Program-made: the position numbers and the translations under genes
Notes under the pieces: generated by a model
Database searches by the model: none
Told to the model about the DNA's origin: nothing
Seen by the model: the letters and a program-made list of their open reading frames with translations, nothing else
Shown here: positions 1 to 64,000 of the stretch, in pieces
How the letters are laid out: each line of letters begins with the position of its first letter
Position numbering within the stretch: the stretch's first letter is position 1
NCBI GenBank assembly: GCA_937924755.1
Contig: CALEVZ010000013.1
Span: 62,001-126,000 of the forward strand
Origin: an uncultured bacterium
GTDB lineage: Bacteria > Acidobacteriota > Thermoanaerobaculia > Thermoanaerobaculales > Thermoanaerobaculaceae
Direction: 5' to 3'
DNA: 64,000 bases

Positions 1-1122
1 GCGGATCACGCTGGCAGCCACGCCGCCGGCGAGGAAGGCGAAACCGCGCAACAGGACGGCGATGCCGACGGTCAGCAAGGCGACCGAACCGAAGCGCACC
101 CGGTAGTCTTCCGGCGAGGGCACCAGCCGGCGCAGGTAGACGATCCAGGCCACCGACATCAGTGCTAGCAGCAGCAGCACTCCCAGACGGGGTAGCAACA
201 CCGGCGTGGAAGCTGCCCGTGCCGCCAGCGCGTTGATCAGTCGCGCCGCCTGCGGGGTTACCTCATCGCCACGCCGCACCAGGACGCGACCGCGGGGCAA
301 GTTGACCACAACCTCTTCCACCTCGGAGGCGGCGCGCAACCTCCGCCCCAAAGTTTCCCCCCGATCCATGACCAGGTTGGGGTGCATCGACCGCGCCAAC
401 AGGGCGGCCAGCGGCCCCCGCCACGCCCTCGCCACCACCGGCTCCGCCGCCAGTCGCTGTTCGATCACTTCCGGGAGCGAGTGCGAGTCCACGTAGCGGT
501 AGAGGTCGAGCTCCCGGCTGTCGCCCTCGACGCCCACGGTGCGCACGATGATTCCCCGGTCGCTGCTTTGCAGCAACTCCCCTCGATCCGCCACCACCCC
601 CTGGCGGTAGAGGCGTTGCACGATTTCGCTCAGAACCGCGGCCAGCTCCTCGCTGAAGCGCGCCTGGCGCAGCACTCGCGCCTCCTCCGCCTTCACCACC
701 AGACCGGAGGCCTCGCTCAGCCGCTGGGCGAGCTCTTGCGCACCCCCTGAGGCATCCGCTGCACCCGCCGCAAACAGCGCCGCCAGGCGCGCCGTCACCG
801 CTGCGGCCGCGCCGGGGTCCAGCACCCACACCGGCAACACCTCCGACACCGCCCGTTGCCGCCGTTGCTCCGTCGATTCCGCATCCGGCAACACGGTATC
901 GCGGTCCACCACCACATCCACGGGGGCAATCTCGCCCGACTCCAGCGCCGGAACCCGAGCCACTCGACGAGGGGAGACAGTCACCGTACCGGCCACCACG
1001 AACACCAGTAGCCACAGCCACAGCCGCCCCAGCACCCGCCGCCGGAGGTGCACCCACTCCCCCCGCCGCACCGCCAGGCGCGCCGCCAACTTTTTTCCAC
1101 TCAATGGTTTCTTGTCGGTCAC
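1..1122 (-). CDS. 7TM receptor with HD hydrolase (PgpH/YqfF-like), C-terminus beyond window
   Basis: Membrane phosphodiesterase of the 7TMR-HD family; characterised members (PgpH) hydrolyse c-di-AMP. Only the N-terminal 374 codons are visible. There is a basic N-terminus, one membrane segment at about residues 34-50, then an extracytoplasmic domain opening with the family-typical APVDVVVDRDTVLPD stretch followed by EQRRQRAVSEVLPVW. Further hydrophobic helices run from about residue 308 to the window edge. The catalytic HD domain would lie off the left edge and is not seen. The GTG start at 1122 overlaps the phoH stop as GTGA. A phoH then 7TM-HD order, usually followed by ybeY, is common in bacteria, which supports the call. 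The frame has no stop up to base 1. Confidence 0.85.
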   Translation of the reverse strand, partial: MTDKKPLSGKKLAARLAVRRGEWVHLRRRVLGRLWLWLLVFVVAGTVTVSPRRVARVPALESGEIAPVDVVVDRDTVLPDAESTEQRRQRAVSEVLPVWVLDPGAAAAVTARLAALFAAGAADASGGAQELAQRLSEASGLVVKAEEARVLRQARFSEELAAVLSEIVQRLYRQGVVADRGELLQSSDRGIIVRTVGVEGDSRELDLYRYVDSHSLPEVIEQRLAAEPVVARAWRGPLAALLARSMHPNLVMDRGETLGRRLRAASEVEEVVVNLPRGRVLVRRGDEVTPQAARLINALAARAASTPVLLPRLGVLLLLALMSVAWIVYLRRLVPSPEDYRVRFGSVALLTVGIAVLLRGFAFLAGGVAASVIR

Positions 1123-2081
1123 GAGCCGTTGTGAAGCCTCTCCCCTGCGAACCTCTCGTAGGCGTCCACCACCTTCTGGACCAGTCGGTGCCGCACCACA
1201 TCCTCCTTGGTGAAGTCAAAAAAGCAGATGCCGTCGATCCCTTCCAGGATCTGCCGAGCGTGGACCAGACCGCTCAACCGGTCGGCCGGCAAGTCCACCT
1301 GGGTGACGTCCCCGGTGATCACTGTCTTCGAGTGAAAGCCCATGCGAGTTAGGAACATTTTCATCTGTTCCGGGGTCGTGTTCTGGGCCTCATCCAGCAA
1401 CGTAAAGGCATCGTTCAACGTGCGGCCGCGCATGAAGGCCAGCGGCGCGATTTCGATCACTCCACGTTCGATATGACGCGCCACCTTGTCATATCCCAAA
1501 ATATCGTACAGCGCATCGTACACCGGACGAAGGTACGGGTTGACCTTTTCCACCATGTCCCCGGGCAGGAAGCCAAGCCTCTCCCCCGCCTCGATGGCGG
1601 GCCGGGTGAGGACGATGCGCTTCACTCGCCGCTCTGCCAGGGCTGCGGCGGCCATCGCCACGGCCAGGTAGGTTTTGCCGGTGCCCGCCGGTCCGATGGC
1701 GAAGACGATATCCTCCCGGTTAACGGTTTGCAGGAACAGTCTTTGCTTGATGTTCCGCGGGACCACCAGCCGCTTGATGGCATCCGGGATCAGGGCGTCA
1801 GCAAAGAAGGCCTTGAGGTCGGCACCCGGGTCCTCCTCCAGAACCCGCAGCGCCGTCTGAAACTCCTGCTTGCCCACGGCGAAACCGGTAGTGGCCAGGG
1901 CGGCGAGTTCCTCGATGACCTTCTGGGCGATTCCTACACCGCGCGGATCGCCGTCCAACGACACCGTGTCCCCCCGCGCCGTGACGTGGATCGCGAGCCG
2001 CTCCGCCAGGTAGCGGAAGTTCTCCTCCAGATTGCCGGCAATGGCGGCACGCCACTTCTCCGGCACCGTCACCGAGGTCAT
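1119..2081 (-). CDS. phoH: PhoH family ATPase (YbeZ type)
   Basis: A 320-residue PhoH/YbeZ P-loop ATPase, a cytoplasmic protein linked to RNA metabolism and usually encoded beside the endoribonuclease ybeY. Walker A is GPAGTGKT at residues 130-137 and Walker B is TLLDEAQN at 227-234, with the typical TRPAIEAGERLGFLPGD block between them. I chose the ATG at 2081 because it has GGAG about 8 bases upstream and begins the region that looks like the family. The frame stays open about 34 codons further upstream, but that stretch is glycine- and proline-rich and has no good ribosome site. The gene is coupled to the downstream 7TM-HD gene by a 4-base overlap. Confidence 0.93.
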   Translation of the reverse strand: MTSVTVPEKWRAAIAGNLEENFRYLAERLAIHVTARGDTVSLDGDPRGVGIAQKVIEELAALATTGFAVGKQEFQTALRVLEEDPGADLKAFFADALIPDAIKRLVVPRNIKQRLFLQTVNREDIVFAIGPAGTGKTYLAVAMAAAALAERRVKRIVLTRPAIEAGERLGFLPGDMVEKVNPYLRPVYDALYDILGYDKVARHIERGVIEIAPLAFMRGRTLNDAFTLLDEAQNTTPEQMKMFLTRMGFHSKTVITGDVTQVDLPADRLSGLVHARQILEGIDGICFFDFTKEDVVRHRLVQKVVDAYERFAGERLHNGS

Positions 2082-2228
2082 CGGGCCAGCTCCGCGGGCC
2101 CAGGGAGAGGCGAGTGTTGCCCCGAGTGTTCCTGCCCAGCTGGCGATCGGCCCGCCACCACCCCTCGCCCGCTCACCGAGCACCCAGCCATCCCAGGCTC
2201 TGAACGTGGTTCCATGCCCTGACGACGA

Positions 2229-2774
2229 CTAGTTGCGGCCGCGCCAAACCACGTCTTCGACGCCGGCGAGCCGGTTGAGGAAACGGGCGAGGACGAAGAG
2301 AGCATCGGAGAGGCGATTGAGGAACGGCACGACGGCACGCACCGGCGCTGCACCGTTGTCCGCTGCCATAGCCGCGACCCGTCGTTCCACCCGCCGGCAG
2401 GTCGCCCTGGCCAGGTGCGCCAGAGCCGCCGGGCGCGACCCTCCCGGGAGTATGAAATTACGCAAAGGGGGAAGCTGGCGCTCCATGGCGTCGATCCAGC
2501 TCTCCACCCAATCCGGGCGAACGGCGTCCAAATCCAGGGGGTATCTCCCACCTGGATCCGCGAGACAGGTGCCAATGGTGAAGAGGCACATCTGCGCCCG
2601 CGCCAGGTGTTCATCGGTGTCCGTCGGAAGTCCCTCGGCGCGCAGCAAGCCCAGCACCGAATTGAGCTCGTCGGCCTCCCCGTAGGCCCACACCCTCGCC
2701 GCCCCCTTGGAGACCCTGGTACCGTCCGCCAACGCGGTGGAGCCGTCATCCCCGGTCTTGGTGTAAATCTTCAC
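2229..2774 (-). CDS. PduO/MMAB-type cob(I)alamin adenosyltransferase
   Basis: Transfers adenosyl from ATP to cob(I)alamin, making coenzyme B12. The 181-residue protein begins KIYTKTGDDGSTAL, the ATP-binding signature of the PduO-type family, and has the expected length. EADELNSVLG and FILPGGSRPAALAHLARATCRRVER further in are also family motifs. The start is GTG, with no Shine-Dalgarno sequence. The hexamer TAAGAT lies 6 bases before it, so translation may be leaderless. It follows the hybrid kinase stop by 4 bases. No B12-dependent mutase or B12 biosynthesis gene is in the window. Confidence 0.93.
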   Translation of the reverse strand: MKIYTKTGDDGSTALADGTRVSKGAARVWAYGEADELNSVLGLLRAEGLPTDTDEHLARAQMCLFTIGTCLADPGGRYPLDLDAVRPDWVESWIDAMERQLPPLRNFILPGGSRPAALAHLARATCRRVERRVAAMAADNGAAPVRAVVPFLNRLSDALFVLARFLNRLAGVEDVVWRGRN

Positions 2775-2778
2775 CGAT

Positions 2779-5550
2779 TTATCTTATCACCACTGCCGCA
2801 GAACCGCCGGTGAAGGCCCGTACGCGCTCTACGAAGGCCTCCAGGGCGAATGGCTTGACCAGCACCCCCGCGCCGCTGATCGCCTCCTCTTCCAACTCAT
2901 AGCCGGTACACAGCAGCACTGGAAGGGCGGGCACTTCTTCCCTCAGACGCCGCAGGACCTCACGGCCATCCAGGATCGGCATGACCAGGTCGAGCACCAA
3001 CAGCGCGTAGCGTTCCGGCGCCGCCAGCACCATGTCCACGACCTGGCGGCCGTTGCTCGCCTCATCCACGACGAACCCCTCTGCCCGCAGGGCGGCCGCC
3101 AAACTGCTGCGCACCGCCTCTTCGTCATCGGCCACCAGCACCACGCCAGCCCGGCGTTCGTGCGGCCGGCGCCCCTCCTCGGCCACGGCGCCAACCCGCA
3201 GCGGCAGATCCAACCACACGTGAAAGCCCACCCCTGCCGCTCTTCGCCAGCCCGCCACCCCACCGTGCCGCTCGGCCACCAGCTGGGCCACCGCCAGCAC
3301 CGCCTCCCGCGCCATGGCGTCGGGCAACCCCTCGTGTGACCTCAGGCCCCACTCCCCCGCCTCGCCACCGGTGTCGCGCACGGAAAGCCGCACGGTGCCG
3401 GCCGTCGCGCCTCGCTCCACCGCCACGCTCACGGCTCCCCCTTCCGCCGCCAGCACTCTGGTGGCGGCCACCAACGCGTAATCGAGAAAAGATTGCACCT
3501 GCTGCGAGTCCACGATGACGCGATCCTCGGTCACCTCAGGGTTGAACACCAGCCGCACCCCGGGGGGCACCCTGAGCGCCGCCGACTCCCTCCAGCCATC
3601 CAACAACACCGACAGCCGGGCCGGCCGCAAAGCGGCGCCCGAGCGCCGGCAAACGCTGACGAAGCGTTGCAACTCCCGCGCCGATGCCTGCAGCTGGGCC
3701 ACTATCTCCTCCACCGTTTGCTGGCTCCCCGCCGGGCGAGAGGCGGCGATACGACCCTGAATGGCCTGCACGTCATTGTTGAGACGGTGGGAAAGAGTCG
3801 CGGCGAGCTGGGCCAGCGCCTCCAGACGGCGGTCCGGGGCCAGCGACACCGCTCCAGGGGGAGCGCCTCGAATCTCCTGACCGGCAAAGACGACCCCAAA
3901 CACCTGGCCTGCCACCACCACGGGTGCCACGCGCAAGGCCACCGCCAGCTCCCCACCCGTCCCCAGGCTCAGGGGCAGGAGCCGGTCCGAGCTCTTGCCG
4001 CGCAGGGCGGCGCCGAACATGATCCGCAGCAGCCGACGCTCTCTCGGACCGAACACCTCGAGGGGGTCGCCGGCCATCATCCCCAGTCGCCGGGCCGTCT
4101 CATCAAAGGCCTGATTGCTCCAAAGAATGGCGCCGGAAGGGTCGACGAAGAGCACCGGAACGTGCATCACCGAGGCAATGGTTCGGGAAAGCGCTTCGCC
4201 CCGTTCTCTGGCCGTGGCATCCCGCCATGTGAGGAGGATGGTGCCGCTTTGCCGTTCGGCGGCAGGAAGGCGGCGTACCTCGACCACTCTCCTGCCCGAG
4301 CCCGGGACTTCGAGATGCACCGTGACCGTCTTCCGATCGCTCTCCGGGGGCGATTGCTGGGTGAGAAACCGGGCGAACCGCTCTCGCTCATCGCCCGCCA
4401 CCAACTCGAGAAAATCCCGACCGACCAGCGCCTCAGCGCTGTCCATCCCGAGCGAACGCGCCGCCCGCGCGTTCGCTTCCACCACTCTCGTGCCCGCCAG
4501 CTCCAGCACCGCAGCACCGGGCATCCCCAACAGGGCCCGCCGCCACGCCTCGCGGCTGGCTGCGGCGGCGGTTGCACGCCAGCGTTTGACCTCTTCCGCC
4601 TGATCGACAGTGCGCGCCTCAGCACGCCGCACCCCGGCAACAACGCCTGCCCCCCCAGCAAAAAAGACCACCACCCCCAGCGCAGCCACCAACACGAACT
4701 TGGCCGCCTCGCCCATGCTCAGACGCCAGGGCCTCGCCAGACCGACCACCCATGATGACCCGGCGGCCTCAAATCTGACCGCCACGGCCAGCGAGGTTCG
4801 CCCGCTTTCGGGGAGGATCCCGGTCGCCAAGCCATTGCCGAAGGCCGCGCCGGCGAGCTCGGCTATCTCCCCCGCACCGCCCTTCAAGGTCAACTTGGTG
4901 TGGCTGGAGTGGGCCGGATCGGCACGCAGCAGCAAAGACCCCTCCCTCGAGGTAACGAACGAGGTGGCCTCCCCGCCCGCGGTGAGGGCCTCCAGGGCGG
5001 CTCCGACCACGCTGGATGCATTCAGCCAGGCAACCAGGGCGACCTCGATTTCCCTGACGTCATGCTTCCCGGGGCGGACGGGTGTTGCCAGGACTACAAC
5101 GGGCGTCCCCTCTCCCCCTTCCGAAGCCAGAAAACTCAGGGTGGCCCGGCGGTCCAGGGTAGTTGCCGCCAGCTTTCTTGCCTCCGGCCCAAAGGCGACA
5201 CCGCCCCCGGGGCGATGGATCTCGACAAAATCGCCACTGTGACGATCCAGCAGTGCCAGGCCGGAGAAGACCAGCCGGTGCGTGGATAGCCAGGTGCGTA
5301 GCCGCGCGGCACGGCCGGTTGTCGACGAGGTCTCCTCGACGAGTTCAGCCAGGTCTGCGACCGACCGGGCATGGGTCTCCAGCGCGTTGCTCAGGTGTAC
5401 CGCCGCAACCTGTGCGGCCGCCAGACTTCCCTCGAAAGTGGCGCGCTGGACGGCTGCCCCCATGGCCAGCACGAGCGCTGTCCCAGCCCCCACCGCACCG
5501 GCGCCGATCAGCACCAGCGGGACTCGAAGGGAGGTTCGGTCGGACCACAT
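2779..5550 (-). CDS. Hybrid sensor histidine kinase with PAS and receiver domains
   Basis: A 923-residue membrane signalling protein. A membrane helix at about 10-30 is followed by an extracytoplasmic sensor region to about 280 and a second helix (FVLVAALGVVVFFAGG). A PAS-like region follows, then the histidine phosphoacceptor helix with LSHRLNND (His 588). A HATPase region comes next, and a C-terminal receiver domain from about 803 has DD near its start, phosphoacceptor Asp 854 and Lys 899. The G1 box is recognisable (VRDTGG). At the position where the N-box Mg-binding Asn is expected I read Ala (about 696), so ATP binding may be atypical. No partner regulator or output protein is adjacent. 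The ribosome site is weak. Confidence 0.88.
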   Translation of the reverse strand: MWSDRTSLRVPLVLIGAGAVGAGTALVLAMGAAVQRATFEGSLAAAQVAAVHLSNALETHARSVADLAELVEETSSTTGRAARLRTWLSTHRLVFSGLALLDRHSGDFVEIHRPGGGVAFGPEARKLAATTLDRRATLSFLASEGGEGTPVVVLATPVRPGKHDVREIEVALVAWLNASSVVGAALEALTAGGEATSFVTSREGSLLLRADPAHSSHTKLTLKGGAGEIAELAGAAFGNGLATGILPESGRTSLAVAVRFEAAGSSWVVGLARPWRLSMGEAAKFVLVAALGVVVFFAGGAGVVAGVRRAEARTVDQAEEVKRWRATAAAASREAWRRALLGMPGAAVLELAGTRVVEANARAARSLGMDSAEALVGRDFLELVAGDERERFARFLTQQSPPESDRKTVTVHLEVPGSGRRVVEVRRLPAAERQSGTILLTWRDATARERGEALSRTIASVMHVPVLFVDPSGAILWSNQAFDETARRLGMMAGDPLEVFGPRERRLLRIMFGAALRGKSSDRLLPLSLGTGGELAVALRVAPVVVAGQVFGVVFAGQEIRGAPPGAVSLAPDRRLEALAQLAATLSHRLNNDVQAIQGRIAASRPAGSQQTVEEIVAQLQASARELQRFVSVCRRSGAALRPARLSVLLDGWRESAALRVPPGVRLVFNPEVTEDRVIVDSQQVQSFLDYALVAATRVLAAEGGAVSVAVERGATAGTVRLSVRDTGGEAGEWGLRSHEGLPDAMAREAVLAVAQLVAERHGGVAGWRRAAGVGFHVWLDLPLRVGAVAEEGRRPHERRAGVVLVADDEEAVRSSLAAALRAEGFVVDEASNGRQVVDMVLAAPERYALLVLDLVMPILDGREVLRRLREEVPALPVLLCTGYELEEEAISGAGVLVKPFALEAFVERVRAFTGGSAAVVIR
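2781..2786 (-). promoter_or_regulatory. Candidate leaderless -10 element (TAAGAT) of the adenosyltransferase gene
   Basis: TAAGAT ends 6 bases before the GTG at 2774, which has no ribosome-binding site. It matches the TANNNT pattern seen before other starts in this window. It overlaps the end of the upstream kinase gene. I see no convincing -35. Confidence 0.4.
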
Positions 5551-5571
5551 CCTTGCTATCTCGACGTCGGC

Positions 5572-5577
5572 ATTGTA
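5572..5577 (-). promoter_or_regulatory. Candidate -10 (TACAAT) for the hybrid kinase gene
   Basis: TACAAT on the minus strand, 21 bases before the ATG at 5550, in the 120-bp divergent gap between the kinase and ggt genes. No good -35 is visible at 17 bp. Confidence 0.3.
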
Positions 5578-5670
5578 GACCTATTGCCCTGCGGCTCATC
5601 GGCGAAAGCGAGCCTAAATTCGCCCCGGTACCGCTTCACAGCCGCAGTAGACTGGCGGCGGGAGGCGATC

Positions 5671-7371
5671 ATGCGGGGACTTCTAACTCTGGCGGCGGTA
5701 ACTGTGTTGTGCGCCGGCGCGGCGCGGGGCGCTGATCGTCCCGAGGGGCGGGCCTTCGCCACGCGCTCGGTGACCCTGGCCCGGCATGGCATGGTGGCCG
5801 CCGCCCACCCCCTGGCCGTGCAGGTGGGCGTTGACGTCCTCAAGCGCGGCGGCTCGGCGGTGGATGCGGCGATCGCCGTCAACGCCGCCCTCGCCCTCAT
5901 GGAGCCTGTCTCTTGCGGGCTGGGCGGCGACCTCTTCGCGATGGTGTGGGACCCCAAGAAGAACTCCCTGCATGGCCTCAACGCCTCGGGACGCGCCCCC
6001 GGCGCCCTCACCATCGAGGGGGTCCCGGCCGACAGGGACAACACCATCCCCCTCCACTCCCCCTACGCCTGGACGGTCCCGGGGTGCGTGGACGGCTGGT
6101 TCGCCCTCCACGCCCGCTTCGGTCGCCTGCCCATGGCGGAGCTCTTGCGTCCCACCATCACTTACGCGCGGGAGGGGGTTCCCGTCCCCCAGATCATCGC
6201 CGGCGCCTGGCAACGGGCGACCCGGCTCTTCACCGGCAAACCGGGTTTTGCCGAGGTGTTCATGCCGGGGGGAAAGGCACCTGGAGAGGGTGATGTGTTC
6301 ACCAATCCCGCTCTGGCGCACACCCTGGAAACCCTGGCCCGCGGTGGCCGAGACGCCTTCTATCGGGGACCCATTGCCGCCGCCATCGTGGCTTTCTCCC
6401 GCGCCCACGGGGGTTTTTTTTCCCCCGAGGACTTCGCCACCCATACCTCCGACTGGATTCAGCCCATCTCCACCACCTATCGTGACTGGCAGGTGTGGGA
6501 GCTTCCCCCCCCAGGCCAGGGCCTGGCTGCCTTGCAGATTCTGAACATATTGGAACACTTCGATCTCAAGGCCATGGGGCGGGACAGCGCCGATTTCTGG
6601 CACCTGCTGGTGGAGGCCAAGAAGCTCGCCTACGAGGACCGCGCCCGCCTGTACGCCGACCCACGGTTCGCCACCGTCCCGGTGGAGCAGCTCCTCGCCA
6701 AGGAGTACGCACGGCGGCAAAGCCAACGCATCGACATGAGGCGGGCCGCCCGGATAATCGACCCCGGCGACCCCCGTTTGCAGGAGGGGGACACCACCTT
6801 CCTGGCCACCGCCGATGGCAACGGCATGTTGGTGGCGCTGATCCAGTCCAACTACACCGGCTTCGGTTCCGGTTACGTCATCCCCGAACTGGGGTTCGGG
6901 CTGCACAACCGCGGCGCCCAGTTCGCCCTCGACTCCACCCACCCCAACGCCCTGGCGCCGGGCAAGCGCCCCTTCCATACCATCATCCCTGCCTTCCTGG
7001 GCCGGGCCGGCACCCCCCTGATGGCCTTTGGCGTCATGGGCGGCGACATGCAGCCCCAGGGGCACGTGCAAATCGTGGTGAACATCGTGGATTTCGGCAT
7101 GAACCTGCAGGAGGCGGGGGACGCCGCGCGATTTCACCATACGGGCTCGTCCGAACCCACCGGCACCGTCATGAACGATGGTGGCGTGCTGCACCTGGAA
7201 AGCGCTGTATCGCCGGAAATCCGCCGGGAGTTGCTGCGCCGCGGCCACCGGATCGTCGAAACCACCGGAACCAACTTCGGCGGCTATCAAGGGATCTGGC
7301 GCGATCCGCGCACCGGCGTCCTCCACGGTGCCAGCGAGTCCCGCAAAGACGGCTGCGCCATGGGTTACTGA
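5671..7371 (+). CDS. ggt: Gamma-glutamyltransferase (gamma-glutamyl hydrolase)
   Basis: Ntn-hydrolase that cleaves and transfers the gamma-glutamyl group of glutathione and related compounds; exported. The 566-residue precursor has a signal peptide ending near ARGAD and the large-subunit hallmarks AAHPLA, GGSAVDAAIA and EPVSCGLGGD. The autoprocessing/catalytic Thr is the first T of the TTFLATAD motif, residue 375. The later GFGSGYVIPELGFGLHNRG and GVMGGDMQPQGH blocks are typical. The start at 5671 has GGGAGG five bases upstream. The frame is open further upstream, but no signal peptide would result. A G5-T8-C5 homopolymer stack lies within the gene. Confidence 0.95.
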   Translation: MRGLLTLAAVTVLCAGAARGADRPEGRAFATRSVTLARHGMVAAAHPLAVQVGVDVLKRGGSAVDAAIAVNAALALMEPVSCGLGGDLFAMVWDPKKNSLHGLNASGRAPGALTIEGVPADRDNTIPLHSPYAWTVPGCVDGWFALHARFGRLPMAELLRPTITYAREGVPVPQIIAGAWQRATRLFTGKPGFAEVFMPGGKAPGEGDVFTNPALAHTLETLARGGRDAFYRGPIAAAIVAFSRAHGGFFSPEDFATHTSDWIQPISTTYRDWQVWELPPPGQGLAALQILNILEHFDLKAMGRDSADFWHLLVEAKKLAYEDRARLYADPRFATVPVEQLLAKEYARRQSQRIDMRRAARIIDPGDPRLQEGDTTFLATADGNGMLVALIQSNYTGFGSGYVIPELGFGLHNRGAQFALDSTHPNALAPGKRPFHTIIPAFLGRAGTPLMAFGVMGGDMQPQGHVQIVVNIVDFGMNLQEAGDAARFHHTGSSEPTGTVMNDGGVLHLESAVSPEIRRELLRRGHRIVETTGTNFGGYQGIWRDPRTGVLHGASESRKDGCAMGY

Positions 7372-7434
7372 CTCACCCCCGGGCCCTCCAGAGGGACGAG
7401 TGCGCCGGTAGCCAGGAGTCGACCCCAGGGAGGG

Positions 7435-8145
7435 TCAGGCGGAGCTCACTTCTGTAAGCCACGCCTCCCGCAGAAACTCGCGGCCCAGCGCCAGCACCCG
7501 CTGCAAGCCCTCCGACTCCAGGACGACATATGGCTGCAACCCGGTGGCCAGGGCCTCGGTGGCTGCCGCCTCGTCTCCCCCATCCTCGATCAGGATGCAG
7601 CGCATCCCTTTATGGCTTCGCGCGTACACCACCAGCCGCTCCCAGAAAGTTTCCTCCGGGTGCTGCGAAACCGCCGCCAGGAGAACGGCCGGGGCCTGCT
7701 CGGGCAGCGTGTCGCCGAAGCCCGTGATGGCTGCCCACTCGCCGTGAAAGAGGGCCTTGAGGTAGGGGTGATCTGCGGCCAGCTGCGGACGCACCACCGC
7801 CCGTCGCACTACCTCTTCAATCCTCTGCTGGGCGGGGTCGAAGGCGTAATGGGCTCCGGCTGCCAGAGCGTCCTGCTTTTCGGTGAGAAAGGAGCCGCAG
7901 GCCAGGATGCGTCCGCCGAAACCGTGGCGCGCCAGCGACGCGATCAAATCCATCCGCCGATCATGCTCGGCGATGGGACCCTTGAGAATGACGACCGCAT
8001 CGAACGCCCCTTCCACGGCGCGCTCGACCGCTTCCCAGGGGCGGGCTGCGCCCCCCACCCGCAGCTCCGGGGAGCGCTGCGCGATTAACCGTTCGGCCTC
8101 GTCGCGCTCGGCGAGCCCGCCAAAGAGCAGCACCGTGGCAGCCAT
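7435..8145 (-). CDS. Unknown protein, possibly two receiver-like alpha/beta domains
   Basis: A 236-residue soluble protein I cannot assign. The first ~115 residues alternate hydrophobic strands and helices like a response-regulator receiver (VLLFGG, FDAVVIL, GRILACGS, ALAAGAHYAF), but without the acidic cluster and phosphoacceptor site. The second half repeats a similar pattern (APAVLLAAV, MRCILIEDGG, GLQPYVVLE). It may therefore be a degenerate pair of pseudo-receiver domains; this is inference from pattern only. The ATG at 8145 has GGGAG ten bases upstream. It follows the half-ferritin gene by 2 bases and is presumably co-transcribed with it, which suggests an iron or redox-stress connection. 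Confidence 0.75.
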   Translation of the reverse strand: MAATVLLFGGLAERDEAERLIAQRSPELRVGGAARPWEAVERAVEGAFDAVVILKGPIAEHDRRMDLIASLARHGFGGRILACGSFLTEKQDALAAGAHYAFDPAQQRIEEVVRRAVVRPQLAADHPYLKALFHGEWAAITGFGDTLPEQAPAVLLAAVSQHPEETFWERLVVYARSHKGMRCILIEDGGDEAAATEALATGLQPYVVLESEGLQRVLALGREFLREAWLTEVSSA

Positions 8146-8147
8146 CG

Positions 8148-8375
8148 CTAGTTGTCTCCCAGGAAGAAGCGATTGTACTCCTTCTCCAGCAGCTCGAAAT
8201 GCTTGGCCTCCTCGCGGGCGAGGAACTCGAACATCTTCTTCACTCCCGGATCACCGGCAATGGCAGCGCAGCGCAGGTAAAACTCCCGCGCTCGGGTCTC
8301 CCTCTCCATGGCCAGACGCACCGCTTCCTCCGGCCGCATGTCCTCACGAACGCCCAGCTCCGCATCGCTTGCCAC
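8148..8375 (-). CDS. Two-helix ferritin-like (rubrerythrin-type) protein
   Basis: A 75-residue protein, about half a ferritin-like domain. It has two helices, each carrying an iron-ligand-like motif: MERETRAREFY at about 27-37 and AREEAKHFELLEKEY at about 53-67 (the EExxH arrangement). Such half-domains must dimerise to build a four-helix di-iron site, as encapsulin-associated ferritins do. No encapsulin gene or targeting tail is visible. The GTG start has a strong GAGAGGAGGG upstream. It is the first gene of a two-gene unit with the unknown 236-residue protein. Confidence 0.85.
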   Translation of the reverse strand: MASDAELGVREDMRPEEAVRLAMERETRAREFYLRCAAIAGDPGVKKMFEFLAREEAKHFELLEKEYNRFFLGDN

Positions 8376-8416
8376 GACTCCACCCTCCTCTCGCCGGGGA
8401 GTCTACCACTGTGCCG

Positions 8417-9715
8417 TCACAGCAGGTTGCGCCGCCGGGCGGCGTCACGCAGCTCCTCGCGGAAATCCGGATGGGCGATGCCGATGAGCGCCTCGGCCCG
8501 CTCCCGCAGACTCTTGCCGAACAGCGAGGCGACACCGTACTCGGTCACCACGTAGTGCACGTCGGCGCGGGTGGTGACCACCCCCGAACCCTCAGACAAA
8601 GCGTCGACGATGCGCGACACGGTGCCGTCCTTCGCGGTTGCCGGCAGGGCGATCACCGGCTTGCCCCCCTTGGAACGGGCCGCGCCCCGGATGAAGTCCA
8701 CCTGGCCTCCAAAGCCGGAGTAGATGGACCGGCCCAACGAGTCGGCGCACACCTGCCCGGTGATGTCCACCGCCAGCGCCGAGTTGATCGCCACCATCTT
8801 GTCGTTCTGGGCGACGATGAAGGCGTCGTTGACGTAGTCGGAGGGGTGAAACTCCACGAAGGGATTGTTGTCTAGAAAGTTGAACGTCTTCTTCGAACCC
8901 AGCACGAAAGAGGCGATGATCTTGCCGCGGTGGATGGTCTTGGCCTCGTTGGTGATCACCCCGCTTTCAAACAGCTCCACCACCCCGTCGGAGAACATCT
9001 CGGTGTGGATCCCCAGATGGCGCTTATCCTTGAGGAACAGCAGCACGGCATCGGGAATCTCGCCGATACCCATCTGCAAGGTTGACCCGTCCTCGATCAA
9101 GGAGGCGATGTTGCCCCCGATCGCCCGCGCCACCGGGCCGATTTCAGTCACCTGAGGAAGCTCCAGGATGGGCCGGTCGATCTCCACCACGTGGGTCAGT
9201 CGCGACACGTGGATGAAGGCGTCACCCAGCGAGCGCGGCATCTGCTTGTTGACCAGGGCCACCACAGTGCGCGCCCGCTCCGCCGCCGCCTTGGTGCACT
9301 CCACCCCCACCCCGTAGGAGCAGAAGCCGTGCTCGTCAGGCGGCCCGATGTGAATCAGCGCCACGTCCACCGGCAGGATTTCCTCGTAGATCAGCCGCGG
9401 CACCTGCGACAGATGGACCGGCACGAAGTCGGCGCGGCCTTCGTTGACGGCCTGCCTGACGTTGTGCCCGGTGAACAGAGCGCGATGGCGAAACGACCCG
9501 CGGTACTTTTCGTCGGCGTAGTCAGCCCGCCCGAAGGTGAGCAAGTGGGAAACCTCGACGTTGGTCAGCTCCCCGGCCCGGGCCACCAGCGCGGCGATCA
9601 GCTCTTCCGGGTTGTTACACCCCCCATGGATCCACACGCGGTCCCCGGAGCGAACGCACTTGACTGCCTCCTCCGCCGTCGTGACGCGCCGTCGGTACAG
9701 CTCCACCCAGTGCAC
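8417..9715 (-). CDS. Acetyl-CoA hydrolase/transferase family (4-hydroxybutyrate CoA-transferase-like)
   Basis: A class I CoA transferase moving CoA between acetyl-CoA and a carboxylic acid. The 432-residue protein resembles clostridial 4-hydroxybutyrate CoA-transferase along its whole length. The catalytic glutamate is E239 in GIHTEMFSDG. DGSTLQMGIGEIPDAV (208-223) and the C-terminal FGGQVDFIRGAARS and VTEYGVA motifs also match. I prefer the GTG at 9715, preceded by GAGAGGGGG. The GTG at 9739 would overlap the upstream dehydrogenase gene and lacks a ribosome site. It follows that gene by 13 bases. The true acid substrate is not determined by sequence. Confidence 0.92.
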   Translation of the reverse strand: MHWVELYRRRVTTAEEAVKCVRSGDRVWIHGGCNNPEELIAALVARAGELTNVEVSHLLTFGRADYADEKYRGSFRHRALFTGHNVRQAVNEGRADFVPVHLSQVPRLIYEEILPVDVALIHIGPPDEHGFCSYGVGVECTKAAAERARTVVALVNKQMPRSLGDAFIHVSRLTHVVEIDRPILELPQVTEIGPVARAIGGNIASLIEDGSTLQMGIGEIPDAVLLFLKDKRHLGIHTEMFSDGVVELFESGVITNEAKTIHRGKIIASFVLGSKKTFNFLDNNPFVEFHPSDYVNDAFIVAQNDKMVAINSALAVDITGQVCADSLGRSIYSGFGGQVDFIRGAARSKGGKPVIALPATAKDGTVSRIVDALSEGSGVVTTRADVHYVVTEYGVASLFGKSLRERAEALIGIAHPDFREELRDAARRRNLL

Positions 9716-9728
9716 GTTCGCCCCCTCT

Positions 9729-10844
9729 CTACCCGGCACACGGAGGTGCCGCCAGCGGCACCCCGAATACCCGCGCCAGCGACTCTTTCCAGCAGGAGCC
9801 GTTGTAAAGGTACGTTCCGCGGCACAGGCCGCGGTTTTCGGAAAAGGCCCGATCGAACCCCTTTTCCACGATCTCCAGCAGGCTCGGCAGCAGGGCGTTG
9901 GTCAGCGCCACCGTCGACGAGCGGGCGGCCACCGAGGGAAGGTTGGGAACGCAAAAATGGATGATTCCGTCCACCTCGTAAGTGGGGTGGGGAAAATACG
10001 TGGGATGAGAGGTCTCGGCGCACCCCCCCATGTCGATGGAAAGGTCCATGAGGACGCTGCGCGGCCGCATCAGCTTGAGCATGTCCCGGGTGATCAGCAG
10101 CGGTGCCTTGTCCGCCCCGGAGGCGGCCGCCAGCAACACCAGGTCCGCAAAGCTCAGGACCTTTTCGAGGTTCGGGCGAGTCGCCAGCATCGAGGGGATC
10201 TCCTGCCCCAGGTGGCCGAGGGCGTAGCGCAGACGACCCACGTCGCGGTCCAGCAACACCACGTGGGCGCCCATGCCCATGGCCACCTGGGCGGCGGCGC
10301 GCCCCAGCACCCCGGCGCCGACGATCACGAAGGAGGCCGCCGGCACCCCCGGAACCCCCGCAAAAAGGATCCCCTTGCCGCCAAACTCATTGAGCAGCAA
10401 GCCGGTGCCGATGGTGAGGGCGAGCTTGCCAGCGATCTCCGCCATGGAGGTGCGCACCGTGGCCAGTCCCTCCTCGTTCTCGAGGATCTCCAGGCCCACC
10501 GCCGTGATCCCCCGCGCTGCCAGGTCGTGGTACTCCTCGGGGCGGGCTACGGGCAGCGCCCAGTTGGCGATGATCACCTGACCCGGGCGCAGCAACTCCC
10601 GCGAGCGCTCGCCGGGCGGCTGGATGCACACCACCAGCTCGCCCCGACCGAACACCTCGGCGCGGGAGTACACCATCGTCGCCCCCGCCGCCTGAAAATC
10701 AGCGTCCGCGAAGCCCGCCTCCACGCCGGCGCCGGTCTCCACCCACACCCGCGCCCCCTCCCGGACCAGCGCCTTCACCCCCGAAGGCGTCAAGGCGACG
10801 CGATGCTCCTGGGCCCCCTTCTCTTTAGGGATACCGATATCCAT
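9729..10844 (-). CDS. Alanine dehydrogenase/PntA-family NAD(P)-dependent dehydrogenase with atypical active site
   Basis: A 371-residue member of the alanine dehydrogenase/transhydrogenase superfamily. The N-terminus IGIPKEKGAQEHRVALTPSG retains Arg15. The Rossmann domain (VIVGAGVLGRAAAQVAMGMGA) and the MDLSIDMGG aspartate also match Ald. The segment that should be KVKEP instead reads VVCIQPPGE, and the one that should be YLHLAA reads ANWALPVA. The pyruvate-binding Lys (about 75) and the catalytic His (about 96) of true Ald are therefore missing, so the substrate may differ. The ATG at 10844 has GGGGAGGGG upstream; the open frame further upstream is not Ald-like. Co-directional with the CoA transferase downstream. 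Confidence 0.85.
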   Translation of the reverse strand: MDIGIPKEKGAQEHRVALTPSGVKALVREGARVWVETGAGVEAGFADADFQAAGATMVYSRAEVFGRGELVVCIQPPGERSRELLRPGQVIIANWALPVARPEEYHDLAARGITAVGLEILENEEGLATVRTSMAEIAGKLALTIGTGLLLNEFGGKGILFAGVPGVPAASFVIVGAGVLGRAAAQVAMGMGAHVVLLDRDVGRLRYALGHLGQEIPSMLATRPNLEKVLSFADLVLLAAASGADKAPLLITRDMLKLMRPRSVLMDLSIDMGGCAETSHPTYFPHPTYEVDGIIHFCVPNLPSVAARSSTVALTNALLPSLLEIVEKGFDRAFSENRGLCRGTYLYNGSCWKESLARVFGVPLAAPPCAG

Positions 10845-10903
10845 GGCCACCCCTCCCCTTGTGAAGTTTACGCACAAGCTCCGCCCCGGTGCAAGGGGCG
10901 CCT

Positions 10904-11626
10904 TCACCCGCGCGGCATCGGCAACAGTGCGCCCCCCGACACCGGCAGATCGACGCCCGTGAGGTGGCGCTGCCGCTCGTCGGCGAGAAAGACCACCGCC
11001 GACGCCACATCTTCGGGTTCGGCGACGCGCCGCAGGGGGATGGCCGAGGTGATCCTCTCCAAGCGGCCGGGCTGGGCGAAGGTCTCGGCCGCCATGGGCG
11101 TCCGCACCCAGCCGGGGGAGACCAGGTTCACCCGGACGGTGGGCGCCAGCTCCTGAGCCAGCGACTGCACTAGCCCCCACAGCGCCGCTTTGGAGCCGGC
11201 GTAGTGGCTGTGGCCCGGCTCCCCCCGCTGACCCGCCGTGGAGCCAATGAAGACCAGCGAGCCGGCGGTCATTCTTTTCGCCGCCTCCCGGGCCAAATAG
11301 TAGGCTGAAAAAGTATTGACCCGAAAGATCTCCTCCAGGGTTTGCCGGCTCAGCCCACGGATCGGCCCGTCGTTCCAGATGCCCGCCGAGTGCACCAGCA
11401 CATCCAGATCTCCGGCGGCCTCCAGCAACCGCACGCACCCCTCCTCCTCGCCCAACTCCGCCCGCACCCCCACCACCCGTTCCGCACCAAACTCCGCCGC
11501 CAGGCCCTGCACTGCACCGGCATTGGTGCGACAGTGGGCCACCACCGCGTCACCCATCTGCAGAAACGCTCGGGCGCAGGCCAGCCCGATCCCACTGGAT
11601 GCCCCCGTGACCACCACTCGCCTCAT
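10904..11626 (-). CDS. Short-chain dehydrogenase/reductase
   Basis: A 240-residue NAD(P)-dependent oxidoreductase of the classical SDR family. It has cofactor motif TGASSGIG (7-14), HSAG at 79-82 in place of the usual NNAG, Ser 129, and the catalytic pair Tyr142/Lys146 in HYAGSK. SPGWVRTPM follows. The fold resembles 3-oxoacyl reductases, but the substrate cannot be read from sequence. The ATG at 11626 overlaps the stop of the prenyltransferase-like gene (ATGA) and has AAGGAGG upstream, so the two proteins are probably made together. Confidence 0.92.
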   Translation of the reverse strand: MRRVVVTGASSGIGLACARAFLQMGDAVVAHCRTNAGAVQGLAAEFGAERVVGVRAELGEEEGCVRLLEAAGDLDVLVHSAGIWNDGPIRGLSRQTLEEIFRVNTFSAYYLAREAAKRMTAGSLVFIGSTAGQRGEPGHSHYAGSKAALWGLVQSLAQELAPTVRVNLVSPGWVRTPMAAETFAQPGRLERITSAIPLRRVAEPEDVASAVVFLADERQRHLTGVDLPVSGGALLPMPRG

Positions 11627-12579
11627 GGCCTGTCCTCCTTCTTCACCCCCAGCGATTCGCCGCAGGCCGCCACCGCCACCAGCGCCTGCAGCGTCAGCCA
11701 GCGCGACGGTGCACCCACCTTCTCACCGAGCGGGGCGGCTCGCTCCACCCGCCAGTGGCCGCCCTCATCCTGCCTTGTCAGAACAACCTCCAGGACCTGC
11801 AGCACCGCTGGCGACGCCTGGTGCTGCCAGCGCGCCACGGTGGCCAGCGCCTCCAGCAGATCCGACTGCCCCAGACAGGGGTAGCCAAACCGGCGCCATC
11901 CCGGTGGAGCCGGTCCCTCTATCAGTAAACCTCTTGACTCCAGCCAGTTCGTGGCGCGCTCGGCGAGCGGGGCGAGCCGCCGACGATCGCTGTCACCAGC
12001 TTCCACCACGGTCTTCAAGACCCACACCGCCGCGTGGGGGCACTCCCCTCCCACCAAATGGCGCAAATCAGGGCACGACCAGCCGCCCTCGCCCTCCCGG
12101 GCCCAAAGCCAGGCCACCGCCTCCTGCACCCGCGGGTGGCGCCCGAAGCCGCAGCGCATCATTGCCGCGCACACTGCGGCGGTCAGGCACGCCGACCGCT
12201 GCGTGTCCCGGGCGGGGGAGAAACCGCCACTGGAGGGAGACAAAACCGCCAGGAGGGCCGACGCTGCGCGTTCGACCCTCGGGTCGTGGGGGTCAGCGCC
12301 CAGCCAGGTGGCGGCCAGAAACCGCCACAGGCTCCCGCCCCACCGGTGTCCCACCCCACCCGGTGAGCCCCACAATCCCATCGCACCCTGCTGGCGCAGG
12401 ATTTCCGCCGCCGGGCCGGATTCGCGGGCGGCGGCGCGGGCCCGCTCCACCGCCGGCGAATCGGGGCCGCGGCCAAGGAGTTCCACCAGCGCCCGCCACT
12501 CCACGCCCGGGTCCTCGCCGTCGAAGAGGAACCGCGTGGGGTCCCCGCGCAGGTGGCGCCACCAGGTTGCCTCGGCCAC
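11623..12579 (-). CDS. Prenyltransferase/squalene-cyclase-like alpha/alpha-barrel protein
   Basis: A 318-residue soluble protein with repeated short helices of the squalene-hopene cyclase/prenyltransferase alpha-alpha toroid type. Blocks of the form DPRVERAASALLAVLSPSSGGF, AWLWAREGEGGWS and VVLTRQDEGGHWRVE recur, each with the G-G-W/F turn. The catalytic DxDD of true cyclases is not seen, so a role in terpene synthesis is not supported; such proteins are widespread and mostly uncharacterised. The start is GTG at 12579, 4 bases after the stop of the small upstream gene. It overlaps the SDR start downstream. Confidence 0.75.
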   Translation of the reverse strand: MAEATWWRHLRGDPTRFLFDGEDPGVEWRALVELLGRGPDSPAVERARAAARESGPAAEILRQQGAMGLWGSPGGVGHRWGGSLWRFLAATWLGADPHDPRVERAASALLAVLSPSSGGFSPARDTQRSACLTAAVCAAMMRCGFGRHPRVQEAVAWLWAREGEGGWSCPDLRHLVGGECPHAAVWVLKTVVEAGDSDRRRLAPLAERATNWLESRGLLIEGPAPPGWRRFGYPCLGQSDLLEALATVARWQHQASPAVLQVLEVVLTRQDEGGHWRVERAAPLGEKVGAPSRWLTLQALVAVAACGESLGVKKEDRP

Positions 12580-12583
12580 TGCC

Positions 12584-12853
12584 TCAACCGCCCCGACGCC
12601 CGCGAAACGCCTGAATTTGCTGCAAAGCCCCGGTTACCCGCGAGATCTTGCGGTTGCGTCCCTGCAGGGCGGCCAGCTCCTCCTGGGGAATCACCAGCGC
12701 GCGCAGATCCCGAAGAATCTTCTCGAGCTCAAAGCGCAGCTGCTCGATCTCGCTCTCCGACAGGCGGCGCAGCTGTACGCTGCTCAGGGTCGTGAAGCCG
12801 CCTGCCACCTGTTCCGCGTACGCCAGGGCCGATCCTCCGAGAAACGGGCTCAT
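12584..12853 (-). CDS. Small conserved-looking protein of unknown function
   Basis: An 89-residue protein without recognisable family. After a glycine-rich N-terminus (MSPFLGGSALAY) it is mostly amphipathic helix rich in Leu, Glu and Arg, between residues 30 and 75, and could form a short coiled coil. The ATG at 12853 has GGAGG five bases upstream, which decides it over an open upstream extension. It is the first gene of a three-gene unit with the prenyltransferase-like protein and the SDR. Confidence 0.7.
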   Translation of the reverse strand: MSPFLGGSALAYAEQVAGGFTTLSSVQLRRLSESEIEQLRFELEKILRDLRALVIPQEELAALQGRNRKISRVTGALQQIQAFRGRRGG

Positions 12854-12915
12854 GGTGCCTCCGAATGCACCTCTGATTGTGCCACAGCGCACGTGACGCG
12901 CCCCCTGACGGCGCG

Positions 12916-12939
12916 CCGTGACCGTGCCCGTGTCCGTGC
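12916..12939 (+). repeat. CCGTGN hexamer tract, left of the secreted-protein island
   Basis: Four perfect-register hexamers: CCGTGA, CCGTGC, CCGTGT, CCGTGC. A strong hairpin (GCGGGCC-TGT-GGCCCGC) follows at 12951-12967. Similar degenerate tracts lie on the other side of the two-gene island. Confidence 0.7.
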
Positions 12940-12950
12940 CCCCTTCGTGC

Positions 12951-12967
12951 GCGGGCCTGTGGCCCGC
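12951..12967. repeat. Perfect 7-bp inverted repeat
   Basis: GCGGGCC and GGCCCGC separated by TGT, a very stable hairpin in the gap between the small gene (ATG at 12853) and the 442-residue gene (stop at 13127). No T-run follows on either strand, so it is not a classical terminator. Confidence 0.5.
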
Positions 12968-13043
12968 ACCTCCCCGTGGGGCGGGCGCCCCCCCTCTCCT
13001 TGTCGGTGGCAGGGCCCGGATCCTAAAGCCCTAGGAGGATCAC

Positions 13044-13065
13044 CTTTCTCGAAAGCGTGAGAAAG
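13044..13065. repeat. Inverted repeat downstream of the 442-residue secreted protein gene
   Basis: CTTTCTC and GAGAAAG arms of 7 bp around an 8-base loop. It lies about 60 bases past the stop codon on the minus strand. It has no U-tract and could stabilise the transcript end. Confidence 0.35.
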
Positions 13066-13126
13066 TTGAACGGAAGTTTACAGGGGCGAGCGAGAAGCCC
13101 CCGGCCCACCGCGCTCCTTCGCTTTT

Positions 13127-14455
13127 TTAATGCAGCCGACCGATCCCCCTTATCCAGGCATTCTTTTTGTGGCGGATCCCTGTCCACACCTCGCCCGGAC
13201 GGTAGGCGAAGATGGGTCCATTCTGAGGTCGCCATTTCTCCATGGCGCCCGACGTCTGAAACCAGCTTTCCGCCACCTTGCCGCGCGCAAACCTTAAGCC
13301 CATCAGGGCGATTTCCCCGCCGGCCATCTCCCCCGGCGCAATTTCCCGCCCTTCCAACTTCTGGTACTCCAGGGCTTGGGTGGGATTCTCCACCAGCCAC
13401 TGGGCGAAGGTCTTCGGCAGGTGAACCTCGAAGGCGGCGAAGAAGCCGTCCTCGTCCACCGCCTCGAGCCCCAACAGATACAGGCGCGTGGCCCCTCCCG
13501 GCAGGGCCGGCAGGTCCTCCTTCTTCACCGCCACGAAGCTGCCTTTGCCCCCCTCCGGCCAGTCCGTGACCCACAGCCCCATCGGCGAGCGCACCGCCGC
13601 CGCCGCCCGGCGGCCGCGCACCGCCACGTCGTACTGGAACGAGGTGGGCAAGGTGTACAGGGGCAAAGCGAAGCCGCGCAGTTGCTCGTGCTCCATTTCC
13701 TCCTCGCGCGTCGTCGGCTCCCGCTCCAGAGGCAGGATGCGCACCTTGCGCAGCTCCTTCCCGGGGCTTTTCACCGACGCCATCTCCTCGTCCTTCACCC
13801 CGGCGGCCGCCATCGCCGCGCGCAACCCCTCCAGCGGCAGCCGATGCTCCACCAGCTGCCGCCGCTCCAGGTCGAAGCGATGGATCAGGTGATCCTCCCA
13901 CACCCCCACCACCCACACCTCCCCGTCCACCACCCGCAGGTTGTTCATCACGAACGGCAGCTCGTACGTGGCGGTCACCTTCAATTCGTCGCCGAAGCAG
14001 CAAAACTTGGTGGGAAACGCCAGCAGGTAGGGACACTTCACCCCTTCCTCCCCACCCTCCCCCTCTCCCTCCTCCTCCCCCCGCACCAGCACCTTGGGAA
14101 ACGTCCTCGGCGTGAAGCGTTGCTCGATCCTCGTCAAGTCGCCGGCTTTGGGGACCATATCCGGCTCCCTGACAAAAAAGCGCTCGCCCCACTCACGCAC
14201 CGACCAGGTGGAGCTCAACCAGGCAAGGGCGAAGTAGACGGAATCCCCGTGCTCGGCCCGCAGGCGCCTTTGTTCTTTTTCGTCGGCGGTCATCACCTGC
14301 AGCACCGCGAGGTTCTGCCGCCCCACGGCCACCGCCCCGTACACGATGTACAGCCGCGGCTTCGAACCCGCGCCCGGGGCGAAAACGTCCTTGAACTGCC
14401 ACTCGCCCGCCGTGGCAGTGGCAGCCAGCAGCACCAAACCGAAGCGCTTCAGCAT
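13127..14455 (-). CDS. Unknown secreted protein, possibly beta-propeller-like
   Basis: A 442-residue protein that I do not recognise as a named family. It starts with a short signal-like sequence (MLKRFGLVLLAATATAGEW), so it is probably exported. The middle contains strand-rich blocks such as VDGEVWVVGVWEDHLIHRFD and RSPMGLWVTDWPEGG that look like six-bladed propeller units; this is pattern inference only. An acidic low-complexity run of Glu and Gly lies near residue 130, followed by a three-cysteine patch (C..CC). The ATG at 14455 has GAGGAGA upstream. It follows the cysteine-rich peptide gene by 22 bases. Confidence 0.75.
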   Translation of the reverse strand: MLKRFGLVLLAATATAGEWQFKDVFAPGAGSKPRLYIVYGAVAVGRQNLAVLQVMTADEKEQRRLRAEHGDSVYFALAWLSSTWSVREWGERFFVREPDMVPKAGDLTRIEQRFTPRTFPKVLVRGEEEGEGEGGEEGVKCPYLLAFPTKFCCFGDELKVTATYELPFVMNNLRVVDGEVWVVGVWEDHLIHRFDLERRQLVEHRLPLEGLRAAMAAAGVKDEEMASVKSPGKELRKVRILPLEREPTTREEEMEHEQLRGFALPLYTLPTSFQYDVAVRGRRAAAAVRSPMGLWVTDWPEGGKGSFVAVKKEDLPALPGGATRLYLLGLEAVDEDGFFAAFEVHLPKTFAQWLVENPTQALEYQKLEGREIAPGEMAGGEIALMGLRFARGKVAESWFQTSGAMEKWRPQNGPIFAYRPGEVWTGIRHKKNAWIRGIGRLH

Positions 14456-14477
14456 CGGCCGATCTCCTCTACGGTCT

Positions 14478-14801
14478 TCATTGGATGATGATGTAACACC
14501 TCTCGGACCAACAGGTGCCGCCATAGACGAAGCAGTGCCAACCCCCCACTGGCCTGCACAGCGGCTGCCCATCGGGTCCTGCTTGGCACGCCATCTGGTT
14601 GCACCAGGGGCTCGCGGGCTCGACCCGCCTTTCCCGCGGCACCACCTCGAATCCCACCCCGAGCTCCGTGCCCGCCACCGCGCGCTGCCGCTGCAGGGAA
14701 ACCACCTCCCCCACCTCGGCCTGGCACCGCGCCTCCTCCTCTCCCCAGACCAGACCCTGCGACGACAACATCACCAGCACCCCCAAGACAAGCGCGCTCA
14801 T
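14478..14801 (-). CDS. Small secreted cysteine-rich protein
   Basis: A 107-residue protein with an N-terminal hydrophobic signal (residues 1-20, ending VWG). The mature part has an acidic start and a C-terminal cysteine-rich segment: Cys at 26, 67, 72, 82, 90, 97 and 102, so six lie within 36 residues, suggesting disulfides or processing. It ends CYIIIQ. I know no family for it. The start is uncertain: GGCGGAG lies rather far upstream, and an in-frame basic stretch (KKRLV) precedes the ATG. It is first in a two-gene unit with the larger secreted protein. NVEALA-type peptides of Bacteroidetes, which precede six-bladed propeller lipoproteins, are an analogy, not a proven relation. Confidence 0.65.
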   Translation of the reverse strand: MSALVLGVLVMLSSQGLVWGEEEARCQAEVGEVVSLQRQRAVAGTELGVGFEVVPRERRVEPASPWCNQMACQAGPDGQPLCRPVGGWHCFVYGGTCWSERCYIIIQ

Positions 14802-14966
14802 GACCAGCCGTTTTTTCTCCGCCCTCTCGCGGCCCCTTCGAGCCAGAGGATAAAAAAAAACGACCTGTCAAGCGGAGGGTGAACACCCGAAAACGGCAAC
14901 GGCACCGTGCCATGGTCAGCACGCCGCCCGCCCCCGATCCCGCACTGCCCGCGCCGCGGACCATGC

Positions 14967-14990
14967 CCGTGACCGGGTCCGTGTCCGCAA
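14967..14990 (+). repeat. Degenerate CCGTGN hexamer tract, right of the island
   Basis: Four hexamers in register: CCGTGA, CCGGGT, CCGTGT, CCGCAA. Related to the perfect tract at 12916-12939. Confidence 0.55.
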
Positions 14991-15058
14991 CTGGGTGCGC
15001 ACGCCTCCGGCCCCCTCACGGTCGGCACGGTCTGCCACGGCCGAAACGGAGCTCCGGT

Positions 15059-15082
15059 CCGTATTCGTGACCTTGACCGCGG
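15059..15082 (+). repeat. More degenerate hexamer tract before glk
   Basis: CCGTAT, TCGTGA, CCTTGA, CCGCGG: a decayed version of the CCGTGN pattern, in the same orientation as the other two tracts. Confidence 0.35.
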
Positions 15083-15102
15083 CCGCGGGGCCGGGGGTGC
15101 GG

Positions 15103-15108
15103 TAGGCT
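15103..15108 (+). promoter_or_regulatory. Candidate leaderless -10 element (TAGGCT) of glk
   Basis: TAGGCT ends 7 bases before the ATG at 15116, and no ribosome-binding site is present. This is the spacing expected if transcription begins at the start codon. Confidence 0.45.
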
Positions 15109-15115
15109 TCGCGCG

Positions 15116-16132
15116 ATGGCGCCTCTGGTACTGGCCGCCGACCTGGGGGGGACTTCGGCGCGGGTGGCGGTGTACACCGCCGCGGACGCGGCCGTGACCC
15201 CGCTGCACACGGTGATCCACCCGGCCAGCGCCCTGCCCGGGGTGGCCACGGTGCTGGAGCTGATCCCCGCCACCCTGCGGGGAGAGGTGGCGGCCGCCTG
15301 CCTGGCGGTGGCGGGGCCGGTGGGGGAGGGGCGGGCGCGTCTGACGAACCTCCCGTGGGAGGTGGAGGCCGCCGCGGTGGCGCGGCAGTTGCGCCTGCCG
15401 ACCGGAAGGGTCGCCCTCGTCAATGACCTGGAGGCCATCGCCTGGGCCATACCCACGTTACCCCCGGCGGCCTTGCACACGTTGCACTCTGGCGTTCCCT
15501 CGTCGGGGAACGTCGCCCTGCTGGCGGCGGGCACCGGCCTGGGGGAGGCGGGGCTGATCTGGGACGGCCGGCGCCACGTCCCCTTCGGCGGAGAGGGGGG
15601 GCACGCCGACTTCGCCCCCCGGGACGAGGTGGAGTGGGAGCTGGCCCGGCAGCTGGCGGCCCGCTACGGCCGCGTGAGCTGGGAGCGGGTGGTGTCGGGG
15701 CCGGGCCTGGTGGAGCTGTACCACTTTTTGCTGCAGTACCGCGGGATGGCGGTCCCCCCGCCGGTGGCCGGGGCGCTGGCGGCGGGGGCCGGGGCGGCGG
15801 CGGTGGCCCAGGCGGCCCGGGAGGGGTCCTGCCCGGTCGCCGTGGAGGCCGTGCGCCGCTTCGTGGGACTGCTGGGGGCGGAGGCGGGCAACCTGGCCCT
15901 CAAGCTCAAGGCCGAGGGGGGGGTGTACCTGGGCGGGGGCATGGCTCCCAAGTTGTTGTCGCAGCTCCAGGACGGCCCCTTCCTGGAGTCGTTCCTCGCC
16001 AAGGGGCGGATGCGCCCCCTGCTGGAGACTTTCCCCGTGCGTGTGATCCTGGACGAGGGGGCGGGGCTGGCCGGGGCAGCCCGGGTGGCGGCGCGGCTGG
16101 CGGGGGCCCCGGGCCAAGCGGATGGGCCATAA
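15116..16132 (+). CDS. glk: Glucokinase
   Basis: Phosphorylates glucose to glucose-6-phosphate with ATP. The 338-residue protein is of the proteobacterial Glk type. It has phosphate-binding ADLGGTSARVAVY near the N-terminus, LAVAGPV, the LVNDLEAIAW sugar-binding block with its aspartate, LAAGTGLGEA, FGGEGGHADFAPRDEVE and ERVVSGPGLVELY. It heads a run with rpe, followed further on by tal-pgi, consistent with upper sugar metabolism. There is no ribosome site before the ATG; a TAGGCT hexamer 7 bases upstream suggests a leaderless message. Confidence 0.93.
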   Translation: MAPLVLAADLGGTSARVAVYTAADAAVTPLHTVIHPASALPGVATVLELIPATLRGEVAAACLAVAGPVGEGRARLTNLPWEVEAAAVARQLRLPTGRVALVNDLEAIAWAIPTLPPAALHTLHSGVPSSGNVALLAAGTGLGEAGLIWDGRRHVPFGGEGGHADFAPRDEVEWELARQLAARYGRVSWERVVSGPGLVELYHFLLQYRGMAVPPPVAGALAAGAGAAAVAQAAREGSCPVAVEAVRRFVGLLGAEAGNLALKLKAEGGVYLGGGMAPKLLSQLQDGPFLESFLAKGRMRPLLETFPVRVILDEGAGLAGAARVAARLAGAPGQADGP

Positions 16133-16154
16133 TGCCCGCCGGGGGGAGCCGCCC

Positions 16155-16832
16155 GTGATCGCCATCGCCCCGTCACTGCTGGCCGCGGACTTCCTGCGCC
16201 TGGGGGAGGAGGTGCGCGCCGCCGAGGCCGCCGGCGCCGACCGGCTGCACCTGGACATCATGGACGGCCGTTTCGTCCCCAACATCAGCTTCGGTCCGGA
16301 GGTGGTGGCGGCGGTGCGGCGGGCCACCGCCCTGCCCCTGGAGGCCCACCTCATGATCGAAGAGCCGGACCGCTACGTGCAGGCCTTCGTGGAGGCCGGA
16401 GCCACCACCGTGCAGGTGCACGTGGAAAACACCCCCCACCTGCACCGCACCGTGGAGCTTATCAAGGGGCTGGGAGCCCGCGCCGGGGTGGTGCTCAACC
16501 CCGCCACCCCCGCCGAGGCGGCCGGCGAGATCCTGCTCGAGGTGGACATGGTGCTGGCCATGACCGTCAACCCCGGCTACGGGGGGCAGCGTTTCATCAC
16601 TGCCACCCTGGGCAAGATCCGCCGCCTGGCGACGCTCATCGCCGCCCACCACCCGGCCTGCGAGCTGGAGGTGGACGGGGGGATCGACCCCGACACGGCG
16701 CCCCTGGCGGTGGCCGCAGGGGCGAGGGTGCTGGTGGCGGGCACATCCGTGTTTCGCGCCCCGGGGGGAATTGCCGCGGGCCTGGCGGCGCTTGCTCGGG
16801 CAGCGGGGCGGGCCGCCGACCCGGCACCGTGA
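16155..16832 (+). CDS. rpe: Ribulose-phosphate 3-epimerase
   Basis: Interconverts ribulose-5-phosphate and xylulose-5-phosphate in the pentose phosphate pathway. The 225-residue TIM barrel opens IAIAPSLLAADF and has HLDIMDGRFVPNISFGP with the metal-binding His and Asp, EAHLMIE, MTVNPGYGGQRF and LEVDGGID. The GTG at 16155 is chosen because GGGGGGAG lies 6 bases upstream and it gives the standard family N-terminus. It follows glk by 22 bases and is co-directional with tal-pgi. Confidence 0.95.
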   Translation: MIAIAPSLLAADFLRLGEEVRAAEAAGADRLHLDIMDGRFVPNISFGPEVVAAVRRATALPLEAHLMIEEPDRYVQAFVEAGATTVQVHVENTPHLHRTVELIKGLGARAGVVLNPATPAEAAGEILLEVDMVLAMTVNPGYGGQRFITATLGKIRRLATLIAAHHPACELEVDGGIDPDTAPLAVAAGARVLVAGTSVFRAPGGIAAGLAALARAAGRAADPAP

Positions 16833-16842
16833 GGGAGAGGCG

Positions 16843-18030
16843 ATGGCGCTGAGTTCACTGGACCTTTATAACGTCGAGGAGCTGTACAGCGAAGACGAGC
16901 GGCTGGTGCGCGACACGGTGCGCGCCTGGGTGAACGAGCGGGTGATGCCCCACATCGAGGAGTGGGCGTGGGAGGGGCACTTCCCCCGTGAGCTCATCCC
17001 CGAGATGGCGGAGCTGGCCCTCTTCGGCTCCACCTTCACCGAGTACGGCCTGCCGGGGCTGTCCCACGTCGCCTACGGGCTGGTCATGCAGGAGCTGGAG
17101 CGGGGGGACTCGGGGCTGCGGTCCTTCGTGTCGGTACAGTCGGCCCTGGTGATGTACCCCATCATGACCTGGGGCAGCCAGGAGCAGAAGGACCGCTTCA
17201 TCCCCCGCCTGGCGCGGGGCGAGCTGATCGGCTGCTTTGGCCTCACCGAGCCCGACTTCGGCTCCAATCCCGGCGGCATGCGCACGCGGGCGCGGCGGCA
17301 CGGTGACAGGTGGGTGCTGAACGGCGCCAAGGCATGGATCACCAACGGCTCCATCGCCGACTTAGCGACGGTGTGGGCCAAGGACGACGAGGGGACGATC
17401 CGGGGCTTCCTGGTAGAGCGGGGCACTCCGGGGTTCTCCACGGTGGAGCACAAGGGGAAGTACTCCCTGCGGGCCTCGGTGACGTCGCAGCTCATCTTCG
17501 AAGACGTGGAAGTGCCCGAGGCCAACCGCCTGCCGCTGGCGGCGGGACTCAAGTGCCCCCTCTCCTGCCTCACCCAGGCCCGCTACGGCATCTCCTGGGG
17601 GGCCTTGGGCTCGGCCCTGGCCACCTTCCACGCCACCCTGGACTACACGAAGAGCCGTCTGCAGTTCGGCGAGCGCCCCATCGCCTGTCACCAGCTGGTG
17701 CAGGAGCGGCTGGTGTGGATGGCCAACGAGATCACCAAGGGGCAGCTCATGGTCTGGCGGCTGGGGCGGCTGAAGGACGCCGGCCGGGCCACCTTCGTGC
17801 AGGTGTCCCAGGCCAAGCGCAACTCCTGCTGGGTCGCCCGGGAGTGCGCCCGCCTGGCGCGGGAGCTGCACGGCGCCAACGGGGTCGTCAACGAGTACCC
17901 CATCATGCGCCACCTCATGAACATCGAGTCGGTCTACACCTACGAGGGCACCCACGACATGCACACCCTGATCCTCGGCGAGCACCTCACCGGCTTCCCG
18001 GCGTTCATGCCTCCCCGGAACGAGGGGTGA
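16843..18030 (+). CDS. Acyl-CoA dehydrogenase, glutaryl-CoA dehydrogenase-like
   Basis: FAD-dependent acyl-CoA dehydrogenase of 395 residues. Arg93 in GLRSFVSVQSALVM corresponds to the substrate-binding arginine of glutaryl-CoA dehydrogenase. The catalytic base is Glu368 in YEGTHDMH, and LTEPDFGSNPGGM is the flavin-contacting loop. These features favour glutaryl-CoA dehydrogenase (decarboxylating, lysine/tryptophan degradation) over a fatty-acid enzyme; that assignment is family-based. The ATG at 16843 has AGGGAGAGG upstream. It follows rpe by 10 bases and overlaps the next gene as TGATG, although a metabolic link to the sugar genes is not obvious. Confidence 0.92.
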   Translation: MALSSLDLYNVEELYSEDERLVRDTVRAWVNERVMPHIEEWAWEGHFPRELIPEMAELALFGSTFTEYGLPGLSHVAYGLVMQELERGDSGLRSFVSVQSALVMYPIMTWGSQEQKDRFIPRLARGELIGCFGLTEPDFGSNPGGMRTRARRHGDRWVLNGAKAWITNGSIADLATVWAKDDEGTIRGFLVERGTPGFSTVEHKGKYSLRASVTSQLIFEDVEVPEANRLPLAAGLKCPLSCLTQARYGISWGALGSALATFHATLDYTKSRLQFGERPIACHQLVQERLVWMANEITKGQLMVWRLGRLKDAGRATFVQVSQAKRNSCWVARECARLARELHGANGVVNEYPIMRHLMNIESVYTYEGTHDMHTLILGEHLTGFPAFMPPRNEG

Positions 18031-18758
18031 TGGCCGGAGAGGGCCCCCGCACCGCCGCCGCCGTGGTCATCGGCGACGAGATCCTCTCGGGCAAGGTGGC
18101 GGAGGCCAACCTGGGTCCGCTCATTGCTGTGCTGCGCGAAGAGGGCGTCAGGCTCCAGCGGGTCGCCATCATCCCCGACGAGGTGGACGCCATCGCGGCC
18201 GAGGTCGCCCATTGCGCCGCACGGCACGACGCGGTCATCACCTCCGGCGGCATCGGCCCCACCCATGACGACCTCACCGTCCCCGGCGTGGCGCGCGCCT
18301 TCGCGGTCGAGGTGGTACGAGACGAGAGGCTCGAGTCCTTGATTCGCACCTGGTGGCAGGACAGGTTGACCGACGCCGCCCTCCGCCTCGCCGACGTCCC
18401 GGCGGGCTCGCGGCTGCTCGCCGCCGACGACGCCTTACTCCCCCTGGTGGCGATGCGCAACGTCTACCTGATGCCCGGCGTACCCCACCTTTTTCGACGC
18501 AAGCTGGAGACGCTGCGGCGCGAGCTGGGAGGCGGCAGACCTCCGGCCGTGCAGACGATGACCATCGCCGCCGAGGAAACCGCCATCGCCGCCGTCTTGT
18601 CCGCGGTGGCGGCGGCCTTTCCGCAGGTGAAGATCGGCTCCTATCCCCGAAAGCGGTGCCGGGTGTGGGTCACCGTGGAGGGGACCGACGCAGGGGCCGT
18701 GGCCGAGGCCAGCGAGGAGCTCGCCCGGCAACTGGGAGGCCGTGTCACAACCGCCTGA
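18030..18758 (+). CDS. CinA-like molybdopterin-binding domain protein
   Basis: A 242-residue stand-alone MoCF/CinA N-terminal domain. AVVIGDEILSGKVAEANLGPL at the start and TSGGIGPTHDDLT at about 72-84 are the family signatures, and NVYLMPGVPHLF follows. It lacks the C-terminal deamidase domain of full CinA. Related domains occur in nicotinamide-nucleotide amidase/pyrophosphatase proteins and in FAD synthases, so nucleotide cleanup is possible but unproven. The start codon overlaps the dehydrogenase stop (TGATG), so translation is coupled. Confidence 0.88.
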   Translation: MAGEGPRTAAAVVIGDEILSGKVAEANLGPLIAVLREEGVRLQRVAIIPDEVDAIAAEVAHCAARHDAVITSGGIGPTHDDLTVPGVARAFAVEVVRDERLESLIRTWWQDRLTDAALRLADVPAGSRLLAADDALLPLVAMRNVYLMPGVPHLFRRKLETLRRELGGGRPPAVQTMTIAAEETAIAAVLSAVAAAFPQVKIGSYPRKRCRVWVTVEGTDAGAVAEASEELARQLGGRVTTA

Positions 18759-18849
18759 GACGGTGGATCCCCTGTTCCTTCACGCGCCCCGGCGGCGAGC
18801 CTGCTAGCATCCCGCCGGCCGGGGTCCGGGCCCGGGCCATGGAGGCAGG

Positions 18850-21630
18850 ATGAACCCTCTGCTGCAACTCATCGAGCACGGACAGAGCGTATGGCTGGAC
18901 AACCTCACGCGCCGCATGCTCACCAGCGGTCAGCTGGAGCGGCGCGTGCACCAAGAGGGTGTGCGCGGGGTCACCTCCAACCCCGCCATCTTTCACGCGT
19001 CGATTTCGCGCGGGGGCGAGTACGACGAGGATATCGCTCTGCTGGCCCGCGCCGGAGCTTCGGTGCAGGAGATCTACGAGCGGTTGGTGGTGCACGACAT
19101 CCAGGCGGCGTGCGACGTCCTGCGCCCCCTGTACGACGCCACCGGCGGCGGCGACGGCTTCGTCAGCCTCGAAGTGTCGCCCTACCTCATCCACGACGCC
19201 GAGGGCACCCTGCTCGAGGCTCGCCGCCTGCACACCGCGGTACAGCGCCCCAACCTCCTGATCAAGATCCCCGGCAGCCCCGCCGGCGTGCGCGCCGTCG
19301 AGGACGCCCTCGCCGAGGGGATCAACGTCAACATCACTCTGCTCTTTGCGGTGGACGCCTACGAGGCGGTCGCCGCGGCGTACCTGCGCGCCCTCGAGCG
19401 GCGCCTGGCGCAGGGGCTGCCCCTGGATTCCATCGCCTCGGTGGCCAGCTTCTTCGTCAGCCGCATAGACACCCTGGTGGACCAGCTGCTGGGACACCGC
19501 CTGGCGGTGCCGGGGGCAGGGCCCCGGGCCGCCGCCCTGCTGGGGCAGGCCGCCATCGCCAACGCCCGCCTGGCCTACGCCTCGTTCCAGCGCCTCTTCT
19601 CGGGCCCCCGCTGGGAGGCTTTGGCCGCCCGGGGGGCGCGGGTGCAGCGGCTGCTGTGGGCCTCCACCTCCACCAAGGATCCCCTGTACGACGACGTGCG
19701 CTACGTGGCGCCGTTGGTCGGCCCGCACACCGTCAACACCATGCCGGAGGAGACCATCGCTGCCTTTGCCGACCACGGCAACCTGGATGGCCCGGGAGTG
19801 GCCGCCGGCGTGGAGGAGGCGCAGGCCGTCCTGGCCCGGCTGGGCGAGCTGGGGATCGATGTCCGCGCCGTCACCACCCAGCTGCTGAACGAGGGGGCGC
19901 AGAAGTTCATGGAGCCCTTCGACGCTTTGATGGCCTCCATCGCGGCGCGCCGGCAGACGGCCCTGGGACTGCCGGCGGGGGAGATGTCCCCCTCCCCCGC
20001 GGCGGCGGGCGGAGCCGCGGCCGAGGTCGGCAGGTCCCTGGACGCCCGCCAGTTCGGCCGCCGTTTGTGGGCCAGGGACGCCTCTCTGTGGAGCCCCGAC
20101 GAGCAGGTGCAGCTCGCCATTCGCCAGCGCCTGGGCTGGCTTCACGCCGCCGCAGAGTTTGCCCCGCGCCTCAGCGAGGTGCAGCGCCTGGCCGACGAGG
20201 TGGTGGCGCAAGGGTACCGGCACGTGGTGCTGCTGGGGATGGGGGGGTCCAGCCTCTGCCCTGAGGTGTGCGCCCGTATCTTCGGACCGGCCCCCGGCCA
20301 CCCCGACCTGGTTGTCCTGGACTCCACCGACCCCGACGCTGTGCGCGCGGTGGAGAACCGGCTGGAGCTGGGACGCACCCTTTTCCTGGTCGCCTCCAAG
20401 TCCGGCACCACCGTGGAAACCGCCTGCCTGCAGAAGTACTTCTGGGGCAAAGCGGTAGATACGCTGGGGGAGGCGGAGGCGGGCCGGCACTTTCTGGCCA
20501 TTACCGACCCGGGCACCCCCCTGGTCGCCGAGGGGCGCAAGCTGGGGTACCGGGCGGTGCTGGAGAACCCCGCCGACATCGGCGGGCGTTTCTCCGCCCT
20601 GTCCTACTTCGGGCTGCTGCCCATGGCCCTGCTGGGCATCGACACGGGCGAAGGGCTGGTGCGGGCCCGCCGCATGGCCCTCTCCTGCGGCGGCGAGGTG
20701 CCGGCGACGGCCAACCCGGGGGTGCGGTTGGGGGCGGTGCTGGGCGGTCATGCCCTGCGTGGTCGCAACGTCCTGGCCCTGGCGCTCTCCCCTGCCCTGG
20801 CCCCCTTCGCCGCCTGGGTGGAGCAGCTGGTGGCCGAGAGCACCGGCAAGCAGGGCAAGGGGATCTTGCCCACCGTCGGGCTCCCCGAGCCAGGAGCCGT
20901 GGCGTTCCGCTCCGTGACGGTGGCCATGGCTCTGCGAGGCGAGGAGGACGCGGAGATGGCCCGCCGGCTGGAGGCTCTGGCCGCGGCGGGCCACCCAGTG
21001 GTGCGGCTAGAGCTGGCCGACCGCCTGGAGCTGGCGGCGGAGTTCCTGCGCTGGGAGATCGCCACCGCCACCGCCGGGGCGGTGCTGGGGGTCAACCCCT
21101 TCGACGAACCCAACGTCAACGAGAGCAAGGCCCTCACCCGCTCGCTGCTGGCCCGAGGGGAGCCCCAAAAGCCCGCCGCGGCGGCGGTCGGGGCCCTCCA
21201 GTTCTTTGGGCCCCAGGTGGGGCGGCAGGACGCTCCCCTGGCCGGGCTCTTCTCCCCCACCCCGGTCTACCTGGGGCTGCTGGCATTTTTCGCTCCCACC
21301 CCCGAGCGGGAGGAGACCCTAAAGCGGCTGCGCCGGCAGCTGGCCGAACACCTGGGGGTGCCGGTGACGGCCGGCTTCGGGCCCCGCTACCTGCACTCCA
21401 CCGGGCAGCTGCACAAGGGGGGCTTTCCCGGCGGGGCCTACCTGGTGCTCACCGCCGACCCGCAGGAAACGCTGGCCATCCCCGGGGAGCCCTTCGACTT
21501 CACCCGGCTCCTCCACGCCCAGGCGGAGGGAGACTTCCAGGCCCTGCTGGCGCGCGGCCGGCGGGCGGTGCGGGTGCACCTGGGAGGCGACCCTCTGGCG
21601 GGCCTGAAGGAGTTGGAGACCTTGGTGTGA
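18850..21630 (+). CDS. tal-pgi: Bifunctional transaldolase / glucose-6-phosphate isomerase
   Basis: A 926-residue fusion joining the pentose phosphate pathway to glycolysis. Residues 1 to about 375 are transaldolase: SNPAIFHASI, EVSPYL, the Schiff-base lysine in NLLIKIPGS (Lys139), GINVNITLLF and ASTSTKDP. After a short Ala/Gly linker near 385-395 the rest is phosphoglucose isomerase, with LGMGGSSLCPEV near 461, ASKSGTTVET near 516 and KQGKGILPTVG. Fusions of this arrangement are known in several phyla. The ATG at 18850 has GGAGG upstream. A TGCTAGCAT extended -10-like sequence at 18802-18810 may serve it. glk and rpe lie just upstream. Confidence 0.95.
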   Translation: MNPLLQLIEHGQSVWLDNLTRRMLTSGQLERRVHQEGVRGVTSNPAIFHASISRGGEYDEDIALLARAGASVQEIYERLVVHDIQAACDVLRPLYDATGGGDGFVSLEVSPYLIHDAEGTLLEARRLHTAVQRPNLLIKIPGSPAGVRAVEDALAEGINVNITLLFAVDAYEAVAAAYLRALERRLAQGLPLDSIASVASFFVSRIDTLVDQLLGHRLAVPGAGPRAAALLGQAAIANARLAYASFQRLFSGPRWEALAARGARVQRLLWASTSTKDPLYDDVRYVAPLVGPHTVNTMPEETIAAFADHGNLDGPGVAAGVEEAQAVLARLGELGIDVRAVTTQLLNEGAQKFMEPFDALMASIAARRQTALGLPAGEMSPSPAAAGGAAAEVGRSLDARQFGRRLWARDASLWSPDEQVQLAIRQRLGWLHAAAEFAPRLSEVQRLADEVVAQGYRHVVLLGMGGSSLCPEVCARIFGPAPGHPDLVVLDSTDPDAVRAVENRLELGRTLFLVASKSGTTVETACLQKYFWGKAVDTLGEAEAGRHFLAITDPGTPLVAEGRKLGYRAVLENPADIGGRFSALSYFGLLPMALLGIDTGEGLVRARRMALSCGGEVPATANPGVRLGAVLGGHALRGRNVLALALSPALAPFAAWVEQLVAESTGKQGKGILPTVGLPEPGAVAFRSVTVAMALRGEEDAEMARRLEALAAAGHPVVRLELADRLELAAEFLRWEIATATAGAVLGVNPFDEPNVNESKALTRSLLARGEPQKPAAAAVGALQFFGPQVGRQDAPLAGLFSPTPVYLGLLAFFAPTPEREETLKRLRRQLAEHLGVPVTAGFGPRYLHSTGQLHKGGFPGGAYLVLTADPQETLAIPGEPFDFTRLLHAQAEGDFQALLARGRRAVRVHLGGDPLAGLKELETLV

Positions 21631-21666
21631 CAAACCTTCCCGTCGGCCGACCGTAGGAAGGTCACG

Positions 21667-22932
21667 ATGCTCCCCCTGGCCGAGGTGCGCCTACTCTACC
21701 TGCGGGAGATGCGCGCAGCGCTGCGCGAGAAGAACATCGTCATCAATTCGATTGTCATCCCCATCCTCCTCTACCCCTTCATGATGTGGGCCATGGTGAC
21801 GGGCTTCACGCTGGTGCAGGGACAAACGGAGGGGTTCGTCTCGCGGCTGGTGGTGACCGCCGAGGGGGAGACCGCCCAGGCGGTGGTGCGGGAGCTGCGG
21901 CGGCAGCCTCGGCTGGCCATCCTCACCCCCGCCCCGGCGGACCCGCTGGAGGCCCTGCGCGCCGGGGAGGTGGACGCGCTACTGGAACTGGCCCCGGGCA
22001 GGGGGGAGGCGGCCGCCGTGCCCGGGAGTCTCTCCGCCACCCTCCACGTCAACGGCTCCCGCGAGCGCTCCCGCGCCGCCCAGGAGCGTCTGCGCCAGCT
22101 CCTGCACCGTTGTAAGGCCAAAGTACTGGAGGAACGTGCGCGGGAGCTAGGGGTGGAGGAGCCACGCTGGCTCAACTTCACCCTCCTGCAGCGCAACCTG
22201 GCCAGCGGCCGGGAGATGGGGGCCTTCCTGCTGGGCCTGATGCTGCCCCTGTTCTTCATCATTATGGTGGCGGTGGGGTGTTTTTATCCGGCGGTGGACG
22301 CCACCGCCGGGGAGCGGGAGCGCGGCAGCTGGGAAACCACCTTGAGCTTGGGTACCTCCCGGCTGGCGGTGATGGCGGCGAAATATCTGGTGGTCACTAC
22401 CTTCGGATTTCTCGCCGGGGGCTTGAACCTGGCCGCCATGGGGGTCTCCCTGGGGGCCATCCTCAAGCCCCTGCTGGGACCCGAGGATGCCGACCTCGCC
22501 CTCACCCTCTCGCTGAGCGCCGCGCCCGTGGCGGCGGCAGCGGCGCTCCTGCTGGCCGCCTTCGTGGCCGCCGGGATGCTGCTGCTGGCCAGCTTCGCCC
22601 GCACCTTCAAGGAGGGGCAGGCCATGATCACGCCGTTCTACATGCTCACCCTGCTACCCGCGGTGTTTCTCTCCGTGCCGGGCCTCGAGCTCACCTATCC
22701 CCTGGCGCTGGTGCCGGTGGTCAACGTGGCGCTGCTGCTGCGGGGGGCCATCGGCGGCACCCTCGGCTGGGGACCAGCTCTGGTGGCCACCCTGGCCAGC
22801 CTAGCCACCGTCTGGGGGGCGATCCGTCTGGCGACACTCGTGCTGCGCTTCGAGGACGTGGTCCTGGGCTCCTACGGCGGCAGCCTGGGGCGGCTGGTGC
22901 GGCAGCGACTGCTGCTCGGGAGGCTGGCATGA
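21667..22932 (+). CDS. ABC-2 type permease (NatB-like)
   Basis: A 421-residue membrane subunit of an ABC exporter. A cytoplasmic N-terminus (EMRAALREKN) leads to a first helix at about 27-47 and a large extracytoplasmic loop to about 185. Five or so helices follow from about 190. REMGAFLLGLMLPLFFIIMVAVGCFYPA and GERERGSWETTLSLGTSR are typical of the NatB/ABC-2 group, which includes sodium extruders. The substrate is not known. Its stop overlaps the ATPase start (ATGA), and the second permease follows, giving a complete three-gene transporter. Confidence 0.9.
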   Translation: MLPLAEVRLLYLREMRAALREKNIVINSIVIPILLYPFMMWAMVTGFTLVQGQTEGFVSRLVVTAEGETAQAVVRELRRQPRLAILTPAPADPLEALRAGEVDALLELAPGRGEAAAVPGSLSATLHVNGSRERSRAAQERLRQLLHRCKAKVLEERARELGVEEPRWLNFTLLQRNLASGREMGAFLLGLMLPLFFIIMVAVGCFYPAVDATAGERERGSWETTLSLGTSRLAVMAAKYLVVTTFGFLAGGLNLAAMGVSLGAILKPLLGPEDADLALTLSLSAAPVAAAAALLLAAFVAAGMLLLASFARTFKEGQAMITPFYMLTLLPAVFLSVPGLELTYPLALVPVVNVALLLRGAIGGTLGWGPALVATLASLATVWGAIRLATLVLRFEDVVLGSYGGSLGRLVRQRLLLGRLA

Positions 22933-23666
22933 ACGCCGTGGAGGTGCGGGGCCTTACCAAGGTGTTCCACGACGAGGCGCGGGGGGAGATCCGCGCGGTG
23001 GACGGCGTGGACTTCCACTGCCGCCCGGGGGAAATCTTCGGCCTGTTGGGGGCCAACGGGGCCGGCAAAACCACCACCCTGCGCATGCTGGCCACCATCC
23101 TCACCCCCACTGCCGGGGAGGCCACAGTGATGGGGCACGACCTGCTGCGCCAGCCCGAGGCGGTGCGCCGCTGCCTGGGGTTTTATTCCGCCTCCACCGC
23201 CCTCTACCCCCGCCTGACGGCCCGTGAGACACTGGCCTTCTTCGCCCGCATCAACGGCCTGGACAGCCAGCTCGTGAAGGCTCGGGTGGAGGAGCTGGTG
23301 GCCCGCTTCGGCCTGGCCGACTACGCCGACGCCCGGGTGGAGAAGCTCTCCCAGGGGATGAAACAGAAGGTCTCCATCGCTCGCACCGTGGCCCACGACC
23401 CGCCGGTACTCGTCTTCGACGAGCCCACGGTGGGGCTCGATGTCCTCAACGCGCTGGAGATGCAAAGGACGATCGCCGAGTTCCGCGCCGAGGGCAAGGC
23501 CATCATTTTTTCCACCCACATCATGAGCGAGGCGGAGCGGCTGTGCGACCGCATCGCGGTGATCCATCGGGGCCGCATCCTCGCCTGCGACAACCTGGCG
23601 GGCCTGCGCCAGCTGACCGGTCAGCACTACTTGGAAGACATCTTCGTGGCCCTGGTGGGAGGGTGA
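22929..23666 (+). CDS. ABC transporter ATP-binding protein (NatA-like)
   Basis: A 245-residue ATPase that powers the exporter encoded on both sides. Walker A is LLGANGAGKTTTLR near residue 40, the Q-loop region is CLGFYSASTALYP, the signature is KLSQGMKQKVSIAR and Walker B is VLVFDEPTVGLD. A switch histidine follows in STHIMSEAERLCD. The signature reads LSQGM rather than LSGGQ, which is common in NatA- and CcmA-type proteins. The ATG overlaps the stop of the first permease, and the stop overlaps an upstream GTG of the fused permease gene. Confidence 0.95.
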   Translation: MNAVEVRGLTKVFHDEARGEIRAVDGVDFHCRPGEIFGLLGANGAGKTTTLRMLATILTPTAGEATVMGHDLLRQPEAVRRCLGFYSASTALYPRLTARETLAFFARINGLDSQLVKARVEELVARFGLADYADARVEKLSQGMKQKVSIARTVAHDPPVLVFDEPTVGLDVLNALEMQRTIAEFRAEGKAIIFSTHIMSEAERLCDRIAVIHRGRILACDNLAGLRQLTGQHYLEDIFVALVGG

Positions 23667-23668
23667 CG

Positions 23669-25720
23669 GTGCGTCTGGACTCTTCCACCGTCGCCACCCT
23701 CCTGGCCACCGAGCTAAAGCTGCTCCTGCGCGACCGCCGCACGGTGGTGGTGTCCATCGTGCTGCCGCTGCTGGTCATGCCCATCCTGCTGTTTGCCGGC
23801 CGGACCCTGGAGGAGCGGCGGGCGAGGCGCCTGGAGACCACCCGCTTCACCTACACCGTCACCGGCTCCCAGGCGGAGCGGGCACGGCAGCTCCTCGAGG
23901 CCGCCGCCAGCTCCGCCGGCGCCCCGACACTGCTGCTGGAGGAGCGGGATGCCCCCGACCCGGAGCAGGCCCTGGCTGACAAATCCCTGGATCTGTGGGT
24001 GCAGGCCCTGACCTGCGAAGAGCTGCCGCCGCCCGCCGCGCCGGCGCGCACCGCCGGCGAGGGGGAAGGCCGGGAGGAGGAGCGCCCCGTGCCCGGGGTG
24101 CCGGTGATCCAGCTGGTTTTCCGGGGGGACCGGGACCGCTCGGGGGAGGCGGCCACTCGGGTGGGGGAGGCGCTGCGGCGGGTGCGAGAGGTGGAGCGCG
24201 CCACCCTGCTCGCCGAGGCGGGCCTGCCGCTACCAGCTGGAGAGGTGGTGCAGGTGGAGGAACGCGACGTGGCCAGCGCGGCGCAGGTGACCGGGCTGAA
24301 GCTGGGGCGGCTTCTGACGGTGTTCTTCCTCCTCTTCGTTTTGTCGGGCGGAGCGGTGGTGGCCACCGACACCCTGGCGGGGGAAAAGGAGCGGGGCACC
24401 TTGGAAACCCTCCTCACCACTTCCGCCGGCCGCCGTGAGATCATCGTCGCCAAGCTGCTGGCCATCCTGGCGGTGGCGGTGGCGATCACCCTCATCCAGG
24501 CCCTGAACTTCTTGGCCTACGTGGTGTTGCGGCTGATTCCCCTGCCCGCCGACTTTGCCCTGGAGCTCTCCCCGGGGGTGGCGGCGGCGGTGCTGGCCAT
24601 GCTGCTGCCGGTGGCGGCGCTGGTCTCCTGCCTGCTCCTGCTCACCTCGGGGCGGGCCCACAGCTACAAGGAGGCGCAGCTGTACTTCTTCCCCGTCTTC
24701 CTGCTCACCCTGCTGCCGGCGCTGGCCGCTTTCCTCCCCGGCCTTGCCCTGCGCTCCCCCATCGCCTTGGTGCCCGTCGCCGGGGTGGCGGTGGGAGTGA
24801 AGGAGATCCTGACCGCGGCCCCGGACACCCCGATGCTGCTGCTCACCTGGCTGGTCAACGCGGCGGCGGCGCTGGGCCTGGCCCTGGCGGCCGAGCGCAC
24901 CCTCTCGGCGGAGCGGCTGATCGCCCCCGCCGCCGCCTCCGAGCTGGGCCTCAAGGGGGACGAGCTCTTCCAGCGCCACGCGCTGCGCGCCTTTGCCCTG
25001 CTGTGGGCGCTACTCCTCGTGATTTCGGTGAACTTCGAAGGCAAGCTGGACGTGCGCACCCAGACAGCGATCAACCTGCTCGGGGTATTCCTCGGCGGTA
25101 CCCTCGTCCTCGTGCACCGGTACCGGCTCGACCCCCGCCGGGCGCTGGCCCTGCGACCGGTGGGCTGGCCGGTGTGGCTGGCGGTGGCGGTGGGGGCGCC
25201 CGCGGGGCTGATCACCGGGATGGGGGTGTTTCAGCTGGCCAGCCGGGTAGTGCCGGTGCCACCCGAGGTGGTGGAGAGTTTCTCCCGAGGGCTGCTCTCC
25301 GCCGAACTCCCGCTCTGGCAGGCACTGATCTTTCTGGCAATCCTGCCGGCGGTGTGCGAAGAGCTGGCCTTCCGTGGCCTGCTGCTGTATGGGCTCCACC
25401 GGCGGCTGCGCCCGCTAGCCCTGGTGCTGCTGGTGGGGCTGGTTTTTGGAGTGTTTCACGTCTCCCTGTTCCGCATCGCGCCAACGGCGTACCTGGGCAT
25501 GCTGCTGACGGCGGTGACCCTGCTCACCGGCTCGGTGTACCCGGCCATGGCGTGGCACGGAATCAACAACGCTCTGGTGTTGGTGGCCGCCCATGGAGAG
25601 GCGCCCCTCGACGAGGTCCCGCCGCTGCTCCACGCCGCCGCCGCCGTGGCCCTGGCCACCGCGGGGTACATCCTCTGGCGCGTCCGTACTCCCTACGCGG
25701 GCTTGCGCCGGCGACAGTAA
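23669..25720 (+). CDS. ABC-2 permease fused to a CPBP-family intramembrane protease
   Basis: A 683-residue membrane protein in two parts. The first ~470 residues resemble the NatB permease upstream: a helix, a long loop, GEKERGTLETLLTTSAGR and several helices. The C-terminal ~200 residues are a CPBP (CAAX protease/bacteriocin-processing) membrane protease, with EELAFRG near 563, FGVFHVS near 592-598 and AWHGINN near 630 supplying the glutamate and histidine catalytic residues. The protease may process a peptide handled by the exporter or act on the transporter itself; this is inference. I place the start at GTG 23669, six bases after GGAGG; GTG 23663 overlaps the ATPase stop. Confidence 0.9.
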   Translation: MRLDSSTVATLLATELKLLLRDRRTVVVSIVLPLLVMPILLFAGRTLEERRARRLETTRFTYTVTGSQAERARQLLEAAASSAGAPTLLLEERDAPDPEQALADKSLDLWVQALTCEELPPPAAPARTAGEGEGREEERPVPGVPVIQLVFRGDRDRSGEAATRVGEALRRVREVERATLLAEAGLPLPAGEVVQVEERDVASAAQVTGLKLGRLLTVFFLLFVLSGGAVVATDTLAGEKERGTLETLLTTSAGRREIIVAKLLAILAVAVAITLIQALNFLAYVVLRLIPLPADFALELSPGVAAAVLAMLLPVAALVSCLLLLTSGRAHSYKEAQLYFFPVFLLTLLPALAAFLPGLALRSPIALVPVAGVAVGVKEILTAAPDTPMLLLTWLVNAAAALGLALAAERTLSAERLIAPAAASELGLKGDELFQRHALRAFALLWALLLVISVNFEGKLDVRTQTAINLLGVFLGGTLVLVHRYRLDPRRALALRPVGWPVWLAVAVGAPAGLITGMGVFQLASRVVPVPPEVVESFSRGLLSAELPLWQALIFLAILPAVCEELAFRGLLLYGLHRRLRPLALVLLVGLVFGVFHVSLFRIAPTAYLGMLLTAVTLLTGSVYPAMAWHGINNALVLVAAHGEAPLDEVPPLLHAAAAVALATAGYILWRVRTPYAGLRRRQ

Positions 25721-25751
25721 CCTCGCCTTGGCCGCGCTGGCAGCCGGGAAC

Positions 25752-26246
25752 TCAGTCGTCGTCGTACCGCTTGCCCTTCTGATTCCGACGCGCCCAACGA
25801 TCCCTCCCCGGCTTCTCCACGAACGGGAGCACCTCGGGCAGGATCTCCCGGGGAGCCGGGCGCGGCCCGGCCGGTCGCGGAGGCGCCGCTGGTCGTGGCC
25901 CCGGCCGTGCAGGGCCACGCGGATCACCACCATCCTCCCGGCGTGGGCGATCCTCCGCCGGGTTCACCCGCAGGCGCCTGCCGCCCAGTTCGCGACCGTC
26001 GAACAGCCGGATGGCATTGGCCGCCGCCTCGGCGGTGGCAAACTCCACGAAAGCGAACCCCCGCAGCTTGCCCGTTTCCCGCTCCACCGGCAGGTGGACG
26101 TTCACCACCTCCCCTGCCTCCGACAGTACCTCCCGGAGCTCTTCCCTGGTGGTCTTGAAGCTCAGGTTACCGACAAAAACCTTGGCGGAAATGGCTACAC
26201 TCCCCGCGTCCTCGAGAAACACCCTGTGGCACGTCCCGCACCCCAT
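25752..26246 (-). CDS. RRM-type RNA-binding protein with proline/arginine-rich tail
   Basis: A single RNA recognition motif followed by a disordered basic tail. RNP2 is KVFVGNLSF and RNP1 is KLRGFAFVEF, both with the aromatic RNA-stacking residues. After residue ~100 the chain is Pro/Arg/Gly-rich and ends KGKRYDDD. Bacterial RRM proteins of this kind (for example cyanobacterial Rbp) bind mRNA and are often cold-induced. The start is unclear. The ATG at 26246 sits in the loop of a hairpin and has no ribosome site. GTG at 26222 is possible. An ATT at 26192, preceded by GGGGAG, would give the usual family N-terminus. Confidence 0.88.
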   Translation of the reverse strand: MGCGTCHRVFLEDAGSVAISAKVFVGNLSFKTTREELREVLSEAGEVVNVHLPVERETGKLRGFAFVEFATAEAAANAIRLFDGRELGGRRLRVNPAEDRPRREDGGDPRGPARPGPRPAAPPRPAGPRPAPREILPEVLPFVEKPGRDRWARRNQKGKRYDDD

Positions 26247-26253
26247 GTGCGGG
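26235..26253 (-). promoter_or_regulatory. Hairpin enclosing the upstream start codon of the RRM gene
   Basis: On the minus strand CCCGCAC pairs with GTGCGGG (7 bp) around a 5-base loop that contains the ATG at 26246. In the message this could hide or present a start codon and could act as a temperature-sensitive element. It could also be a chance GC-rich palindrome. Confidence 0.35.
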
Positions 26254-26279
26254 GGCCGAAGACCGCGTTACTCGCGCTC

Positions 26280-26308
26280 ATTGTTACATCGCGCCGGGAC
26301 TCTGTCCA
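26280..26308 (-). promoter_or_regulatory. Candidate promoter of the RRM gene
   Basis: TGGACA (26303-26308), a 17-bp spacer, then AACAAT (26280-26285) with a TG one base before it (extended -10). Transcription would start near 26273, leaving a leader that contains the hairpin at 26235-26253 if a downstream start codon is used. Confidence 0.4.
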
Positions 26309-26388
26309 GTCCCTACCACCGCAAGGGGGCCTGTTGACAGTGGAAGAACCCGCGCCAGCGCCCCTAGCCGCAATGTTTCCTGGTGAAA

Positions 26389-27072
26389 CTACTTGACCTC
26401 CAACAGCTCGACCTCGAAGATCAGCGTGGAGCCCGGCTTGATCATCCCCCCGGCCCCCTGGTCGCCGTAGGCCAGCGAGGCAGGGATATAGAGCTCCCAC
26501 CTGGCACCCTCCTGCATGAGCTGGAGCGCCTCGGTCCACCCCTTGATCACCCCGTTTACGGGAAACTCAGCCGGCTGTCCACGCTTGTGAGAGCTGTCGA
26601 ACTCGGTGCCGTCCACAAGCGTGCCGCGGTAGTGGACGCGGACGGTGCTCTCCGCCGTCGGCTTCTTGCCCGAGCCCGCTGTGATCACCTTGTACTGCAA
26701 CCCCGACGGCAGTTCCACCACCCCCTCCTTGGCCTTGTTGGCCGCCAGGAAGGCCTTGCCGGCTTCGCGGTTCTTCGCCCCTTCGGCGGCCAGCTCCTGC
26801 TGCTGCTTGGCCATCATCGCCATCTGAAACTCTTGCAGCGTTTGCTGTACCTCCTCGTCGCTCAGCAGCGCCTTGGCACCGGCGTAGCCCGCCTTGAAAC
26901 CTTGGCTGAAGGCCTCCACGTCGAGAGGCACCCCCTGGGCCTTCATGTTGCGGGCGATCTGCAGGCCGATGGCGTAGCTGGCCTTGACCTCGTTGCTCTT
27001 GAACGCCGACGGCTCTGCCGCCAGCCCCGCCGTCGTCGCCAGCATCACCACTACTGCACCTAGATATTTCAT
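26389..27072 (-). CDS. Secreted FKBP-type peptidyl-prolyl isomerase (FkpA/Mip-like)
   Basis: Accelerates proline isomerisation of exported proteins. The 227-residue precursor has a signal peptide (residues 1-19, ending GLAAE). A helical dimerisation domain (SYAIGLQIARNMKAQG to about residue 115) follows. The C-terminal FKBP domain has VHYRGTLVDGTEFDSS, GVIKGWTEALQLM, WELYIPASLAYGDQG and LIFEVELLEV. The ATG at 27072 has GGGAGG upstream. The neighbouring minus-strand genes are separated by gaps of 52 and about 140 bases, so it is probably its own unit. Confidence 0.95.
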   Translation of the reverse strand: MKYLGAVVVMLATTAGLAAEPSAFKSNEVKASYAIGLQIARNMKAQGVPLDVEAFSQGFKAGYAGAKALLSDEEVQQTLQEFQMAMMAKQQQELAAEGAKNREAGKAFLAANKAKEGVVELPSGLQYKVITAGSGKKPTAESTVRVHYRGTLVDGTEFDSSHKRGQPAEFPVNGVIKGWTEALQLMQEGARWELYIPASLAYGDQGAGGMIKPGSTLIFEVELLEVK

Positions 27073-27124
27073 CTCTTTTCCTCCCGCGCCTGTGCCCGCG
27101 CTGCAGGCACGGCGACGGCGGATT

Positions 27125-28036
27125 CTACACCCGCCCTTGGGAAATCCAGCGGAGAACGAGGGGAAAATGGTCCAACTCCGCTTCAGGGTGGGTGAGCATG
27201 GAAATGTGATCGTAGTCGTGGCGGTGGCCTCGGGCGCGCGCCAGCAGGCGAAAGTGGTGCTCGTGCGGCCCCGACTCGGCGATGAAGGCTCGCACGTCCC
27301 GGGGGTGTCCCAGGCAGCGGTCGCGAGCGGCGGCCAGGTAGAGGCAGCGGGGCAGGGCGACCTTCTGGAGGGCCGCCCCGTAGTCGAAGCCGTCCCCGGG
27401 ATCCACCCAGGGGCCGTCGCGTACCCACGCCCGACACTGGGCGTGGGAGCGGCGGGTCTCGTTGTCCGAGCCGAACCTGAGCTGCCGGGCCGGCAGGTAG
27501 CCCGCCACCGCGGCGATGAGCGTGTGCACACCCCGCCAACCGAGGTCGATCATCCACCAGCGCGTGAAGTTGTGCACGAGGATCCGGCGCTTGACCCCAA
27601 AGTAAGTGAGGGAGGCGACGGTGGAAATCCGATGGGGAAAACGCGCCAGGTGGGACGACAGCAGCACGCCTCCCCAGGAGTGGGCCACCCAGTGCTGCCT
27701 CACCCCGCCGCGCCGGGCGGTGATGGCGTCGGCCAGGGCGGCGATGTCTTCCACGATGGCCTCGGTCTGGCCGTAGCGGGAGCGCCGCGAAATCGGCGGG
27801 CGGCTGGCGCCCCGCCCACGCAGATCGGCCACGTAGCAGTCGCAGCCGTGGCGGGCGAGAAAGGGCGCCAGCCCGCGGCCGGAGTTGGAATAAAAGATTC
27901 TCCCGTTTTCGATAGAGCCGTGGACGAAGAGTACAGGCGGCCCGGCGTGATCCACCCACAGGTGGCGGATGTGCAGCTCGTCGCCCTCCCGCCCCACCGG
28001 GACCCGCAACGACTCGGCACGCAACTCGCCTACCAC
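27125..28036 (-). CDS. Alpha/beta hydrolase
   Basis: A 303-residue alpha/beta-hydrolase-fold protein of unknown substrate. PPVLFVHGSIENGR carries the oxyanion-hole HG, and VAHSWGGVLLSS holds the nucleophile serine (AHSWGG). The acid is likely within the AARDRCLG region, and the last histidine is in HDYDHISMLTHPE. The open frame extends to a GTG at 28102, but those 22 residues look non-conserved. An extended -10-like TGCTATGCT just before GTG 28036, with no ribosome site, makes that start more likely. It diverges from yhbY. Confidence 0.85.
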   Translation of the reverse strand: MVGELRAESLRVPVGREGDELHIRHLWVDHAGPPVLFVHGSIENGRIFYSNSGRGLAPFLARHGCDCYVADLRGRGASRPPISRRSRYGQTEAIVEDIAALADAITARRGGVRQHWVAHSWGGVLLSSHLARFPHRISTVASLTYFGVKRRILVHNFTRWWMIDLGWRGVHTLIAAVAGYLPARQLRFGSDNETRRSHAQCRAWVRDGPWVDPGDGFDYGAALQKVALPRCLYLAAARDRCLGHPRDVRAFIAESGPHEHHFRLLARARGHRHDYDHISMLTHPEAELDHFPLVLRWISQGRV

Positions 28037-28045
28037 GTCGCCGCG

Positions 28046-28051
28046 AGCATA
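28046..28051 (-). promoter_or_regulatory. Candidate leaderless -10 element (TATGCT) of the hydrolase gene
   Basis: TGCTATGCT on the minus strand is an extended -10 form, with its hexamer ending 9 bases before the GTG at 28036, which lacks a ribosome site. Confidence 0.35.
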
Positions 28052-28117
28052 GCAAGGCGACAAGTGGGGAGTGCTAACCTCGAGGCGGGAGGGGCGCCAC
28101 ACCCCTCGGAGGAGTCC

Positions 28118-28444
28118 GTGACCCTACTGGCAGGATTTCAGCGAACCTACCTGCGCGGCCTCGCCCACCCCTTGCGTCCGGCCGTGCGAGTGGGCAAGGA
28201 GGGAGTGACTGATCCGGTTCTGGCCGCCATCGACGAGGCCCTCGACGCGCGGGAGTTGATCAAAGTTGCCCTCCCCGGCCCGCGGCTGGAGCGCCGTGAA
28301 CTGGCCAACACCATTGCCGAAAGGAGCGCCGCCGAATGCATCGCCCTGCTGGGCGGCATCGCCATCTTTTTCAGGCCCTGCGCCGACCCCGCCCGGCGCC
28401 GCATCCTGCTGCCGGCCCGCCCGCGACCCTCTCACGCCTCCTGA
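28118..28444 (+). CDS. yhbY: YhbY-family (CRM domain) RNA-binding protein
   Basis: A 108-residue protein of the CRS1-YhbY (CRM) family, small factors associated with pre-50S ribosomal subunits. The core reads RTYLRGLAHPLRPAVRVGKEG, with the GKEG loop that stands for the usual GxxG RNA contact. VLAAIDEALDARELIKVAL and ECIALLGGIAIFFRP follow. The GTG start has GGAGG five bases upstream. The C-terminus is extended with an Arg/Pro-rich tail. The 3' end overlaps the convergent osmC-like gene by 13 bases. Confidence 0.9.
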   Translation: MTLLAGFQRTYLRGLAHPLRPAVRVGKEGVTDPVLAAIDEALDARELIKVALPGPRLERRELANTIAERSAAECIALLGGIAIFFRPCADPARRRILLPARPRPSHAS

Positions 28445-28899
28445 GGAGTCAGCAGGGATCGGCCGTCTCGATCGACCACCTCCACTTCCACCTGAATGCC
28501 CTGTCGCACGCTGGCGGTGACCACGCAGTAGTCCTCGAACAGGCCCAGACAGCGGCCCAGCCGTTCCCGCTCATCTGCGCCCACCGGCAACTCGATGCGG
28601 GTGCGGAAGCCGGCGATGCGCAGGCGGCCGCGGTCGTTGCGGGCCAGCGAGCCCTCCACCCGGGTGCGCACCTGCCCAAGCTCCACCTTGGAGCGCTGCA
28701 GACAGAACAGCAGGCTGGCAGTGAGGCAGTTGCCCACGGCGGCGGCCAGCAGCCGCGAGGCGTTAGGCCCCCGCTGTCCTCCCAGGGGAGCGGGTTCGTC
28801 GACGATCAGCTCGCCCGCCTCGGGCCAGTCGAACTTGACGCGAAACTCCAGACCCGCCACCCGCTCCATAGTGATCGTGAACGACATCGTTTCCGACAT
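28432..28899 (-). CDS. OsmC/Ohr-family peroxidase-like protein
   Basis: A 155-residue thiol-dependent peroxidase-fold protein. The two redox cysteines of the family are at Cys58 (VGNCLTASLLF) and Cys125 (FEDYCVVTASV), with two further cysteines at 66 and 117. It lies nearer the YhfA-like branch of OsmC than Ohr, judging by the GNCLT motif; that is an impression. The ATG has GAGGAGG upstream. The stop lies inside the 3' end of the convergent yhbY gene. Confidence 0.9.
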   Translation of the reverse strand: MSETMSFTITMERVAGLEFRVKFDWPEAGELIVDEPAPLGGQRGPNASRLLAAAVGNCLTASLLFCLQRSKVELGQVRTRVEGSLARNDRGRLRIAGFRTRIELPVGADERERLGRCLGLFEDYCVVTASVRQGIQVEVEVVDRDGRSLLTPQEA

Positions 28900-28965
28900 G
28901 AACTCCTCCTCGAGCGCCTTCTTGGCACCTGGCCGTTTCCCCCACGCCGCGAAAGCCGCCGCCTT

Positions 28966-30003
28966 TTACGCCACCGCTGCCGCCACCCGCGCGCCGGCCT
29001 GCTCCGCCTCTCTCATAACCCGCTGGAACAGCTCGGCCACCGTCGGCACGTCGCGTACCAGCGCGGTGGCCTGCCCCAGCGGCAACACCCCCCGCCTCTC
29101 GTCGCCCTCCGTGGTGGCGATACGGAAGGCCTTGAAGGCGTTCGCCAGATAGGCCATCTGCCGCACGTTCTTCCAGCCCGAGGCCAGTACGCGCAGCGTT
29201 AACTTGAGGTGGTTTACCTGCAGCATGGCGGCAATTTCCCGCGAGGAGAAAAACGCCCGCCTGAGGTCCAGCCCGCGGCGAATAGCCCGGGCGGAACCGG
29301 GCCCGCGCATCACCCGGCACGGCTGGCCATCGAAGCGGGAGGAATACACCGTGTCCTCCGCCCCCTTCTCCACGGCGAAGGCCTTGCAGCGCTCATGCAC
29401 CGGACTTTCGCGAGTGCTCATAAGCCGCGTCCCCATCGCCACGGCGTCCGCCCCCAGGGCCAGGGCGGCGGCGAGCCCGCGACCGTCCGCAAACCCGCCG
29501 GCGGCAATGATGGGAATCGTCACCGCATCGGCGATGGCGGGGATGAGCACCAGCGAGGTCACCTCGCTGCCGTGGGCCGCCGCCTCGTGGCCGGTCACCA
29601 GCACGGCGTCGGTTCCGTAGGCGGCGGCGCTGGCCGCGTGCCGCGGGGTGGTCACCGTGGCAATGGTTTTGCCACCAAAGGCGTGGGCCTGGGAGGTGAT
29701 CCAGTCCCCCTTGCCCATGGAAAAATTGATCACCGGCACCTGCTCCTCCAGCAGCACGCGAACGTTCTCCCGCGCCCCGGGGAAATACAGGGTCACGTTG
29801 GCGCCAAAGGGCTTGTCGGTGAGGGTGCGCACTTCCCGCACCGCTCGCCGGGTCTGCTCGGGGTTGAGGACGCCGGTGGCCAGGATTCCCAGCCCCCCGG
29901 CCTCGGAGACCGCCGCCACCAGCCGCGGCACCGAAATCCAGCTCATTCCCGACAGCACGATCGGATATCGCAGCTCGAAACACTTAGTGATACGGGTCTC
30001 CAC
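28966..30003 (-). CDS. Nitronate monooxygenase family FMN protein
   Basis: A 345-residue FMN TIM-barrel of the 2-nitropropane dioxygenase/FabK group. The start YPIVLSGMSWISVPRLVAAVSEAGGLGIL is typical, as are ALVTGHEAAAH-type residues (VTGHEAAAHG with the active-site His) and the phosphate-binding IPIIAAGGFADGRG with GADAVAMGTRLM. Members oxidise nitronates or reduce enoyl-ACP, and sequence alone does not choose between them. The GTG at 30003 is preceded by GGAGG and gives the family N-terminus; the longer frame adds only Pro/Gly residues. Confidence 0.9.
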   Translation of the reverse strand: METRITKCFELRYPIVLSGMSWISVPRLVAAVSEAGGLGILATGVLNPEQTRRAVREVRTLTDKPFGANVTLYFPGARENVRVLLEEQVPVINFSMGKGDWITSQAHAFGGKTIATVTTPRHAASAAAYGTDAVLVTGHEAAAHGSEVTSLVLIPAIADAVTIPIIAAGGFADGRGLAAALALGADAVAMGTRLMSTRESPVHERCKAFAVEKGAEDTVYSSRFDGQPCRVMRGPGSARAIRRGLDLRRAFFSSREIAAMLQVNHLKLTLRVLASGWKNVRQMAYLANAFKAFRIATTEGDERRGVLPLGQATALVRDVPTVAELFQRVMREAEQAGARVAAAVA

Positions 30004-30035
30004 GCCCCCTCCTCCCCCCCGGGGCCGCGCCGGCG

Positions 30036-31313
30036 TCAAAACACGAAGCCGTCGGGAAGCACCGCGTTCTTAGGAATAACCATGATGCCTTCGCGCACGT
30101 AGATTCGACCCTCCGGGTCGTCCCAGCGAGTCAGCCCGTCGCGGTTGACCAGCTGCACTCCCCGCCCGATGCGCGCGTTCTTGTCCACGATCGCCCCGCG
30201 CAGGTACGACCCCTCGCCGATTCCCACCGGGGTGCGCCCATCGCGCAGTGCCTCGGCGGGCTCGAAGAAGTCCGCCCCCATCACGTAACAATCCTGAATG
30301 GTCGCTCCCGGCTGCACCCGGGTGCGCACCCCCAGGATGGAGTCGCGCACCGTGGCGCGGTCGACGATGGACCCCTCGCACAGGATGGCGTTCTCCACCG
30401 AAGCGCTGTTAATCTTGGCCCCGGGCAGGAAGCGGGTGTTGGTGTAGATGGGCCGCACCGGGTCGAAGATGTTGAAGCGAGGCAGCGGGCGGGTGAGATC
30501 CAGGTTGGCCTCGAAAAACGATCGCACCGTGCCGATGTCCGCCCAATAATTGTCGAAACAGTACGCCTGCACGTGGTGCTCGGCGATCATGGCGGGGATG
30601 ACGTGCTTGCCGAAGTCGGTGTGGTCCGGGTGGGCCGCCAGACGCTCCTCCAGGATTGGCGTGGAGAAGATGTAAATGCCCATTGAGGCCAGAAAGGGGC
30701 GGGCCGCCGCCTCCTCCTCCGACAGGCCGAACGCCCTGGTATCCACGGCCATGGCATCCAGCGCCTCGTCGGTGGAGGGCTTCTCCACGAAGCTGACCAC
30801 CCGGCCGCTGGCGTCCACCTTGAGCAGCCCCAGCTCCGGCGCCTCCCCGCGGGTGACCGGCTTGACCGCAATGGTCGCCTCCGCCCCGGCCGCCACGTGG
30901 GCGCGCAGGAACTCCCGGTAGTCCATGCGGTACAGGTGGTCGCCGGAGAGGATTAGGACGTGGGTGGAGGGTGAATCCGAAATGTGGTGCCAGCTCTGCC
31001 GCACCGCGTCGGCGGTGCCCTGAAACCAGCCAAAATGGCCGCGTCGCTGCTCGGCCGCCAGGACCTGCACAAACCCGCGGGAGAAGGCGTCGAAACGGTA
31101 GGAGTTGGCCAGATGCGAGTTGAGACTCGCCGACTGGAACATGGTCAGGACGTACATGCGCCAGACGGCGGAATTGATGCAGTTGGAGACGGGGATGTCG
31201 ATCAGCCGGTACTTGCCGGCCAGCGGCACGGCGGGCTTGGACCGTTCTCTGGTCAGGGGAAACAGTCGTTCTCCAGCTCCACCCCCCAGGATGACCGCCA
31301 CCAGCTCTTCCAT
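30036..31313 (-). CDS. glgC: Glucose-1-phosphate adenylyltransferase
   Basis: Makes ADP-glucose for glycogen synthesis. The 425-residue protein shows VILGGGAGERLFPLTRERSKPAVP at the N-terminus, FQGTADAVRQSW, LSGDHLYRMDY with the catalytic Asp, ELGLLKVD, SFVEKP and NYWADIGT. A C-terminal left-handed beta-helix holds hexapeptide-like repeats (SIVDRATVRDSILG). The ATG at 31313 has AGGAGGGAG upstream, favouring it over a start 17 codons earlier. No glycogen synthase or branching enzyme gene is nearby. Confidence 0.95.
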   Translation of the reverse strand: MEELVAVILGGGAGERLFPLTRERSKPAVPLAGKYRLIDIPVSNCINSAVWRMYVLTMFQSASLNSHLANSYRFDAFSRGFVQVLAAEQRRGHFGWFQGTADAVRQSWHHISDSPSTHVLILSGDHLYRMDYREFLRAHVAAGAEATIAVKPVTRGEAPELGLLKVDASGRVVSFVEKPSTDEALDAMAVDTRAFGLSEEEAAARPFLASMGIYIFSTPILEERLAAHPDHTDFGKHVIPAMIAEHHVQAYCFDNYWADIGTVRSFFEANLDLTRPLPRFNIFDPVRPIYTNTRFLPGAKINSASVENAILCEGSIVDRATVRDSILGVRTRVQPGATIQDCYVMGADFFEPAEALRDGRTPVGIGEGSYLRGAIVDKNARIGRGVQLVNRDGLTRWDDPEGRIYVREGIMVIPKNAVLPDGFVF

Positions 31314-31430
31314 GCCCACTCCCTCCTGCGACGCGGGCCGTCTCGTGATGACGACCTCTTTCACAGGATAGCCGAGCCATACAGGGATGGCTACGCCGGC
31401 GCGGGCAGCGGGGATGGAAAAGGCCTCGAG

Positions 31431-32894
31431 CTAACGCCCGGGCGGCCTTCGCCCCACCCGCCGGAGGTGGGGGTCTTTTTCCTCCAAGTCCCGGACCAGA
31501 GCGGCCGTCTCCTTGGCGCGGCGCTGGCGATGCTTTTGCTCGTACGCCAGACCGTGGGCCTGCGCCTTGGCGAACACGCCAGGAATGGCAATCAGCAAGG
31601 TCCACAGAGTCCAGGCGAAGGGCAGCTTGGCCTTCTTGACGTTCGCCTTCCAGAACTTGGCGCCGCCCAGCACGGCCTTGGACAACTCGGCCCCCTGCAG
31701 GTTGGCCCAGCGGAAGTTGCAGCGGCGACAGCTTGCCCCCACCAGGCGGGCGAAGCGCAGATCGGCGCCCACCAGCTCGGCATCGTCCAGGATGGTGTAG
31801 ATCATGTCGGCGCCGGAAAAGTTGGCCCCGGGCGCCTGCGCTTCCGCCAGGTTGGCCTGCCGCAGGCGGGCGTTGCGCAGCTGTGCACCGGCTAGACGCG
31901 CACCCTGCAGCGCCACTCCCTCCAAGTTGGCGGCTCGCAGATCGGCGCCTTCCAGACGCGCCTGCTCGAACCGGCAGGAGCTCAGGTTGAGCTCGGCCAG
32001 CTGGCAACGGGCCAGGTTGGCCCGCACCAAGCTCACCCTACTCATCCGCGCCACTCGCAAATCCAGGTCTTCCCAGTGGCTGCCGGCGAGTTGGCTGCCC
32101 TCCAGGACCAGCCCGGTAATGCGCGCCTCCCGGAAATCGGCCCCCTGGGCGTCGCAGGCAGCCAGAATGGCGCCCTCCAGGTTGGCGCCGTTCAGGCGGG
32201 CGTGGGACAGCTGTGCCTCGGTGAGATCAGCCTTGGTAAGAACAGCCCGCTGAAGCGACGCCTCCCGCAGCACCGCCTTGCGCAGCACAGCTCCCCCCAA
32301 ATTCGCCCCGTCCAGTTGCGCCCGGGCGGCGTGCACCCCCTCGAGATCGGCGAAGGAGAGGTCGTTGCCGCCCAGCGCTACCCCCTCCAGGATCACCCCC
32401 CGCAGGTGCGCCCGAGACAGGTTGGCGCCCTCCAGCCGCACGCCCCGCAGGGAGGCGTCGGTGAGGTTGGCCTCAACCAGGCTGGCCTTCTCCAGGACCG
32501 CACCCTCGAGGTTGACGTTGGCCAGATCGGCCCCCCCGAGGTTGCACCCGCTCAAATTGGTGCCACGAAAAGAAGCCCCGGTGAACGTCGCCTTGACGAA
32601 GGAGCAGCCCCGCAAGTCGAGAAGATCCAGCCGCACGTTGGAGAGGTCGGCCCCGTCGAACACCGCCCCGGCTGCCCGCACGCCATCCACCGTGGCGCCC
32701 GAGAGAACGGCCCCGCGCAGGGAACACCCCTCCAGGCGCGCCCGGGAGAGGATGGCCTTGGAGAGATCAAGACCGGCCAGGTCGGCGCCTGACAAGTCGG
32801 CGTCCACCAGATCGGCAACGATGCGCGGGTTGGCCTGGCGCCAGGCCCGCCAGTTGCCCGCAACCAGCTGCTTGAGGTGCTCCGGATTCGCCAT
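31431..32894 (-). CDS. Long pentapeptide-repeat protein with C-terminal hydrophobic segment
   Basis: A 487-residue protein made almost entirely of A(D/N)LxX pentapeptide repeats from about residue 27 to 420, which would form an extended right-handed quadrilateral beta-helix. The repeats vary (for example DLSGADLAGLDLSKAILSRA). Cysteine appears at several repeat positions. After the repeats a hydrophobic stretch (FAWTLWTLLIAIPGVFA) may anchor it in the membrane, with a basic tail following. Some proteins of this shape mimic DNA and protect gyrase, but most have no known role. There is no ribosome site; a TACAAT hexamer 6 bases upstream suggests leaderless translation. Confidence 0.9.
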   Translation of the reverse strand: MANPEHLKQLVAGNWRAWRQANPRIVADLVDADLSGADLAGLDLSKAILSRARLEGCSLRGAVLSGATVDGVRAAGAVFDGADLSNVRLDLLDLRGCSFVKATFTGASFRGTNLSGCNLGGADLANVNLEGAVLEKASLVEANLTDASLRGVRLEGANLSRAHLRGVILEGVALGGNDLSFADLEGVHAARAQLDGANLGGAVLRKAVLREASLQRAVLTKADLTEAQLSHARLNGANLEGAILAACDAQGADFREARITGLVLEGSQLAGSHWEDLDLRVARMSRVSLVRANLARCQLAELNLSSCRFEQARLEGADLRAANLEGVALQGARLAGAQLRNARLRQANLAEAQAPGANFSGADMIYTILDDAELVGADLRFARLVGASCRRCNFRWANLQGAELSKAVLGGAKFWKANVKKAKLPFAWTLWTLLIAIPGVFAKAQAHGLAYEQKHRQRRAKETAALVRDLEEKDPHLRRVGRRPPGR

Positions 32895-32900
32895 GGCGTC

Positions 32901-32929
32901 ATTGTACTCGCCGCAGCAATCACCGTCAC
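32901..32929 (-). promoter_or_regulatory. Strong candidate leaderless promoter of the pentapeptide gene
   Basis: GTGACG at 32924-32929 (four matches to TTGACA), a 17-bp spacer, then TACAAT at 32901-32906 (five matches to TATAAT), ending 6 bases before the ATG at 32894. No ribosome site fits in the remaining bases. Confidence 0.55.
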
Positions 32930-32944
32930 CGGATGAGCAGGCTC

Positions 32945-35029
32945 CTAGGCCGGACCCACGCTACGCCCGCCCAGGCCACCCAACAACGCCGCCAGCTGCT
33001 GGAGCCGTCCTCTCCTCGCCCACTGGCCGGCCACGCTGCGGGCCCACTGTAGCTCCACCAGGTGGATCCGCAGGTCGGCCACCGCCAGATCGGCCCGTCC
33101 CCACTGCCGCATCCCGGTGAACTCCCCCGGGCCCCGCTGGCGGAAATCCTCCTCGGCCACCGCGAACCCATCGGTGAGGGAGGCGAAGCGAGCCACTCGC
33201 TCGCGGGCCTGCGCCCCACACTCCTCGCCCAGCAGCAGCACGCAGTAGGAGGCGCGGCTGCCGCGACCCACCCGCCCACGCAACTGGTGGAGCTGGGCCA
33301 GGCCGAACCGCTCGGCGTTCTCGATCACCATCACCGAGGCCCGGGGGACGTCGACCCCCACCTCGATCACGGTGGTGGCGCACAGCACCTCGATCTCGCC
33401 AGCCAGGAAAGCCGCCATCACCTGCTCTCTCTCCTCCGCCGGCAGGCGCCCGTGCAGGACCCCAACCGACACCCCGGCGAGCCCTCGCTGGATCTCTTGG
33501 GCATGGCTGGCGATGGCACGCGCGGAGAGAGTTTCCGAGTCCTCGATGAAGGGCACCACCCAGTAGGCCTGCCCTCCCTCGGCCACCTCGCGGCGGACGA
33601 ATTCCATCACCCGATCCCGCGCTCTGCCGTCGCGGACCACGGTGCGAACCGGGCTTCGCCCGGGGGGGAGCTCGTCCAGCACCGACATCTCCAGATCCCC
33701 GTAGAGGGTCAACGCCAGCGAGCGGGGGATGGGCGTTGCCGTCATCACCAGCAGGTGCGGGGCGTCACCCTTGGCCACCAGCCGTTGGCGCTGGGCCACA
33801 CCGAAGCGATGCTGCTCGTCGATGACCACCAGGCCCAGCCGGGCGAAGCCAGTCGCCTCCTGAAACAGAGCATGGGTCCCCACTACGACCGCAATGCTGC
33901 CGCGGGCGAGGCCCTCCCTGACTTTTCGCTTTTCGCCCTCAGGCAGCCCGCCCACCAGGAGCGCCGGCCGGTGCGGTGTCGGCGCCAGCAGCCGCGTGAA
34001 GGAGGCGTGGTGCTGCTGGGCGAGCAGTTCGGTGGGCGCCATGATGGCTACCTGGGCGCCGCACTCCGCCACCACCAGGGTCGCCAGCGCCGCCACCACC
34101 GTCTTGCCCGAGCCCACGTCGCCGTGCAGCAGGCGCGCCATGGGCGCGGTGCGCTGCAGATCCGTCACGATCTCGCGGAGCACCCGCCGCTGCGCCTGGG
34201 TGAGGCGAAAGGGCAGGGCGGCGCGGGCGCGGGCGCGGATCTCGTCGGTCACCCGGCAGGCCACGGCGTGCTGCCGCCGCCGTGCCTCGCGAGCTTGCTC
34301 CAACGTTACCGCCAGCCCCAGCAACTCCTGCTGCGCCAGGCGCCGCTGCGCCGGCGTGGTTCGCCGGGCCAGCTGCTGCAGCAGCTCGCGCCGCTCGTCG
34401 AGGCCGGCCGGAGCAGTGGGAAAGTGGGTCTCGGCGAGCGCCTCGGACAGGCTGAGGGTCGCTCCCCCGGGCAGCAGCCCGACGAGGGGGTCGGGGAAAG
34501 TGCGGTCCAGGGAGGCGAGAATTCGCGCCATCAGGCTGCGCAGGCGTCGGCCACTCACCTCTCCGATGCGCCGGTAGACCGGCACGATGCGGCCGTGATG
34601 CACCGCCTCCCCGTCGTCCCGTTCCTTTTCCCATTCGGGGGAACGAAGCTCCACCCCCCACCCCCGTCCGGGGCCGGCCGGGCCGTGCAGCCACAGGCGC
34701 TGGCCCACCCGGAGGGAGGTGGCCAGGTAGGGCTGGTTGAACCACACCACCGCCAGCGAGCTCTCCCCATCGCTGACCGCCGCCTCGACGATGGTCAGGC
34801 GGGATCGCGCCCGGCGAACCCGCAGGTCCACGACCTCGCCGCACACCGTGACCACGTCACCGGCCACGACTTCCCTCAGGGACAGCGGGCAGGCGCGGTC
34901 CTCCCAGCGAGAGGGGAGGTGCCAGAGCAGATCGGCGACGGTGGAGAGCCCACTGCCGGCCAGCACCGCGGCGGTGCGGGGGCCAACCCCCGCCATTGCC
35001 GAGAGGGGATCGGTGAGCGACAGCCTCAC
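32945..35029 (-). CDS. recG: ATP-dependent DNA helicase RecG
   Basis: Remodels stalled replication forks and branch-migrates Holliday junctions. The 694-residue protein has an N-terminal wedge/OB domain (residues ~1-200). Superfamily 2 helicase motifs follow: LLHGDVGSGKTVVA (motif I), MAPTELLAQQH (Ia), VIDEQHRFGVAQR (II), MTATPIPRSLALTLYG (III), EVLCATTVIEVGVDVPRA (V) and HQLRGRVGRG (VI). The GTG start overlaps the stop of the cNMP-FHA gene (GTGA). Length and motif order are standard. Confidence 0.96.
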   Translation of the reverse strand: MRLSLTDPLSAMAGVGPRTAAVLAGSGLSTVADLLWHLPSRWEDRACPLSLREVVAGDVVTVCGEVVDLRVRRARSRLTIVEAAVSDGESSLAVVWFNQPYLATSLRVGQRLWLHGPAGPGRGWGVELRSPEWEKERDDGEAVHHGRIVPVYRRIGEVSGRRLRSLMARILASLDRTFPDPLVGLLPGGATLSLSEALAETHFPTAPAGLDERRELLQQLARRTTPAQRRLAQQELLGLAVTLEQAREARRRQHAVACRVTDEIRARARAALPFRLTQAQRRVLREIVTDLQRTAPMARLLHGDVGSGKTVVAALATLVVAECGAQVAIMAPTELLAQQHHASFTRLLAPTPHRPALLVGGLPEGEKRKVREGLARGSIAVVVGTHALFQEATGFARLGLVVIDEQHRFGVAQRQRLVAKGDAPHLLVMTATPIPRSLALTLYGDLEMSVLDELPPGRSPVRTVVRDGRARDRVMEFVRREVAEGGQAYWVVPFIEDSETLSARAIASHAQEIQRGLAGVSVGVLHGRLPAEEREQVMAAFLAGEIEVLCATTVIEVGVDVPRASVMVIENAERFGLAQLHQLRGRVGRGSRASYCVLLLGEECGAQARERVARFASLTDGFAVAEEDFRQRGPGEFTGMRQWGRADLAVADLRIHLVELQWARSVAGQWARRGRLQQLAALLGGLGGRSVGPA

Positions 35030-35814
35030 CCCACGCGCGTCAGCGTGCGCAGCACCAGCGACACGGTGGCCAGCTGCAACAAGTCGCCGTCGTGCAGAGG
35101 GTGGGGGGCGAACGGCTCGAGTCGGGTGCCGTTGACGAAGGTACCGTTGGTGGAGGAGTTGACCTCGGTCACCGTGAAGGCCCCCTCGAGAAAGCGCACC
35201 ATGGCGTGGCGGCGGGAGACGGTGCGCTCGGGATCCAGACCCGACAGGTCGATGTCGGGGGTGACGCCGGTAATGGGGTCGTGCCGGCCCAGGGTGGTAT
35301 CCCCAACAGCCCGGAGGGGAAACGTCCGTCCGGTCTTCTCGTGGAACAGCACCGCCCAGGTCTCGATCCCCTGGCTGGTGGGCAGCGCCGGCAGGGTGTC
35401 CTTGATCACCGGCTTGTCGAGCAGCTCGGCCAACCGGCGGTTGGATTCCCGCAGGCGTTCCGAGAGCTTGGTCATCATTTTCAGCGCCACGCGCGGCTTG
35501 GTCTGCACCAGCTCCTCGAAGTCGGAGCCCCGCAGCTGCAGCACCTGCACAAAGGTGAGGGCGGTGGCGGTGGCCGACCGCTCGGGGTAGTCCTCCAGCA
35601 GCGCCATCTCCCCGAAAAAGTCGCCCTTTTCCAGCACCGCCAGTCGGCGCCTTTCCCCCCCCGCCTCCTGGCTGATCTCAACCTGGCCCTCCTGCAGGAT
35701 GAACATGTCGTGACCGGGGTCTCCCTGCCGGAAGATGACAGCGCCAGCCGGGAAGGTGCGCTTGAAGCGCTCCAGCTTTCCCGCCGCCCCGCCGTTCTCG
35801 TCCTTCGTTCCCAC
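35026..35814 (-). CDS. Cyclic-nucleotide-binding domain fused to FHA domain
   Basis: A 262-residue signalling adaptor. Residues ~17-130 are a cNMP-binding domain with the phosphate-cassette-like GDFFGEMALLEDYPERSATATA. A helix-rich linker follows. Residues ~165-255 are an FHA domain with GRHDP, RTVSRRHAMVRF and NSSTNGTFVNG, the residues that read phosphothreonine. There is no DNA-binding or catalytic domain. It could link a nucleotide signal to a Ser/Thr kinase substrate; no kinase is in the window. The GTG start directly follows the TAG of the upstream peptidase gene, and its stop overlaps recG. Confidence 0.92.
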   Translation of the reverse strand: MGTKDENGGAAGKLERFKRTFPAGAVIFRQGDPGHDMFILQEGQVEISQEAGGERRRLAVLEKGDFFGEMALLEDYPERSATATALTFVQVLQLRGSDFEELVQTKPRVALKMMTKLSERLRESNRRLAELLDKPVIKDTLPALPTSQGIETWAVLFHEKTGRTFPLRAVGDTTLGRHDPITGVTPDIDLSGLDPERTVSRRHAMVRFLEGAFTVTEVNSSTNGTFVNGTRLEPFAPHPLHDGDLLQLATVSLVLRTLTRVG

Positions 35815-36723
35815 CTAGCCGCCTCCCAGTCGAATCGTTCTTTCGGCGGTGTCCACCACCACCTCGACACCGAGGGGGAAGGCGAGGTTTCTCGAGCCGT
35901 GCCCGAACCCCACCCCGTCCACCACCACCGCCTGCGGGGCTGCCTCCGCAAGCAACCGCCGCCAGCGGCTCCGCCAACCGCGGCCCGTGCCCCCGCACCG
36001 CGTCATTTTCCCGACGACTACCGCGGCTACGCGTGAAAGTCTAAAGGAGAGGGTCAGCTGCGTCAACAAACGATCCAGGCGGTAGGCGGGCTCGCCCACG
36101 TCTTCGAGGAACAGCACGGCGCCGTCGTAATCCGGCTCGAAGGGGGTCCCCACCAGCGCCGCCAGGAGGGAAAGGTTGCCGCCCACGGTCACGCCACGCG
36201 CCCGGCCGGCACGCAGCACCCCAGCAGGGGATATGCGAAAGAGGGGATCCCGCCTGCGACCCTCGAGCCAGGCGATCACGTCGGCGCGCTGGGCAACGCT
36301 GCGGGCCATGCCGCCCAGCATCGGGCCATGCAGCGTGGCGCAGGGGAAGCGGCTCGACAGGCCGGCGTGCAGCGCCGTCAGATCGGAAAAACCAACCACC
36401 CACCCCCCCCACCGGGCCAGCTCCGCCCAGGGCAGACGGGGCAGCAGTGGCATCACCCCGTAGCCGCCACGGGTGGCCAGCAGGGCGTGGGGGTGCTGGC
36501 CCAGCACCTCGCGGAACGCCTCTAGCCGCGCTCCGTCATCCCCGGCGAGATACCCCTCCCGGCACCCGAGATTGCCTGGCAGCACCACCTCGAACCCCGC
36601 TTCCTCGAGGAGCTTCGCCCCCCGACGGGCAACCCGCACGTCCAGGGGCGAGGCCAGCGCCACCACGCCGATGCGGCCACCGGCGGGCAGCGGCGGAGGA
36701 AGGGGGCGCGGTTTGATCGACAT
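35815..36723 (-). CDS. ldcA: LD-carboxypeptidase (peptidase S66)
   Basis: Cleaves the terminal D-Ala from muropeptide tetrapeptides during wall recycling. The 302-residue protein retains the serine in VGFSDLTALH (about Ser113), the glutamate in FLEDVGEPAYRLDR and the histidine in GFGHGSRNLAFPLG, matching the S66 Ser-Glu-His triad. GRIGVVALASP and ATRGGYGVM near the start are also typical. I use ATG 36723, with GGAG about 11 bases upstream; GTG 36726 directly before it is also possible. Confidence 0.92.
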   Translation of the reverse strand: MSIKPRPLPPPLPAGGRIGVVALASPLDVRVARRGAKLLEEAGFEVVLPGNLGCREGYLAGDDGARLEAFREVLGQHPHALLATRGGYGVMPLLPRLPWAELARWGGWVVGFSDLTALHAGLSSRFPCATLHGPMLGGMARSVAQRADVIAWLEGRRRDPLFRISPAGVLRAGRARGVTVGGNLSLLAALVGTPFEPDYDGAVLFLEDVGEPAYRLDRLLTQLTLSFRLSRVAAVVVGKMTRCGGTGRGWRSRWRRLLAEAAPQAVVVDGVGFGHGSRNLAFPLGVEVVVDTAERTIRLGGG

Positions 36724-36745
36724 CACGTCGAGGTCTCCGGCGCCG

Positions 36746-37093
36746 CTACACGCGACCGTAATCGTCGGCGAAGCGTTCGATGTCGTCCTCGCCGAAGTAG
36801 CTACCTGTCTGGACCTCGATAAAGACCAGCGGGTGCTCGCCGCAGTTGGCCACCCGATGGGCCGCGCCCAGGGGGATATCCACCGCCACCGCCGCTCCCA
36901 CCGGCCGCTCCTGCCCGTCCACCGTGACCACCCCCTGCCCTGCGACGAAGAACCAGTGCTCCTGCCGGCGCCGATGTCGCTGCAGGGACAAGCGCTTGCC
37001 CGGACTCACCACGATCCGCTTGACCTTGTACGAGGCCTCATCCAGCAGCACCTCGTAATATCCCCAGGGGCGGTGGGATGGGTCTTCGCTCAC
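36746..37093 (-). CDS. Cupin-domain protein, mannose-6-phosphate isomerase type II-like
   Basis: A 115-residue single cupin. RPWGYYEVLLDEASYKVKRI, LSLQRHRRRQEHWFFVAGQG (the first cupin motif with its metal-ligand His residues and Glu) and IPLGAAHRVANCGEHPLVFIEVQTG are typical of the C-terminal isomerase domain of ManC/mannose-1-phosphate guanylyltransferases, here standing alone. It may interconvert mannose- and fructose-6-phosphate. The GTG at 37093 has no close ribosome site, but TATCAT lies 7 bases before it, suggesting its own leaderless promoter. Confidence 0.88.
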   Translation of the reverse strand: MSEDPSHRPWGYYEVLLDEASYKVKRIVVSPGKRLSLQRHRRRQEHWFFVAGQGVVTVDGQERPVGAAVAVDIPLGAAHRVANCGEHPLVFIEVQTGSYFGEDDIERFADDYGRV

Positions 37094-37100
37094 GGCGTGG

Positions 37101-37106
37101 ATGATA
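37101..37106 (-). promoter_or_regulatory. Candidate leaderless -10 element (TATCAT) of the cupin gene
   Basis: TATCAT (five matches to TATAAT) ends 7 bases before the GTG at 37093, in the 28-bp gap after the VWFA gene. No -35 could be identified. Confidence 0.45.
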
Positions 37107-37121
37107 CCTCGACAGCCCGCG

Positions 37122-38867
37122 CTACCGGCCCGGGTAATACCCGGAAATGGTGCGCGCCGTGAGGCCTTCCCCGCGCACCACCACCCGCACGGTGCGAAAC
37201 TCGTCGTCGCCCTTCTTCGACGGCGAGCGGTAGGAGAGCAGGTACTGGGAGCGCAGCTGCGCGGCAATGGCCGCGTACGCCTCCCCCAGCTCCCCGCTCC
37301 TGGGGGCGAAGAACGCCTGTCCCCCGCTCTCCCGGGCCAGGGTCTGGAGCCGATTGCGGATCCCCAGATCCAGCCGCGAGATCTGAAACCCGATGGGAAA
37401 GATGGGCACCCGCATGGTACGAACGAAGCGTAGGGTAACGTTCCAATCGGTGCGAGAGGTGGTGTCATCGCCGTCAGTCAACAGCACCAGGGCCGTGCGG
37501 CCGCGGCGCCGGCGAAACTCTTCCAGGCTGGTCACCAGGGCATCGTGCAGGGAGGTCCCCCCCTCCGGCACCTTGGTCCGCAGCGCCTCGGTAACGGCCT
37601 CAATCCGTCGCGTCCACGGCACCAGCACCCGCGCATCGAAGTCGAAAGTGGCCAGAAACACCGCGTCGCCGGGACGCAGAAGCTGGGAAGCAAAGCCGGT
37701 CACCGCTGTGCGTACGGCAGGGAACGGCTCCCGCATCGAGCCGGAGGTATCCACCACCAGGCCCAGGGACAAGGGCAGATCCTCGGTGCGGGAAAAGCCC
37801 ACCACCTCCACCCGTTGCCCGTCCTCGAAGACCTCGAAATCGGCTGCCGACAACCCTGAAACCGGAGCTCCCCGGGCATCTAGGACCACCACCGCCAGCT
37901 CCACCTGCTCGACGCGGACCTCGTCTACAAACCCCACGGCGCCGAGCACCAGCACCGCCTCGCCCCGCTCCTCCCCAGCCCGGACCGTCGCCGAAAGAAC
38001 CCGCGTGTCGGCAAGATCTGTCGCCGGCACCCGCACCACGCACGGGCACTGGCTCCAGCGCGTCAACAGGCGATCGTCACCGCGCAGCTCCACCTCCACC
38101 GCGCCGCTGCGACCCACCGCCACCGTTATGGTGCGCTGGCTGTCCCCCGGCCGTTCGGGGCCGAGCAGCAGCTGCACCGGGATCGCCCCGGAGGGGGCGT
38201 TGAGCACCACCGCATCCTCGCCGATGAAGCCGCCATCCTTCGCGAACGCCACGCCCCGGACCACCGTTCTGACCGCCACCTCCCCCAGGGTGACCGAAAC
38301 TGTCCACGGCGGCCGCCGGCGTTCGAACAACAGCTCCTCGTTCTGATAGAACTCCACCCGATGGGTCTCGGCCGGCGCCTCCAACTCCAGTTGCAACGCT
38401 CCCACTCCCCCCGTGCGCGCGGGAGGGTGAAAGCGCACCTGTCCTCTCACCGGCGCCAGCACCGCCAGCGCCACCGCATCGGGCGGCGCGTCCGCCGGCG
38501 GTGAGAAGGGCTCGACCTCCTCCCTCACCACCACCTGGCCCGACCACACGCCGCTGGCCTGACCGTCCAGAGAGCTCACCTCCAGCCGCACCTCCCCGGC
38601 ACCCACCGGCCACTCCCGGTACAGCAGGCCGCTGCCATCGGCGGCCAGCTCCACCACGGCGCGATGGCTGTCCAGCACGGTGCCCGCGCGGGAAAAGACC
38701 ACCCCCACCGCCACCCGCGCACCCACCCGCTGGCGATCCTCCGGGGCAATTTGCCAGGCGATCCCCACCACGGTGCCGGTCTCACCCCGCCCCAACGGCT
38801 GGATTTCCACCCGCATGCCCAGAGCTGGGCTTACCGCCGCCAGCGCCGCGAGCAACACACTGACCAT
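37122..38867 (-). CDS. Secreted VWFA-domain protein of the acidobacterial type
   Basis: A 581-residue exported protein whose C-terminal third is a von Willebrand factor A domain. The MIDAS motif LVVDTSGSM is near residue 370, with DFDARVLVPWT, GGTSLHDALVTSLEEF and LLTDGDDTTS downstream. Before it lies a region with repeated Ig-like strands and the VSGLSAADFEVFEDGQRV segment that precedes such domains in acidobacterial VWFA proteins. The signal peptide is MVSVLLAALAAVSPALG. I chose ATG 38867 because GGAGGGG lies 7-8 bases upstream. Function unknown; metal-dependent adhesion is typical of the fold. Confidence 0.9.
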   Translation of the reverse strand: MVSVLLAALAAVSPALGMRVEIQPLGRGETGTVVGIAWQIAPEDRQRVGARVAVGVVFSRAGTVLDSHRAVVELAADGSGLLYREWPVGAGEVRLEVSSLDGQASGVWSGQVVVREEVEPFSPPADAPPDAVALAVLAPVRGQVRFHPPARTGGVGALQLELEAPAETHRVEFYQNEELLFERRRPPWTVSVTLGEVAVRTVVRGVAFAKDGGFIGEDAVVLNAPSGAIPVQLLLGPERPGDSQRTITVAVGRSGAVEVELRGDDRLLTRWSQCPCVVRVPATDLADTRVLSATVRAGEERGEAVLVLGAVGFVDEVRVEQVELAVVVLDARGAPVSGLSAADFEVFEDGQRVEVVGFSRTEDLPLSLGLVVDTSGSMREPFPAVRTAVTGFASQLLRPGDAVFLATFDFDARVLVPWTRRIEAVTEALRTKVPEGGTSLHDALVTSLEEFRRRRGRTALVLLTDGDDTTSRTDWNVTLRFVRTMRVPIFPIGFQISRLDLGIRNRLQTLARESGGQAFFAPRSGELGEAYAAIAAQLRSQYLLSYRSPSKKGDDEFRTVRVVVRGEGLTARTISGYYPGR

Positions 38868-38977
38868 ACACACCCCTCCGACAATGTACTACACGGACAT
38901 CCTCCCGGTCGTTTCCACCCCGGCAAGACGGCCTGCTTGTCTTCGACTCATATTCTTCGCTCCGGCGAACCCAGGAC

Positions 38978-39006
38978 TTGACAAGTCGGTGCTCACATCC
39001 TATATT
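38978..39006 (+). promoter_or_regulatory. Consensus sigma-70 promoter of hsp20
   Basis: TTGACA (38978-38983), exactly 17 bp, then TATATT (39001-39006). A start near 39013 gives a leader of about 57 bases before a strong ribosome site. It is the best sigma-70 match I found in the window, in an unusually AT-rich gap. Confidence 0.75.
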
Positions 39007-39069
39007 AATGGGCGGAAGCCGAAAAACGGCGACCGGGGCCAGAAAAACAGAGAAAGGAGGACAAGACCC

Positions 39070-39525
39070 ATGCCAGCCATCGTTCGTTGGGACCCCTTCA
39101 AGGAACTCGGAACCATACAGGAGCGCATGAATCGTATCTTCGACGAAGTGTGGGGCCGGCGCCCCCGAGGCGAGGAAGACTACCTCTCCTCGGCCTGGAT
39201 TCCGGCGGTGGATGTGCGTGAAAGCCGCGACGCTTTGGAAATCCAGGTGGAGGTACCGGGCATCGACCCCAAAGACGTCCAGGTCGCGGTGGAGAACGGC
39301 ATTCTGGTCATCAAGGGCAGCCGCAACTTCGAGAAAGCCACCGAGGCCGAGACCTATCACCGGGTCGAGCGGGCCTACGGCTCCTTCGAGCGCTCGTTCA
39401 CCCTTCCCACCAACGTCGACCCGGAGAAGATTAAGGCTACCTACAAGCACGGCGTGCTTAACCTCTCCCTGGCCAAGCGCGAGGAGGCGAAGCCGCGGTC
39501 CATCGCCATCAACATCGAGGAGTGA
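39070..39525 (+). CDS. hsp20: Small heat shock protein Hsp20
   Basis: A 151-residue alpha-crystallin chaperone that holds unfolding proteins. The N-terminus RWDPFKELGTIQERMNRIFDE is typical of class A bacterial sHSPs. The alpha-crystallin domain (WIPAVDVRESRDALEIQVEV to GVLNLSLAK) includes VPGIDPKDVQVAVENGILVI. The C-terminal I-x-I motif (IAINI) for oligomerisation is present. The start is fixed by AAAGGAGG. A consensus promoter lies upstream and a hairpin terminator follows, so it is a single-gene unit. Confidence 0.96.
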   Translation: MPAIVRWDPFKELGTIQERMNRIFDEVWGRRPRGEEDYLSSAWIPAVDVRESRDALEIQVEVPGIDPKDVQVAVENGILVIKGSRNFEKATEAETYHRVERAYGSFERSFTLPTNVDPEKIKATYKHGVLNLSLAKREEAKPRSIAINIEE

Positions 39526-39537
39526 CGTGGACTCAAT

Positions 39538-39577
39538 GCCCGCGCCGGCTCACCCGCCGACGCGGGCGCTTTTTTTT
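39538..39577 (+). terminator. Rho-independent terminator of hsp20
   Basis: GCCCGCG (39538-39544) pairs with CGCGGGC (39561-39567), followed by GC and eight T residues (39570-39577). Located 13 bases past the hsp20 stop. Confidence 0.8.
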
Positions 39578-39840
39578 CTCAAGACCCCGCGCCATCTCCC
39601 CCCTGCTCTTTAGCAACTCCGAGACCAGAATCCCATCGTGTCGGCCAACGCCCCGCCGAGCGGCGGCCGTTGGCTCTCGCCGACCAGCTCCCCCGCCGAT
39701 TCTCGATGACCGGGCCACCACACCGCTGGGCTGACCGCCCGGCGCCATAGTCGAACTTCAACTCCGTACCATCCACCCTTGCTGAGACCTTGACTCTGCC
39801 GCCATCGAGCCATCCCCTCGCTTCGCCAGGACAAGAGCCG
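39578..39840. other. Non-coding gap after hsp20
   Basis: About 260 bases between the hsp20 terminator and a weakly supported membrane protein gene. I see no conserved gene, RNA or clear promoter in it. Short frames on both strands are Arg/Pro-rich and look like chance. Confidence 0.5.
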
Positions 39841-40341
39841 GTGCACCGGCAATGGCGCGAGCTCGCCCTCGAGCCGCCGCCCCGCCGCCGGGCGTCGTTG
39901 CCGGGGGTCTACCTCGAGGGGTGGGGGCGGGCACCGCGGACCGTCTCGGCAACCGGGCGCGCCCTCTTGGAAGGAGGGCCGAGCGAGTGGCTGGCCGTGC
40001 TGATCGCGGCGACCATCCTGCTGGGGCCCGCCATCGGCGGCATCGGGGCCCTACCGGAGGACAGCCGTGCAGCGGGCCGCACGTGGCTGGAGCAGCCGAC
40101 GTTCAATCTGGTTTTCGAAGTCGCCGCGACGGCCCTCTTGTGGCTGCTGCTGATGTTCGGCATGTCGCTGGTGGGCGACCGACTGCACCAGGAAGAGGAC
40201 GACAGCGGGGGGGGCCGAGGTGCGCTGGTTCGCGGGGTAACGCCGGGGCCAGCCGCGACTGCGCCAAGCCGGCCTCGATGTCGTCGCCGCCAGCGGGGCG
40301 ACCCGGCCCCCGCGCACGACGTCCCGAAGACCCGTCGGTGA
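39841..40341 (+). CDS. Possible small membrane protein of unknown function
   Basis: A 166-residue frame with two convincing membrane helices, WLAVLIAATILLGPAIGGIG and FEVAATALLWLLLMFGMSLV, separated by a short charged loop. The N-terminus is Arg/Pro-rich, and after the second helix the sequence becomes low-complexity. The helices suggest a genuine gene, but the GTG start is a guess (the frame is open further left) and no family is recognised. It ends one base before the end of the convergent acyl-CoA dehydrogenase gene. The last ~40 residues may not be coding if a frameshift is present. Confidence 0.4.
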   Translation: MHRQWRELALEPPPRRRASLPGVYLEGWGRAPRTVSATGRALLEGGPSEWLAVLIAATILLGPAIGGIGALPEDSRAAGRTWLEQPTFNLVFEVAATALLWLLLMFGMSLVGDRLHQEEDDSGGGRGALVRGVTPGPAATAPSRPRCRRRQRGDPAPAHDVPKTRR

Positions 40342-41502
40342 TCACGCAGGCGCGGTGGAATCCAGCTCCTTCAGGACCCGAGCCAGGACCATGCGCTGCA
40401 CCTCGCTGGTGCCCTCGTAGATGGTGAGCACCCGGGCGTCCCGGTACAGCCGCTCCACTGGGTACTCGCGGGAATAGCCGTAGCCGCCGTGCAGCTGCAC
40501 CGCCGCGGCGACGATGCGGTTGGCGGTCTCCGAAGCAAGCAGCTTGGCCTCGGCGCTGGTGCGGGTGTAGCGACCGCCGCGCTCCGACAGCCAGGCGGCG
40601 CGGTAGGTGAGCCAGCGGGCGGCCTCCAGCTCGGTGTTCATGTCCGCCAAACGAAAGGCGACTGCCTGGTGTTCGATGAGGGGGCGACCGAACTGCTCCC
40701 GTTCCTTGCAGTACCGCAAGGTCTCGTCCACGGCCGCCTGGGCCACCCCCAGGGACTGGGCGGCAATCCCCAACCGCGAGTGATCCAGCGTCGCCAGCGC
40801 CACCTGCATCCCGCGCCCCTCCTCGCCGAGCAGGCCGTCCGCCTCCACCCGGGCCTCCTCCATGGTCACCATGCAAGTCCGCGAGGAGCGCAAGCCCATC
40901 TTGCGTTCGGGGGGGTGCACCACCACCCCCGGCTGCTGGGCGTCCAGCACGAACGCCGAGATCCCCCGGGGCCCCTCGGCAGGGTCGCGGGTGGCCAGCG
41001 CCACGAAGAAGCGCCCCACCCCGGCGTTGGTGATCCACGCCTTCGAACCGTTCAGGCGGTAGCCGTCCCCGTCCCGGCGGTAGGTGGTGCGCATGGAGGC
41101 CAAATCGGACCCCGCCTGGGGCTCGGTGAGCATGATGCCCCCCAGCACCTCCCCGCGGGCCAGGGCAGGCAGTACTTTTTCTTTCAGCTTCTCGCTACCA
41201 AATCGGCTGATCGGCCACTGGCACACCGAGTTGGTCACCGACACGCCCACCGCCACGCTGGCATCCCCGCGGGCCAGCTCCTCGATAGCCAGCGCGTAGG
41301 TGAGGGCGTCCATGCCGGCGCCCCCGTAGCGCTCCTCCACCAGCATGCCCAGCAGCCCCAGCTCCCCCAGCTCCCGGAAGATGTCGGCGGGAAACTCGCC
41401 GCTTTCATCCCGCGCCCCCGCGCCAGGAGCCAGCCGTTCGCGGGCGAACTCCCGCACCATGTCTCGCACCATGGTCTGCTGTTCACCGAGCTCGAAGTCC
41501 AC
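40342..41502 (-). CDS. Acyl-CoA dehydrogenase
   Basis: A 386-residue FAD enzyme for the first step of acyl-CoA beta-oxidation. MLTEPQAGSDLASMRT, KAWITNAG and the C-terminal QLHGGYGYSREYPVERLYRDARVLTIYEGTSEVQ are family motifs; the catalytic base is Glu363 in IYEGTSEVQ. It looks like a short- or branched-chain acyl-CoA dehydrogenase. The GTG start has GGAGGTG upstream. It diverges from mutL. No electron-transfer flavoprotein gene is nearby. Confidence 0.93.
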   Translation of the reverse strand: MDFELGEQQTMVRDMVREFARERLAPGAGARDESGEFPADIFRELGELGLLGMLVEERYGGAGMDALTYALAIEELARGDASVAVGVSVTNSVCQWPISRFGSEKLKEKVLPALARGEVLGGIMLTEPQAGSDLASMRTTYRRDGDGYRLNGSKAWITNAGVGRFFVALATRDPAEGPRGISAFVLDAQQPGVVVHPPERKMGLRSSRTCMVTMEEARVEADGLLGEEGRGMQVALATLDHSRLGIAAQSLGVAQAAVDETLRYCKEREQFGRPLIEHQAVAFRLADMNTELEAARWLTYRAAWLSERGGRYTRTSAEAKLLASETANRIVAAAVQLHGGYGYSREYPVERLYRDARVLTIYEGTSEVQRMVLARVLKELDSTAPA

Positions 41503-41625
41503 CGCACACCTCCGTGCCCATTCTACGCAGCACGCCGGTGACCGGGACGGCGTCGCGCCCGGGCATCCCGCCTCCCGCGGGCGGCGCCGGCGCCCTCAAC
41601 CCTACCCGCGCTCCCCGACCTGTCG

Positions 41626-41631
41626 TACCCT
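41626..41631 (+). promoter_or_regulatory. Candidate leaderless -10 element (TACCCT) of mutL
   Basis: TACCCT ends 8 bases before the ATG at 41640, with no ribosome site between them. A poor match to TATAAT but in the position seen for other starts here. Confidence 0.3.
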
Positions 41632-41639
41632 TGTGCGGC

Positions 41640-43319
41640 ATGCCGCGGATTCGCCTGCTGCCCGAAGCCGTCATTAACCGCATCGCCGCCGGCGAAGTGG
41701 TCGAACGCCCCGCCTCGGTGGTTAAGGAGTTGGTGGAGAACTCCCTCGATGCCGGCGCCACTGCCATCATCGTGCGTCTGCGCCAGGGCGGCCTGCGCTT
41801 GATTGAGGTCAGCGACGATGGCTGCGGCATGGACGGGGAGGATGCCCTCCTCGCCCTCGAGCGCCACGCCACCTCGAAGCTGGACAGCGACGCCCACCTC
41901 GACGCCATCACCACCCTGGGGTTTCGCGGCGAGGCCCTGCCCTCCATCGCCGCCGTGTCGCGGCTGGTGTTGGAAACCGCCGCCCAACCCGGCGAGGGCA
42001 CCCGCGTGGAGTGTGACTTCGGTGGCATCACCAGCGTCCGACCGGTTGCACGCCCTCCCGGCACTCGCATAGAGGTCACTGACCTCTTCGAGCGACTGCC
42101 CGCCCGCCGCAAGTTTCTGCGCAGTCCGGAGACCGAGCTGCGCCACGCCGTGGCATTGCTTACCGGACTGGCTCTCAGCCGGCCAGGTCTATCCTTCCTG
42201 CTGGTCCACAACGACCGGACGGTGTTCCACTTGCCTCCGGCCCGCGATCTCCTTGCGCGCCTGCCTGACCTCTACGGGCCCCGGCGTGCCGCCTCCATCA
42301 CCCCCCTGTCCCACCGGCAGGGTGAATGCCGCGTGACCGGGTTCCTCCTCACTGCCTCCTCGGCCCGCCAGATCACCCTGGCGGTCAACGGGCGGGTGGT
42401 GCGCGATCGCCTCCTCACCGCCGTGGCCCACCGCGCCCTGCGGGGCAGTTCGGGGCTGCTGCAAATGGAGGGGTTCGTTCATCTGGAGGTGCCGGCGCAG
42501 GCGGTGGACGTCAACGTCCATCCCGCCAAGGCCGAGGTTCGCTTTGCCGACCCCTCGCGCGTCGCGGCGCTGCTCACCGAGGCCCTGGCCATCGCTCTGG
42601 CCCGATCCCGCGGACCCACCGACGTGCGCCGCATCCTCCCCGCTCCGCCTCGTCCCTCGCCCCCCGCCGCCTTGCCCCTCTCCTACCCCCCCGCCCCGGC
42701 ACCTCCGCTGGTGGCCGAGGCAGCCCCCGCTCCCCCCGCTCCGACAGGGGTGACGCCCTGGGGGCGCCTGGTGGGGCAGTATCGGGGTACCTATCTGGTG
42801 GTGGAAGACGCGGATGGGCTCCTGCTGATCGACCAGCACGTCGCCCACGAACGGGTGCTGTACGAGGAACTCCTCGACCGCGACGCCGCGGTTGCCCTGC
42901 AGCCGCTGCTCATCCCCTTGGTGGTCGATCTGCGGCCCGAACACGCGGCGCTGGCCATGGAGCTGCAAGACGAGCTGCGCTCCCTGGGGCTGGAGCTGGA
43001 GCCGTTGTCGGGAACCGCCGTGCGCATCGTCGCTGCCCCGCCGGGCTTCTCTCCCAGCGCGCTGGAGCGCAGCCTGCCGGTGCTCCTCGCCGACCTGGAC
43101 TCAGGCATCGCGCCGGGTGAGACCCTTCGCCAGCGGGCTGCTGCCTCTTTGGCCTGCCACGCCGCGGTGAAGAAGAACGACCCTCTCACTCCCGCCGAAG
43201 CCGAGCACCTGCTGGCGCGCCTGGCACGCGCTCAGGATCCCCACCGCTGCCCCCACGGCCGTCCCATCGCCCTGCGCCTCCCCCACGTCGAGATCGAGCG
43301 TCGCATCGGGAGGACGTAG
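41640..43319 (+). CDS. mutL: DNA mismatch repair protein MutL (endonuclease type)
   Basis: A 559-residue mismatch repair factor. The N-terminal GHKL ATPase has INRIAAGEVVERPASVVKELVENSLDAG, the DDGCGMD loop and HATSKL with GFRGEAL. After a Pro/Ala-rich linker (~350-385) comes the dimerisation/endonuclease domain: DQHVAHERVLYEE from residue 398 is the metal-binding nuclease motif, ACHAAVKKNDPL follows, and CPHGRP is near 537. Retention of these motifs indicates a nicking MutL, as in bacteria that lack MutH. The start at 41640 gives the canonical N-terminus. Confidence 0.96.
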   Translation: MPRIRLLPEAVINRIAAGEVVERPASVVKELVENSLDAGATAIIVRLRQGGLRLIEVSDDGCGMDGEDALLALERHATSKLDSDAHLDAITTLGFRGEALPSIAAVSRLVLETAAQPGEGTRVECDFGGITSVRPVARPPGTRIEVTDLFERLPARRKFLRSPETELRHAVALLTGLALSRPGLSFLLVHNDRTVFHLPPARDLLARLPDLYGPRRAASITPLSHRQGECRVTGFLLTASSARQITLAVNGRVVRDRLLTAVAHRALRGSSGLLQMEGFVHLEVPAQAVDVNVHPAKAEVRFADPSRVAALLTEALAIALARSRGPTDVRRILPAPPRPSPPAALPLSYPPAPAPPLVAEAAPAPPAPTGVTPWGRLVGQYRGTYLVVEDADGLLLIDQHVAHERVLYEELLDRDAAVALQPLLIPLVVDLRPEHAALAMELQDELRSLGLELEPLSGTAVRIVAAPPGFSPSALERSLPVLLADLDSGIAPGETLRQRAAASLACHAAVKKNDPLTPAEAEHLLARLARAQDPHRCPHGRPIALRLPHVEIERRIGRT

Positions 43320-43323
43320 CTGC

Positions 43324-43329
43324 TAGACT
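43324..43329 (+). promoter_or_regulatory. Candidate -10 element (TAGACT) of the solute-binding protein gene
   Basis: TGCTAGACT is an extended -10 form, with its hexamer ending 11 bases before the ATG at 43341. There is no ribosome site, so leaderless or nearly leaderless initiation is possible. Its spacing is longer than in the other cases. Confidence 0.3.
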
Positions 43330-43340
43330 CTCCCCCACCC

Positions 43341-44561
43341 ATGGAGACCGGGAGCGGGACGCGGCGTCGGGGATGGAGGGCGATGCTGGTCGTCGCGGTC
43401 GTCGCCATCGTGACGTCCTGCGGCGACGAGCGGGAACGCCAGGTGCGCCTGAAGGTCGGAACCTTCTGGGGAGGAGCTGCGGCGGAGGCCCTGGGTGAGG
43501 AGATTCGCCTGGCCTGCCAGGATCTCGAGGCCGTGGATGCGGAGGTCCAGCTGTTCAACCTGAGCTCGCTGCATGAGCGGCTGCTCAGCGAAAGCGGCAC
43601 GGACTCCGGCAGCGGCCTGGACCTGGCCCTCATCCCCAACGACTGGTTCGGGGTCCTCACCGAACGCGCACTGATCGGCGAGCTTCCGGCTCACCAGGCG
43701 AACGTGTTGCGTGAGCGTTTGTTGACCGAAGCGCTTCAGGCCGTCTCCCAGGACGATCGACTCTTCGGCTATCCGATCAGCGCCGAGGTGTTGGTGTTGA
43801 TCTACAACCCCAAACTGTTGCCCCAGGAGCCGAAAACTTTAGACGACATCTTTTCGGTGCCGCTGGCGTCCGGCATCGTGCCGTTCAGCATCGATCTCGC
43901 CAACATCTATCACCTGGCGGCGCTGCTGTCGTCGTATCAGGGGAGCGTGTCCCGAGTCGACGGCTCGTTCGCGTGGGACCCGGCGGCGGCGGTCAAGGTC
44001 TTTCGCTCGCTGGCCCCCCTGTGGAACAACCCCGATGCCCGGGCCATCGCCACGGCCACCGATCCCGCTTCCCTCCACGTTCAGCTCTTCGCCGAAGAGC
44101 GCCTGGCCAGCTTCGTGGCGGGGCCCTGGCTGATTCCGGCGCTGGCCAGCGCCGGGCGACTTTATGCGGTGGCACCCATTCCTCCCTTCCGCGACTCTCG
44201 CCATCCCGCTCGCGCCCTGGTCGGCTACCAGAGTCTGGTGGTGATCCGCCAGTCACCCTGGGCTGACCTGGCCCACGACGTGGCGCTGCGCCTTCTCAAC
44301 CTTGAGTCACAGCTCCATCTGGCGGCGAGGACGGCGCGCCTGCCCGTCGTGCGGGGCGCCTTCACCAGCGGTGCGGCCACGGCCAACCCGGCCTCCCTCG
44401 GATTCCTGCGAGCTATGGAAAACGGTCAGATTATGCCCTCCGCCGCGGTCTGGGAACAGGGCCTCCGAACCGCCGGGGGGCGGCTGCGCGCCGCGGTGCG
44501 CGCCCGCGCCGCAGACCCCCTCTCGTTGCTCCTTTCCGACCTCGCCGAGGGCGTATCGTGA
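43341..44561 (+). CDS. Solute-binding lipoprotein (extracellular sugar-binding type)
   Basis: A 406-residue lipoprotein with the fold of ABC solute-binding proteins of the maltose family. A basic N-terminus (GTRRRGWRA), hydrophobic core and lipobox AIVTSC place the lipidated cysteine at 27. LALIPNDWFG, GYPISAEVLVLIYNPKLLP and FVAGPWLIPAL match the hinge and binding-lobe signatures. No permease or ATPase gene is nearby. Its stop overlaps the start of an HD-GYP receptor gene (GTGA), so it may act as that receptor's periplasmic sensor instead of in transport. Ligand unknown. Confidence 0.88.
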   Translation: METGSGTRRRGWRAMLVVAVVAIVTSCGDERERQVRLKVGTFWGGAAAEALGEEIRLACQDLEAVDAEVQLFNLSSLHERLLSESGTDSGSGLDLALIPNDWFGVLTERALIGELPAHQANVLRERLLTEALQAVSQDDRLFGYPISAEVLVLIYNPKLLPQEPKTLDDIFSVPLASGIVPFSIDLANIYHLAALLSSYQGSVSRVDGSFAWDPAAAVKVFRSLAPLWNNPDARAIATATDPASLHVQLFAEERLASFVAGPWLIPALASAGRLYAVAPIPPFRDSRHPARALVGYQSLVVIRQSPWADLAHDVALRLLNLESQLHLAARTARLPVVRGAFTSGAATANPASLGFLRAMENGQIMPSAAVWEQGLRTAGGRLRAAVRARAADPLSLLLSDLAEGVS

Positions 44562-46264
44562 AGCTGCGGGGGCAACTCATCTTGTCCCACGTGGTGTTGG
44601 TCCTCACCGGCACCCTCCTGATCGGCACGGTCAATCTCTTCCTGGCGCTGCGCAGCACGGCGGACTCGGAGAAGCTGGCGCTGGCCAGAACCGCTGCCGT
44701 CGGGGCGAACCAGCTCCAGCAGCGCCTCGATGCCCTGCGCCGGGCCGCCCACGAATCCGCCACCCTGGTCACCAGGCTTCCGGAGGGCTCGCCGGTGGGG
44801 GCCACGGTCGCCCTCAACGAGCTGTTGCAACGTTACCGCTGCGAGCGGGTCGAGGTGTTCACCGGTCTCAGCCGGTCCGCCAGCGCGTACCGCTGGGAAC
44901 GCGGCTCCGATCCGTTGCTGCACACCCACTGGCTCCCCGCCGAGCCGCGGGTGGCAACGCGCATTGCCAGCGGACAGGACGCCACCTGGGTGCAGAGTGG
45001 CGGCAGCGGCCCGGCGAGCCTGAAGGTCTGTGTACCCGTACCGGCAACGCACGCCGGGCAGAAAAAGTGGGTGGTCGTCACCGAACCCCTGGATGGACTG
45101 CTGCTTTCCACCCTTGCCCCGGGGGTGGCGTCGGTGGCGCTGCTGGCGGGCGACCGCCTGCTGTCGCGCTGGCCCGCCCCGGCGACCGGTGCGCCAGAGG
45201 GGTCCGCAACAGCCAAGACCCCTCTCGCCGCCGGAGGATTCGAAAGGTTCTTCGAGCCGGTTCGGGCGAGCCGTGCCATCACAGTGCTGGACAGCGGCCA
45301 GCCACTTTCCCTCCGCCTCGAGGACCCCGCCGTCGCCTCCGCCGTCGCCCTGACGCGCAGCGTACGGGCGTGGTTCCTCATTGCTCTGGGGGGACTGCTG
45401 GTGGCCGGCGTGCTGGGCAGCGGCGTGGCCGCCCGCTTGCTGGCGCCACTGCAAGCGTTGCTGGATGGCACGGCGGCGATGGCCCGCGGCCACCTCATGG
45501 TTCGCCTCCCGCCCCAGGGCAGGAACGAACTGGGAGCATTGACCGTCGAATTCAACCGCATGGCCGACGAGCTGCGGCGGACCTACATGGGGGTCATCGC
45601 CACCCTGGCCGAAGTGGTGGAAGCGAAGTCCCATTTCACCCGCGAGCATATCGAGCGGGTGGAGCGCCTCGCCATGGCAACCGCCGACGCCCTGGAGCGG
45701 CGTGGATGGGCGCGGTTTTCCAGCCAGCGACGCTTTACCCTGTCGGTGGCGGCAGTGCTGCACGACGTGGGCAAAATCTCAATCTCCGGAGATATCCTCA
45801 ACAAGAGCGGTCCCTTGGACGACGGCGAACGACGGGAAATCCTCACCCACCCCGAGCGGGGAGCCCTCATCGTCGAACGCATGGGCAAGCTGGGGGCAGC
45901 CGCCGAAATCATCCGCTGTGCCCACGAACACTTCGACGGGTCGGGCTATCCCCGCGGCCTCAAGGGAGAGGAGATCCCCATCGAGGCACGCATCATCCTG
46001 GCCGTGGACGCCTACGACGCCATGACCGCCGACCGCCCCTACTCCCAGCGCCGCAGCCCTGAGGAGGCGATCGCCGAGCTGCGAGCCGAAGCTGGCCGGC
46101 AATTCGATCCAGTGGTTGTCGAGGCATTGATCGACGCCGTGCAAGCGAGCCCCGACCGCTGGGCGGCGTCTTCCAGCGATACGGGGCTGTACCGACTCTT
46201 GAATTCGGACAACTTTAGCACGCCCAGTGACTTCAATGCCCTCCCTCGGGTTGGCCGAGGATAG
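44558..46264 (+). CDS. Membrane HD-GYP phosphodiesterase with HAMP domain
   Basis: A 568-residue receptor predicted to degrade cyclic di-GMP. A first helix at about 7-29 and a periplasmic sensor to about 265 are followed by a second helix (WFLIALGGLLVAGVLGSGV). A HAMP segment comes next, then an HD-GYP domain: VLHDVGKI near 400 and HEHFDGSGYPRGLKGEEIP near 456, followed by ILAVDAYDAMTADRPYS. All metal-binding His/Asp and the GYP loop are present, so activity is likely. The GTG start overlaps the binding-protein stop. The 3' end overlaps the convergent mutase gene by 32 bases. Confidence 0.93.
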   Translation: MKLRGQLILSHVVLVLTGTLLIGTVNLFLALRSTADSEKLALARTAAVGANQLQQRLDALRRAAHESATLVTRLPEGSPVGATVALNELLQRYRCERVEVFTGLSRSASAYRWERGSDPLLHTHWLPAEPRVATRIASGQDATWVQSGGSGPASLKVCVPVPATHAGQKKWVVVTEPLDGLLLSTLAPGVASVALLAGDRLLSRWPAPATGAPEGSATAKTPLAAGGFERFFEPVRASRAITVLDSGQPLSLRLEDPAVASAVALTRSVRAWFLIALGGLLVAGVLGSGVAARLLAPLQALLDGTAAMARGHLMVRLPPQGRNELGALTVEFNRMADELRRTYMGVIATLAEVVEAKSHFTREHIERVERLAMATADALERRGWARFSSQRRFTLSVAAVLHDVGKISISGDILNKSGPLDDGERREILTHPERGALIVERMGKLGAAAEIIRCAHEHFDGSGYPRGLKGEEIPIEARIILAVDAYDAMTADRPYSQRRSPEEAIAELRAEAGRQFDPVVVEALIDAVQASPDRWAASSSDTGLYRLLNSDNFSTPSDFNALPRVGRG

Positions 46265-47591
46265 CCAGCAGCTTCCCCTTGGCCTGCTCGCGCAACTCCG
46301 GTGTACGGGCCTCCAGGACCAGGCGCAGCAGCGGCTCCGTGTTGGAGGGGCGAACGTTGAACCACCAGTCGGCGAACTCCACGCTGACGCCGTCGATGGT
46401 GTCGATCTTGCCGTCCTTGAACTCCTCCGCCAGGCGGCGGATCATCCCCTCCTTGTCCTCAACGTGGAAGTTGATTTCACCGGTGCCGGCGTAACGGCGT
46501 AGCGGCGCCAGCAACTCGCCTAGCAAGCTGCCCCGCCCACGCAGCACGTTGAGCACCTCCACCACGGTGATCAGGGAGGAGTCGGCGAAGTAGTTCTCCC
46601 GATAGTAGAAGTGCCCCGCCAGCTCGCCCCCAAAGGGCGAGTCCAGCCGCCGCATGGTGGCCTTCATGAAGGAGTGCCCCACCCGCTCTCGCACCGGCAC
46701 TCCCCCGGCCGCTTCGATCGCCTCCCGGGTTGCCCAGGATGAGCGAATATCGTAGACGATGGCCGCCCCCGGGAAACGGCGCAGGATCTCCGGCGCCAGC
46801 AGGGCGGTGATGAGGTCCGCCCCCACGGTCACCCCCCCCTCATCCACGAAGATGGCGCGATCGGCGTCGCCGTCGAAGGCGACGCCCAGGGCGCAGTGAT
46901 GCTCCAGGATCGCCCCCTTGAGATCGCGAAGGTTTTCCTCCTTCAGGGGGTTGGCTTCATGGTTGGGGAAGTTCCCATCCAGCCCGAAAAATAGGGGCAC
47001 CAGCTCGATGTTCAGTTCTTTTAAAAGGTTCTGGTACAGGGTTGCCATCCCGTTGGCCACATCCACCGCCACCTTCAGGCGCGGCTCTTGGTGGCGAAGG
47101 AAACCTAGGACGTGCCGGCGGTACGCCTCGCCGATGTCCCGCCGCTCGATGCTGGCGTGGGGCTCGGGCGGAGGCGGGGGTTGCCGGCGGACCAGCTCTT
47201 CGATGACAGTGATGCCCGAGTCGCTGGACACCGGGATGGCGTCCCTTCGACTCAGTTTGAAGCCGTTGTAGGCGGGAGGGTTATGGCTCGCGGTCACCTG
47301 GATTCCGCCGGAGGCCTGCAGGGCACCCACTGCAAAGTAGTTCATTGGGGTGGTGGCCAGGCCGATATCAATCACGCCCAGGCCGGCGGTGCGCAGCCCG
47401 TCGCTCAGCGCCGCCACCAGGCGCGGCGAAGAGCTGCGCATGTCGCGGCTCACCACCACCCTGGCGCCGCGGGCCAGATCGTCGTCATCGAGGATCGCCC
47501 GATAATGGTACCCGACCGCATAGGCCAGGTTTTCGTCCAGCTCCTGGGGATACAGTCCACGAACGTCGTACGCCTTGAACACCCCTGCCAT
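46233..47591 (-). CDS. Phosphomannomutase/phosphoglucomutase
   Basis: Moves phosphate between C1 and C6 of hexoses, supplying sugar nucleotides. The 452-residue protein has the phosphoserine loop TASHNPPAYNG (Ser102), the metal loop FDGDADRAI near 236, GGELAGHFYY and NVRPSNTEPLLRL near the C-terminus. The YDVRG start and overall length match bacterial AlgC/ManB-type enzymes with dual specificity. The ATG at 47591 has CGGAGG upstream. Its neighbours, a reductase and a glycosyltransferase, are consistent with envelope polysaccharide or lipid work. Confidence 0.93.
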   Translation of the reverse strand: MAGVFKAYDVRGLYPQELDENLAYAVGYHYRAILDDDDLARGARVVVSRDMRSSSPRLVAALSDGLRTAGLGVIDIGLATTPMNYFAVGALQASGGIQVTASHNPPAYNGFKLSRRDAIPVSSDSGITVIEELVRRQPPPPPEPHASIERRDIGEAYRRHVLGFLRHQEPRLKVAVDVANGMATLYQNLLKELNIELVPLFFGLDGNFPNHEANPLKEENLRDLKGAILEHHCALGVAFDGDADRAIFVDEGGVTVGADLITALLAPEILRRFPGAAIVYDIRSSWATREAIEAAGGVPVRERVGHSFMKATMRRLDSPFGGELAGHFYYRENYFADSSLITVVEVLNVLRGRGSLLGELLAPLRRYAGTGEINFHVEDKEGMIRRLAEEFKDGKIDTIDGVSVEFADWWFNVRPSNTEPLLRLVLEARTPELREQAKGKLLAILGQPEGGH

Positions 47592-47671
47592 GTCATCCTC
47601 CGCCGGGCAGCATAGCCCAGCCGCCACCTCGCCGCGAATGCTCGGCAAGCTGCCACCGCACCATCTGCCGG

Positions 47672-48394
47672 CTACGCCCCGATCCCCCCGTCCACCCGGA
47701 TGGCGGCACCGGTGATGTACGAGCTCGCCGGAGAGGCGAGAAAGCGCACCACCGCCGCGACCTCTTCGGCTCTCCCAAGCCGCCCCAGGGGCACCTCGGC
47801 CATCGCCTCTCGCCGCCGTTTCTCCGGCAGTGCCCGCACCAGATCGGTATCGATCCAACCCGGAATCACCACGTTGGCGGTGACCCCCCAGCGGCCCACC
47901 TCCCGCGCCAGGGCGCGGGTGAAGGCGACGAGCCCCCCTTTGGCGGCGGCGTAGTTGGTCTGCCCGGCTTGGCCCAGCACCCCACTGAGCGAGCCGATGT
48001 TGATGATCCGCCCGCAGCGGCGCTCCAGCATCCCCCGCAGGCATCCCCGCGTCATCCGGTAGGTGCCGGTGAGGGCAGTTTCCACCACCACCCGCCAGTT
48101 ATCTTCACCCATCAGCAGCAGGTGGCCGTCGCGCAGCACCGCGGCGTTGTTGACCAGCACGGTCACGGGTTCGGCGTCCAGCTCCCGCAGCACCTCGGCC
48201 ACGCTCGCCGCGTCGGTCAGATCGCAGCGACGGGCCACCGCCTGACCACCCCTGGCGGTCACCGCCCCGACGACCTCCGCGGCAGCGTCGTCGCGGCAGC
48301 GGTAGAGGAACAGCACGCGGTATTCGCTGGCGAGCGCCTCGACGATGGCTCGCCCGATACCTCGCGACCCTCCGGTGACCACCGCAGTGTCCAT
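47672..48394 (-). CDS. 3-oxoacyl-ACP reductase-like SDR
   Basis: A 240-residue SDR closely resembling FabG. It has VVTGGSRGIGRAIVEAL, LVNNAAVLRD, IINIGSLSG with the catalytic Ser, and NYAAAKGG with the Tyr-Lys pair. NVVIPGWIDTDL and the C-terminal ITGAAIRVDGGIGA complete it. It may serve fatty acid synthesis or a secondary pathway, as no acyl carrier protein gene is adjacent. The ATG has GGGGGAGAGGAG upstream. Confidence 0.9.
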   Translation of the reverse strand: MDTAVVTGGSRGIGRAIVEALASEYRVLFLYRCRDDAAAEVVGAVTARGGQAVARRCDLTDAASVAEVLRELDAEPVTVLVNNAAVLRDGHLLLMGEDNWRVVVETALTGTYRMTRGCLRGMLERRCGRIINIGSLSGVLGQAGQTNYAAAKGGLVAFTRALAREVGRWGVTANVVIPGWIDTDLVRALPEKRRREAMAEVPLGRLGRAEEVAAVVRFLASPASSYITGAAIRVDGGIGA

Positions 48395-48541
48395 CAGCTC
48401 CTCTCCCCCGGCCCCCGTGAACCACCCACCACCAGTCCTCGCCGACGCGCAGGCATCCTAGTCAGCTTGCTGCACCGTGACAAGAACTAAGGATTAGTCG
48501 GCGACCAGGCAACGACGGGAGGTCTATTGCCGCGCGGGAGG

Positions 48542-49327
48542 CTAGCCCGCGTGGCGCTGCCGCCACGCCTCGGGCCCCGGGTCAACCCGCAAATCCCCTT
48601 CATCAACCTTGAACCGCACCGCCGACAGCACGATGTGCACGGTGTCGGCGAGCGGCCGGTAGTGGGAGACGGCACCGTCATAGATGACCTTGACAGGCAC
48701 GTGGGCAAAGGAGGCGCGCAACTTCCCGCAGCGCACCAGGATCTCGGTATCGATGGCGTACCTGTTGGCCACCAGCCTCATGCGCCGCAGCAGGCTGGCC
48801 GCGACGAGGCGAAACCCGCACTGGGAGTCCTCCAGGGGGTAACCGGTCATCAGCTCCAACGCCCGCGTCCCCAGAAAGTTCGTCCAGTACCGCTTCGCCG
48901 GGATGGCGCGCCAGTTCCATAGGCGGTTGCCCAGCACCAGTTCCGCCCCCTCGGCGGCGGCGGCGAGGAACGCCGGGATGTCCGCCGGCGCATGCTGCCC
49001 GTCCCCGTCGAGCATCAGGACGTGGGTCACCGGCCGCCCCAGCAGGACCTCGAGGCCCGTCCGCACCGCTGCCGCCTTGCCGGCGTTTTGCCCATGGGTG
49101 ATCACCTCCGCCCCGGCGGCAAGCGCTTCGGCACCGGTTCCATCGCCGGAGCCATCGTCAACCACCAGTACCGTGGCCAGGTAGTCGCGGACTCCCGTCA
49201 CCACCCGACCGATCTTGCCGGCGCAGTTGTAGGCCGGAATGAGCGCAGCCACTTCCAAACGGTGTGTGGCGACGTTTTCCCCCTCGGCCCCCACCCCCGG
49301 GGGTGCCAACCCATGGTCTAGCCCCAC
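48542..49327 (-). CDS. Family 2 glycosyltransferase
   Basis: A 261-residue GT-A glycosyltransferase of the DPM1/polyprenyl-phosphate type. AALIPAYNCAGKIG, VLVVDDGSGDGTG, NAGKAAAVRTGLE and the metal-binding LMLDGDGQHAP motif are clear, followed by SQCGFRLVAA. No membrane helices are seen, so it is likely cytoplasmic or peripheral. The GTG at 49327 overlaps the end of the upstream methyltransferase gene and has GAGGAG upstream; the open frame further left is Gly/Pro-rich and not family-like. Confidence 0.9.
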   Translation of the reverse strand: MGLDHGLAPPGVGAEGENVATHRLEVAALIPAYNCAGKIGRVVTGVRDYLATVLVVDDGSGDGTGAEALAAGAEVITHGQNAGKAAAVRTGLEVLLGRPVTHVLMLDGDGQHAPADIPAFLAAAAEGAELVLGNRLWNWRAIPAKRYWTNFLGTRALELMTGYPLEDSQCGFRLVAASLLRRMRLVANRYAIDTEILVRCGKLRASFAHVPVKVIYDGAVSHYRPLADTVHIVLSAVRFKVDEGDLRVDPGPEAWRQRHAG

Positions 49328-50517
49328 GAGTTCTCCTCCTCTGCGAGTCCCCCCGGGCGGGGCCGTCCCCCCGGCGGCGAACCGCCGTGGAGATCGTAGC
49401 GCACATACCGACACTCCAGAGGTCCATTGTAAAGGACGAACCGATGCGCCGGTCGCAGGCGGAGCCGGGCCAGCAGCACCGGCGCACCGGCGAGGATCCA
49501 GGCGCTACATCCCCCGGCGGCGCGCCGCAGCGCCTGCCCCAGTTCCAGGTAAACCTCGTCCAGGGTGCCTTGCTCACCCAGCCGCACACCGTAGGGTGGA
49601 TTCGTCACCACGAGCGACCCCGAGGGCAAGTCCGGCATGTCCCGCAGGCGCCGTCGGGATACCTTCACGGCCGGCGCCACCCCGGCCTCGCGGGCGTTGC
49701 GCTGGGTCGCCCGCACTGCCGCCTCGTCGGCGTCGGACGCCAGGATCGGCAGGGGCGCCGGCCGGCGCCGATCCCACAACTCCTGGCGGAGCCGATGACC
49801 GATCCTCTGGTCCAGCCACCCCCATCGCTCCATGGCAAAGGACCGCCGCAGCCCCGGCGCCGTCCGAGTCGCCAGCAGCGCTCCCTCGATGGCGATGGTA
49901 CCGGTGCCGCACATGGGGTCGCAGAGCGGTGCTTCGCCCGTGTATCCCGCCAGCAGCAAAAGGCCGGCGGCCAAAGACTCGGACAGCGGCGCCGGCCCTC
50001 CCCGTGGCCGATAGCCGCGGTGGGACAGCGGCTCGCCGGAGCTGTCGAGGCCGATGGAGCTCTCGTCAACTCCCAGGTGCAGGTGGACGCGTACATCGGC
50101 GTCGCTGCGATTCACGTCCGGGCGCCATCCCAGCCGCGCCCGCAGGCGGTCGACGATGGCGTCCTTGACCACCAGGGCAGCGAAACGACCATCGCGGAAC
50201 GCCGCCGCCCTGCCAGCCACGTCCACGGCGATGGTTTGGCCTCGGCCGACGAGCTCCTCCCACGCCACGCCGGCCGCCAAGGCGTACAGCGCCTGGCGAT
50301 CGCCAGCCGGTCCGCCGGCCAGCGGGAGGAGTACCCGGATGGCGGTGCGCAGCTCCAAGTTGGCACGCAGCAGGAGATCAATGCCCCCCCGGAAACGAAC
50401 CATGCCCCGACCGGCTTCTACCTCCCCGCCGCCCAGGGCTTTAAGTTCCTCGGCCAGGACCTGCTCCAGCCCGCGCGAGCAGGTGGCTACCAGCGTCAGC
50501 GACCTCTCATTCATCAC
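49318..50517 (-). CDS. THUMP-domain rRNA/tRNA guanine-N2 methyltransferase (RlmL-like)
   Basis: A 399-residue AdoMet-dependent RNA methyltransferase. A THUMP RNA-binding region spans the first ~160 residues (ATCSRGLEQVLAEELKALGG at the start). The catalytic domain has LCDPMCGTGTIAIEGALLAT, SDADEAAV and the TNPPYGVRLG active-site loop. It matches the RlmL N-terminal half/YpsC group. The first codon is either GTG 50517 or ATG 50514; neither has a ribosome site. A TACTGT hexamer 7 bases before GTG 50517 favours that start as leaderless. Confidence 0.9.
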   Translation of the reverse strand: MMNERSLTLVATCSRGLEQVLAEELKALGGGEVEAGRGMVRFRGGIDLLLRANLELRTAIRVLLPLAGGPAGDRQALYALAAGVAWEELVGRGQTIAVDVAGRAAAFRDGRFAALVVKDAIVDRLRARLGWRPDVNRSDADVRVHLHLGVDESSIGLDSSGEPLSHRGYRPRGGPAPLSESLAAGLLLLAGYTGEAPLCDPMCGTGTIAIEGALLATRTAPGLRRSFAMERWGWLDQRIGHRLRQELWDRRRPAPLPILASDADEAAVRATQRNAREAGVAPAVKVSRRRLRDMPDLPSGSLVVTNPPYGVRLGEQGTLDEVYLELGQALRRAAGGCSAWILAGAPVLLARLRLRPAHRFVLYNGPLECRYVRYDLHGGSPPGGRPRPGGLAEEENSWG

Positions 50518-50524
50518 CGGGGCT

Positions 50525-50530
50525 ACAGTA
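50525..50530 (-). promoter_or_regulatory. Candidate leaderless -10 element (TACTGT) of the RlmL-like gene
   Basis: TACTGT on the minus strand ends 7 bases before GTG 50517. No ribosome site is present. Confidence 0.4.
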
Positions 50531-50872
50531 GCTCAACCTTCTACTCGCCACAGAAGTCCGCCTCAACCCGGACTCCGTCCGGCGCCCTGGCGTGGCCCCG
50601 GCCGGGATCGGCGGCCCTGCCCCTCGCAGCGCGGTTGGATCGCAGCCTCCTCCTTACCTCTTCCCACCCCTCTCGGGCAAGCACCACTCGCGGCGCAGGC
50701 TGGATCTGGGTGATACAAAGGTTATCGTTGAAAGAAGAAGCCAGCCACTGTGACAGCAAATGAGATCAGCTTGCGAAATTGCGAAAACGTTGCGTTAAGC
50801 TTACACCAAGCTGACTGATACCCCCTAGGCAGGTGACAATTCCCTCCCCACAATCCTCTACGGAGGGAGCGC
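50531..50872. other. Intergenic control region before the hem operon
   Basis: About 340 bases between the divergent RlmL-like gene and hemA, more AT-rich than its surroundings from 50710 on. It holds three TTGCG repeats, an AGCTT/AAGCT inverted repeat and the hemA ribosome site CGGAGGGAG just before 50873. I could not fix a single promoter. A 72-codon minus-strand frame here (50541-50759) looks like chance. Confidence 0.6.
50771..50812 (+). promoter_or_regulatory. Candidate operator upstream of hemA: TTGCG repeats and inverted repeat
   Basis: TTGCGAAA occurs twice in tandem (50771-50778 and 50779-50786), and a third TTGCG follows at 50790-50794. Next comes AGCTT (50798-50802), five bases, then AAGCT (50808-50812). 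Such clustered repeats in an AT-rich control region look like regulator-binding sites. The regulator is unknown. Confidence 0.4.
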
Positions 50873-52087
50873 ATGCACCGCTTCGTCGTCCTGGGATGCA
50901 CGCACGCCACCACGTCCCCGGCGGAGGTCGCCAGCGCACGGGTCCCTCGCGCGTTTCTTCGAACCATCCAGGAATCCCTGGGCGCGCAGGAACTCGTTTA
51001 CCTGGAAACGTGTCACCGCACCGAGTGGTACCTGACCTACGAGGGCGAACTGTGCCCTGGTCGCCTGGTGATGGCGCTGGCTCGCCTGCTCCCCGCCCTC
51101 ACCCACGGCAACGCTTGCCTTCCGCCGCCGGAATCTTGTCTGGCCTTGCGCGGCCGCGAGGCGGCCCGGCACCTCTTTCGCGTCGCCGCCGCCCTGGATT
51201 CTCTGGCCCTCGGCGAGGCGCAGGTGCTGGGGCAGGTGAAGGAGGCCTTCCGGCAGGCCGTCCGGGAGGGGCTCGCCGGACCCCTCCTGCACACCCTCTT
51301 CGAGCAGTCATTCCGGGTAGCCAAGCGGATCCGCACCGAGACATCGCTGGCGCGCGGCTCGGTATCGCTGGTTTCCCTGGCGACCGGCCACCTGAGGAAG
51401 ATCCTCGCTACAGACTGCCGTGGCGTGGCCATCTTGGGTGCCGGAGAGATGGCCGAGCGCAGCGCCGAGCTTGTCCGCAAGCTGTCCAGCGAGACCGAAA
51501 TCGTCATCTTCAACCGCTCCCCCAAGCGGGCCGACGAGCTGGCGCGCCGGGTGGGGGGCGTCAGCCGACCGCTGGCTGACTTCCCGGGCCAGCGCCGCTT
51601 CGCCGTTGTCATTGCTGCCACATCGGCGGCGGATCCGCTGATCACCGCGACCACCGCGGTGGAACTGGCGCCGGTGGCGATCCTCGACCTCGGCCTGCCC
51701 GCCAACGCCACCCCCGACTGCGGCCAGATCCCTGGCGTCCAGCTCATCGACCAGGTGTCCCTCGGCGCCACCGCCCGGGCCAACCACGCCGCCCGCCGCG
51801 CCGATCTGGAGCGGGCCGAGGCTATGATCGAAGAACAGTTGGCCGAGCTGTCGGAGGAGGTGGTCGAGCACCAGCTTTCCCCGGTGGCGCGAAGCCTGGT
51901 GGCTGCCTTTGCCGAGGCCAGCCGGCGGGAGCTGGCGACCACCGGTTTGCCCGAGCATGAGCTCGACGCCGCGGTGCAGCGCTTGTCCCAGCGCCTGGTG
52001 CGCGTCCCCCTGCGTGGCCTGCGCGAAGTCGCCTCGCACCACTCCCCGGCGGTCCTCACCACCTTCCTCCAGGCGGTGAAGCGGTGA
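50873..52087 (+). CDS. hemA: Glutamyl-tRNA reductase
   Basis: First committed step of C5-pathway tetrapyrrole synthesis: reduces glutamyl-tRNA to glutamate-1-semialdehyde with NADPH. The 404-residue protein has the nucleophile Cys47 in YLETCHRTEWY. LFRVAAALDSLALGEAQVLGQVKEAF, a Rossmann segment VAILGAGEMAERSAELV and the C-terminal helical dimerisation domain follow. The ATG has CGGAGGGAG upstream. It leads an eight-gene run in which nearly every junction overlaps; its stop overlaps the hemC start. Confidence 0.96.
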   Translation: MHRFVVLGCTHATTSPAEVASARVPRAFLRTIQESLGAQELVYLETCHRTEWYLTYEGELCPGRLVMALARLLPALTHGNACLPPPESCLALRGREAARHLFRVAAALDSLALGEAQVLGQVKEAFRQAVREGLAGPLLHTLFEQSFRVAKRIRTETSLARGSVSLVSLATGHLRKILATDCRGVAILGAGEMAERSAELVRKLSSETEIVIFNRSPKRADELARRVGGVSRPLADFPGQRRFAVVIAATSAADPLITATTAVELAPVAILDLGLPANATPDCGQIPGVQLIDQVSLGATARANHAARRADLERAEAMIEEQLAELSEEVVEHQLSPVARSLVAAFAEASRRELATTGLPEHELDAAVQRLSQRLVRVPLRGLREVASHHSPAVLTTFLQAVKR

Positions 52088-52983
52088 TCCGCATCGGCAC
52101 CCGGGGCTCGGACCTCGCCCTCTGGCAGGCGCGCCACGTGGCCGCTCTGCTTGCCGAGCGGCTTTACCTCGAGACGGAGCTGGTGGTCATCGCCACCCGC
52201 GGCGACCTGGATCGCTCGCGGGCCCTCCACACGCTCCCAGAAACCGGTTTCTTCACCAAGGAGTTGCAGGCAGCGCTGGGGGATGAGCGGGTCGACCTGG
52301 TGGTTCACTCCCTCAAGGACCTCCCCATCGACGAACCCGACGGCCTGGTGCTGGCCGCGGTGCTGGAGCGGCAAGCCGTGCACGACGTGCTGGTCGCCCA
52401 TCCCGCCGCGGTCGGCTCCGGGGGCCTGGGCCTGTGCCCCGGCGCGCGGCTGGGCACCTCCTCCCTGCGGCGCGCCGCCCAGGCGTTGTCGCTGCAGCCG
52501 GACGTGACCATCGTGCCGCTGCGGGGCAACGTACCCACTCGCATCCGTCGGGTGCGCGACCGCGACGTGGATGCCACGGTGCTGGCCGCCGCGGGTGTTC
52601 AGCGTCTCGGCCTGAACCTGTCCCAACTGATCTGGCGGAAACTCCCGCTCGACTCCATGCTGCCGGCCCCCGGGCAGGGGGCGCTGGCCATCGAAGCGCG
52701 TTTGGGCAGCGGGCTGGCAGAGGTGGCAGCCCGGCTCGACAGCGCCGAGGCCCGGGAGGCCACCGCCGCCGAGCGGGCCGTGCTGCGGGGGTTGGGAGGC
52801 GGCTGCCACCTTCCCCTGGGGGCATGGGCCCGGCGCACACCGGCCGGCCTGGCGCTGGACGCGGTCCTAGGGGAGCTCGACCCCGCCTTGAGCCGGGCGA
52901 CCCTGCGACGAGCCTCCGCCTGCGCCGAAAGCGGCGAGGAGGCGTCATGCGCCGTGTTGGCCGCCCTGCGCGAGGGTCCATGA
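52084..52983 (+). CDS. hemC: Porphobilinogen deaminase
   Basis: Polymerises four porphobilinogens into hydroxymethylbilane. The 299-residue protein has IGTRGSDLALWQA, FTKELQAALGDERVDLVVHSLKDLP, GTSSLRRAAQ and LPAPGQGALAIEAR. The dipyrromethane cofactor cysteine is Cys241 in GGGCHLPLGAWA. The GTG start overlaps the hemA stop, and the stop overlaps the hemD start (ATGA), so the three are translationally coupled. Confidence 0.96.
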   Translation: MIRIGTRGSDLALWQARHVAALLAERLYLETELVVIATRGDLDRSRALHTLPETGFFTKELQAALGDERVDLVVHSLKDLPIDEPDGLVLAAVLERQAVHDVLVAHPAAVGSGGLGLCPGARLGTSSLRRAAQALSLQPDVTIVPLRGNVPTRIRRVRDRDVDATVLAAAGVQRLGLNLSQLIWRKLPLDSMLPAPGQGALAIEARLGSGLAEVAARLDSAEAREATAAERAVLRGLGGGCHLPLGAWARRTPAGLALDAVLGELDPALSRATLRRASACAESGEEASCAVLAALREGP

Positions 52984-53702
52984 GGGGCTGGGTGCTGGTG
53001 ACCCGCCCCGGTCACGAGCTGGAAACCCTGGCCGGCGCCCTGGCGGACCACGGCATGGAGGTGGTTCCCTTTCCGGTGTTGCAGGAAGTTGCAGTGGAGG
53101 ATGAGCCAGCATGGCAGCGGATGAGGGACCAGCTGGGCCGAATTGCCGCCCTCTTCGTGACTAGCCCGCGGGCCCCCCGTCACCTCACCGTGCAGGCGCA
53201 GCGACGGGGCGTGTGGCCTGCCCTGGCGCTCCTGCCCACCGCTGCGGTGGGCGTCGCCACCGCCCGGGCCTGCCGCCAGTGGGGGCTGCACGTGGAGCGG
53301 GAGGGCGGCGCGGGGGGGGAGGCGCTGGCCAAGGAGATGGCGGCGGCGCTCCACCCCGGTCAGTCAGTGCTCCACCCCACCGGCCGCCACCACCGGGAGG
53401 AGGCGTACACCGTTTTCGCCGCCGCCAGGATCGACGTCTGCACAGTGGAGGTGTACGAGATGCGGGAGAGCGAGGCCGACACTCTCCCCACCCTGCCGGA
53501 CGGGGCTCCGGCCGCCGTGCTGCTCACCAGCCCCAGGGCGGCAGAGGCGTACCTGCGGGCCGTTTCCTCGCAGGTGCTGCACGCGCCCCACTACGCCCTC
53601 GGCCCCACCACCGCCGCGGCGGCGGCCTCGCTGGGCCTGTCGCCGCGGACGTTGGCTCGACCGGATCCCCTGTTACTCGTGGAGGAGCTATGCAAGAGCT
53701 GA
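52980..53702 (+). CDS. hemD: Uroporphyrinogen-III synthase
   Basis: Cyclises hydroxymethylbilane with inversion of ring D. HemD proteins are poorly conserved. Here the 240-residue protein shows VLVTRPGHELETLAGALADHG, ALFVTSPRAPRHL, AVGVATARACRQWG and VLLTSPRAAEAYL, matching the two-lobed fold. The position between hemC and hemB adds support. The ATG overlaps the hemC stop, and the end overlaps the hemB start by 13 bases. Confidence 0.9.
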   Translation: MRGWVLVTRPGHELETLAGALADHGMEVVPFPVLQEVAVEDEPAWQRMRDQLGRIAALFVTSPRAPRHLTVQAQRRGVWPALALLPTAAVGVATARACRQWGLHVEREGGAGGEALAKEMAAALHPGQSVLHPTGRHHREEAYTVFAAARIDVCTVEVYEMRESEADTLPTLPDGAPAAVLLTSPRAAEAYLRAVSSQVLHAPHYALGPTTAAAAASLGLSPRTLARPDPLLLVEELCKS

Positions 53703-54676
53703 TCGTTCGCCCCCGCCGCCTGCGTTTTCACCCCCGCCTGCGGGACGCCGTGGCGCAGGCGCGCCTCGACCCTCGCCTGTTCGTCATGCCCCACTTCGTG
53801 CTCCCCCGCCCCGATGCCGTCGAGGAGATCGACGCCATGCCGGGCATTCGCCGGGAGGGGATCGAGCGCCTGCTGGCCACCGTGGAACAAGACTTGGAGC
53901 TGGGCATCCGCTCGGTGCTGCTTTTCGGCGTCCCCGGCGAAGAGGAGCCCAAGTTTCCCGACGGTCGTTCCGCCTACGCCGAGGACGCCCTCATCCCCGC
54001 CGCCGTGCGGGCCTTGAAGCAGCGTTTCGGCGACGAGCTGGTGGTGATGACCGACGTCTGCCTGTGCGCCTACACCGACCACGGCCACTGTGGGGTAATC
54101 GAAGGGGGGCGGGTGGCCAACGACCCCTCGTTGGCGCATCTGGCGCGCATGGCGGTGGCCCACGCCGCCGCCGGCGCCGATGTGGTGGCCCCCTCGGATA
54201 TGATGGATGGACGGGTGCTGGCCATTCGCGACGCCCTGGACGAGGCCGGGCTGGTGGACACGCCCATCATGAGCTACTCGGTGAAGTACGCCTCGGCCTA
54301 CTACGGGCCCTTCCGCGAGGCTGCCCACTCCGCCCCCCAGTTCGGTGACCGCAAGTCCTACCAGATGGACCCCCGCAACGGCCGCGAGGCCATCCTGGAG
54401 GCGCAGCTGGACGTGGAGGAGGGGGCGGATATCCTGATGGTCAAGCCCGGCCTGGCCTACCTGGACGTCCTGGCGGTCCTGAAGGAGCACTTCACCCAGC
54501 CCGTGGCGGTGTACAACGTGTCGGGGGAGTACTCCATGGTCAAGGCCGCCGCGGAGCGGGGCTGGATCGACGAGCGGCTGGTCACCCTGGAGAACCTGCA
54601 CGCCTTCCGCCGCGCCGGCGCCGATCTCATCATCACCTATCACGCCCGCCAGGTGCTGGCGGAGAAGTGGCTGTAA
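53690..54676 (+). CDS. hemB: Delta-aminolevulinic acid dehydratase (porphobilinogen synthase)
   Basis: Condenses two aminolevulinates into porphobilinogen. The 328-residue TIM barrel has two active-site lysines, Lys199 in SYSVKYASAYYGPF and Lys252 in ILMVKPGLAYLD. Cysteines 124, 126 and 134 in DVCLCAYTDHGHCG are the zinc-binding form of the metal site, so a Zn-dependent enzyme is likely. The ATG at 53690 has GGAGGAGC upstream and lies inside the end of hemD. Confidence 0.96.
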   Translation: MQELIVRPRRLRFHPRLRDAVAQARLDPRLFVMPHFVLPRPDAVEEIDAMPGIRREGIERLLATVEQDLELGIRSVLLFGVPGEEEPKFPDGRSAYAEDALIPAAVRALKQRFGDELVVMTDVCLCAYTDHGHCGVIEGGRVANDPSLAHLARMAVAHAAAGADVVAPSDMMDGRVLAIRDALDEAGLVDTPIMSYSVKYASAYYGPFREAAHSAPQFGDRKSYQMDPRNGREAILEAQLDVEEGADILMVKPGLAYLDVLAVLKEHFTQPVAVYNVSGEYSMVKAAAERGWIDERLVTLENLHAFRRAGADLIITYHARQVLAEKWL

Positions 54677-54680
54677 TTCC

Positions 54681-55982
54681 ATGGGTTCTCTGCCACAGAC
54701 AGTTTCCGAAGAGCTCTACCGGAGGGCTTGCCAGGTCCTCCCAGGGGGGGTGAACTCCCCCGTCCGGGCCTTTCGCGCCGTGGGCGGCGTGCCGCACTTT
54801 TACGCCTCCGCCTCCGGCGCCGCCTTCCAGGACGTGGACGGCAACCTCTTCATCGACTACGTCATGTCCTGGGGTTCCCTGATCCTCGGCCACGCCCACC
54901 CCCAGGTGGTGGCCGCCGTCGCCGCCGCCGCCGCCCGCGGCACCAGCTTCGGCGCCCCCTGCGCCCTGGAGGTGGAGCTGGCGGAGAGGGTCGTCGCCCT
55001 CTACCCGGGGTGCGAGATGGTGCGCTTCGTCTCCTCGGGCACCGAGGCGGTGATGGCGGCGGTGCGACTGGCTCGGGGGGCCACCGGTCGCAGCCGCATC
55101 CTGAAGTTCGACGGCTGCTACCACGGCCACGTGGATTCCCTCTTGGTCAGCGCCGGCTCCGGGCTCGCCACCTTTGGCACCCCCTCCTCGGCGGGAGTCC
55201 CCCCCGCCCTGGCGGAGCTGACCGTGGTGGTGCCCCTCGACGACGAGCAGGCTTTGGCGGCGGCCCTTAAGCGCCACGGCGGCGAGCTCGCGGCGGTGAT
55301 TGTCGAGCCGGTGCCGGCCAACGCCGGCCTCCTGCAACAGCGCCGCGAATTCCTCGCCGCCCTGGTGGAGGGGGCGCGCCGCTGCGGCGCCCTGGTGATT
55401 TTCGATGAGGTGATCTCCGGCTTTCGCCTGGGGCCAGGGGGAGCGGCCGCCCACTACGGGTTGACCCCCGATCTAGCCACCTTCGGCAAGGTAATCGGCG
55501 GGGGGTTACCGGTGGGCGCCTACGGTGGTCGTCGCGATCTCATGGAGCAGGTGGCGCCGCTGGGCCCGGTGTACCAAGCCGGCACCCTCTCCGGCAACCC
55601 GGTGGCCATGGCGGCCGGCGTGGCGACGTTGGATTGCCTGGAGCGTGAGGCGGGCTGGGCACAGTTGGAGCGGAGCGGGCAGGAGCTGGAGGAACGGGTG
55701 CAGATGGTGCTGGAGCGGGGCGGCTACCCGACGTCCTTCGTGCGTCTGGGGTCGCTCTTCTGGCTGAGCCTCCAGGAGGGTCCCGCCCCCCGCCGCCTGG
55801 ATGCCATCCGGCGGGACGGGGTGGACCGCTACGCCGTCCTCCATCGGGCGCTGCGAGACCGGGGCGTCTACCTGGCTCCCTCGGCGTACGAAGTAGGGTT
55901 CCTCTCCACCGCCCACACCGAGGAGCACCTGGAGCGCACCGCGGCCGCCCTGGGTGCTGCCCTGGAGGAGGCGTGGCGGTGA
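54681..55982 (+). CDS. hemL: Glutamate-1-semialdehyde 2,1-aminomutase
   Basis: PLP enzyme turning glutamate-1-semialdehyde into 5-aminolevulinate, pairing with HemA. The 433-residue protein has GGVNSPVRAFRAVGG, VRFVSSGTEAVMAAVRLARG, FDEVISGFRL and the PLP lysine at residue 270 in LATFGKVIGGGLPVGAYGG. It starts 4 bases after the hemB stop. Its end overlaps hemE. Confidence 0.96.
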   Translation: MGSLPQTVSEELYRRACQVLPGGVNSPVRAFRAVGGVPHFYASASGAAFQDVDGNLFIDYVMSWGSLILGHAHPQVVAAVAAAAARGTSFGAPCALEVELAERVVALYPGCEMVRFVSSGTEAVMAAVRLARGATGRSRILKFDGCYHGHVDSLLVSAGSGLATFGTPSSAGVPPALAELTVVVPLDDEQALAAALKRHGGELAAVIVEPVPANAGLLQQRREFLAALVEGARRCGALVIFDEVISGFRLGPGGAAAHYGLTPDLATFGKVIGGGLPVGAYGGRRDLMEQVAPLGPVYQAGTLSGNPVAMAAGVATLDCLEREAGWAQLERSGQELEERVQMVLERGGYPTSFVRLGSLFWLSLQEGPAPRRLDAIRRDGVDRYAVLHRALRDRGVYLAPSAYEVGFLSTAHTEEHLERTAAALGAALEEAWR

Positions 55983-57001
55983 GGGCGGGCCGGTTCCTGG
56001 CGGCCTGCCGCCGCCAGCCGGTGCACCCCCCGCCGGTGTGGGTGATGCGCCAGGCCGGGCGTTACCTCCCCGAGTACCTGCGGGTGCGCGAGCAGGCAGG
56101 GTCTTTTCTCGCCCTCTGCCGCAACCCCGAGCTGGCCGCCGAGGTGACGCTACAGCCCATTCGCCGCTTCGGCCTCGACGCTGCCATCGTGTTTTCGGAC
56201 ATCCTACAGCCCCTCACCTGCCTGGGGGTACAGTTCGAGTTCTCCGAGGAGGGGGGACCGCGGCTTCCCTCCCCCCTAAAGACGCCCCGGCAGTGGGCCC
56301 GCCTGAGCGCGTGCACCAACAGCTCGGACGCTGCCCTGGTGGCCGAGACGGTGGCGCGGGTGCGCGCCGCCCTCCCCGAAGATGTGGCTCTCATCGCCTT
56401 TTGCGGCGCCCCCTGGACGCTGGCCTCCTACCTGATCGAGGGGGCCACGTCGCGGGAGCACGCCCACGCCAAGGCGGCGCTGTGGGAGCATCCCAGGGAG
56501 CTGGAGGCCCTCCTCGAACTTCTTGCCGAGACCATGGCCGGCTACCTCGAGACCCTGGTGCGCGCCGGCGCCGACGCCGTCCAGGTGTTCGACTCCTGGG
56601 CTGGCACCCTCGCCGCCCCCCTGTATCGGGACTTCGCCGCTCCCGCCGTGGCGAGGCTGATGCAACGCCTCGCCAGTGCCGCGCTTCCCCGAATTCTCTA
56701 CGCCGGCGGGGCGAGTCACCTGCTGCCGGTCCTCGCCGATATCCCCTGCGAGGTGGTGGGTGTGGACTGGCGCGTGCCCCTTTCGGCCGCGGCCCGGGCG
56801 CTGCCCGGTCGGGCCATCCAGGGCAATCTGGATCCCGCCGCCCTGCTGGCCTCTCCCCCGACGGTACGGCGGGCGACCCGGGGGATGATGGCCGAAGCTC
56901 CCCCGGCGGGCTGGATCGCCAACCTGGGCCACGGCATCCTGCCGGACACTCCGGTGGACAGCGTCCACGTGTTCCTGGAGACAATTCGGGAGGCGGCGTG
57001 A
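55979..57001 (+). CDS. hemE: Uroporphyrinogen decarboxylase
   Basis: Removes four carboxyls from uroporphyrinogen III to give coproporphyrinogen III. The 340-residue barrel has VWVMRQAGRYLPEYLRVRE near the N-terminus with the substrate-binding arginines, FSDILQPL, FCGAPWTLASYLIEG, QVFDSWAG and the C-terminal NLGHGILPDTP with its histidine. I prefer GTG 55979, seven bases after AGGAGG and overlapping the hemL stop (GTGA). GTG 55973 is too close to that site. Confidence 0.96.
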   Translation: MRAGRFLAACRRQPVHPPPVWVMRQAGRYLPEYLRVREQAGSFLALCRNPELAAEVTLQPIRRFGLDAAIVFSDILQPLTCLGVQFEFSEEGGPRLPSPLKTPRQWARLSACTNSSDAALVAETVARVRAALPEDVALIAFCGAPWTLASYLIEGATSREHAHAKAALWEHPRELEALLELLAETMAGYLETLVRAGADAVQVFDSWAGTLAAPLYRDFAAPAVARLMQRLASAALPRILYAGGASHLLPVLADIPCEVVGVDWRVPLSAAARALPGRAIQGNLDPAALLASPPTVRRATRGMMAEAPPAGWIANLGHGILPDTPVDSVHVFLETIREAA

Positions 57002-58443
57002 GCGCCATCGCGGCACCGCCCGCTCGCCCGACCACGGCCGATGGCCCGGCCTCCCAGGTGGATTTCGCCTCCATCACCCCCGAGCTCCTCGCCCGCTACG
57101 ACCGTCCCGGTCCCCGCTACACCTCCTACCCGACAGCGCCCCAGTTTCAGCCTGACTTCTCCACGAGTGACTACCGCGCCGCCCTGGCCCGGGCGGCCGC
57201 CCGCTCTGCCGAGCCCCTGTCCCTGTATGTTCACATTCCCTTCTGCCAGGAGCGCTGCACCTACTGCGGCTGCAACGTGGTGATCGCCCGGCGGCGGGGG
57301 ATCGAGGAGAGCTATCTGAAGGCCGTGGAGGCCGAGCTGGAGCTGCTGGCCAACGCCCTCGGCCAGCGCCGGCAGGTGGCCCAGCTCCACTGGGGGGGCG
57401 GCACGCCCACCTTCCTGACCCCATCCCAGTGCCGCCGCCTGCACACCGCCGTCACCCGGCACTTCGAGCTCCTGCCCGGCGCCGAGGTGGCCGTGGAGGT
57501 GGATCCCTGCGTCACCACCGACGAGCACCTGACCACCCTGCGAAAGCTGGGGTTCAACCGCATCTCCATGGGTCTGCAGGATCTCGATGCCACAGTGCAG
57601 GCCGCGGTGAGACGAGTGCAGTCGCTGGAGCTGACCCTTCACCAGGTGCAGCTAGCCCGCCGGCTGGGGTTCGCCTCGGTCAATCTGGATCTCATCTACG
57701 GCCTGCCGCACCAGACGCCGGACGGCTTTGCCCACACCGTGAAGCAGGTCATCACGCTCTTCGCTCCCGACCGGGTGGCGGTATTCTCCTACGCCCACGT
57801 GCCCTGGCTCAAGCCCCACCAGAGGGCCCTGGAGGCGTTCCGCCTGCCCCGCGGCTGGGAGAAATTTCTCATCTTCCGCGCCGCCGCGGAAGAGTTCCTC
57901 CAGGCGGGCTACACCTTCATCGGCATGGACCACTTCGCCCGGCCCGAGGACGAGCTGGCCCGCGCCCTCAAGACCGGCACCCTGCACCGCAACTTCATGG
58001 GGTACACGCTCCAGCCGGGGAGCGACCTGTTGGGGGTGGGTGTCACCTCCATCGGCGACGTGGCGGGCTGCTACGTTCAGAACGAGAAGCACCTCGCCCG
58101 CTTTGGTCGTGCCGTCCTGGCCGGCGACTTTGCCGTCGAGCGGGGCCGGCGTCGGACCGCCGAGGATGAGCTGCGCGGCGCCGTCATTCGCCGGCTCATC
58201 TGCACCTTCGCCCTGTCCTTCGACTGGCTCGGCGAGCGCTTCGGCGTCGACGCGCACGATTTCTTTGCCGAGGAGCTCGCCGAACTGCAGCGCAACTTCG
58301 TGGCCGACGGCCTGGTGGCGGTGGAGGCGGGCGGCGTGCGCGTGCTTCCCCGCGGCCGCCTCTTCATCCGCAACATCTGCATGGTCTTCGATGCCTACCT
58401 GCGGGCCGGCACAGGGACCGCGATGTACTCCCGCACCGTTTGA
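56998..58443 (+). CDS. hemN: Oxygen-independent coproporphyrinogen III oxidase (radical SAM)
   Basis: Converts coproporphyrinogen III to protoporphyrinogen IX anaerobically. The 481-residue radical SAM enzyme has the cluster motif PFCQERCTYCGC with Cys 83, 87, 90 and the extra 92 typical of true HemN. YVHIPF precedes it, and LHWGGGTPTFLTPSQ, EVDPCVTTDEHL, LDLIYGLPHQT and YTFIGMDHFA follow. These features separate it from HemW-like paralogues. The GTG overlaps the hemE stop. Confidence 0.96.
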   Translation: MSAIAAPPARPTTADGPASQVDFASITPELLARYDRPGPRYTSYPTAPQFQPDFSTSDYRAALARAAARSAEPLSLYVHIPFCQERCTYCGCNVVIARRRGIEESYLKAVEAELELLANALGQRRQVAQLHWGGGTPTFLTPSQCRRLHTAVTRHFELLPGAEVAVEVDPCVTTDEHLTTLRKLGFNRISMGLQDLDATVQAAVRRVQSLELTLHQVQLARRLGFASVNLDLIYGLPHQTPDGFAHTVKQVITLFAPDRVAVFSYAHVPWLKPHQRALEAFRLPRGWEKFLIFRAAAEEFLQAGYTFIGMDHFARPEDELARALKTGTLHRNFMGYTLQPGSDLLGVGVTSIGDVAGCYVQNEKHLARFGRAVLAGDFAVERGRRRTAEDELRGAVIRRLICTFALSFDWLGERFGVDAHDFFAEELAELQRNFVADGLVAVEAGGVRVLPRGRLFIRNICMVFDAYLRAGTGTAMYSRTV

Positions 58444-59873
58444 TGGCCCCTCCGGTTCACCCCAACCCGCCGGCCGACAGCGCTGTCCACGACCTGGCGG
58501 TGGTGGGGGCCGGGGTGTCGGGCCTGACGCTGGCGTTCTGGTTCACGCACCGCGGTCAGCGCGACGCGGTCGTCCTGGAGCAGGCAACCCGCCCGGGGGG
58601 GAAGCTGCAGACCGAGTGGCTCGAGGGCTACTGCTGCGAGTGGGGGCCGCAGGGGTTTCTCGACAGCGGGCAGGACACCCTCCGGCTGGTGCGCGAACTG
58701 GGGTTGGAGTGCGAGCTCCAGCGCGCCGACCAGGCGGCGGGCGACCGATTCATCCTGCGGGACGGGCAGCTGCGGCGCGTACCCATGTCGCCGCTGGAGT
58801 TCCTGCGCTCGGACGTGCTCTCCCTGGCGGGGCGTCTGCGAGTGCTGCTGGAACCGCTGCAGCCCCCCGCCAGCGCCGGCGATGAGAGCGTCTTTGCCTT
58901 TGCCTGCCGCCGGATTGGCCGGGAAGCGGCGGAGGTCCTGGTGGATGCCATGGTCACCGGGGTGTTTGCCGGTGATTCGCGGCAACTCTCGCTGCCCGCC
59001 ACCTTCCCCCGCATGCGCGAGATGGAGGCGGCGTACGGTTCGCTTTTCCGGGCCATGTTGGCACTGCGCCGCCAACGCGCCCGGCGCGCAGCCGCCGGGC
59101 AGGACGCCACTCCGGCGGGGGGACCGGCAGGCCCCGCCGGGACCCTCACCACTCTGCGGCGGGGCATGCAACAGCTGACCGATGCGCTGGCCGCCGCCCT
59201 GGGCCCGCGTCTGCGCCTGGCCTGCCCGGTCACCGGCGTCCAGCGCCGGGTGGGGGGATTCACCGTGCATCTGGCGGGGGGCGAGCGGTTAAACGCCCGC
59301 CACCTCGCCCTGGCCGTGCCCCCGGGCGCCGCTGCCGCCCTCCTCGGCGACGTCCTCGACCCCGCCGCCCTGGCCGCCCTGCGGGAGATCCCCTCCATCC
59401 CCATTGCCGTGGTGATGACCGGGTATTCGGAGGCCCGCCCCTTCCGCCACCCCGTCCAGGGGTTCGGCTTCCTCGTGCCGACCCGGGAACGTCGGCGAAT
59501 CCTCGGGACCATCTTCTGCTCCAGCACCTTCCCCGGCCAGGCGCCGAGTGGAAAGACGCTGTTGCGGACCCTCGTGGGGGGCGCGCGGCATCCCCACCTC
59601 GTCCACCTGCCCGATGCCGACCTGCTCTCCCTGGTGCGCCAGGAGCTGGACGCCTGCCTGGGGGGAGACCCGCAGCCCGAGATGGTGCACATCGTCCGCC
59701 ACGATGAAGCGATCCCCCAGTACACCCTGGGGCACGCCAGCCGGGTAGCGGCCGTCCACAGGGGCGCCGCGGCGGTGCCCGGCCTTTACCTCCTGGGCAA
59801 CGGGTACGGCGGCGTGGCGGTCAACGCCTGCGTCACCGAGGCAACCCAGCTGGCCGCCCGGCTTGCCTCGTAA
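58443..59873 (+). CDS. hemY: Protoporphyrinogen oxidase (HemY type, FAD)
   Basis: Oxidises protoporphyrinogen IX to protoporphyrin IX. The 476-residue flavoprotein has the dinucleotide motif LAVVGAGVSGLTLAFWFTHRG, EQATRPGGKLQTE and WGPQGFLDSG near the N-terminus. FAGDSRQLSLPATFPRM lies in the middle, and the C-terminal LYLLGNGYGGVAVNACV closes the FAD site. HemY-type enzymes use oxygen, whereas HemN does not. The ATG overlaps the hemN stop (TGATG). The last 41 bases overlap the convergent cysteine-cluster gene. Confidence 0.93.
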   Translation: MAPPVHPNPPADSAVHDLAVVGAGVSGLTLAFWFTHRGQRDAVVLEQATRPGGKLQTEWLEGYCCEWGPQGFLDSGQDTLRLVRELGLECELQRADQAAGDRFILRDGQLRRVPMSPLEFLRSDVLSLAGRLRVLLEPLQPPASAGDESVFAFACRRIGREAAEVLVDAMVTGVFAGDSRQLSLPATFPRMREMEAAYGSLFRAMLALRRQRARRAAAGQDATPAGGPAGPAGTLTTLRRGMQQLTDALAAALGPRLRLACPVTGVQRRVGGFTVHLAGGERLNARHLALAVPPGAAAALLGDVLDPAALAALREIPSIPIAVVMTGYSEARPFRHPVQGFGFLVPTRERRRILGTIFCSSTFPGQAPSGKTLLRTLVGGARHPHLVHLPDADLLSLVRQELDACLGGDPQPEMVHIVRHDEAIPQYTLGHASRVAAVHRGAAAVPGLYLLGNGYGGVAVNACVTEATQLAARLAS

Positions 59874-60507
59874 CTTCTTTCTCGACATCGACATGTGCCA
59901 GCCGCCAGGCGACCACCGTGTCGCCGCCGGCCAGGCGCGCCAGCAGTCGCCCCTCCACATCCTCGGGGTCGGGATCGACCGCCGCCGCGGCGATTTCGTC
60001 CGCGGAAGCGGCGGTGAAATTGAGCCGGCACGGCGGCAACACTTCCTCGCCACAGCGAATGGGCAGCCCGAAGGTGCGGCACGACACCGGCCGCGCCGCG
60101 TACAGCTCGCACGCCCCGCTGGTCGGGTCCAGCGCCGGGCAAGGCAGCGCCTGATGGGCGGTGAAGAGCGCCAGGCGGGCCTGCGGGTCTCCGGTGAGCT
60201 CTCCGGTGGCGGGGTCACCGCAGAAGTCGCGGCGCAGCACCTCCCACTGGGTGCGGGCGCGGGCCTGGAGCGCCGCCGCCCGCTCGGGGTGGCGGCGGGC
60301 GAGCCGCGCCAGGCCCCGCCGTAGCCGCCGAGCGTCCAGCGGGGTGATGTCGAAGAGACCGATGCAGCACTCCACGCACCCCAGCCGGCAGGTCACCTGC
60401 GCACCCGCCCGCCTCACCGCCTCACCCAGCCGTGCGTCCAGCTGGCGCAGGAAACGATGATCCCGGAGCGTCCATGCCTGCCTCCCGCGGCCGCCCGCAG
60501 CCCCCAT
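59833..60507 (-). CDS. YkgJ-family cysteine-cluster protein
   Basis: A 224-residue protein with the CxxxxC..C arrangement of the YkgJ/Fe-S-type cysteine cluster: CRLGCVECC near residue 40, CPALDPTSGACELYAARPVSCRTFG later, and further Cys near 160. Such proteins are thought to bind zinc or an Fe-S cluster, and their role is not established. The ATG at 60507 overlaps the rarA stop (ATGA), favouring it over longer open starts. Its 3' end overlaps hemY. Confidence 0.88.
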   Translation of the reverse strand: MGAAGGRGRQAWTLRDHRFLRQLDARLGEAVRRAGAQVTCRLGCVECCIGLFDITPLDARRLRRGLARLARRHPERAAALQARARTQWEVLRRDFCGDPATGELTGDPQARLALFTAHQALPCPALDPTSGACELYAARPVSCRTFGLPIRCGEEVLPPCRLNFTAASADEIAAAAVDPDPEDVEGRLLARLAGGDTVVAWRLAHVDVEKEVTRQAGRPAGLPR

Positions 60508-61835
60508 CACTGGGACCCCCCGGTTCGCCGACGAACCAGCTCCGCCAGCCGTTCGCGGATGCGCTTCTCCCACCCCTCCTCCCCCGGCCGGTACAGGCGC
60601 AGGGAGGCGAGCTCCGGGGGCAGACAGGCCATGGCGGCCACCTTGCCGGGCAGATCGTGGGCGTACTGGTACCCCTCTCCGTACCCCAGCTCCCGCATCA
60701 GCCGGGTGGGGGCGTTGCGCAGGTGCAGCGGCACTGGGAAGGGCGGGCGCCCCCGCACCGCCGCCTGGGCCGCCCCGTAGGCGGTGTAGAGGGCGTTGGA
60801 CTTAGGCGCCAGCGCCAGATACACCGCCGCCTGGGCGAGCGCCAGGGCGCACTCGGGCATACCCACGTGCTCCACCGCCGCCGCCGCGGCGGCCGCCTGC
60901 TCCAGGGCTCGGGGGTCGGCTAGTCCAACGTCCTCCGAAGCAACCCGCAGCAGTCGCCGGGCTAGAAAACGGGGGTCGGCGCCCCCCTCCAGCATGCGCG
61001 CCAGCCAGTACAGGGAAGCGTCCACGTCCGAGTTGCGAATGGACTTGTGGAGCGCCGAGATGAGGTTGTAGTGCTCCTCCCCCTCCTTGTCGTACAGCGC
61101 CAGGCGCCGCTGGGCCATGCGCGTGACCACCTGGGCAGAGATCTCGCCGCCCTGGCTGATGGACCGGGCAGCGAGCTCCAGCAGCGTGAGGGCCGCCCGG
61201 GCGTCCCCCCCGGCGGCGGCGACCAGGGCATCCTCGGCCGCCGCGGAAAGGGTCAACCCCAGCGTACCCAGCCCCCGATCCGGGTCCTCGAGGGCGCGCC
61301 GCACGATCTGGCGGACGGCCTCCTCGCCGAGGGGCTCCAGCACGTAGACCTTGACGCGGGACAGCAGGGCGCGGTTGAGCTCGAAGGAGGGATTCTCGGT
61401 AGTTGCGCCGATCAGGGTGATGTCGCCGGTTTCCAAAAAGGGCAGGAAGGCGTCCTGCTGCGCCTTGTTGAAGCGGTGTACCTCGTCCACGAAGAGCACC
61501 GTCCGCCGCCCTTCCCTTTCCCGCCGCCGGCGGGCGTGCTCCATGATCTCCCGCGCCTCCTTGACCCCCGCCAGGACGGCGGAAAAGGCCACCAGCTCGG
61601 CGTCAAACTCCCTGGCCAGCAGGCGTGCCAGTGTGGTCTTGCCGCTCCCTGGCGGCCCCCACAGCACCAGCGACGGCAATTCTCTGCCGGAAACGATGGC
61701 CTCCAGCGGCCCCTCCGGCCCCAGCAACGCCTCCTGCCCGACCACCTCGGCGAGGGTGCGGGGGCGCATCCGCTCCGCCAGCGGCGTGCCCGGCGCACAG
61801 CCGTCAGACTGAAAAAGCCTCTGGGTCTCGTCCAC
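60507..61835 (-). CDS. rarA: Replication-associated recombination protein A (MgsA/RarA)
   Basis: AAA+ ATPase of the clamp-loader group that acts at stalled forks. The 442-residue protein has RMRPRTLAEVVGQEALLGPEG and P-loop WGPPGSGKTT (60-67). Walker B is VLFVDEVHRFNKAQQD, and IGATTENPSFELN with LLSRVKVY includes the arginine finger. The C-terminal half (YWLARMLEGGADPRFLARRLLRVASEDVG) is the RarA tetramerisation domain. GTG 61835 has GGAG about 10 bases upstream; the TTG three codons earlier does not. The start lies 32 bases inside the aldolase gene. Confidence 0.94.
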   Translation of the reverse strand: MDETQRLFQSDGCAPGTPLAERMRPRTLAEVVGQEALLGPEGPLEAIVSGRELPSLVLWGPPGSGKTTLARLLAREFDAELVAFSAVLAGVKEAREIMEHARRRREREGRRTVLFVDEVHRFNKAQQDAFLPFLETGDITLIGATTENPSFELNRALLSRVKVYVLEPLGEEAVRQIVRRALEDPDRGLGTLGLTLSAAAEDALVAAAGGDARAALTLLELAARSISQGGEISAQVVTRMAQRRLALYDKEGEEHYNLISALHKSIRNSDVDASLYWLARMLEGGADPRFLARRLLRVASEDVGLADPRALEQAAAAAAAVEHVGMPECALALAQAAVYLALAPKSNALYTAYGAAQAAVRGRPPFPVPLHLRNAPTRLMRELGYGEGYQYAHDLPGKVAAMACLPPELASLRLYRPGEEGWEKRIRERLAELVRRRTGGSQ

Positions 61836-62397
61836 GTCGAGCAAGCTCCAGCCGTGCCAGCAGTTCCACTAGTTCCAGCCGCTCCAGCGCCTGCAGCGGC
61901 GTCAACCCCGTCGCCACCGCCCCATGGTTCAGCATCACCGCCACCGGCGTGGAGACCAACGTGGCGGCGGCGGCCACCGCCAATTCCGCCGACCCGGGTG
62001 CCAGGGCCGGCACCAGCCCCACCGCCCCCAGCACCGCCTCCCCCTCCGGCAACAGGCCGACGTTCGGAGCCGGGTTGTCGGGCCACCCCAGGCTCAGGGC
62101 CAGCACCGCCGGAGGGTGGGCGTGCACGATCGCCCCGGCGTCCGGCACCCGCCGATACACCTCCAGGTGCAGGGCGACCTCGCTGGACGCCGCGGGTGGC
62201 AGCGGTTCGTGGAGCGACACCCGCAACAGTGCCGAGGGCATCAGGCGCCCCTTGCGAACCCCCCGCGGAGTCAGCACCATCCACCCGCCATCCAGCCGGC
62301 AGGAGAGATTCCCCTCCCCTCCCCGCACCAGGCCCTGGCGCTCCAGCGCCGCCCCCACCGCCACCAGTTCGGCGCGTCGCCGGGCTTCACCCCTCAT
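61804..62397 (-). CDS. Class II aldolase/adducin family protein
   Basis: A 197-residue zinc-dependent aldolase of the FucA/AraD group. The glycine loop reads GNLSCRLDGG, the catalytic glutamate is in SSEVALHLEVYR, and zinc-binding histidines are in AIVHAHPP and the LNHGAVATG block. Likely substrates are sugar or methylthioribulose phosphates; I cannot choose. The ATG overlaps the stop of the small zinc-ribbon gene, and the 3' end overlaps rarA by 32 bases. Confidence 0.9.
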   Translation of the reverse strand: MRGEARRRAELVAVGAALERQGLVRGGEGNLSCRLDGGWMVLTPRGVRKGRLMPSALLRVSLHEPLPPAASSEVALHLEVYRRVPDAGAIVHAHPPAVLALSLGWPDNPAPNVGLLPEGEAVLGAVGLVPALAPGSAELAVAAAATLVSTPVAVMLNHGAVATGLTPLQALERLELVELLARLELARRGRDPEAFSV

Positions 62398-62669
62398 GTG
62401 CCTGAGGCCGAACCGCTCGCCCGAAAGCCGCCGTCCGCCGCTGGTCGCTCACACCCACCGGCGCACACTAGGCGCCGGGCTGGCCATCGCCCCTCCTCCC
62501 GCACCTCCGCCGGGCTGACGTAGCGGCCGCAGCGCTCACAGCGCACCAGCTCCACCACCCCCATCCGCTCCTGGTGCCGCAGGTACTCCCGCCGACGGCG
62601 GCGGCCGAACAGCCCCGCGATCCGCCACACCAGGTACAGCAGAATGAGGAGGATGACGGTACGCGTCAC
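62394..62669 (-). CDS. Small membrane protein with zinc-ribbon-like cysteines (PP0621-like)
   Basis: A 91-residue protein. A single helix (VILLILLYLVWRIAGLF) anchors it in the membrane, followed by an Arg-rich stretch. Four cysteines follow, CERC at about 44-47 and CAGGC at about 69-73, spaced like a small zinc ribbon. This layout resembles the PP0621 family of unknown role. The GTG start overlaps the stop of the TPR gene upstream (GTGA), and the gene overlaps the aldolase start. Confidence 0.8.
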   Translation of the reverse strand: MTRTVILLILLYLVWRIAGLFGRRRRREYLRHQERMGVVELVRCERCGRYVSPAEVREEGRWPARRLVCAGGCERPAADGGFRASGSASGT

Positions 62670-63295
62670 CGCTGCCGCCGGGTAATCTCCTGCTCCAGGG
62701 GAGCGAGGTCGGGAATGTCCTCGATGGAGCCTCGCAGCGCCTTGAGCTTGGCCAGCTCCTCCAGCGCCCCAGCCGGGTCGTTGAGGTCAAACAGCCTCAC
62801 CACCGCGGCGTTGTAGCGCGACTGCCAGTGCTCCGGCTTCATGTCGGCGGCGCGGTCCAGAAGCTCGATGGCCTTGGCCGATTGGCCAGACTCGCGGTAG
62901 GCCACGGCCAGGTCGGTGATCACATCGGCGGAGTCGTCGCGGATCGCCCGCGCCCGCTCGTAGAAATCCACCGCCCGGGGCCAATTGCCCAGATCGTACT
63001 GGACGTTCCCCATCTGCACCAGGTGCTGGTAGTTGTTGGGATCCTCAGCGAGCAGCCGTTCCAGTTCGCGCGCCGCCTCCAAAAGCTGCTGGCTGGCAGG
63101 CGAAGCGGCATGACCGCCGTCCAACGCCTGAGGGGCCATCCCCGGCAACGGTGGGGCTCCTGGCACGCCGGCGTGGGGATCCCCCATCCTCCCTCCCACC
63201 TGCGGCGCCATCCAATGCCGCTGACCCACCACGAAACCCATGAGAAACCCCAGCAGCGCTCCCACCACCCAAGTAATGAAAGGGTTCTTTATCAT
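62666..63295 (-). CDS. Membrane-anchored TPR protein
   Basis: A 209-residue protein with one N-terminal helix (FITWVVGALLGFLMGFVVG), a Gly/Pro/Ala-rich linker and about three tetratricopeptide repeats from residue ~70. Examples are PNNYQHLVQMGNVQYDLGNWPRAVDFYERA and SADVITDLAVAYRESGQSAKAIELLDRA. TPRs bind partner proteins; the partner here is not known. Similar proteins occur next to cytochrome biogenesis genes elsewhere, which I do not see in this window. The ATG has a weak GGGGGAA upstream. Confidence 0.88.
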   Translation of the reverse strand: MIKNPFITWVVGALLGFLMGFVVGQRHWMAPQVGGRMGDPHAGVPGAPPLPGMAPQALDGGHAASPASQQLLEAARELERLLAEDPNNYQHLVQMGNVQYDLGNWPRAVDFYERARAIRDDSADVITDLAVAYRESGQSAKAIELLDRAADMKPEHWQSRYNAAVVRLFDLNDPAGALEELAKLKALRGSIEDIPDLAPLEQEITRRQR

Positions 63296-63378
63296 CTATT
63301 CCATTCCCCCTGGCCGGCACGTGGCCAGACCCGCCCATGGTACACAGCACGAAACCTTCTGTTTTTCTCCCGCATCCC

Positions 63379-64000
63379 TCAGGGTGCCTGCTCCCGCCGA
63401 CCCACCCAGGTTCCGGAGGCGGCCCCGCCGGCAGCCAGATTGGTGGCGTCCCACCGCCCTTCCAGCCGCTTTTCCTCGCCCCGGGTGACCATGCGGGCGG
63501 TGTAGGTGGCGACGAAGCCGAGCTGGGCGTCAATGCGCTCCAGCCGCAGGTTCTGGCCGATGAACGTCCCCCGTAGGGATCCCCGCCACCCCCCCGCCAG
63601 GGAGTACACGCCGGTCACGATGGTGCCGGACAGTTCCAGGTCGAAGGTGCCCTTGAGGGCCCCCGGCTCGATGGCCACGTACCAGCGTCCGGACAGCTCA
63701 TCGCCGGGTTTGCTCCCCGCCTCCAGGCGGGCAATCTCCGCCTGCAGCTGATCCAGGGTACCCCGCCGCGCTGCCAATGTCGCCCGAACCTGCTGGGCGG
63801 TGGCCAGCGCCTGGCTCAGCTCCGCTTCCGCTCGCCGCACGTCCGCCAGCCGGGAGGTGAAGCTGACCAGATCCTCCCCCTCCCGTTCCGCTCGCAACAG
63901 GTCGTCCCCCAGGCGGATCAGCCGGTCACTGGCGGCCCGCAGCTGCTCGTGCGCCCTCTCCAGCTCCAGCAGATTGGCGGCGACGAGTTTTTTCTCCAGC
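63379..64000 (-). CDS. Coiled-coil protein with C-terminal beta domain, N-terminus beyond window
   Basis: About 207 residues are visible and the frame is open to the right edge, so the start lies outside. The first ~100 visible residues form a long heptad-rich coiled coil (LEKKLVAANLLELERAHEQL onward). The remainder, from about GDELSGRWYVAIEPG, is a strand-rich domain with GTFDLELSG, SGTIVTGVYSLAGGWRG and RLEGRWDATNLA. This resembles periplasmic proteins that pair a coiled coil with a small beta barrel; the function is unknown. It is probably exported, but the signal is not visible. The gene after it on the minus strand (TPR) is 83 bases away. Confidence 0.75.
   Translation of the reverse strand, partial: LEKKLVAANLLELERAHEQLRAASDRLIRLGDDLLRAEREGEDLVSFTSRLADVRRAEAELSQALATAQQVRATLAARRGTLDQLQAEIARLEAGSKPGDELSGRWYVAIEPGALKGTFDLELSGTIVTGVYSLAGGWRGSLRGTFIGQNLRLERIDAQLGFVATYTARMVTRGEEKRLEGRWDATNLAAGGAASGTWVGRREQAP

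What the first reader, a model, noticed from the sequence alone, without database searches (positions are those of the whole stretch)
13127..14801. Secreted seven-cysteine peptide paired with a large secreted partner
The 107-residue precursor has a signal peptide and six cysteines in its last 36 residues. It is followed 22 bases later by a 442-residue secreted protein with strand blocks resembling propeller units. I recognise neither as a family. The arrangement parallels Bacteroidetes loci in which a small NVEALA-type peptide precedes a six-bladed propeller lipoprotein, but in a different phylum and without clear homology. The pair could be a secreted signal, toxin or structural peptide with its partner. 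It is bounded by hexamer tracts.
Basis: partly seen in the sequence, partly recalled or inferred. Interest (0 to 1): 0.72.

Follow-up and report, generated by a model that had tools for sequence, protein, structure and literature searches.

The report
Orphan secreted two-gene pair
Two neighbouring bacterial genes, one for a small cysteine-rich exported protein and one for a larger exported protein, are probably real but were found in no other genome we could search, so their job is unknown and, on present evidence, they look like ordinary lineage-specific genes.

Summary
Codon statistics support the large gene and the peptide's first 59 codons, but only weakly the Cys-rich 48 codons. Neither protein matches Pfam, NCBIfam, PHROGs, PADLOC or PDB sequences. 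No credible relative was found in 60 relatives, 396 genomes of the phylum, viral contigs, phages or plasmids, nor (large protein only) in an 84,980-genome scan. The NVEALA/propeller analogy found no support: no family match, no lipobox, no internal repeats. Single-sequence structure predictions failed (pLDDT 31 and 51). New context: in 12 of 13 same-family genomes examined, the genes flanking the site are 92-199 bp apart; here a 3.95-kb block holding the pair plus glucokinase and ribulose-phosphate epimerase sits between them. The bordering hexamer tracts occur all over this genome and say nothing about the pair. Best reading: a lineage-specific operon of two exported proteins acting together, the small one disulfide-stabilised. 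Function is inferred, confidence low; most likely an ordinary ORFan pair.

The parts
14478..14801 (-). 107-residue small exported protein, Cys 26/67/72/82/90/97/102; six-Cys module in residues 67-102 (spacing C-x4-C-x9-C-x7-C-x6-C-x4-C)
   Evidence: coding signal good in codons 1-59, weak in 60-107; no credible homologue found
13127..14455 (-). 442-residue exported protein, signal MLKRFGLVLLAATATA, Cys 141/152/153, acidic low-complexity stretch at about residues 125-138
   Evidence: orphan
14456..14477 (-). 22-base intergenic spacer with GAGGAG ribosome site eight bases before the large gene's ATG
12893..16842 (.). 3.95-kb block (large gene, small gene, glucokinase, ribulose-phosphate epimerase) absent between the same flanking genes in 12 of 13 same-family genomes examined
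15116..16132 (+). glucokinase (PF02685), divergently oriented neighbour inside the block
12584..12892 (-). 102-residue conserved gene of unknown family that flanks the block on the left
   Evidence: 51-62% identical homologues in 13 same-family genomes; no Pfam match
12916..12941 (.). degenerate GTGNCC hexamer tract, dispersed genome-wide
14963..14986 (.). second degenerate GTGNCC hexamer tract

Best explanation
A lineage-specific two-gene operon encodes two exported proteins that act together in the periplasm or outside the cell. Shown: tandem order on one strand with 22 bases between, a strong ribosome site for the second gene, a Sec-type signal on the large protein, no lipobox and no second hydrophobic segment of membrane-anchor strength in either protein, and absence of the block from the same site in related genomes. 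Inferred: both genes are on one transcript; the small protein is exported by Sec and its six clustered cysteines form three disulfides in the oxidising periplasm, giving a compact module of about 5 kDa behind a linker of about 40 residues; the 48-kDa protein is its carrier or binding partner. Both proteins have an odd number of cysteines (7 and 3), so one disulfide joining them is possible but wholly untested.
For: ORF positions, spacing and ribosome site; codon periodicity of the large gene and of the first half of the small one; signal-like N-termini and no other strong hydrophobic segment; host-like codon use in the large gene, which argues for an established gene rather than a very recent import; insertion seen against syntenic relatives.
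Against: No homologue of either protein, hence no conserved co-occurrence and no test of selection. Weak codon signal over the Cys-rich half and a poor start site for the small gene. No promoter or terminator found by consensus scan, so the shared transcript is inferred. Structure predictions are unusable (pLDDT 31 and 51).
Confidence: 0.35

Rival explanations
1. Two functionally unrelated ORFan genes that share a lineage-specific insertion; adjacency is incidental and each does something minor or redundant.
For: Both proteins are orphans in the same 3.95-kb block, which also carries glucokinase and an epimerase with no evident link to them. Exported genes of unknown family are common: 23.7% of novel families from uncultivated taxa carry signal peptides in PMC10849945.
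Against: The 22-base spacing and strong internal ribosome site suggest co-expression.
Confidence: 0.28
2. The small ORF is not a functional cysteine-rich peptide: it is a leader ORF, or only its first part matters, and the Cys cluster is a by-product of GC-rich sequence.
For: Codon signal fades in codons 60-107; 17 of 596 open frames in the window have 6 Cys in 36 residues; no well-placed Shine-Dalgarno site and no basic n-region.
Against: The peptide frame is still the best of six over the Cys-rich part; a Cys- and Trp-rich composition itself lowers position-1 GC; about 10% of windows in a conserved neighbour score as low; the frame stops just before the partner's ribosome site.
Confidence: 0.17
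3. A very divergent relative of the NVEALA-type peptide plus six-bladed-propeller arrangement of Bacteroidota.
For: Gene order and a Cys-rich small partner are similar in outline; a blade-like stretch around residues 170-205 was modelled as four strands, at very low confidence.
Against: No NVEALA or propeller model matches; no internal repeats; no lipobox in the large protein.
Confidence: 0.1
4. A secreted antibacterial (bacteriocin-like) peptide with an exported immunity or delivery protein.
For: Small, Cys-rich, probably exported and lineage-specific.
Against: No dedicated transporter or processing protease beside it; no match in the defence or phage libraries; neighbours are central-metabolism genes.
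Confidence: 0.1

Closest known systems
   Same: Small Cys-rich exported product encoded next to a larger exported protein
   Different: No match to either model, no lipobox, no detectable repeats, no conserved recurrence of the pair
Taxonomically restricted (ORFan) genes with signal peptides, as catalogued for uncultivated taxa (PMC10849945)
   Same: No recognisable homologue, signal peptide, lineage-specific; this is the class the pair fits on present evidence
   Different: The families in that catalogue recur across several genomes (general knowledge); here only one genome holds the pair
Inhibitor-cystine-knot-like six-cysteine peptides (from general knowledge)
   Same: Six clustered cysteines with loops 4/9/7/6/4, within the loosest spacing limits as recalled
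   Different: Those limits are so loose that they are not evidence; no sequence match to any solved chain and no reliable model

Membership tests
NVEALA peptide family | match to PF14055 | tested here: not met
   no Pfam match up to E = 10; no match in the own genome
Six-bladed beta-propeller lipoprotein (partner of NVEALA peptides) | match to a propeller family | tested here: not met
   whole protein and fragments, no propeller model; PF17170 matches elsewhere in this genome, not here
Six-bladed beta-propeller lipoprotein (partner of NVEALA peptides) | repeated four-strand blades | tested here: inconclusive
   no internal repeat above shuffles, but blades can diverge beyond this test; model pLDDT 31
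Six-bladed beta-propeller lipoprotein (partner of NVEALA peptides) | lipobox cysteine after the signal | tested here: not met
   first Cys of the large protein is residue 141
ORFan / taxonomically restricted gene | no homologue outside a narrow lineage | tested here: met
   single-sequence queries and first-look filters could miss very distant relatives
Cystine-knot peptide | knotted 1-4, 2-5, 3-6 disulfides | not testable with these tools
   needs disulfide mapping or a structure; single-sequence model pLDDT 51

The most novel reading that the evidence does not exclude
A new family of exported six-cysteine signal or effector peptide that is matched, perhaps covalently through its seventh cysteine, to a new kind of exported carrier protein, confined to one uncultured lineage.
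Probability: 0.07. Interest if true: 0.6.

Novelty: new member of a known kind. Interest (0 to 1): 0.25.

Why it matters
If the pair works together it would be a small unexplored family of secreted, disulfide-rich bacterial proteins with a dedicated partner. As it stands it is one of very many lineage-specific exported gene pairs, useful mainly as a worked case: with no homologues, structure prediction, selection tests and co-occurrence tests all run out, and only more genomes or expression and binding experiments can move it forward.

Tried and rejected
Weak peptide matches in relatives and in the phylum (E 4e-4 to 0.1): the best relative hit lies opposite another gene, and the loci re-read from the phylum search showed alternative or opposite frames of other genes or low-complexity sequence, not a small exported Cys-rich gene. 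Weak partner matches (E 0.05-0.6) are an opposite-strand frame, fragments of unrelated ORFs, the membrane segment of a kinase and a receptor's end (one search read three minus-strand loci on the wrong strand and one search corrects it). Exact Cys-spacing search in 149 class genomes: the 13 other matches proved to be short or off-frame readings, frames broken by a stop, or low-complexity sequence. A cupin match to a fragment (E 0.05) and PHROG 3327 (E 0.72) are at noise level. Structure prediction without an alignment failed, so no fold search was run on those models. A frameshift joining the two ORFs was considered and rejected: the other two minus-strand frames score far lower through codons 60-107. 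Laying out the whole genome was not available. A literature search for NVEALA returned nothing in the open library.

Full report
What is there. On the minus strand, 14801-14478 encodes 107 residues with seven cysteines (26, 67, 72, 82, 90, 97, 102) and, 22 bases on, 14455-13127 encodes 442 residues with three cysteines (141, 152, 153). The large gene has GAGGAG eight bases before its ATG and begins MLKRFGLVLLAATATAGEW, a good Sec-type signal by eye; there is no lipobox. The small protein begins with a hydrophobic stretch without any K or R before it, and its ATG has no well-placed Shine-Dalgarno site; an in-frame KKR lies just upstream but without ATG, GTG or TTG.

Are they genes? The large one is: GC by codon position 0.67/0.45/0.87, like its neighbours, and the best frame of six. 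The small one shows strong periodicity in codons 1-59 (p = 1e-7) and weak periodicity in the Cys-rich codons 60-107 (p = 0.03). The synonymous-codon score there is -0.14 per codon, lower than all 167 right-frame segments of well-known neighbours and reached by 23% of wrong-frame segments, yet the best of the six frames at that place; about 10% of windows of a conserved neighbour are as low. Cys density itself is no proof: 17 of 596 open frames in the window reach six Cys in 36 residues. I take the peptide as probably real.

Relatives. No credible one was found. Pfam, NCBIfam, PHROGs and PADLOC give nothing above noise; PDB sequences nothing. In 60 relatives there is nothing for the large protein and only weak matches for the small one, the best of which lies opposite another gene. 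In 396 genomes of the phylum there is nothing for the large one, and for the Cys-rich part only noise among the loci re-read. Viral contigs, plasmids and phages give nothing, nor does the 84,980-genome scan for the large protein. A search for the exact Cys spacing in 149 genomes of the class found no other believable in-frame example. No second genome of this genus was among the relatives searched. All these searches start from one sequence and use first-look filters, so very distant relatives could be missed.

Place in the genome. The genes at 11623-12579 and 12584-12892 have homologues side by side in 13 same-family genomes; in 12 of these the next gene is the acyl-CoA dehydrogenase, divergent, with 92-199 bases between the aligned ends. 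Here the same two flanks are 3,950 bases apart, and the block between them holds the pair, glucokinase and ribulose-phosphate epimerase. In the six glucokinase loci checked the epimerase was not beside it. The pair is therefore part of a lineage-specific insertion or rearrangement, though whether the block arrived in one step is unknown. The GTGNCC tracts beside it occur throughout the genome (153 matches against 38 for the control) and are not a boundary mark of the pair.

Fold. Without homologues, prediction fails: mean pLDDT 31 and 51. A search for internal repeats scores below shuffled sequence. The propeller reading rests on appearance only.

Mechanism. Most likely an operon of two exported proteins, the small one held by three disulfides, the large one its partner (0.35). 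Rivals: unrelated ORFans in one insertion (0.28), a small ORF whose Cys-rich half is not functional (0.17), a divergent NVEALA/propeller pair (0.10), an antibacterial peptide with a partner (0.10). Odd cysteine counts in both proteins allow a linking disulfide; this is inference only.

Verdict. A partly confirmed observation, an unsupported analogy, and an ordinary explanation: a lineage-specific pair of exported orphan genes. In a large survey of unknown gene families from uncultivated taxa, 23.7% encode signal peptides (PMC10849945), so exported unknowns are not rare.

Noticed in passing
12918-12941, 14963-14986, 15067-15084 and genome-wide: Degenerate GTGNCC hexamer tracts: 153 matches (up to 1 mismatch) in the whole genome against 38 for the reversed control, spread over many contigs; nature unknown.
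   Followed up: partly
11623-12579 and 12584-12892: Two tandem minus-strand genes conserved in synteny across the family (50-62% identity) with no Pfam match.
   Followed up: partly
15116-16832: Glucokinase and ribulose-phosphate epimerase share the block with the pair; the epimerase's best matches in the genome collection are a planctomycete MAG (65%) and Anaerolineae, which may mean horizontal transfer.
   Followed up: no
18850-21630: A 926-residue ORF with transaldolase and phosphoglucose isomerase domains fused.
   Followed up: no
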